Below, piece after piece: positions 1-21,709 of a stretch of 21,709 nt of DNA (its first letter is position 1; every line of letters starts with the position of its first letter). Location: positions 1-21,709 of the IMG/VR virus record IMGVR_UViG_3300020595_002135; one strand, written 5' to 3'. A model generated the notes under the pieces. That model was not told where the DNA came from, did no database searches, and saw nothing but the letters and a program-made list of their open reading frames with translations. The DNA is from a virus. The position numbers and the translations under genes were made by a program.

Positions 1-475
1 TCTCCATTTGAACTTCGGCATCCTCACGTTGCTCCTTTAATTTAGTAAGAAATGTAGTTAATTTAACTGCACGGTAACTACCTACTATGGTTTCACATTC
101 GATTTTATTTTTATTACCATCGAAGTGGAAGTAGTTGATTTTAGTATCAACAATTTTATCTTCCTCTTTATCATAACGCTTAGATAAAAGACAAACACCA
201 CCTTTAATAGTGTTATAAGTAACATCTTTAGCCTCAAATTGAGTACCTTTAAAACTATAACCTAGCTGAACATCATCAGTGACAACTTTAGTCTCAAACG
301 TATTTTTAAAATCAACATCTTTAAGGAAACCAGCTTCAATCAAAGCACCCTCTAGGCGTTCATTTGATAACATTTTATTCTTAACAGCTTTAGCTTGTTT
401 TTGTTTGAAGTCAGCAATCATTTCTTGTTGCTCTTGGCTCAAAATAATACCTTCAAATAAATCTAATTGTGACAT
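1..475 (-). CDS. Unknown protein, C-terminus beyond window
   Basis: An open frame runs from an ATG at 475 to the left edge without a stop, giving the first 158 residues. The protein starts MSQLDLFEGI, has a charged helical stretch rich in Gln and Lys at about residues 13-35, and then a mixed region rich in Lys, Asp, Thr and Tyr that looks like a small beta-rich domain. No motif is recognised. The ATG is preceded by AAAGGTTATG, the same leader ending seen before the gene starting at 3921, and a candidate promoter lies about 50 bases upstream. Because the frame is open throughout, uses the same codon style as its neighbours and has its own promoter-like site, it is very likely a real gene. Function unknown. 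Confidence 0.75.
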   Translation of the reverse strand, partial: MSQLDLFEGIILSQEQQEMIADFKQKQAKAVKNKMLSNERLEGALIEAGFLKDVDFKNTFETKVVTDDVQLGYSFKGTQFEAKDVTYNTIKGGVCLLSKRYDKEEDKIVDTKINYFHFDGNKNKIECETIVGSYRAVKLTTFLTKLKEQREDAEVQME

Positions 476-522
476 AACCTTTATTTTTTAATTTAACTTG
501 CGTTCCCGCCTCATTTACCCTG

Positions 523-553
523 TAAATATACGAACTATCCCTCGCTTCTCCAA
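523..553 (-). promoter_or_regulatory. Bacteroidota-type promoter P1
   Basis: On the minus strand TTG (553-551) is followed by a 20-nt spacer and TATATTTA (530-523). This fits the TTG / TAnnTTTG pattern known for Bacteroidota primary sigma factors. The spacer GAGAAGCGAGGGATAGTTCG differs at one base from the spacer of the promoter at 19735-19766. It would start a transcript for the gene beginning at 475 with a leader of roughly 40 nt. Promoter activity is inferred. Confidence 0.6.
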
Positions 554-666
554 GCATTCTGCGATTTACTTTTGCGAGAATATTTCTTTTTGTTGCGATA
601 GATGTTAGGACGAGTAGCCATCTTAATCTCTTCTTGTGTTACTATGATTTTCTCTACCTTTTTCAT
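535..666 (-). CDS. Small basic protein, 43 aa
   Basis: An ATG at 666 opens a 43-codon frame ending in TAG at 535-537. The N-terminal half (MKKVEKIIVTQEEIK) is a mixed-charge helix. The C-terminal half, from an internal Met at residue 16, is strongly basic with Arg/Lys-Asn-Lys clusters, compatible with nucleic-acid binding. Promoter P2 ends only about 6-7 nt before the ATG, so the message would be leaderless or start inside the frame. In that case the internal ATG (position 621, preceded by purine-rich GAAGAGATTAAG) could be the true start, giving 28 residues. The last codons lie inside promoter P1 of the next gene. Unknown function, and short enough that it could be spurious. Confidence 0.5.
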   Translation of the reverse strand: MKKVEKIIVTQEEIKMATRPNIYRNKKKYSRKSKSQNAWRSEG

Positions 667-670
667 ACAC

Positions 671-702
671 ATAAATATAAGAAGTCCCCCTTGGGACTCC
701 AA
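671..702 (-). promoter_or_regulatory. Bacteroidota-type promoter P2 with hairpin spacer
   Basis: Minus-strand TTG (702-700), a 20-nt spacer, then TATATTTAT (679-671). The spacer contains a perfect 6-bp inverted repeat, AGTCCC at 683-688 against GGGACT at 693-698 with a 4-nt loop. The site lies directly after the stop of the 726-1742 gene and directly before the small gene starting at 666. The hairpin may also act on RNA arriving from upstream as a weak terminator. This is inferred, as no long U-run follows. Confidence 0.6.
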
Positions 703-725
703 ATATTTAGCAAGATGTTTTTTGA

Positions 726-1742
726 TTAAGGGATAACTACTTTAAAGATATCTTGAAGCATCATTAAACCTACAATCCCTGATTCCCTTATACTTTCTCC
801 ATTTTCATGAGGGACACGGCTTTTGTTTTTGATAAATAAATCAATAGCTAATAATCTATTTTCTTCTGTAGGTTGAAGGTTATATACCTCGATAGCATGT
901 TCTACTACACGATTTTGTTCAGTATACCCACCGATTTTATCAAATAACTCTACGGATTTTTTAAATGCTTCAATAGCTTTATCTGTTTCCCCTATAGCAG
1001 CATAAAAAGGACCAACAATGGAATAAACTGATCTTAAGTGTTTAAAATAATCTTTATGTTCTCTTTCTGCCTCCCATAAATCAAATATACGATTTTGGGG
1101 TTGGTGCATTTGAACTTTTTCGGTTGTATTTGTTAAAGTATCTATAACAAATCTGGAGTGTTCTATAAATCCACCTTCTAAAAATGCCCAACAGCTTGTC
1201 ATAACCTCATGCCAAGTATTTTTGGGTCTATAACCTCCACTTTCAGGATCATCAGAGTACATATCGAGAAAATACATATCTTCTAAAGTTTGAAGCATTT
1301 GAGACTGCATGTGTGCTCTATTGATGCGATGTGTTCCAAATCTTGTTAAGAAACGGATTTTCCCATTAGCTTCACGACCCTGAACTATAATATGATGAGC
1401 TAAAAGGTCAATATAAGGGAGGATATGATTAGCTGTAAGTTCCTCGGGTTTAAGATCTTTAATAGTCTCATTTATATCTTCACACCTTTTCTTAAGAGCT
1501 TCCATAGCAGGTTTAAGTTCCTCCTGAGATTGTTGATCTATAACATCTACTTGTTTGATTAGATATGAGAAGGTTTCAGCATCCGCAAAGTGGGTTACTA
1601 ACCTCACGTGTGGGTGGGGTGTTATTATATCTTCTTGTATATCTGAATAGTGTCTATCAGAATGGAGATGTGTGAGTAGATCAGGATGAATGTTAGACCA
1701 CCCATTTAAAAGTGATTGTTTTAAATCTTCTAGATTTACCAT
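726..1742 (-). CDS. Unknown helical protein, TPR-like C-terminal part
   Basis: A protein of 338 residues, predominantly helical and His/Glu/Lys rich. Around residues 240-275 it contains a pattern resembling a tetratricopeptide repeat (GPFYAAIGETDKAIEAFKKS), which usually mediates protein-protein contacts. No catalytic motif is recognised. The frame can be extended by two codons to a TTG at 1748, but the ATG at 1742 is the natural start (MVNLEDLKQS). The gene follows the cysteine-rich peptide gene closely and is followed immediately by the hairpin-containing promoter P2, so it probably ends a transcription unit. The TPR assignment is from pattern only. The function is unknown. Confidence 0.8.
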   Translation of the reverse strand: MVNLEDLKQSLLNGWSNIHPDLLTHLHSDRHYSDIQEDIITPHPHVRLVTHFADAETFSYLIKQVDVIDQQSQEELKPAMEALKKRCEDINETIKDLKPEELTANHILPYIDLLAHHIIVQGREANGKIRFLTRFGTHRINRAHMQSQMLQTLEDMYFLDMYSDDPESGGYRPKNTWHEVMTSCWAFLEGGFIEHSRFVIDTLTNTTEKVQMHQPQNRIFDLWEAEREHKDYFKHLRSVYSIVGPFYAAIGETDKAIEAFKKSVELFDKIGGYTEQNRVVEHAIEVYNLQPTEENRLLAIDLFIKNKSRVPHENGESIRESGIVGLMMLQDIFKVVIP

Positions 1743-1767
1743 GTTCAAAACTAATTAATTTATTTTT

Positions 1768-1836
1768 TTAGCAATTGCAACAAGAACACCCACATGATGT
1801 TCCGCAATTGCATACTACACAATTACATTTATCCAT
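1768..1836 (-). CDS. Cysteine-rich metallothionein-like peptide, 22 aa
   Basis: Between two larger genes a 22-codon frame reads MDKCNCVVCNCGTSCGC followed by SCCNC and a stop. Nine of 22 residues are Cys, arranged as C-x-C-x2-C-x-C-x3-C-x-C-x-C-C-x-C. Clustered CxC motifs of this kind are the hallmark of metallothioneins, which bind Zn(II), Cu(I) or Cd(II) through thiolate clusters. The ATG lies one base after the stop of the 1838-2524 gene (TAA-G-ATG), so translation would be coupled to it; no Shine-Dalgarno is evident. The peptide is much shorter than most characterised metallothioneins (about 50-60 aa in bacteria), so it may bind a single small cluster. Such a composition is unlikely in non-coding AT-rich DNA. 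Confidence 0.6.
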   Translation of the reverse strand: MDKCNCVVCNCGTSCGCSCCNC

Positions 1837-1837
1837 C

Positions 1838-2524
1838 TTAAAAGTCCATTTTATCGCTTACGTAGTCGTCAAAATCAGCTTTCCAATCTGTGCGATCGTA
1901 TTCAATATACTCGTCAGCATCTGTTGGTTTTAGTTTGATTTGTCTTTCTAAAGCATCTACGTAATCGTTTACTTGATTACCATCTTCGGACTTTAACATG
2001 CGGTAAGCATTATCACGGACTTTTTCAAATCTAACTTTAGCATCATCGTTTTCAGTGATGAATTTTTTCCACTTAGCTTCATATCCTTCTTCCATATTAT
2101 CTATTGAATCGTAATCAGCCATATCGTCTTCATCTTGGAAATCTATACCTAAAGCAAACACATCTACGAAATCTTCCATTTTCATAGCTGTTGGTGCAAA
2201 CATCCATTCTTCGTTTTGTGGGACCCAAAGGTAAGCGTAATCGCCTTCACTTGCTTGGTCCTTAAAGTATTGTAATGTAGAAACTAAATCATCACCACCA
2301 CCAACTGTTCTTGGGGATTCTTGGTTATTAGCTTCTATATCTCCTGTTTCTGGGTCAACAAATGAAACATATCCCATATTAGCTATTTCTTTAGCTTTTT
2401 CATCTGTAGAATATTGCTTATTTAATGCAACTCCTAAACTTTCAGGGTAACCATCGTAATGGTTATAAGTAGTAGTAATTGAATCATCTGGGTTTAAGTA
2501 ACCAATAGTTGCTCTAGTAGCCAT
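1838..2524 (-). CDS. Conserved acidic phage protein (MATRATIGY type)
   Basis: A 228-residue, strongly acidic protein. Its N-terminus (MATRATIGYLNPDDSITTTY, then NHYDGYPESLGVAL) matches a pattern I recognise from many phage and bacterial hypothetical proteins, in which a Thr-Ile-Gly strand is followed by a Tyr-x-His-x-Asp-Gly-Tyr-Pro loop. Function has not been assigned to this family to my knowledge. The rest has Asp/Glu-rich helices and a conserved-looking Trp-Lys-Ala-Asp-Phe-Asp-Asp tail. The start is the ATG at 2524. The gene is followed after one base by the cysteine-rich peptide gene, suggesting co-translation. Its high acidity might suit a DNA mimic or a cation-binding protein, but this is speculation. 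Confidence 0.85.
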   Translation of the reverse strand: MATRATIGYLNPDDSITTTYNHYDGYPESLGVALNKQYSTDEKAKEIANMGYVSFVDPETGDIEANNQESPRTVGGGDDLVSTLQYFKDQASEGDYAYLWVPQNEEWMFAPTAMKMEDFVDVFALGIDFQDEDDMADYDSIDNMEEGYEAKWKKFITENDDAKVRFEKVRDNAYRMLKSEDGNQVNDYVDALERQIKLKPTDADEYIEYDRTDWKADFDDYVSDKMDF

Positions 2525-2554
2525 AATTTTTATTTGTTTATATGTTGATAAATA

Positions 2555-2965
2555 TTATAAAGAATACTTAGATTGCCAAGCTTTAATATTACTTTCGCCT
2601 ACACCTAGCTCTAATATAACTGCCTTATCAGGCACACCAGGTAGTTTATCTTGAGTAATAATGTAATCAATATTTGTATTTCTCCAAACCTTCATTTTAG
2701 TTTTAGCGTTGCTATTTTTAGATGTTTTAAATACTATAGCAACGGGTATACCTCCATAAGTTTGGGTTTTATTAACTTGAACTTTAGGTAATTTTTCACC
2801 TTTAGCTGGTGTGTGGTCTACTCTATGACACCCATTAGGGTTTTTACTACGATCAAAATGCCAAACTGATTTATCACCTAACTCTGGTTTAGTAGGTGTT
2901 TCGTAACTGGTGATTACCCACTTATCTAATACTGTATCGTTTTCTTTGATTCTACCCTTAGCCAT
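2555..2965 (-). CDS. Unknown basic protein, 136 aa
   Basis: A compact, Lys-rich protein starting MAKGRIKEND from the ATG at 2965, one base after the stop of the upstream gene. It contains alternating hydrophobic segments suggesting beta strands (GGIPVAIVFKTS, NIDYIITQDK) and a central His/Asn/Cys loop (KNPNGCHRVDHTPAKGEK). No signal peptide, membrane segment or recognised motif is present. It belongs to a run of tightly spaced genes (3775-3921, SWIM protein, 2967-3317 and this one) that probably share the promoter at 3944-3975. Function unknown. Confidence 0.8.
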   Translation of the reverse strand: MAKGRIKENDTVLDKWVITSYETPTKPELGDKSVWHFDRSKNPNGCHRVDHTPAKGEKLPKVQVNKTQTYGGIPVAIVFKTSKNSNAKTKMKVWRNTNIDYIITQDKLPGVPDKAVILELGVGESNIKAWQSKYSL

Positions 2966-2966
2966 A

Positions 2967-3317
2967 TTAATAGTATTTGTTATTTACCTCATCCAATTCT
3001 AACTCCTGTGAATATAATACCCTAAAGGTGCCTCTCCAACCACCTTCGCGATTACTTCCATAGTAATAGATAGGACCTTCATAGGGTTGACTATAACTCT
3101 CAGTGTGAACACTTTTAATATTGAGGGGGTCAATAGTTAAGTTAGTATCGTAAGTAGTAATACGTCTAGGACCATCGTAGCTACGAAATGTAACTCTGGT
3201 AGTTTGTAACCATTTACCTTTATCGTTTTGGATTTCAAATAAATCACCCTCGAATGGGAATTCGAGTTTAGCTTTATCAAATTCCTTTTGCATTACTTTT
3301 GAGACTCCTCTACTCAT
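2967..3317 (-). CDS. Unknown protein, 116 aa
   Basis: The reading frame could extend to a GTG at 3356, but that would overlap the SWIM gene by more than 40 bases. The ATG at 3317 overlaps the upstream stop as ATGA and has AGGA just before it, so it is preferred. The protein (MSRGVSKVMQKEFDKAK...) begins with a basic helix, continues with aromatic- and Tyr-rich strands (IYYYGSNREGGWRGTFRVLY) and ends with an acidic tail. No motif is recognised. Overlap with the SWIM gene argues for translational coupling. Function unknown. Confidence 0.8.
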   Translation of the reverse strand: MSRGVSKVMQKEFDKAKLEFPFEGDLFEIQNDKGKWLQTTRVTFRSYDGPRRITTYDTNLTIDPLNIKSVHTESYSQPYEGPIYYYGSNREGGWRGTFRVLYSQELELDEVNNKYY

Positions 3318-3769
3318 ATTCCTAGTTCTAACATTACTTCCTTCATATGACGACACTTACGATCCTTCGCTCTATATTGACCTGAACAAGTACAACTAAC
3401 TTTGTAATCGCTGATTTGTTTTACTAGATAGTAACTACCGGGATCTGATTTGGATTCAAATCTCCATTCATTTGGGTTGTCAACTTTTTTACTACCCTTT
3501 TTTCTACCACGGGTTTCCTCTTCAAATGCTTTGATATCGTTTACTGTGGTTTCAGGCAATACCTCTACCCAGTCGGGTATCATATACAGCTTACCGTTTG
3601 AGCGCGTTAAACCCGGTGTATATGGCGATCTTGACATATATTTGAACGGACGAACCGCTACAAAATCACCAAACCCGCGTTTGATTGTAAACTGGGATGA
3701 TTCACTATGGACAATACGCTTACGTATTTGACCGTAACTTGTTTTATTATGAAATTCAAATAGTGGCAT
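3314..3769 (-). CDS. SWIM zinc-finger protein
   Basis: A 151-residue protein whose C-terminus carries a SWIM-type zinc-binding motif, CxCx(n)CxH: Cys126, Cys128, Cys139 and His141 in the segment YKVSCTCSGQYRAKDRKCRH. SWIM domains are found in MULE transposases, SWI2/SNF2 proteins and bacterial accessory proteins, and are thought to bind DNA or protein. The N-terminal 70 residues contain Arg-rich strands and a Pro-Asp-Trp turn. A basic linker (GRKKGSKK, about residues 88-95) joins the two halves. The ATG at 3769 lies five bases after the stop of the 48-residue gene upstream, and the 3' end overlaps the next ATG by 3 bases. The zinc site is visible in the sequence; the biological role is unknown. 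Confidence 0.8.
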   Translation of the reverse strand: MPLFEFHNKTSYGQIRKRIVHSESSQFTIKRGFGDFVAVRPFKYMSRSPYTPGLTRSNGKLYMIPDWVEVLPETTVNDIKAFEEETRGRKKGSKKVDNPNEWRFESKSDPGSYYLVKQISDYKVSCTCSGQYRAKDRKCRHMKEVMLELGI

Positions 3770-3774
3770 AACTC

Positions 3775-3921
3775 TTATCCGTAAAATTGCTTATACATTC
3801 TAATAGCATGCTTTTCATCTAGGGCATTAAAACTGTTACCTGTAGATTTACCATTTTTGAAAATCTCAAACCAAGTGAAACCCATGTAATCCTGATCGCT
3901 TTTTTCCTGTGTTGTAAACAT
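3775..3921 (-). CDS. Small unknown protein, 48 aa
   Basis: An ATG at 3921 opens a 48-codon frame (MFTTQEKSDQDYMGFTWFEI...) ending in TAA at 3775-3777. The product looks like a small folded domain: an aromatic strand (MGFTWFEIFKNG), a turn, and a C-terminal helix (NALDEKHAIRMYKQFYG). It is preceded by AAAGGTTATG, as at the gene starting at 475, and by promoter P3 about 25 bases upstream. It is the first gene of the run 3921-2555. The leader and promoter, tight spacing to the SWIM gene and protein-like composition support it. Function unknown. Confidence 0.65.
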   Translation of the reverse strand: MFTTQEKSDQDYMGFTWFEIFKNGKSTGNSFNALDEKHAIRMYKQFYG

Positions 3922-3943
3922 AACCTTTATTTATTATTATACC

Positions 3944-3975
3944 GTGAATATACGAAGCCCCTTTCGGGGCTCCAA
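3944..3975 (-). promoter_or_regulatory. Bacteroidota-type promoter P3 with hairpin spacer
   Basis: Minus-strand TTG (3975-3973), a 20-nt spacer, then TATATTCAC (3952-3944). The spacer holds a perfect 6-bp inverted repeat, AGCCCC at 3956-3961 with GGGGCT at 3966-3971. Read as minus-strand RNA the loop is GAAA, a stable tetraloop. It sits between the stop of the 2OG oxygenase gene and the start of the gene at 3921. Architecture and spacing match P2. Promoter use and any terminator activity are inferred. Confidence 0.6.
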
Positions 3976-3983
3976 ATATTTCG

Positions 3984-4736
3984 TTATGAGATGTTCCAGG
4001 AAATCGCTATCCTTGAATCCATACTATCGTTAGGTAAAACAGCGTGTCTATGCCAGTTAGGGAATACTGTGTAATATCCTGTATCAGGGTATAGGAAAGT
4101 TGTTTTCCAAGTATAAGGGTTATTATGGTCAACTATTGGGAGATAGTTTAGATTCCTAGCAAATACTGGGTCCTCAAACTCAAGTGGTGCACTGCTCTCT
4201 GGAACTTGTAGGTAGTAAACACCTGAAAGTACGCAATCATAATGATAATGTGACTTATGGAATGAATCTTTTTCTAAAGCGTTAGCTATAAGGAAAATAT
4301 CACCTTTAAGGTGATTAGGATCAAAACCACACTGTTGGAGGTATTGTCTACTCACATTCCATACAAAGTCTTTCATCAAACCCATCTCAGGATGATCGGC
4401 TAACTTAAAGTTATCTTGGTTGTGAGTGGTTCTACCCTTCCAAAAGAACTCTGTATCAGCCCGTTCATCTAAAATATTTTTGATGATAGGTAAATAATGT
4501 GATGCTAACTCCCTATTATAACCAAATCCTGTAGGAGTAGCAAAGTGTGCTTCTAAACCTACTTGAGCATCACTTAAGGATTGGTTATTATGTTCAGACT
4601 GTAACTGGCGTGAAGATGGATTACTAAACTGGTTAGTTAAGTTTTGACTTTGAGGCCACATATTAGACTGAGCTTGTGGTTGTTGGAAATTTTCATTGCC
4701 AGGAACAAAGTTATTTCCTTGGAAATCGTTATTCAT
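3984..4736 (-). CDS. Putative 2OG-Fe(II) oxygenase
   Basis: A 250-residue protein. Residues 1-55 are Gln/Asn/Ser-rich and probably disordered. The rest resembles the 2-oxoglutarate/Fe(II) oxygenase family common in T4-like marine phages. The diagnostic stretch is HYHYDCVLSGVYYLQVPE (from residue 163), in which His165 and Asp167 form an HxD pair. It is followed by FEDP, and later FPNWHRHAVLPN with the distal iron ligand His231 and the oxoglutarate-binding Arg242. All ligands therefore appear present. Phage members are suspected to hydroxylate proteins or sugars, but substrates are unknown. The ATG at 4736 follows the upstream stop by two bases. The hairpin promoter P3 follows its stop. Confidence 0.8.
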   Translation of the reverse strand: MNNDFQGNNFVPGNENFQQPQAQSNMWPQSQNLTNQFSNPSSRQLQSEHNNQSLSDAQVGLEAHFATPTGFGYNRELASHYLPIIKNILDERADTEFFWKGRTTHNQDNFKLADHPEMGLMKDFVWNVSRQYLQQCGFDPNHLKGDIFLIANALEKDSFHKSHYHYDCVLSGVYYLQVPESSAPLEFEDPVFARNLNYLPIVDHNNPYTWKTTFLYPDTGYYTVFPNWHRHAVLPNDSMDSRIAISWNIS

Positions 4737-4738
4737 AA

Positions 4739-4891
4739 TTAATCAGGTTTATAATTTTTAGCTTCAAGTAATTCAATAGTTAAACTAATACACATATTAT
4801 CTACTGACTCGGGATTATAATCTAACAAATATGCAAAATCATCATCACTCATCATTTGTAATATTTGGTATGTAGAAAAACTATTTTCCAT
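4739..4891 (-). CDS. Small unknown acidic protein, 50 aa
   Basis: The frame is open up to a TTG at 4984 (81 codons), but its first part lies inside another small gene read in a different frame. The ATG at 4891 (MENSFSTYQILQMMSDDDFA) gives a 50-residue, plausible helical protein overlapping the previous stop by 11 bases. The product is acidic, with alternating hydrophobic positions (FAYLLDYNPESVDN, ISLTIELLEAKNY). No motif is recognised. The gene sits in a string of very short overlapping genes and ends two bases before the oxygenase ATG, suggesting coupled translation. Confidence 0.55.
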   Translation of the reverse strand: MENSFSTYQILQMMSDDDFAYLLDYNPESVDNMCISLTIELLEAKNYKPD

Positions 4892-5015
4892 ACTCACTAA
4901 ACTTTGGTTGGGATACCTTTCTTTTCTTAGTACGGAATGAAGGGTATTGTGTTTTAGCCCAATTGTGCCATTCTGTAAATGCAACGTAACGTTGCTTTGC
5001 GCTTGTGTTACTCAT
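4881..5015 (-). CDS. Small basic protein, 44 aa
   Basis: An ATG at 5015, preceded by AAGGAC and overlapping the upstream stop as ATGA, opens a 44-codon frame ending in TAG at 4881-4883. The product (MSNTSAKQRYVAFTEWHNWA, then KTQYPSFRTKKRKVS...) has an aromatic helix followed by a strongly basic tail, suggesting nucleic-acid or ribosome contact. The overlap with the preceding stop and the ribosome-binding site make it more credible than the competing frame that starts with TTG at 4984. Function unknown. Confidence 0.55.
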   Translation of the reverse strand: MSNTSAKQRYVAFTEWHNWAKTQYPSFRTKKRKVSQPKFSEYGK

Positions 5016-5149
5016 CGTCCTTGTCCTTTATATAGTTTTTTATAATTTTTACTTTGTTTGTTTTTTGAGGTGTTGTTTTTAGAGTGTACACCTGGTCTCT
5101 TTCTGTGGGGGGACTCCGCTCTCATTCCACCTGAAGTTATTCTAGCCAT
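5012..5149 (-). CDS. Small basic conserved phage protein, 45 aa
   Basis: An ATG at 5149 overlaps the preceding stop by 8 bases and opens a 45-codon frame ending in TGA at 5012-5014. The product starts MARITSGGMRAESPHRKRPG and ends with SKNYKKLYKGQGR. I recognise the Tyr-Lys-Lys-x-Tyr-x-Gly-Gln-Gly-Arg ending from small hypothetical proteins of marine phages, though I cannot confirm it by search. It is extremely basic with many Ser/Asn/Gly and probably disordered, compatible with RNA or DNA binding. Both ends overlap neighbouring genes, which supports it as coding. Confidence 0.65.
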   Translation of the reverse strand: MARITSGGMRAESPHRKRPGVHSKNNTSKNKQSKNYKKLYKGQGR

Positions 5150-5444
5150 TTGATTCTAATTTATTAATTGTTTGTTTAACTCTCATACAATACTCGTATT
5201 CCTCGTAGTGTTCTAAGATTTTTAAGTTTAGTTCCAATGTATCAACTAACTCGTGGGTATCCAAGGTTATTTCTAAGACAGCATCATCTTCTTCAACATC
5301 AACATCAATAACGTGGATATACCTTTTCTTAGAATCTAAATTATCTAAAGCGGAATCTACTATTAACTTAGAAATTTCCAAATCATGTTCTTGGAGGAAA
5401 TCATCCCAATCATCATATGAATTGATATAATAAGTTTTAACCAT
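5142..5444 (-). CDS. Unknown acidic protein, 100 aa
   Basis: A 100-residue acidic protein (MVKTYYINSYDDWDDFLQEH...). A beta strand at the N-terminus is followed by a helix, an acidic strand pair (RYIHVIDVDVEEDDAVLEIT) and a long C-terminal helix. The pattern looks like a small alpha/beta domain. No catalytic motif is recognised. The ATG at 5444 overlaps the stop of the upstream gene by one base, and the stop overlaps the next start by 8 bases. The pairing of this acidic protein with basic neighbours on both sides (5444-5623 and 5012-5149) is notable but unexplained. Confidence 0.8.
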   Translation of the reverse strand: MVKTYYINSYDDWDDFLQEHDLEISKLIVDSALDNLDSKKRYIHVIDVDVEEDDAVLEITLDTHELVDTLELNLKILEHYEEYEYCMRVKQTINKLESNG

Positions 5445-5623
5445 TAAAATAGTTCTAAAAAGTCAGTATTAATTTGTTTTTCTTTTAGACGTTTATTTTT
5501 TTCGTCCTTTTCAAGCATTTTATCAGCTAATCGTTCTAAGTGCTTTTCTTTTGTAGAATTATAGTCTTTAACGATTTTATCGTGTTTGCTTTTTTTAATC
5601 CTACGTGTTCTCTTTTTGGCCAT
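5444..5623 (-). CDS. Small basic coiled-coil protein, 59 aa
   Basis: The frame extends to a TTG at 5659, but the ATG at 5623 (MAKKRTRRIKKSKHDKIV...) is the sensible start, since promoter P4 lies just upstream and would give a leaderless message. The protein is almost wholly charged: an Arg/Lys cluster at residues 2-14 and then one long helix with a heptad-like Leu/Met pattern (HLERLADKMLEKDEKNKRLK), ending in a hydrophobic-acidic tail. It could bind nucleic acid or serve as a small helical adaptor. No family recognised. Confidence 0.7.
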   Translation of the reverse strand: MAKKRTRRIKKSKHDKIVKDYNSTKEKHLERLADKMLEKDEKNKRLKEKQINTDFLELF

Positions 5624-5627
5624 GGTT

Positions 5628-5659
5628 ATAAATATAATAACTGGAGATGTGGGAGACAA
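5628..5659 (-). promoter_or_regulatory. Bacteroidota-type promoter P4
   Basis: Minus-strand TTG (5659-5657), a 20-nt spacer, then TATATTTAT (5636-5628), directly before the ATG at 5623. Spacing equals that of P1, P2, P3 and P5, but the spacer lacks the GGAG start and hairpin. Transcription would begin at or next to the ATG. Inferred. Confidence 0.45.
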
Positions 5660-5660
5660 G

Positions 5661-6287
5661 TTATTTTCGAGCTACTATATCGTATTCATCGTTATCATCT
5701 TCCAAACCAAGTTCCTTAAGACGTTGGAGGTGGTAATCGTCTACTTCCCAATTTACTTCACCTTCGTTTACTGTTTTATGTTCTTCGATGTTTTCTATTT
5801 GCTTCTCAGTAAAGATATCACCAACAAATAAGAAGTAGTGGTTATAACAGAGTAACTCTATATTATCTAACCTGTAGTTTTTCTTGTTTTTGTCCTTGAA
5901 ATTTAGTAATAACGGCATTTTATAATCGAGGACACGACGCTCGTTGAACTCACACTGACTACACTGTTCTTCCAAGTATCCTTCGGTAATTAAACGGTAT
6001 TTTATTTTATCAGCATTAAAGTGAGACGGATCTACTCTACCTTCAATAATATCCATCAAAGCAGGATCTTTTTTCCCGTTTGTTAAAAACTTAGGAATAC
6101 CCTTACCAGCTTGGTTTTTATGTTTTTCAAACAAGGTTTCACCCGTTTCACTATCTTTATAAAGTGAAGCCCACTTTTTATAGTGGTTATAACTACAATT
6201 AAGATAACGAGCTGCTGCTCTGTTTGATAACGTTTTATTTTGAGCTGCTACAATCTGTTCTTTAGATAGGTCTTTAGCTGCGGGCAT
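5661..6287 (-). CDS. HTH plus HNH-like protein, catalytic His missing
   Basis: A 208-residue protein. Residues 7-43 form a helix-turn-helix-like region (SNRAAARYLNCSYNHYKKWA), as in phage homing-type HNH proteins. Residues 105-155 resemble an HNH/zinc-finger fold: Cys109 and Cys112, then PLLLNFKDKNKKNYRLDNIE, then LCYNH with Cys147 and His150. In active HNH enzymes the central segment reads roughly LxxxHxDGNxxNN. Here the catalytic His position appears to be Asn or Phe (LNFKDK), and the fourth zinc ligand is His instead of Cys. It therefore looks like a zinc-stabilised DNA-binding domain rather than a nuclease. The ATG follows immediately after the stop of the zinc-ribbon gene (TAA-ATG). Confidence 0.75.
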   Translation of the reverse strand: MPAAKDLSKEQIVAAQNKTLSNRAAARYLNCSYNHYKKWASLYKDSETGETLFEKHKNQAGKGIPKFLTNGKKDPALMDIIEGRVDPSHFNADKIKYRLITEGYLEEQCSQCEFNERRVLDYKMPLLLNFKDKNKKNYRLDNIELLCYNHYFLFVGDIFTEKQIENIEEHKTVNEGEVNWEVDDYHLQRLKELGLEDDNDEYDIVARK

Positions 6288-6455
6288 TTAGTCTATTAAA
6301 ATTGTTTCTTCATATGTGTGGTCACCTTCTCCACGTTGTATAGTAACTCCCTGTTTTGGTTTTGCTGTTGAACAATCAACACAAACCTTAACGTTAGGTA
6401 GAACTTTTAAGCGGAGTGGGTGAATCTCACTATCACATTTCACGCACTTTGTCAT
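6288..6455 (-). CDS. Small zinc-ribbon protein (DksA/TraR-like), 55 aa
   Basis: An ATG at 6455 opens a 55-codon frame ending in TAA directly before the HNH-like gene. The product has two CxxC pairs, Cys4/Cys7 and Cys25/Cys28, 17 residues apart, in a pattern like the zinc finger of DksA/TraR proteins (KCVKCDSEIHPLRLKVLPN, then KVCVDC). The C-terminal part (GVTIQRGEGDHTYEE) resembles a tail I recall from small marine-phage zinc-finger proteins. DksA/TraR proteins act on RNA polymerase in the secondary channel. This one lacks the long coiled coil needed for that, so its target is unclear. Start supported by the neighbouring stop-start junction. Confidence 0.7.
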   Translation of the reverse strand: MTKCVKCDSEIHPLRLKVLPNVKVCVDCSTAKPKQGVTIQRGEGDHTYEETILID

Positions 6456-6507
6456 ATTTGTATATTTTTTATACTACAACATACATACCCGCAAGTTCTT
6501 GGAAATA

Positions 6508-8517
6508 TTATAGGTTAATTAGTTCATTTTGGTATTCTGTCATCCCTTGTATTGAGATTTCGAGATTTCCTAATTTAAATTTACCTACTTGTCCACTATC
6601 TTTAATAATTTCACTTAATTGTTGGATAATACTAAAATCTTGTTGATTAAAGGTATTACCATCAATTCTAATAGTAATTTCACTCTCAACATTAGAGGCA
6701 TTTACCCTATTAGATAAATCAATTTGGGTATTAGGTTGTTCTTGTTGGATGTAAGGTTCAACTAAACTTTCATTATCTACGTAAATATGACTACACCATG
6801 GTTCCAATACTGTAAGTAGGTTTATATTAGAATTAAATACTCTAAATTCAACATCATACTTAGGTGGTACAATAGGTTTCATTAAAGCATCGTGTTTACA
6901 AAAATGCCCCCATTTACGTAAGAAGTTACGAGTTGATCTTACGTTTTGAGCTAACCACTCATCAGTTTCTCTATTCTTCATAAACACCTCACCATTTGGA
7001 TTCCTTTCAGCTCCATCTGCGAATCTACTACCTCTACAAGTCATATGGTAAACACATCCATGCCAAGTTTGAGTAAATTTAATCCCATTTAACTGGAAAC
7101 GATTAAATATGTCTGTATCTTCTTTTGATTGGGGAGCAAATAATGGGTCATGACCTCCTATTTCTTGGAAGTCTTTTTTATAAAACGCCCACGGGGCAAA
7201 TATACCCTCAGTGGTATCGTTATTAGGTACTCTTGAATCTAAGAAATCAAGTAATCCTTGTTCGTTAAATTCTTCTGGTTCAATACCAAAGTCTTTAAGT
7301 ATTTTTTCAGGTCCATCAGGGTGTAACGGTGGTTCGATTCTAGTAAGTGATACTATAGTTTTATCTGTAAGTTCATCTTCAATAGCATCTAAGGCACCAG
7401 GGCATAAGTACATATCAGCATGATAGATCATACAGATATCGTTTGTAGCTACGTCATTTACCAGAGTATCATATAATATAGTATGTCCTAATCTATCTGG
7501 ACCTTCGTTTCGGTGTGCTTTAAATAATGGGTCTTTATCCATCATCTCTAAACACCAATTCCAAGTCCCATCTGTAGAAGCATCATCTGCTACACAGATT
7601 TCTACTTCATGGTTCCCTTGATTTTTACGAATAGAATCATAAGACCATTTTAAATATTTAAGATTATTTCTACCGGGTTGTATTAATGATATTTTCATAG
7701 GTTGTTTTAATTTATCTTTGGGGGTTTTTTCTTTAGGATATGCTATTATATCTTGCCCACTTTTTATACTTCTAAATGTATTAATAAATCCTCGTTCATC
7801 CAAACTAGTAGTTAAAGAATCTAGTGAACAATCTCTTCCTTTATGTTGTTGGAAGACTTCATACCCTATTTCCTTTAATACTTTATAAAATTCTTTTACC
7901 TCTCTTAGGGATAAAGCAGGATATAACTCTACTTCTAATACGGGTCTAATTTTAGTAAATAAATTTTTATTTGATCTTAAAATTTTATAATCATAACCTT
8001 CAGTATCGATTTTAATAAAACTGATTTTATCCCATTCTTTTTTATCTAAATTTTCTTCTAACCAATCTGTTAGATTTACCCCTTCTACTTCTAAGGGTAC
8101 AACATGTCCTGTAGCTCCTATTCCCGTATCTATTTCTTCAGCAAACCCACCATTACAAAACCCATGATCTGAGTAATGGAATGTATATGTACCTGGTTTT
8201 TCTGTTACGGCTTTGGGTATTGGGATTATATTTAGGTGTTCATTTAACTTTGCGTTTGCTTCTAAAATTTCATAAGCATGGGGGTTAGCTTCAAAAGATA
8301 AAACTTTACCCTCTTTACCTACGGCATTAGCATATAAAATAGGAGTATCCCCTGAAAAAGCACCAATATCTATTACAATGTCCCCTTTGTTTAAATACTT
8401 AGTCTGAGTATCTACTTGGTCTAGAGTAAAAGTTTTAGGGGTACAATAAGGATGAGACCATTGAGCAAAATCAAATTTATATTTCCCCAAGTTAAATTTT
8501 TCAATCGTGTAATTCAT
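6508..8517 (-). CDS. FkbM methyltransferase-GT2 glycosyltransferase fusion
   Basis: A 669-residue bifunctional protein. Residues about 40-265 form an FkbM-type SAM-dependent methyltransferase: glycine-rich motif VIDIGAFSGDTP (about 48-59), SFEANP (74-79) and KIDTEGYDYKIL (about 169-180). Residues about 275-550 form a family-2 glycosyltransferase with the nucleotide-binding DDAST at about 311-315, and HADMYL near 367-372 in the position of the metal-binding DxD. About 110 further residues have no recognised domain. FkbM enzymes O-methylate sugars, and GT2 enzymes transfer from nucleotide sugars. The frame extends to a GTG at 8580 inside the upstream gene, but the ATG at 8517, just past the upstream stop, is preferred. 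It is the last gene of the glycan island. Confidence 0.85.
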   Translation of the reverse strand: MNYTIEKFNLGKYKFDFAQWSHPYCTPKTFTLDQVDTQTKYLNKGDIVIDIGAFSGDTPILYANAVGKEGKVLSFEANPHAYEILEANAKLNEHLNIIPIPKAVTEKPGTYTFHYSDHGFCNGGFAEEIDTGIGATGHVVPLEVEGVNLTDWLEENLDKKEWDKISFIKIDTEGYDYKILRSNKNLFTKIRPVLEVELYPALSLREVKEFYKVLKEIGYEVFQQHKGRDCSLDSLTTSLDERGFINTFRSIKSGQDIIAYPKEKTPKDKLKQPMKISLIQPGRNNLKYLKWSYDSIRKNQGNHEVEICVADDASTDGTWNWCLEMMDKDPLFKAHRNEGPDRLGHTILYDTLVNDVATNDICMIYHADMYLCPGALDAIEDELTDKTIVSLTRIEPPLHPDGPEKILKDFGIEPEEFNEQGLLDFLDSRVPNNDTTEGIFAPWAFYKKDFQEIGGHDPLFAPQSKEDTDIFNRFQLNGIKFTQTWHGCVYHMTCRGSRFADGAERNPNGEVFMKNRETDEWLAQNVRSTRNFLRKWGHFCKHDALMKPIVPPKYDVEFRVFNSNINLLTVLEPWCSHIYVDNESLVEPYIQQEQPNTQIDLSNRVNASNVESEITIRIDGNTFNQQDFSIIQQLSEIIKDSGQVGKFKLGNLEISIQGMTEYQNELINL

Positions 8518-8527
8518 TTGAATGTTT

Positions 8528-9505
8528 TTATATGATTTTACTACTCCCATCGGTATAAACATATCTGGTTCCCCTAACACAATTTTCTCTAATTGTTCTG
8601 TATGGGCAGAGAGTAATTATATCACTTCCTCCTCCTGAAGATATGTCTGTTATACCTGCTTGATAGCCTGCATTAAATAGTGCTTTTCGTTTTATATAAA
8701 TTTGTTCTCTAATATTTAACCCCAGTTCGGTAAAGTCAATTCTATTAGGAAAAAATTCATCCCATTTAGTTCCTTTTAAATTGTATTCAGCATAATAAAA
8801 TACTGGTTTATTTTTATATTTTTTGAGATAAGGGAACAAATGTTCTTCACCCTCCCAAACTCTTCCCTTAAGATGTTCTAATCTTGAAGCAAGTAATAAA
8901 CACCCATAATCATTTGAACCAATGTGTTCTTTAATTATATTATCACACTTATTTACTTCCTCAGGAGTAAAATATAACCTAGGAGAAACATCAATCGTTT
9001 TAAAATCATCATCAGTAAATCCAAAACGTCTTAGGATTTGTTCTGCTAAAGGTTCATCACATGAACGGATTTTTTCACCATCATGTATTAGTTTAGTATA
9101 AGACCTATCATGATCACTAAATACAACACTAAACTCTCCGGGTTCTATTGTTTTATCTATAAAAGGGTTATTAGCCATTACAAGATCTACATTAGTAGCC
9201 CCAGTATTTTGGGTGTTATAGTTCCACTGATCCATCCACCCAGTCCCAAAAATATGTTCAGTATAATCTTTAGAAGCAAATGCTATTTTTATGTTAGGGT
9301 ATTTTTGTTTAAGGGCTTCAAATATTCCTGAGGTGATTCCTAAATCCCCTATAGAATAACACATCCTCATAAAAGGAAACCACCCATCATAATCTTTAGG
9401 TAAAGTTCCAACCTTACCGCTTTGGATAGAATCATAGGGGACTCCTAGATATTCTACTTCTCCTAAAGAAGAGATTTTATCATTACGAATTACCCACTGC
9501 TGCAT
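8528..9505 (-). CDS. GT9-like (heptosyltransferase-type) glycosyltransferase
   Basis: A 325-residue protein. The segment MCYSIGDLGITSGIFEALKQ (from about residue 49) resembles the N-terminal Rossmann signature of GT9 heptosyltransferases, where a conserved Gly-Asp starts a helix. The C-terminal part has a Gly/Ser-rich loop (AGITDISSGGGSDIITLCPY), like the donor-binding site of GT-B enzymes. GT9 enzymes transfer heptose in lipopolysaccharide core assembly. A role as a PseG-like nucleotide-sugar hydrolase is an alternative, because that GT-B family shares the fold. The start at 9505 overlaps the acetyltransferase gene by 23 bases. The family call is by pattern and moderate; GT-B fold membership is more secure. 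Confidence 0.65.
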   Translation of the reverse strand: MQQWVIRNDKISSLGEVEYLGVPYDSIQSGKVGTLPKDYDGWFPFMRMCYSIGDLGITSGIFEALKQKYPNIKIAFASKDYTEHIFGTGWMDQWNYNTQNTGATNVDLVMANNPFIDKTIEPGEFSVVFSDHDRSYTKLIHDGEKIRSCDEPLAEQILRRFGFTDDDFKTIDVSPRLYFTPEEVNKCDNIIKEHIGSNDYGCLLLASRLEHLKGRVWEGEEHLFPYLKKYKNKPVFYYAEYNLKGTKWDEFFPNRIDFTELGLNIREQIYIKRKALFNAGYQAGITDISSGGGSDIITLCPYRTIRENCVRGTRYVYTDGSSKII

Positions 9506-9914
9506 AATATTCCATTTCTAGATATTTTCTCCCTCTAACCATTTTACTCTTTAGGGTATATTTAAACCCTAGTTTTTCGTATAATCCTCTTGCAAAATTA
9601 TCCCCAAAAACCCATAATGAAGCATATTCTTTATCTTTAAGATAGATTGTATAAGCTATCTTAGCATATCCCTTTCTTCTATAGTCTGGGTGGATATCGC
9701 ATCCAACTTCATTATTATTAGTTCTAATATATCCTACTGCATGTCTATTAATCTCAATAATAAACCATTTTGGATTATTTTTTCTAAACCATTCTAAGGA
9801 TTGTTTTAAAGTAAATTCAGAATCGTTTTCTAAGAATTGGAGAGTAGAGGGATTGTTTCTTATCTCCAATAGAAAAGGTAAATCATCTTCAGTTAAAGGT
9901 CTTAAGTTTACCAT
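9483..9914 (-). CDS. GNAT-family N-acetyltransferase
   Basis: A 143-residue single-domain GNAT protein. The acetyl-CoA pyrophosphate loop is visible as RRKGYA at residues 79-84, within VGCDIHPDYRRKGYAKIAY. The C-terminal motif DNFARGLYEKLGFKYTLKSK is typical of GNAT motif B. Members next to DegT aminotransferases commonly N-acetylate the amino group placed on a nucleotide sugar (as PseH, WecD or perosamine acetyltransferases do). The ATG at 9914 overlaps the aminotransferase stop by 7 bases, so the two are probably co-translated and sequential in a pathway. Protein or small-molecule acetylation cannot be excluded. Size and motifs are complete. Confidence 0.85.
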   Translation of the reverse strand: MVNLRPLTEDDLPFLLEIRNNPSTLQFLENDSEFTLKQSLEWFRKNNPKWFIIEINRHAVGYIRTNNNEVGCDIHPDYRRKGYAKIAYTIYLKDKEYASLWVFGDNFARGLYEKLGFKYTLKSKMVRGRKYLEMEYYAAVGNS

Positions 9915-11101
9915 CCTTTTTTAATACAGTTTACAATATATTCTCTTTCTTCAGGTGTTACCCACCAACCAACAGGGATTGAAACTATTTTACCAATAGT
10001 AGCATCTAAAGAAGGAAGTTCTGATTGGAATTCTCTAACACAAGTATGCTTATCATTACGTTCGTGAACTTGAGAAACTGCGATATTACATTTATCCATA
10101 TGTTTATAGAACTTATCTCTATCTTCTACTTTTAACGAATAAATCCAAAATGCGGAATCAAACCCTTGTTCACGTTTTAATAAAGTTACTTTATCAACAT
10201 TTTGTAAATGTTCATCATAATAAGCAGCGTTTTCTCTATGTTTGGAAATAATATCATCAGCATGTTTTAGATTTTCAATACCTACAGTAGCACAAACATC
10301 GTTCATGTGGAATTTATAACCCCATTCTTCAATATCAGCTTCACAACGGAAATCTTTTCTATCGCCATCTCTATCAATACCATACCAACGGATTAATTTA
10401 CCTCTTTGGTGTAATTCTTTATGAGGGGAAGTTAAAATACCACCATCAATAGAAGTAATATGTTTAATAGCTTGTAAAGAAAACATAGTTAAATTACCAT
10501 GATTACCAATACGTTTGCCTTTATATTCTGAACCGAATGAATGAGCTCCGTCTTCAATAACTGCTGGTTTGAAACCATACATTTTATGAGCTTTTTCTTG
10601 TATTTGTTTTACACGGTCTAAGTCATTAGGATACCCACCCCAGTGAACCAACATAATTACTTTAGTTTTAGGCGTAATTTTCCGCGCTAAATCATCAAGA
10701 TCCATATTAAGAGTATCTGGGTCAATATCAACCCACTTTAGTTTTAAACCATTTGCTAATACAGGCCAGTTTGAAGCTGTACAAGTCATAGCTGTTGCTA
10801 AAACTTCATCTCCAGGCTCTAAACCAGGCCATTTTTGATCCCAAAAAGCTACACCATCAAAGTTTTGTTTATGTGTTGCTGGTTTTTTAAGTAAATGTAA
10901 TGCCAGATGTAAAGCGGAAGTACCAGCATTTACAGTTTGGACATAATCATGATCAAAATATTTTTGCAAGTTATTCTCAAAAGTATCAACTTTAGGACCT
11001 TGACCAATGTATCCACTGTTTAATACTTTTGCTACCTCATCAGCAGCTGTATCAGCCATGAATACTTTAAATAGTGGAATTTTATTTTCGGGACTAAACA
11101 T
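9908..11101 (-). CDS. DegT/DnrJ/EryC1/StrS sugar aminotransferase
   Basis: A 397-residue PLP-dependent enzyme. Visible hallmarks are GTSALHLAL (60-68), contacting the cofactor phosphate; EDGAHSFG with Asp184 and His187; and the Schiff-base lysine Lys213 in SLQAIKHITSIDGG. It transfers an amino group, usually from glutamate, to a keto-sugar nucleotide, as in perosamine, pseudaminic acid or bacillosamine synthesis. An insertion around residues 72-97 (Trp/Lys rich) is longer than in many homologues. It is followed with a 7-base overlap by the GNAT gene, the usual partner for making N-acylated amino sugars. No 4,6-dehydratase is present in the window, so the keto-sugar must come from the host or from another part of the genome. 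Confidence 0.92.
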   Translation of the reverse strand: MFSPENKIPLFKVFMADTAADEVAKVLNSGYIGQGPKVDTFENNLQKYFDHDYVQTVNAGTSALHLALHLLKKPATHKQNFDGVAFWDQKWPGLEPGDEVLATAMTCTASNWPVLANGLKLKWVDIDPDTLNMDLDDLARKITPKTKVIMLVHWGGYPNDLDRVKQIQEKAHKMYGFKPAVIEDGAHSFGSEYKGKRIGNHGNLTMFSLQAIKHITSIDGGILTSPHKELHQRGKLIRWYGIDRDGDRKDFRCEADIEEWGYKFHMNDVCATVGIENLKHADDIISKHRENAAYYDEHLQNVDKVTLLKREQGFDSAFWIYSLKVEDRDKFYKHMDKCNIAVSQVHERNDKHTCVREFQSELPSLDATIGKIVSIPVGWWVTPEEREYIVNCIKKGW

Positions 11102-11104
11102 AAT

Positions 11105-11335
11105 TTATTGTGGGAATACTTCTACACAAAGTACATTTTTAGGGTTAATCATTATTAAAGTACCATCTGTTTGAAACAACTTAGTAAATTCACCTTGTTG
11201 AACTTTAGTTGTGTCTATATTATAAAAGGTACGTTTTTCTCCTCCTACAAAGTGAATAATTTGTGTCACTATAGGAGAAACCATCCTTACAGTAGACTTT
11301 AAATCTTCACTATTGATTCTATCTTGAGTATTCAT
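11105..11335 (-). CDS. Small unknown conserved phage protein, 76 aa
   Basis: A 76-residue protein with a beta-rich C-terminal half (VTQIIHFVGGEKRTFYNIDT ... GTLIMINPKNVLCVEVFP). The layout of a strand, a loop that includes Phe-Thr-Lys-Leu-Phe, and two closing strands suggests a small barrel or SH3-like domain. I have seen similar small proteins in T4-like marine phages but know no function. The ATG at 11335 overlaps the stop of the GT2 gene (TAATG), and the gene ends three bases before the aminotransferase start. Its presence among sugar genes may be accidental. Confidence 0.75.
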   Translation of the reverse strand: MNTQDRINSEDLKSTVRMVSPIVTQIIHFVGGEKRTFYNIDTTKVQQGEFTKLFQTDGTLIMINPKNVLCVEVFPQ

Positions 11336-11961
11336 TATAAGGTATCGTAATAAGCGTTTTGTTTCTCTTGACGCTTAATAGTTTTATTATGGATTAGAGC
11401 AAAATCTTCTTCCAGAGGCAATATTGAGTGGGTAGCATGACCGATGATTTTTTCATGAACTTCTCCATGCCATTTGATACGTGGGTCATTTTTGTAAATT
11501 CTCCACTGCATATCAGGCCAATTTACTCTACCTTTACCATCAACAATCCAACCCCATTTTTGAATGTGAGCTTCAGTTAATCCTTCTACTCTGTTGATAC
11601 GGGGAACTCTAATCAAATCAGTTTCAGTATTAGCCGCTAGGATTTGGGGTAAGATACGAACCATATACTCAGTAACCATTTCATCAGCATCAATCTGGAA
11701 GATGTAATCACCAGTACATAATGAGTTGAGTCTATTTTTCATAGCAGCAAAGTTACCATCAAAACTATAAGATTCCCACCTAAATAAAGATTTTTCAGTA
11801 TTCATCTTACGTAAATAAGACTCTACTTCTTTATCACCATTTTTAGAATCGTATAGAACTACGATTTCGTCTTCACTTCTTTTGTTTTCAAGAAGGAATG
11901 AGACGAGTTGTTGAATCTCAACAAACTCATTACAGACCGGTATTGCGTAACTAATTTTCAT
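11335..11961 (-). CDS. GT2 family glycosyltransferase
   Basis: A 208-residue GT-A fold glycosyltransferase. The N-terminus MKISYAIPVCNE is the usual start of family 2, the nucleotide-binding Asp lies in VVLYDSKNGD (near 38), and the metal-binding DxD is Asp91-Ala-Asp93-Glu94 (FQIDADEM). The C-terminal WHGEVHEKI segment is typical of GT2 proteins that build cell-surface glycans. It is short, lacking any membrane anchor or second domain, which suits a soluble enzyme adding one sugar. Its 3' end overlaps the small gene 11105-11335 by one base. Donor and acceptor cannot be inferred. Confidence 0.88.
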   Translation of the reverse strand: MKISYAIPVCNEFVEIQQLVSFLLENKRSEDEIVVLYDSKNGDKEVESYLRKMNTEKSLFRWESYSFDGNFAAMKNRLNSLCTGDYIFQIDADEMVTEYMVRILPQILAANTETDLIRVPRINRVEGLTEAHIQKWGWIVDGKGRVNWPDMQWRIYKNDPRIKWHGEVHEKIIGHATHSILPLEEDFALIHNKTIKRQEKQNAYYDTL

Positions 11962-11964
11962 ATT

Positions 11965-12366
11965 TTATCCTGGTAGTGCCCCAATATACGAAAGACCATC
12001 CATATAATCACGTTCATCAAAGTGTTTTATTGTAGACATATCCATTTTTTCCCCTGACTCATCTGAGAGGACAGCTCCCCACTTCCAGTTACTGCCATTT
12101 GTTCCATCAGCAAATACCATTCCTTGAGAGGGTATATTAACTGTGTTAGGCATCCAAACTAAACCATCCTCATCCTCGCCCATTAGTTCTTTATATAAAT
12201 CTGGGAGGGATTCCATCTGTTCGTTAAGGAATTCTGAATCTTTAGTCATCAAGGTATTAGTAATAAAACCACATCCAAAACAACTATAGGTTTTGATTTT
12301 ATCGTTTACTTCCTGTACATAACATGCATCGGAACCACATCTAGAGCAAATTGTTAAGTTATCCAT
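11965..12366 (-). CDS. Zinc-ribbon protein, 133 aa
   Basis: A 133-residue protein with an N-terminal zinc ribbon: Cys7/Cys10 (ICSRCG) and Cys29/Cys32 (CFGCGF), 18 residues between pairs. The remainder is acidic with several Asp/Met/Trp patches (GLVWMPNTVNIPSQGMVFAD, SNWKWGAVLSDESG) that look like a small beta domain. Four-Cys ribbons of this kind occur in transcription factors and in conserved phage proteins of unknown role. The ATG at 12366 overlaps the stop of the upstream GT4 gene by one base. It may be a passenger within the glycan operon rather than a pathway enzyme. Confidence 0.78.
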   Translation of the reverse strand: MDNLTICSRCGSDACYVQEVNDKIKTYSCFGCGFITNTLMTKDSEFLNEQMESLPDLYKELMGEDEDGLVWMPNTVNIPSQGMVFADGTNGSNWKWGAVLSDESGEKMDMSTIKHFDERDYMDGLSYIGALPG

Positions 12367-13634
12367 TATAGTTTTTGTAATTTAGGTAGTTCTAGTTTTA
12401 TTTGTTTTGGGATTTCTGGGATGTTTGAATCTAAAATATTATCAAGGGTTTCAGCCATCTTTGACAAGCTAAAGTTGGTTTTACTATAGTAAGCTTGACG
12501 TTTACCCCCATCTATATAGTTTTTATAGTTTTCAAACATACCTTTTAAAGCACCTCCTATTTCTCCTGTATTTGGAGCAAACCACTTAGACCCTTCAATC
12601 AACATATCCTTTACTTGAGCTGTTGGGTGGATAGGTTTTAATTCACCTCCTAACAGAGTAGTAAAATCTTTATGTAAGAAATCGATTTGACCACTCCAGT
12701 TAGTGGAGATTATAGGTTTCCCTGTAACACTAAACTCTAATAATGGTCTACCAAATCCTTCCCCTTTAGTAAGGTTAACCATAGCCTTTACTTTAGAATG
12801 GTTATAGATTGAATTCATTTCCTCATCAGTAAAGTTACCATGAAGGAGGTATACGTTAGGTAAGTTCTTTGAGTTAACCGTATTTTTAATCTGTGTGATT
12901 CTTTTAACTATCTCATCTCTATCCATGTAAGAACCACCTGTTATAGATGTTTTTAAAATGAGTGCTGGTTGGGTTTTCTTGTTTTTAAAGGTTTCAAAGA
13001 ATGCTTTAATCATTAAACTCACATTCTTTCTATCCTCACTCATACTTCCTGGTAACCAGTGTCCTACAAATAGATAAGCGAATGATTCTTTAATATTAAA
13101 ATCAACCATACAAGGACTATCATCAGGGAAGTAGGTATCTAAATTAACCCCTTCAAATAAAACCTCAACTGGTTTTTGCAATTTAAGTTCACCTGTAGTT
13201 TGTTTTGTATTTTGATCCTTAACCTCAAACTTAGTGTTTTCAAATACTGATTTACTATGATTTGAGGAAACAATGTTTAAGTCCATTCTATTCATACCCT
13301 CAATCCATTGGGGAGCACAAGTATCAGTTTCAATCCCAGCTGTAAAACCAATATTATAATCACCAATAGGAGTAAACTCATTTGGTACTGTGATTTGAGC
13401 CCAAATGTTAGGTTTTTCGCTTAATCTAGCTCCTATAGGGAGGAGATGGGGTGTTAAGAAGTGCCATTCTTCATGGTCTTCAATAAAGCCCCAAGAGGTA
13501 TTACCCCAACGTTGAGGCATAATCTTAACATCGTATTTATCGCTTTCTATGATTGATTTTACAACATCTCTACTACGTGCTCCGTAGCCTGAGTAAGTAT
13601 CAATAGGACAGCTTATAATAAAAGTATTCTTCAT
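12366..13634 (-). CDS. GT4-type glycosyltransferase
   Basis: A 422-residue GT-B enzyme. The N-terminal acceptor domain shows SGYGARSRDV near residue 15. The C-terminal donor-binding domain shows FEGVNLDTYFP (160-170), FVGHWLPGS (189-197) and the retaining-GT signature E-x7-E as Glu292 and Glu300 in KGEGFGRPLLEFSVTGKPII. GT4 enzymes transfer from nucleotide-activated hexoses to lipid- or protein-linked glycans. It lies one base after the second GT4 gene; the two are clearly different in sequence, so they probably add different sugars rather than being a recent duplication. Soluble; no membrane helix. Confidence 0.9.
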   Translation of the reverse strand: MKNTFIISCPIDTYSGYGARSRDVVKSIIESDKYDVKIMPQRWGNTSWGFIEDHEEWHFLTPHLLPIGARLSEKPNIWAQITVPNEFTPIGDYNIGFTAGIETDTCAPQWIEGMNRMDLNIVSSNHSKSVFENTKFEVKDQNTKQTTGELKLQKPVEVLFEGVNLDTYFPDDSPCMVDFNIKESFAYLFVGHWLPGSMSEDRKNVSLMIKAFFETFKNKKTQPALILKTSITGGSYMDRDEIVKRITQIKNTVNSKNLPNVYLLHGNFTDEEMNSIYNHSKVKAMVNLTKGEGFGRPLLEFSVTGKPIISTNWSGQIDFLHKDFTTLLGGELKPIHPTAQVKDMLIEGSKWFAPNTGEIGGALKGMFENYKNYIDGGKRQAYYSKTNFSLSKMAETLDNILDSNIPEIPKQIKLELPKLQKL

Positions 13635-13635
13635 C

Positions 13636-15063
13636 TTAATATAACAATTTATGTGGCAGTGTAGGGGTTTTTACTTCAGTAACATTTAAAAACTCATAGT
13701 TTTCTCGAGGTTTCCAAGTATTAAACATTTCATCTACACCTTCGATTACTCGTTCACCCATTATTTCAGCTGTAAATCCTGCTTCTTTACTTAAAGCCCA
13801 TTCTCTACCTTCAAGACCTAGTTTTTGTCTTTCTTCCTTAGATAGATTATAAACTTCCATAATCCTATCAGCAGCATCTTCTGGTCTACATCTGTCATCC
13901 CAAATGTAAGGGGTTACAGGTGAACCTTGGATTGATCTGTTTGTTGGGAATACTGGGAACGCCCAGTTACCATGCTCTTTATATCTCCCAGTATGGTTAG
14001 AAGGAACATCAGCATCTGGGGTAAACCATTTACCGTTTTCATCAGCAAATCTCATTTGATCCTGCATACCACCAGTTACATTAGCTATAATAGGAGTACC
14101 AGATAAGATAGCTTCAGTTAGTGATAAACCCCATCCTTCGTTTGAAGTTAATAGGATTTGAACATCTGCTAAGTTATAAAGATAGTTTAGTTGATCTCTA
14201 CTTAACTTGCTAGTTGAAAATAAGATTGATGTATCATCCTCCCCAAACAGATAGTTTTTAACAGCCATTAAATCTGTACCATGATCTGATACTATCTCTG
14301 TGTGGAGTAATAGTTTAACTTTAGATTGTTTTTCTTGAGGTAGTTGTTCTTTAAAGTATTTAAAAGCTAATAAAGTATCTGGGATTTGTTTTCTTCTAAT
14401 ATTTCTTGAGTTGTAGAATACAACAAAATCATCCTCATTAATCCCTATTTGGGTTTTAAAATCTTTGTAATCCTTAAGATTAGTATCAATAGGTTTAAAT
14501 GTATCAGCATCTAAACCGTGAGGAACATACTTTAAAGTTTTGTTCTTTAGTTTTTCACCTAACACTAACCTGTTGATATTCACTGTTTGTTTTGAAATAC
14601 CAAACAAAGCATCACACGATTCGTAAAACGGTCTATTATACATTGGAGCAGGATAGTTATCCCAAATGTTTAAATAAGCGATAGGGATCTCTTTTCTAAT
14701 CTCGTTCTCAATCTGGAATAACCACATAAAATAACGTGGGTCTGTAATCAAGAAGATAGCATCTATTTTCTCCGTTTTGATTAACTTCCTAACTTGATCA
14801 GGATTACCATAGCCATTATTACATTGGATAACAACGTTAGCGTCTTCAATCCCTAGTTGGGTATTGATCTCACTACTAACATCAAATCTTTTACCTTCAT
14901 CAGGATGTTGTACAGCAGCTCCTAGATTAAACCAGTTAAAACGATGAGCTGTGTTTGTAGCTATTTCACGCCCTACGTTTGCAACACCTGAATGGACTCG
15001 GATGTCATCACAGAGCAAAAGAATACGTTTTCTCTGCTCTCTTGGAATATAACCTTCTTTCAT
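13636..15063 (-). CDS. GT4-type glycosyltransferase
   Basis: A 475-residue GT-B enzyme. The N-terminal motif RILLLCDDIRVHSGVANVGR (13-32) is a Rossmann start with the acceptor-site loop. The donor domain has VPHGLDADTF (180-189), FYNSRNIRRKQ (217-226) and the E-x7-E pair Glu309/Glu317 in NEGWGLSLTEAILSGTPII. It is larger than its neighbour because of an insertion near the C-terminus (about 345-385) rich in Pro/Trp/Asp. The gene follows the ribbon-helix-helix gene by four bases. Substrates unknown; a role in assembling the island's glycan is inferred from context. Confidence 0.9.
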   Translation of the reverse strand: MKEGYIPREQRKRILLLCDDIRVHSGVANVGREIATNTAHRFNWFNLGAAVQHPDEGKRFDVSSEINTQLGIEDANVVIQCNNGYGNPDQVRKLIKTEKIDAIFLITDPRYFMWLFQIENEIRKEIPIAYLNIWDNYPAPMYNRPFYESCDALFGISKQTVNINRLVLGEKLKNKTLKYVPHGLDADTFKPIDTNLKDYKDFKTQIGINEDDFVVFYNSRNIRRKQIPDTLLAFKYFKEQLPQEKQSKVKLLLHTEIVSDHGTDLMAVKNYLFGEDDTSILFSTSKLSRDQLNYLYNLADVQILLTSNEGWGLSLTEAILSGTPIIANVTGGMQDQMRFADENGKWFTPDADVPSNHTGRYKEHGNWAFPVFPTNRSIQGSPVTPYIWDDRCRPEDAADRIMEVYNLSKEERQKLGLEGREWALSKEAGFTAEIMGERVIEGVDEMFNTWKPRENYEFLNVTEVKTPTLPHKLLY

Positions 15064-15067
15064 TTAT

Positions 15068-15253
15068 TTAGAGTTCTAAATCGTTGTGATTAGTAATTGT
15101 TTTTCTAAAATCTTCATCTGTAAGATACAAATAAATAGCACGGTCAGCAAGTTTTTGGAATGAAAACTTACGCTTTACGCACTCGATTTTGAACGTCTCA
15201 AAAAGATCACTTTTGATCTTTACTGAGGTTAATGTCATATCTTTTTTAGCCAT
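15068..15253 (-). CDS. Ribbon-helix-helix-like DNA-binding protein, 61 aa
   Basis: A 61-residue basic protein (MAKKDMTLTSVKIKSDLFET...). A short strand (MTLTSVKI) is followed by two helices separated by a turn, in the layout of Arc/MetJ ribbon-helix-helix repressors: strand, helix A (DLFETFKIECVKRK), turn (FSFQ), helix B (KLADRAIYLYLTD). Such proteins bind operators as dimers with the strand in the major groove. Small proteins of this type are common in T4-like phages. Placed at the head of the two GT4 genes, it could regulate the glycan operon, although no operator has been recognised. Confidence 0.65.
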   Translation of the reverse strand: MAKKDMTLTSVKIKSDLFETFKIECVKRKFSFQKLADRAIYLYLTDEDFRKTITNHNDLEL

Positions 15254-15261
15254 AACGTTAA

Positions 15262-15687
15262 TTAATTATTTATTATTTTATAATGTGAAAAATTAGGATA
15301 TTTTTCGGGTTTTAATAGTCTTGCTTTTATTTGATGGGCATCGAGGTTATACTTTTTACCTACTTTATAAAAACTTGGGTATTGAGTATTAGTTAAAGTA
15401 TCTAAAATTTTATAATCATTTTTTTTAGGTGAAAAATCAACAATATCTCCAATCATCCAATCTTCATTATCTTTTAATGCTTCTTTATTAAGTAAATTAT
15501 ACCCTTCTTCTTTTAACTTTTCTACCCAAAATATCTCTCTATCTTCAAAAGTATCTAAGATTTTGATTCTTAGAGAGTCATCATTATAAGTTATCCTATG
15601 ACAACTGAGTCTGACTTTGGGGGTAGTTGATTTCCCCACATATATAATTTCTTCTTTTCTTAGTAGCCCATAAATGTATACTATCAT
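15262..15687 (-). CDS. GIY-YIG nuclease domain protein
   Basis: A 141-residue protein with an N-terminal GIY-YIG fold: YIYGLLRKEEIIYVGKS carries both halves of the signature (Tyr4-Ile-Tyr6-Gly and Tyr16-Val-Gly18), followed by Arg26 (KVRLSCH) and a helix with the metal-binding Glu candidates 56-61 and Asn64 (WVEKLKEEGYNLLNKE). The C-terminal half (YPSFYKVGKKYNLDAHQIKA) looks like a small helix-turn-helix of the kind found in homing endonucleases. This is the usual build of free-standing phage homing enzymes. It interrupts the sugar genes with its own non-coding gap upstream, in keeping with a selfish insertion. Active residues appear intact. Confidence 0.82.
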   Translation of the reverse strand: MIVYIYGLLRKEEIIYVGKSTTPKVRLSCHRITYNDDSLRIKILDTFEDREIFWVEKLKEEGYNLLNKEALKDNEDWMIGDIVDFSPKKNDYKILDTLTNTQYPSFYKVGKKYNLDAHQIKARLLKPEKYPNFSHYKIINN

Positions 15688-15697
15688 AATCCATAAA

Positions 15698-15705
15698 TAT
15701 TTATA
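15698..15705 (-). promoter_or_regulatory. TATAAATA, possible T4-type late promoter
   Basis: The minus strand reads TATAAATA here, identical to the T4 late promoter core, 10 bases before the ATG of the GIY-YIG gene. I found no other copy on the minus strand in the window. The region is very AT rich, so chance is a real possibility, and the leader would be almost nil. Confidence 0.25.
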
Positions 15706-15732
15706 TCCATATGATACGTATATAACTATCCT

Positions 15733-16134
15733 TTAAAAGTTAAACTCTGTTGTAAAAAAATCTATAGTAGAGGACCAATCTGTAAATCTATACCCTCTAT
15801 CATCAATATACACAATAGCTCTTGGTTTCTCACAGGTGATTTCCTTAATGTATGAATCAATCTCATACTTAGCAAGCCATTCCCATATTAGTTCCTCACC
15901 CGTTTTACCCTGTACTAAAGGACGATCAGGTTTTACCTTCGCTGTAAACAAAACAATATCCAACCCTTGACTATAAAACCACTTAATAGCTTCAACAGAA
16001 CCTTCCATAGGTGGATCATATACAGTCCCATCGTGGAACCCCTTTGAACTCTCATGAATAACACCATCAAAGTCTATAGCTACCTGATTGTTATTTTCGT
16101 GGTGTTGGAGTTTATCGTATTCTTCTATGTTCAT
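15733..16134 (-). CDS. HAD-family phosphatase
   Basis: A 133-residue minimal HAD protein with all motifs: nucleophile and acid Asp21 and Asp23 (AIDFDGVIHE), motif II Thr64 (VLFTAK), Lys103 (KPRAIVYIDDR) and Asp111/Asp112. HAD phosphatases remove phosphate from sugars or nucleotides. The ATG overlaps the stop of the aldolase/cytidylyltransferase fusion by four bases. That context makes an ulosonate-phosphate phosphatase role (as KdsC has in Kdo synthesis) attractive, but the sequence does not prove it. Small phage HAD proteins of similar size occur outside sugar loci, so a nucleotide or polynucleotide phosphatase role remains possible. No cap domain. Confidence 0.85.
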   Translation of the reverse strand: MNIEEYDKLQHHENNNQVAIDFDGVIHESSKGFHDGTVYDPPMEGSVEAIKWFYSQGLDIVLFTAKVKPDRPLVQGKTGEELIWEWLAKYEIDSYIKEITCEKPRAIVYIDDRGYRFTDWSSTIDFFTTEFNF

Positions 16135-17813
16135 ATTCGTTCTTCTACTATTTTAATGTCTTCTGGGTAATCTACAGCGTGAGTATTTCCGTCTACCATT
16201 AACATTTTTACTTTATAACCTAACTCCAAAAATCTAATGATTTCTATATCTTCTTGGGTTTCTAAAGGAGTTTTATTACCGGCTTCAGTAAACGTTTGTA
16301 AGTGTTCTCGATTAAAAGCATAAATACAAACTTGTTTTTTAGGGTTAACTCCATTACCTGTCTTAGTTCCTGGGATTGGGTTTCTACTCATATAGATAAG
16401 TTCATCTTGTAGGTTAGTAATAACCTTTGGGATTTTCTTATCTTCTACATCTTCCCTATTGTTTAGATATGCCATACAGTTTACTATATGGTTAGGATTT
16501 TCTAACTTACAATCTATAACTTTTTGAATATCTTTAGGATCTAACATTGGTTCATCACCCTGGATATTAATGATTATATCAGCGTCTATTTCTAAAGATG
16601 CTTCTGCTACTCTATCTGTACCAGTTAAACACGAATCGGAGGTAAGGATTACTTTATAACCATAACTTTTAACAACGTCTACAATCTCTTCATTCTCAGT
16701 TGCTATGTATACATTTTCTAAACCTACGGCTTGTTCAGCTATACCTGCTACCCAAAGAATCATTTCTTTTCCTTTTATTTTAGCTAAAGGTTTACCAGGG
16801 AATCTAGAAGATTTGTACCTCGCAGGAATAACAACAGCTACTTTAGGTACCATTTGGTCTTCGATTTTTGTTTTATCAAATGTTAACGGATCCTCTATTT
16901 GGAGTAGTATATCTTGTATACGATTAGAGTTTAAAAATGAGCTTTGTAGTGTTTGTGTGTATAAAGGATGGATATGGTTAATCCCACTTACCATATAGTT
17001 ATGAGTGAACCCCCATTTGTATTCCTTTTGTAGTGGTTTCATCCACTTATTTATCAGTTTTTGTACTGGGTTGGGGTTATATTTTTCTGAGAGGTAAGTA
17101 ACTAGTTGTTCTGTTTTTACATTACCTACTCCCCTACCCATTCCTAATAAAGTACCATCTACATAAGATATTCCAGAATCCATTCCAACTAAACAGTTAG
17201 CAAAAGCTAATCCTAGATTATCATGGGTGTGGATACCTATTGGGGTATTAAACTTACTAAAGAGCTTAGATATTCTTTCTACGTCCTTAGGTTCTAGATT
17301 ACCATATGAATCTGCAAAATACAAGGATTCAGGGGATAAATCAGATAGTGTACCAAACTCTATTATTTCTTTATCCGAAAGTAAAGATATACCCATCAAG
17401 TTGATTATGAGGTTATACCCTTTATTTTTTATATATTGTCCTATTTCTTTTGCTAAATCTATTTCTGTGTGTTTGATTGCTAACCTACAGATTGAGAACG
17501 GGGATTCGTTTTTATTGTGTATTACATCATCGATTAAAGAATAATCTACTACATCCCCCTTAATAAAGTCTTTAGCATCAATCATAAACGCTAACTCAGA
17601 GTTGACTGGGAGTTTATGCTCTAGGATTTCCCAAATAAATCTATCATTACACTTACGATATTTTCCACCCTTTACAGGAGATTTATAACCAAGTTCAATA
17701 ATATCTATTCTGCTTAAATCTAAGCTAGTTATTAAATCTCTAACCATTTGGGTGTTAAAATCCCAGTTAGTATAATAACCACCATCCCTTAAGGTGCAGT
17801 CTAATAACTTCAT
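16131..17813 (-). CDS. HMGL-like aldolase fused to CMP-Kdo synthetase-like domain
   Basis: A 560-residue fusion. Residues 1-310 form a DRE-TIM (HMG-CoA lyase/hydroxy-oxovalerate aldolase type) barrel: CTLRDGG at 6-12, metal ligands in HTHDNLGLA at 195-203, and DGTLLGMGRGVGN at 219-231. Residues 324-560 form a KdsB-type cytidylyltransferase: IPARYKSSRFPGKPLAKIKG (329-348), GTDRVAEA (398-405), NIQGDEP (416-422) and AVDYPED (546-552). KdsB activates 3-deoxy-ulosonic acids as CMP sugars; DRE-TIM aldolases join or split pyruvate and an aldehyde. A single chain could therefore make and activate a 2-keto-3-deoxy sugar acid. All key residues of both halves are present. It overlaps the FkbM gene upstream and the HAD gene downstream by four bases each. 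Confidence 0.88.
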   Translation of the reverse strand: MKLLDCTLRDGGYYTNWDFNTQMVRDLITSLDLSRIDIIELGYKSPVKGGKYRKCNDRFIWEILEHKLPVNSELAFMIDAKDFIKGDVVDYSLIDDVIHNKNESPFSICRLAIKHTEIDLAKEIGQYIKNKGYNLIINLMGISLLSDKEIIEFGTLSDLSPESLYFADSYGNLEPKDVERISKLFSKFNTPIGIHTHDNLGLAFANCLVGMDSGISYVDGTLLGMGRGVGNVKTEQLVTYLSEKYNPNPVQKLINKWMKPLQKEYKWGFTHNYMVSGINHIHPLYTQTLQSSFLNSNRIQDILLQIEDPLTFDKTKIEDQMVPKVAVVIPARYKSSRFPGKPLAKIKGKEMILWVAGIAEQAVGLENVYIATENEEIVDVVKSYGYKVILTSDSCLTGTDRVAEASLEIDADIIINIQGDEPMLDPKDIQKVIDCKLENPNHIVNCMAYLNNREDVEDKKIPKVITNLQDELIYMSRNPIPGTKTGNGVNPKKQVCIYAFNREHLQTFTEAGNKTPLETQEDIEIIRFLELGYKVKMLMVDGNTHAVDYPEDIKIVEERI

Positions 17814-18424
17814 TTAAAGTTAGGGTTTACAAAGAATATATCAGCTCCTATCCTTTTTTCTTCTAAATAAATAAACCCTTTTGATTCCATAAGAGCTATA
17901 ATATCTTTTTGGGTTTTTTGATTTTTATATTGTTCTCTATCAGAAGTTTCACATCTAATATAATGAGTTTTATCTAATAAATCACCCATTCCTTCTAATA
18001 TCTCATATTCAGTTCCCTGAGTATCTAGTTTTAAATAAGAAATATAAGGAAGATTAGGAATAACATTTTCCATTAAATCTACTTCAACTTGAGTAACTTG
18101 ATAGTTGGTTACATCTGGCCTATTAACCCAAGCTTCCTCTTCAGGAGGACGTAATGAAGAACAATCTTGTTTATCTGTTAAGTAAAAATCAAATGTTCCC
18201 TTTTTATTGGATAACGCTGTAGGGTAAATATGAAAATTAGTTAATTCTCCAAATCGTTCTATTAATTTGTTGTAAAAATCTATATTTGGTTCAAATAGAT
18301 GAACCTCTAAGTTGGGGTGAAGTTTAATTTCTTCCATACTAAGATTTCTTAATATAAAGCCATCCGGATATTCCATGGCTGCTGGGAATCCTGTTGCTCC
18401 CACATCTACAATAATTTTTTTCAT
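17810..18424 (-). CDS. FkbM-family methyltransferase
   Basis: A 204-residue SAM-dependent methyltransferase. Motif I is IIVDVGATGFPAAM (about 4-17), the ribose-binding acid lies in HLFEPN (near 42-47), and the FkbM-specific motif is LKLDTQGTEYEILEGMG (about 131-147). FkbM enzymes O-methylate sugar hydroxyls in antibiotics and surface glycans. The frame can be read from a GTG at 18445, but the ATG at 18424, one base after the nuclease stop, is preferred because MKKIIVDVG is a standard start for this fold. First gene of the glycan island. The GYDY found after the motif in the larger FkbM fusion is replaced by TEYE here, so the two are not recent duplicates. Confidence 0.88.
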   Translation of the reverse strand: MKKIIVDVGATGFPAAMEYPDGFILRNLSMEEIKLHPNLEVHLFEPNIDFYNKLIERFGELTNFHIYPTALSNKKGTFDFYLTDKQDCSSLRPPEEEAWVNRPDVTNYQVTQVEVDLMENVIPNLPYISYLKLDTQGTEYEILEGMGDLLDKTHYIRCETSDREQYKNQKTQKDIIALMESKGFIYLEEKRIGADIFFVNPNFK

Positions 18425-18425
18425 A

Positions 18426-19367
18426 TTAATCAGCTGTAGCCCCACATAAGGCTGTTTTAAAGTAAGGACACCACTTACAATTATTATTAGTTAAAGCAGG
18501 CATATCTTTTTCATTAAACCCATCTTTGGTAAAACAATTATCTAAAAATTCATTTAAGGATTTTGTAGCTTGATTAACTGATGTTTTACCTGAAGGTGGT
18601 CTGAATTGTTGGATACGTTTGATTACAAAATCTTGTGATTCATATAATTTACGTTTTACAATAAAGAACTCAATATCAATATCATCTATTGGGACGTTGT
18701 ATTGTTTAGCAAAAAACTTCTTATACAATACTAACTGATGTTGTTTTGATTTATCTTTCTTTGCTTTATCATTCCAACCTCTTGTAGATGTTTTTATATC
18801 GATTATAATAAACTTCTTTGTATTCTCGTTATACATCACCACATCCAAAAAGCCCATGTATTTAACACGAGGTAAGTGCGGATTAGGTGCTAATACGATT
18901 GGTATCTCACAACCAACTAACCACCAACCACGTTTAGAAAAATATTTACCTCTATTCTTCTTTAAATACCTTATAATTTCAACACCGTCGGAATAGAATT
19001 CTCGAAGTGTTGAGGCGTCAGTAAAATGTTCTCCTTTATTCTGTTTATAAGCGTCTGCATAGCAATCTCTTAATCTGGTTTCAAAATCTGTTTCTAAATC
19101 TATTTTGTCAGCCTCAGCACCACTTTTATTATACATTACATCTAGATACATTTGTAGTGTCTCGTGTAGTGCTGTTCCAAAAGTCATGTGAATACTTTGT
19201 TCCTTAACTTTATGTCCATCTCTATATTGCAACGCCCACTTTTTAGGACATTGGGTATACATTGATAGCTGTGAATATGAGATGTTTTTCTCATAAGCAA
19301 AGTTCACAGGTTCAGGTGGATTCTGTTGTATTTCTCTAACTATTTGGGGTGCTTTCTTTTTAGCCAA
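18426..19367 (-). CDS. Cas4/RecB-like PD-(D/E)XK nuclease with Fe-S motif
   Basis: A 313-residue nuclease. In order: Cys40 (TQCPKKW), His68 (GTALHET), Glu154, catalytic Asp175 (GFLDVV), Asp190-x-Lys192 (IIDIKTS), the QxxxY motif at Gln211/Tyr215 (HQLVLYKK), and Cys297, Cys300 and Cys308 (NCKWCPYFKTALC). One N-terminal and three C-terminal cysteines form the 4Fe-4S cluster known from Cas4, AddB and Dna2. Such enzymes resect single-stranded ends in replication or recombination; many T4-like phages carry one near replication genes. The only suitable start is TTG at 19367 (read MAKKKAPQIV), since the next ATG would delete the first cysteine region. No Cas genes or arrays are nearby. Confidence 0.88.
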   Translation of the reverse strand: MAKKKAPQIVREIQQNPPEPVNFAYEKNISYSQLSMYTQCPKKWALQYRDGHKVKEQSIHMTFGTALHETLQMYLDVMYNKSGAEADKIDLETDFETRLRDCYADAYKQNKGEHFTDASTLREFYSDGVEIIRYLKKNRGKYFSKRGWWLVGCEIPIVLAPNPHLPRVKYMGFLDVVMYNENTKKFIIIDIKTSTRGWNDKAKKDKSKQHQLVLYKKFFAKQYNVPIDDIDIEFFIVKRKLYESQDFVIKRIQQFRPPSGKTSVNQATKSLNEFLDNCFTKDGFNEKDMPALTNNNCKWCPYFKTALCGATAD

Positions 19368-19370
19368 AAC

Positions 19371-19730
19371 TTATTTTTTCCATTGGTCTCTTTCAACTAA
19401 CTGACAGATAATTGCATAGTTGCAAATATCTTGAAATGTATCTGAAAGAGGCTCGTTATTAACTCCTCTATTATTAATCAATAGATTTTTCCAGCGATTT
19501 ATTTTATCGCTCATTCTATACCAAAGTCCTGTAAGAGCAAATTCCCTTTCATCTTCAGTAGCAAGGCTAGTGCCAGCAGTAATATTGTGCATACCGTAGT
19601 CAAGGTGCTTTTTACTAAAAAGCTCCAACTGCTCCTCCATGATAGCCATATAGCCAGCATGTATGTGAGGATATTCAGTCTTAAGTATTTCCGTAGCTGA
19701 TAAGCCATATTTTATTGTTTCTTCACTCAT
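19371..19730 (-). CDS. DUF1599-like (Nmad1) protein
   Basis: A 119-residue all-helical protein. It resembles DUF1599, also called nucleotide modification associated domain 1, through KKHLDYGMHNI (40-50), RMSDKINRWKNLL (72-84) and EPLSDTFQDICNYAII (93-108). The domain is known from phages and from loci for modified nucleotides, and may act on nucleotides or as a helper. The pattern of acidic residues (Glu33/Glu34, Asp75, Asp97, Asp101) is reminiscent of all-alpha NTP pyrophosphatases, but this is inference. The ATG at 19730 follows promoter P5 after about 5 bases, so the message has almost no leader. It opens the transcription unit that leads into the nuclease and the glycan island. Confidence 0.8.
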   Translation of the reverse strand: MSEETIKYGLSATEILKTEYPHIHAGYMAIMEEQLELFSKKHLDYGMHNITAGTSLATEDEREFALTGLWYRMSDKINRWKNLLINNRGVNNEPLSDTFQDICNYAIICQLVERDQWKK

Positions 19731-19734
19731 AACC

Positions 19735-19766
19735 TATAATATACGAACTCTCCCTCGCTTCTCCAA
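19735..19766 (-). promoter_or_regulatory. Bacteroidota-type promoter P5
   Basis: Minus-strand TTG (19766-19764), a 20-nt spacer, then TATATTATA (19743-19735). The spacer GAGAAGCGAGGGAGAGTTCG is the same as P1's except for one base. It lies in the only clear intergenic gap between the small 19790-20059 gene and the DUF1599-like gene, and is the last recognisable promoter of this family before the glycan island. Confidence 0.6.
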
Positions 19767-19789
19767 ATGTTTGCGCGGGAATTTTTAAT

Positions 19790-20059
19790 TTATTTTTTAT
19801 TTCCAAATCCCTTTATAGCCGAATCTTCTCTATCTAAACGTTCTTCAATATCTTTGATTTGGTCTAGAACCGTAGATAACGCGGCATTCGTTTCCTCAAT
19901 AATAGCAGCATCAATCTCAGCTAACTCATCTAATCTTTTAGATGATTGGTTTGGTTTTGATTTTGACGTTCTGATAAGTAAGATAGTAAGTAGAATTATT
20001 GGGGCTACTAATAACATTACTATAAACATCCCTGCTACTGTTGTTAAAATATCTATCAT
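19790..20059 (-). CDS. Small membrane protein with coiled coil, 89 aa
   Basis: An 89-residue protein. Residues about 4-29 are a strongly hydrophobic helix (ILTTVAGMFIVMLLVAPIIL and onward), followed by a basic stretch (RTSKSKPNQSSKR), which predicts one membrane span with the C-terminus in the cytoplasm. Residues 42-80 are an acidic amphipathic helix with heptad-like repeats (coiled coil). No cleavage site is obvious. A phage membrane protein of this build might be a holin-like, spanin-like or membrane-anchoring factor, but its place among replication genes argues against lysis. The ATG overlaps the upstream stop by four bases. Family unknown. Confidence 0.75.
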   Translation of the reverse strand: MIDILTTVAGMFIVMLLVAPIILLTILLIRTSKSKPNQSSKRLDELAEIDAAIIEETNAALSTVLDQIKDIEERLDREDSAIKGFGNKK

Positions 20060-20274
20060 ATAACTTCTTTTTTAACTAAATATTTTTCTATTGTTTCTAA
20101 TCTTTCATCAGCATCTGCTAACATAGCAAGTGCTTCTTCAGCATTTTTATAGAAATCTTCTGTTGAATGGTCTCCAATACCTGCTGGGTTCTTTTCTAAT
20201 AACTCTAAAGTGAGTAATGCTTTTGCTTTATCAGCTATTGCTGATGAACGGAGCATATCTACTAATCTACTCAT
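20056..20274 (-). CDS. Small helical unknown protein, 72 aa
   Basis: A 72-residue protein (MSRLVDMLRSSAIADKAKAL...), almost wholly helical by pattern: two or three amphipathic helices rich in Ala/Leu/Glu with an Asn-Pro-Ala-Gly-Ile-Gly turn near residue 30. No motif recognised. The ATG overlaps the gp62-like stop by four bases (ATGA), and its stop overlaps the next start likewise, so it is translated with the replication genes. Confidence 0.75.
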   Translation of the reverse strand: MSRLVDMLRSSAIADKAKALLTLELLEKNPAGIGDHSTEDFYKNAEEALAMLADADERLETIEKYLVKKEVI

Positions 20275-20723
20275 AACTTTGCTTTTTTAATTAACTTTTC
20301 GGTTTCATCTTCTTCTACTCCCATCTTCCATAAGATACTTCTAACACCTACAACTTGAAGTAAATCAATATACCTATCAGCTTCACCTAAACTACATTCT
20401 AAATAATCAGCAATGTATTCAGCTAGTTCTTGATAATTTCTTTTGTTTTCGTTTTTGATATACTTTAGGTAGACTTTCTTTTTAGGTATCATTTCTCGGT
20501 AGATTGAATAAACTTGTTTCTTATTTTGTGGATTTATCTTTTGAACATAATTTACGATTTGAATGTAACTTATATCCATAGATAAATATCTATGTATCAT
20601 GTAAGAGTTAAAGTTATTCCACGATTCTTCCGAGATTTCGTGAACAGGAGTTTTATAGAGGGTGATTTCATTCAACCACCCCCAAATATTTTGTATGTCC
20701 TTACTCTTCTGAGGCACCTTCAA
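20271..20723 (-). CDS. 62: Clamp-loader small subunit, gp62-like
   Basis: A 150-residue protein resembling the gp62 clamp-loader subunit of T4-like phages: an N-terminal WGWLNEITLYKTPV segment, then NNFNSYMIHRYLSMD, in which the Met-Ile-x-Arg-x-Leu-Ser pattern is typical, then helices ending in YREMIPKKKVYLKYIK. T4 gp62 (187 aa) holds the gp44 ATPase ring together to load the sliding clamp gp45. The gene lies close downstream of the gp44-like gene, as expected. No in-frame ATG precedes the conserved part: the likely start is TTG at 20723 (or GTG at 20717), overlapping the previous gene by 23 bases. The assignment is by pattern and position. Confidence 0.68.
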   Translation of the reverse strand: MKVPQKSKDIQNIWGWLNEITLYKTPVHEISEESWNNFNSYMIHRYLSMDISYIQIVNYVQKINPQNKKQVYSIYREMIPKKKVYLKYIKNENKRNYQELAEYIADYLECSLGEADRYIDLLQVVGVRSILWKMGVEEDETEKLIKKAKL

Positions 20724-20949
20724 ACTCTTTACGTAGTTCTGGGGGTAAAGTATTAGTTAGGATTTCACCTGTTTCTGGGTTCCAGAATACTGGGATTGGG
20801 ACGATTCCGTTTTCACTTGTACCTGTAATAAACTTAGATACTTCTCTTAGGATTACTCCTTGCTGCCATACTTGACCACCTTCTTTAGTTTTAATAGGTG
20901 TTGTTTTGCTCAAATCAATGTTTGGCATTTGCATTTGTCCTTGTTCCAT
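20701..20949 (-). CDS. Small unknown phage protein, 82 aa
   Basis: An 82-residue protein starting MEQGQMQMPNIDLSKTTPIK. It has a Gln/Met-rich head, a strand-rich centre (GGQVWQQGVILREVSKFI) and a conspicuous PIPVFWNPETGEILTNTLPP segment. An acidic tail follows. The Pro-x-x-Trp-Asn-Pro-x-Thr-Gly-Glu pattern suggests a small beta structure. I do not recognise the family. It lies between the clamp-loader subunit genes, one base after the 20951-21136 gene, and its 3' end overlaps the TTG start of the gp62-like gene, so it may be needed for translation of the latter. Confidence 0.75.
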   Translation of the reverse strand: MEQGQMQMPNIDLSKTTPIKTKEGGQVWQQGVILREVSKFITGTSENGIVPIPVFWNPETGEILTNTLPPELRKEFEGASEE

Positions 20950-20950
20950 T

Positions 20951-21136
20951 TTATTGTTCTTGATAGTTAATAGTTTCTATTTCTCGGCACATATACAATG
21001 TACCATTATTTCTAAAAGCATGGGTACAATTCCATAACTTTTTTAGGATATCAACATCCCATTTAGATTCATCTTTTAGCTGTCTGTATACTAGGTATAA
21101 TTCCCCTTTTACATTTATTACTTCTCGATTAATCAT
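20951..21136 (-). CDS. Small unknown phage protein, 61 aa
   Basis: A 61-residue protein (MINREVINVKGELYLVYRQL...). The centre has a distinctive Trp/Cys/Phe pattern, SKWDVDILKKLWNCTHAFRN, followed by NNGTLYMCREIE. The pattern resembles short conserved proteins I recall near clamp-loader genes of marine T4-like phages; the function is not known. The ATG overlaps the gp44-like stop as ATGA, so translation is coupled to the clamp loader. The two Cys are too few and too far apart for a zinc ribbon. Confidence 0.75.
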   Translation of the reverse strand: MINREVINVKGELYLVYRQLKDESKWDVDILKKLWNCTHAFRNNGTLYMCREIETINYQEQ

Positions 21137-21709
21137 TTTAATTCAATTATTTTTTGGATAAGCGCCATCGCATTGATTTCTTTATCAATCCTAAAGTTAG
21201 ACTGATAACTGAACTCATTGAGATAAATAGCAACCATTCCTTCACTTTCATCTGCGTATACAGATACATTATCATAAAGATAACGATAAAACTCCTCAAA
21301 ATCACTAACGTTTGCATTAGCGATAATCTGACGGATTTCTTTCCAACTTGGTTTTGCATTACTTAGTTCTTTAACTACTTGGCTCATATAGTTAGATGAC
21401 ACAAGTATTGTTTTATCTATTGTAAGTTTATTGTCTTGAGTTGATAACTGGATTGTATTAAGACATTTACGTAAATCTGGGTAGTATTGGTTTACAATGG
21501 TTTTTAGATCTTCTACTTCAAACTTAGTTTCTTCTTTGTTCATTACCCAAGCAAGGTGTACTGCTACTTCCTTTTTACTAGGAGGTATAATTTTAAGTAC
21601 TTGACAACGTGATTGAAGAGGGTCGATAATACGCTCAACATAATTACACGTCATAATAAAACGTGTGGTACGTGAAAATGTTTCAATTACATTACGGAGA
21701 GAAGCTTGC
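21133..21709 (-). CDS. 44: Clamp-loader AAA+ subunit, gp44-like, N-terminus beyond window
   Basis: The last 191 residues of a clamp-loader ATPase; the frame is open through the right edge, and the Walker A and B motifs lie outside. Visible features are ASLRNVIETFSRTTRFIMTC, the usual segment after Walker B ending in a sensor-1 Asn (CNY), and PLQSRCQVLKI with the SRC motif that supplies the arginine finger to the neighbouring subunit. The following helical lid and collar regions have the usual length. T4 gp44 forms a tetramer with gp62 and loads the sliding clamp at primer ends using ATP. The downstream gp62-like gene supports the call. Confidence 0.88.
   Translation of the reverse strand, partial: QASLRNVIETFSRTTRFIMTCNYVERIIDPLQSRCQVLKIIPPSKKEVAVHLAWVMNKEETKFEVEDLKTIVNQYYPDLRKCLNTIQLSTQDNKLTIDKTILVSSNYMSQVVKELSNAKPSWKEIRQIIANANVSDFEEFYRYLYDNVSVYADESEGMVAIYLNEFSYQSNFRIDKEINAMALIQKIIELK

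Follow-up and report, generated by a model that had tools for sequence, protein, structure and literature searches.

An aldolase/CMP-sugar synthetase fusion in a phage glycan island: an apparent synthase-free shortcut to a sialic-acid- or Kdo-like sugar

Gene content and setting of the island

The window is the whole of IMG/VR record IMGVR_UViG_3300020595_002135, a linear fragment of 21,709 bases, so absences within it are weak as proof. The island ORFs form one run, on the minus strand throughout, and were annotated by profile searches (Pfam, NCBIfam and PHROG), which identified two FkbM, two GT2 and two GT4 domains together with GNAT, DegT, HMGL-like aldolase, CTP_transf_3 and HAD-type domains. 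The features of the island and its flanks are as follows (percentages are protein identities).

18426..19367, minus strand: PD-(D/E)XK/Cas4-like nuclease, conserved flank; PHROG 69; immuto 40%
17810..18445, minus strand: stand-alone FkbM methyltransferase, 211 aa; PF05050 52 bits, TIGR01444 60 bits
16131..17813, minus strand: aldolase/CMP-sugar synthetase fusion, 560 aa; PF00682 83 bits, PF02348 141 bits, NF009905 283 (cut-off 255)
15733..16134, minus strand: small putative HAD-type phosphatase, 133 aa; PHROG 1238 62 bits, no Pfam match; 4-base overlap with the fusion gene
15262..15687, minus strand: GIY-YIG-like ORF; PF01541 18.9 bits, under the cut-off of 22.6
15068..15253, minus strand: small conserved ORF, 61 aa; 51-57% in L003, L009 and immuto; no Pfam match
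13636..15063, minus strand: GT4 glycosyltransferase b, 475 aa, conserved core; PF00534 49 bits; immuto 53%, Microcystis phage Mel-JY01 41%
12366..13634, minus strand: GT4 glycosyltransferase a, 422 aa, conserved core; PF00534/PF13692 over cut-off; immuto 55%, Mel-JY01 45%
11965..12366, minus strand: small conserved ORF, 133 aa; immuto 44%; no Pfam match
11335..11961, minus strand: GT2 glycosyltransferase, 208 aa, conserved core; PF00535 32 bits; immuto 54%
11105..11335, minus strand: small conserved ORF, 76 aa; immuto 64%
9908..11101, minus strand: DegT/DnrJ sugar aminotransferase, AtmS13/CalS13-like; PF01041 247 bits; 49.5% to 4xau over 370 residues
9483..9914, minus strand: GNAT acetyltransferase, 143 aa; PF00583 38 bits; PseH 24 bits (cut-off 93)
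8528..9505, minus strand: GT-B protein, weakly GT9-like, 325 aa; Foldseek 3tov E 5e-4, probability 1.00, from a model of pLDDT 54
6508..8580, minus strand: FkbM methyltransferase fused to GT2, 690 aa; PF05050 60 bits, PF00535 30 bits; GT2 half 46% to immuto
5661..6287, minus strand: HNH endonuclease-like, conserved flank; PHROG 14736; immuto 49%

One flank carries the clamp-loader subunits gp44 and gp62 with the nuclease, the opposite flank the HNH gene. Phage contigs L002-L009 and L013-L015 show this framework again, and the isolated Flavobacterium phage immuto keeps the glycosyltransferase core in synteny. An earlier note, made from the sequence, had described a phage-borne glycan island of about 12 kb; the profile matches, the phage genes at both flanks and this synteny bear it out. 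Host contamination, named there as a possible refutation, was excluded by the synteny with phage replication genes across many phage contigs and one isolate. Its domain list was recovered too (two each of FkbM, GT2 and GT4, with DegT, GNAT, aldolase, CMP-sugar synthetase and HAD), the GT9-like member only weakly; the list had omitted the GIY-YIG-like ORF, the 61-aa ORF and two small ORFs within the run. The island end, placed at 18424, is really the end of the second FkbM gene at 18445. The GIY-YIG-like ORF is an insertion, seen as an alignment gap in the sister contig L002, and the 61-aa ORF stands ahead of the GT4 pair in several relatives.

The window has the Immutovirus-type layout, with a conserved GT4-GT4-GT2 core between the nuclease and HNH genes. 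In Microcystis phage Mel-JY01 the nuclease gene is present together with the GT2 gene and the two GT4 genes, and at least 600 stretches in IMG/VR match the GT4 core, 595 of those confirmed; no isolate phage matched the whole window by megablast. A 15-gene LPS cluster is described in cyanophage P-SSM2 (PMC7824862). Given that cluster, the syntenic island of immuto and the confirmed GT4-core stretches (at least 595), the view that few phages carry so broad a set does not stand: phages with broad glycan islands have been described before, and hence the island type is not new. The proposal of an undescribed system is partly borne out for one step, the aldolase-CMP fusion; the window contains a phage glycan island of a common type that carries an unusual, conserved module.

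A 4.2-kb contig (L022) from a Bacteroidetes single-cell assembly carries the fusion (70% identity), a HAD gene and an SDR gene. Together with immuto, this contig suggests that the host of the phage belongs to the Bacteroidetes.

The fusion protein and the HAD protein

The aldolase and the CMP-transferase are a single 560-aa polypeptide, with PF00682 and PF02348 in one ORF. Residues 1 to approximately 290 are an HMGL/DmpG-type aldolase (profile matches to 3dxi, 6e-55, and DmpG, 2e-25), and residues 324-560 a KdsB/KpsU-type CMP-sugar synthetase (KpsU 1gq9, 3e-53); 3dxi is a structural-genomics "putative aldolase" and KpsU a capsule CMP-Kdo synthetase. The CMP-transferase half clears a Kdo-type subfamily cut-off (NF009905, 283 vs 255), in line with the CMP-activated sugar acid proposed previously, and lies under the more stringent cut-offs of the KdsB equivalogs (157 vs 281; 135 vs 155). 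It retains the motifs IPARYxSxRFPGKP and NIQGDEP.

In the aldolase half, R9, D10, H195, H197 and N199 are invariant in 19 phage aldolases and essentially so in 82 bacterial sequences; these are the metal/enolate positions of DmpG. The likeness to DmpG (4-hydroxy-2-oxovalerate aldolase) and 3dxi comprises DRE-TIM homology, the conserved R/D pair and two metal His residues. Unlike DmpG, the fusion consists of a domain of about 300 aa joined to a CMP-transferase, and the DmpG catalytic His21 is replaced by Tyr (or Phe), the residue in the window being Tyr13.

The fusion was found in 15 IMG/VR contigs and in none of the isolate phages of the searched collection. Its aldolase halves form one clade in the tree (support 0.94), the single-cell contig included. 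Three loci (L159-L161) encode a fusion in the reverse order, NeuA-aldolase, with a CMP-transferase of a different type. Judged by the opposite orders and the different CMP-transferases, an aldolase/CMP-transferase fusion has arisen at least twice.

In the window and its sister L002, the fusion and HAD genes stand ahead of the GT4 pair, not after GT2. The HAD protein has an invariant D21-x-D23; its PDB matches are 9iqw (5e-5), 1xpj (7e-5) and the GmhB-type 4pnh (0.004), with heptose phosphatases among the nearest.

No NeuB-type synthase was found among the scanned ORFs of this fragment, as had been noted, nor in 177- and 181-kb relatives that share the fusion. The step is nevertheless probably not missing, as the aldolase half of the fusion may fill the place of the synthase. 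NeuB is present in the L010 group of related records, and KdsA in only one (G008) of eight related records, the window itself being a fragment. No SIS domain (KdsD isomerase) exceeded the cut-off in 12 records. A candidate isomerase fused to HAD in L155/L156 matched under the cut-off and is a lead at most; in L155 the N terminus fused to HAD is weakly phosphoheptose-isomerase-like. Since several related phages hold the fusion together with NeuB or KdsA, the fusion product may be a sugar other than that of the NeuB/KdsA module.

A sialyltransferase-like partner in related islands

Close to the fusion, six related islands encode a protein of 260-275 aa with a GGPSL-type motif. Its predicted structure (pLDDT 76, pTM 0.83) aligned with CstII at Z 10.1 over 179 residues and 4.1 A, at a sequence identity of about 15%. 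The top 22 structural rows were mostly sialyltransferases, with an MptE-type pterin kinase, SteA and one "glycosyltransferase" chain, and the next row scored Z 4.5. According to this model the protein has a sialyltransferase fold. The likeness to CstII (GT42), in predicted fold and GGPSL motif, is a property of the protein of the relatives; the gene lies in the islands of the remaining fusion lineages, and its profile, with all filters off, had no match in the visible part of the window or L002. A sialyltransferase of family GT52, Lst, has been shown to be able to use CMP-Kdo (PMC8092323).

A profile scan of IMG/VR found this protein at 47 loci, which group into 31 clusters at 80% identity. 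A CMP-transferase or NeuB was near it in all 31, in four types of module: the aldolase-KdsB fusion; the NeuA-aldolase fusion; a KdsB-type gene adjoining an HpcH/HpaI pyruvate aldolase (two phage contigs, L155 and L183); and NeuB, nearly always with NeuA. In roughly half of the clusters a HAD gene went with the KdsB-type module. Among 32 control islands chosen by the GT4 core, the sialyltransferase-like protein occurred in none and a CMP-transferase or NeuB in five (31/31 vs 5/32, Fisher 5e-13, kinship ignored). From this co-occurrence, the aldolase-CMP fusion seems to fill the same functional place as NeuB+NeuA.

Bacterial counterparts

Eighty bacterial or archaeal loci, one of which is the single-cell phage contig L022, share the aldolase and a KdsB-like gene, mostly adjacent and usually separate; they belong to Bacteroidetes, Gammaproteobacteria, Pelagibacter, Prochlorococcus and one archaeon. 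As this list was ranked on both domains, and so biased for co-occurrence, sampling was repeated by the aldolase alone in 295 genomes from the class of L039 (Bacteroidia) and 274 from the class of L029 (Gammaproteobacteria). Full-length homologues were rare (three and six, respectively, seed genomes counted). A CMP-transferase was detected by Pfam or BLAST in five of six readable non-seed full-length contexts (L119, L120, L122, L124 and L126; L119 and the locus L025 of the first list are one contig), and a HAD phosphatase in all six. L123 has a 217-aa ORF at the position of the L122 CMP-transferase, as judged by layout alone. Neither gene was near three short aldolases (L121, L127 and L128). 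In L122 and L123 the gene for the HMGL-type aldolase is followed by one for an HpcH/HpaI pyruvate aldolase, and polysialyltransferase-like genes (PF07388) lie downstream in L023 and L119.

These operons (for example in Saccharospirillum, Flaviramulus, Prochlorococcus and Pelagibacter, L023-L101) resemble the fusion in that a homologous aldolase adjoins a CMP-transferase, with a phosphatase next to them. They differ in having separate genes, an aldolase with an extra C-terminal domain of about 220 aa, and a HAD protein of another subfamily (HAD_2); the phage HAD resembles heptose phosphatases too. A by-eye motif likeness of the extra C terminus to the sialyltransferase-like domain was discarded, as hhalign gave 33% over 20 columns. 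We know of no experimental study of the aldolase, KdsB-like and HAD operon, and a keyword search of the literature returned none.

Proposed pathway

Whereas the gene content, the fusion, the metal-site conservation, synteny, co-occurrence and the predicted fold are shown by the data, the following proposals on the chemistry, on the acceptor sugar, on what the HAD protein does and on the target are inferred. The aldolase half would form a 2-keto-3-deoxy sugar acid by condensing pyruvate and an aldose; the aldose may be a phosphate that the adjoining HAD protein dephosphorylates. The second half would couple this acid to CMP. CMP activation would draw the reversible aldol reaction forward, and the fusion would substitute for the PEP-dependent NeuB/KdsA step; most likely its product is an ulosonic acid that it forms from pyruvate and then activates, apparently a shortcut to a sialic-acid- or Kdo-like sugar. 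In related phages, the enzyme with the sialyltransferase fold would be the expected user of the CMP-sugar. In a separate branch, DegT and GNAT would give an N-acetylated amino sugar; soluble GT4, GT2 and GT9 enzymes would assemble the glycan, with methylation by the FkbM enzymes, and the likeliest acceptor would be a virion protein glycosylated in the cytoplasm.

We consider it probable that a T4-type marine phage, whose host is probably one of the Bacteroidetes, carries the island as a variable glycosylation cassette, and that the fusion within it is a two-step aldolase/CMP enzyme. The conserved motifs, the two opposite-order fusions, the 31/31 co-occurrence, the HpcH/HpaI pairs, the bacterial operons, the CstII-like predicted fold and the absence of predicted membrane proteins from the islands argue for this reading. 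Against it count the Tyr/Phe at the His21 position, the visible parts of the window and L002, which contain no sialyltransferase-like gene, the phages in which NeuB or KdsA occurs alongside the fusion, and a HAD protein that is not of the HAD_2 type and also looks like a heptose phosphatase. More tentatively, phages and diverse bacteria may use a hitherto undescribed, PEP-independent route to CMP-ulosonic acids, in which a DmpG- or HpcH/HpaI-type aldolase, coupled or fused to a CMP-transferase, is interchangeable with NeuB+NeuA and feeds a sialyltransferase-fold enzyme that glycosylates virions.

Target of the glycan and alternative readings

A virion protein is the likeliest acceptor, followed by the host envelope. 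In mycobacteriophages, virions are glycosylated by phage enzymes (Freeman 2023, as cited in PMC12619734). The island might instead rebuild a host surface polysaccharide (O-antigen or capsule) during infection, for example to block superinfecting phages. Cyanophage LPS clusters have been read in this way (PMC7824862), and the bacterial homologues of the aldolase and CMP-transferase are found in loci for surface polysaccharides, where Polysacc_synt and polysialyltransferase-like genes are neighbours. Neither membrane proteins nor a flippase, polymerase or initiating lipid transferase were predicted in the islands of the window, L007, L009, L013 and immuto, however, and we regard envelope remodelling as rather unlikely, though soluble enzymes could nonetheless supply an export route of the host.

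A pseudaminic- or legionaminic-type nonulosonic acid pathway, with the dehydratase and NeuB beyond the fragment, would account for the presence of DegT, GNAT and CMP-transferase, and NeuB does occur in some related phages. This reading goes back to an analogy with PseC, PseH, PseG and PseF that the searches did not support: DegT scored 205 bits against PseC (cut-off 423), GNAT 24 against PseH (cut-off 93) and the CMP-transferase 30 against PseF (cut-off 206), all outside these families, and the GT-B protein weakly resembles GT9. Neither of the two relatives with the same fusion (177 and 181 kb) yielded a NeuB, and the pathway is improbable. The nearest structures to DegT are AtmS13 (49.5% identity) and CalS13, aminotransferases that act on NDP-4-keto sugars in aminosugar formation; a relative (L007) has UDP-glucose dehydrogenase-like and SDR genes, which could provide a substrate of the DegT type. 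ORF 8528-9505 had no family match in profile searches, and the GT9 structure 3tov was its sole PDB match below 1e-3; as the model is poor (pLDDT 54), the GT9-like call stays weak.

Another improbable reading takes the aldolase half for a moonlighting enzyme, or one that does not use pyruvate, and the fusion for a chance result of overlapping genes: the replaced catalytic His of DmpG would fit, but two independent fusions in opposite orders, a conserved metal site and an operon conserved in distant bacteria speak against it.

T4-type phages glucosylate DNA, which counts in favour of a hypermodified base as glycan acceptor, and phage glycosyltransferases can make diverse DNA glycans (cited in PMC12619734), but this third of the targets first suggested (virion, envelope or DNA), by way of glycosyl-hydroxymethyl-pyrimidines, is very improbable, given that Mel-JY01 and the 177-kb relative, two of four island carriers, lack the thymidylate-synthase/dCMP-hydroxymethylase family and that immuto instead has 7-deazaguanine DNA-modification genes.

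Comparison with known systems

Among isolates, a close counterpart is immuto (vB_FspM_immuto, Immutovirus, NC_055915), which has the same flanking nuclease and HNH genes, protein identities of 40-64% and the same gene order (nuclease, 61-aa ORF, GT4, GT4, small ORF, GT2, DegT, small ORF ... GT2 ... HNH); the aldolase-CMP fusion, the HAD protein and the sialyltransferase-like protein were not found in it. We know of no role of FkbM enzymes or CMP-sugar acids in DNA modification. The P-SSM2 LPS cluster is likewise a large phage-borne set of sugar and glycosyltransferase genes; the available text of PMC7824862 describes it by epimerases, kinases and nucleotidyltransferases and mentions no aldolase-CMP fusion.

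With the Kdo pathway (KdsD-KdsA-KdsC-KdsB) the island shares a Kdo-type CMP-transferase over the subfamily cut-off and an adjoining HAD protein; it differs in the fused HMGL-type aldolase in place of the PEP-dependent KdsA, and KdsD was not found. The CMP-ulosonic acids characterised so far (Kdo, sialic, pseudaminic and legionaminic) are, to our knowledge, products of PEP-dependent synthases. A literature search, with subscription papers mostly outside its reach, gave no direct description of an aldolase-based CMP-ulosonate pathway or of phage NeuB or ulosonate modules.

If confirmed, an aldolase/CMP-synthetase of two domains would open a new way into the CMP-ulosonic sugars, of use in chemoenzymatic synthesis and in the prediction of surface sugars of marine bacteria that carry the separate genes (Prochlorococcus, Pelagibacter and flavobacteria). 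As immuto is an isolated relative with the same glycosyltransferase core, the target of glycosylation in marine phages can be tested.

Aldolase and CMP-transferase arrangements
The phage contigs L162-L178 form a large group in which NeuB, mostly together with NeuA, adjoins the sialyltransferase-like protein; these are classical nonulosonic acid modules borne by phages. Three further loci encode a fusion in reverse order, with a NeuA-type CMP-transferase at the N terminus and an HMGL-type aldolase at the C terminus, directly followed by the sialyltransferase-like gene:
L159 5808-7427, L160 8389-10008, L161 8386-10008: NeuA-aldolase fusion

Pyruvate aldolases of HpcH/HpaI type adjoin a CMP-transferase on two phage contigs and lie within bacterial aldolase operons at two loci:
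L155 8232-8906, L183 7163-7897: phage contigs
L122 4371-5129, L123 4387-5148: bacterial operons

Extended proteins
The HAD phosphatase is contained in a longer protein (322-345 aa) at two loci; in L155 its N terminus weakly resembles a phosphoheptose isomerase, and the protein may be an isomerase-phosphatase fusion:
L155 8964-9998, L156 9043-10008: HAD-containing protein

An extra C-terminal domain (∼220 aa) without a Pfam match was present in L023 and other bacterial aldolases (A6); by eye, its G-x-G-x-S-like start and IYLAGFDGY motif are reminiscent of sialyltransferase/Maf-like folds:
L023 5977-7596: aldolase with C-terminal domain

Host hint and possible insertion
One contig filed under the Bacteroidetes single-cell genome AG-903-E05 is probably phage DNA inside a bacterial assembly, and gives a hint of the host:
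L022 1-4182: phage-type fusion, HAD and SDR

A GIY-YIG-like ORF flanked by the HAD gene and the 61-aa ORF is missing from the sister contig L002, which is otherwise near-identical to the window; this suggests that the ORF arrived recently by homing-type insertion, or else that L002 has lost it:
window 15262-15687: GIY-YIG-like ORF
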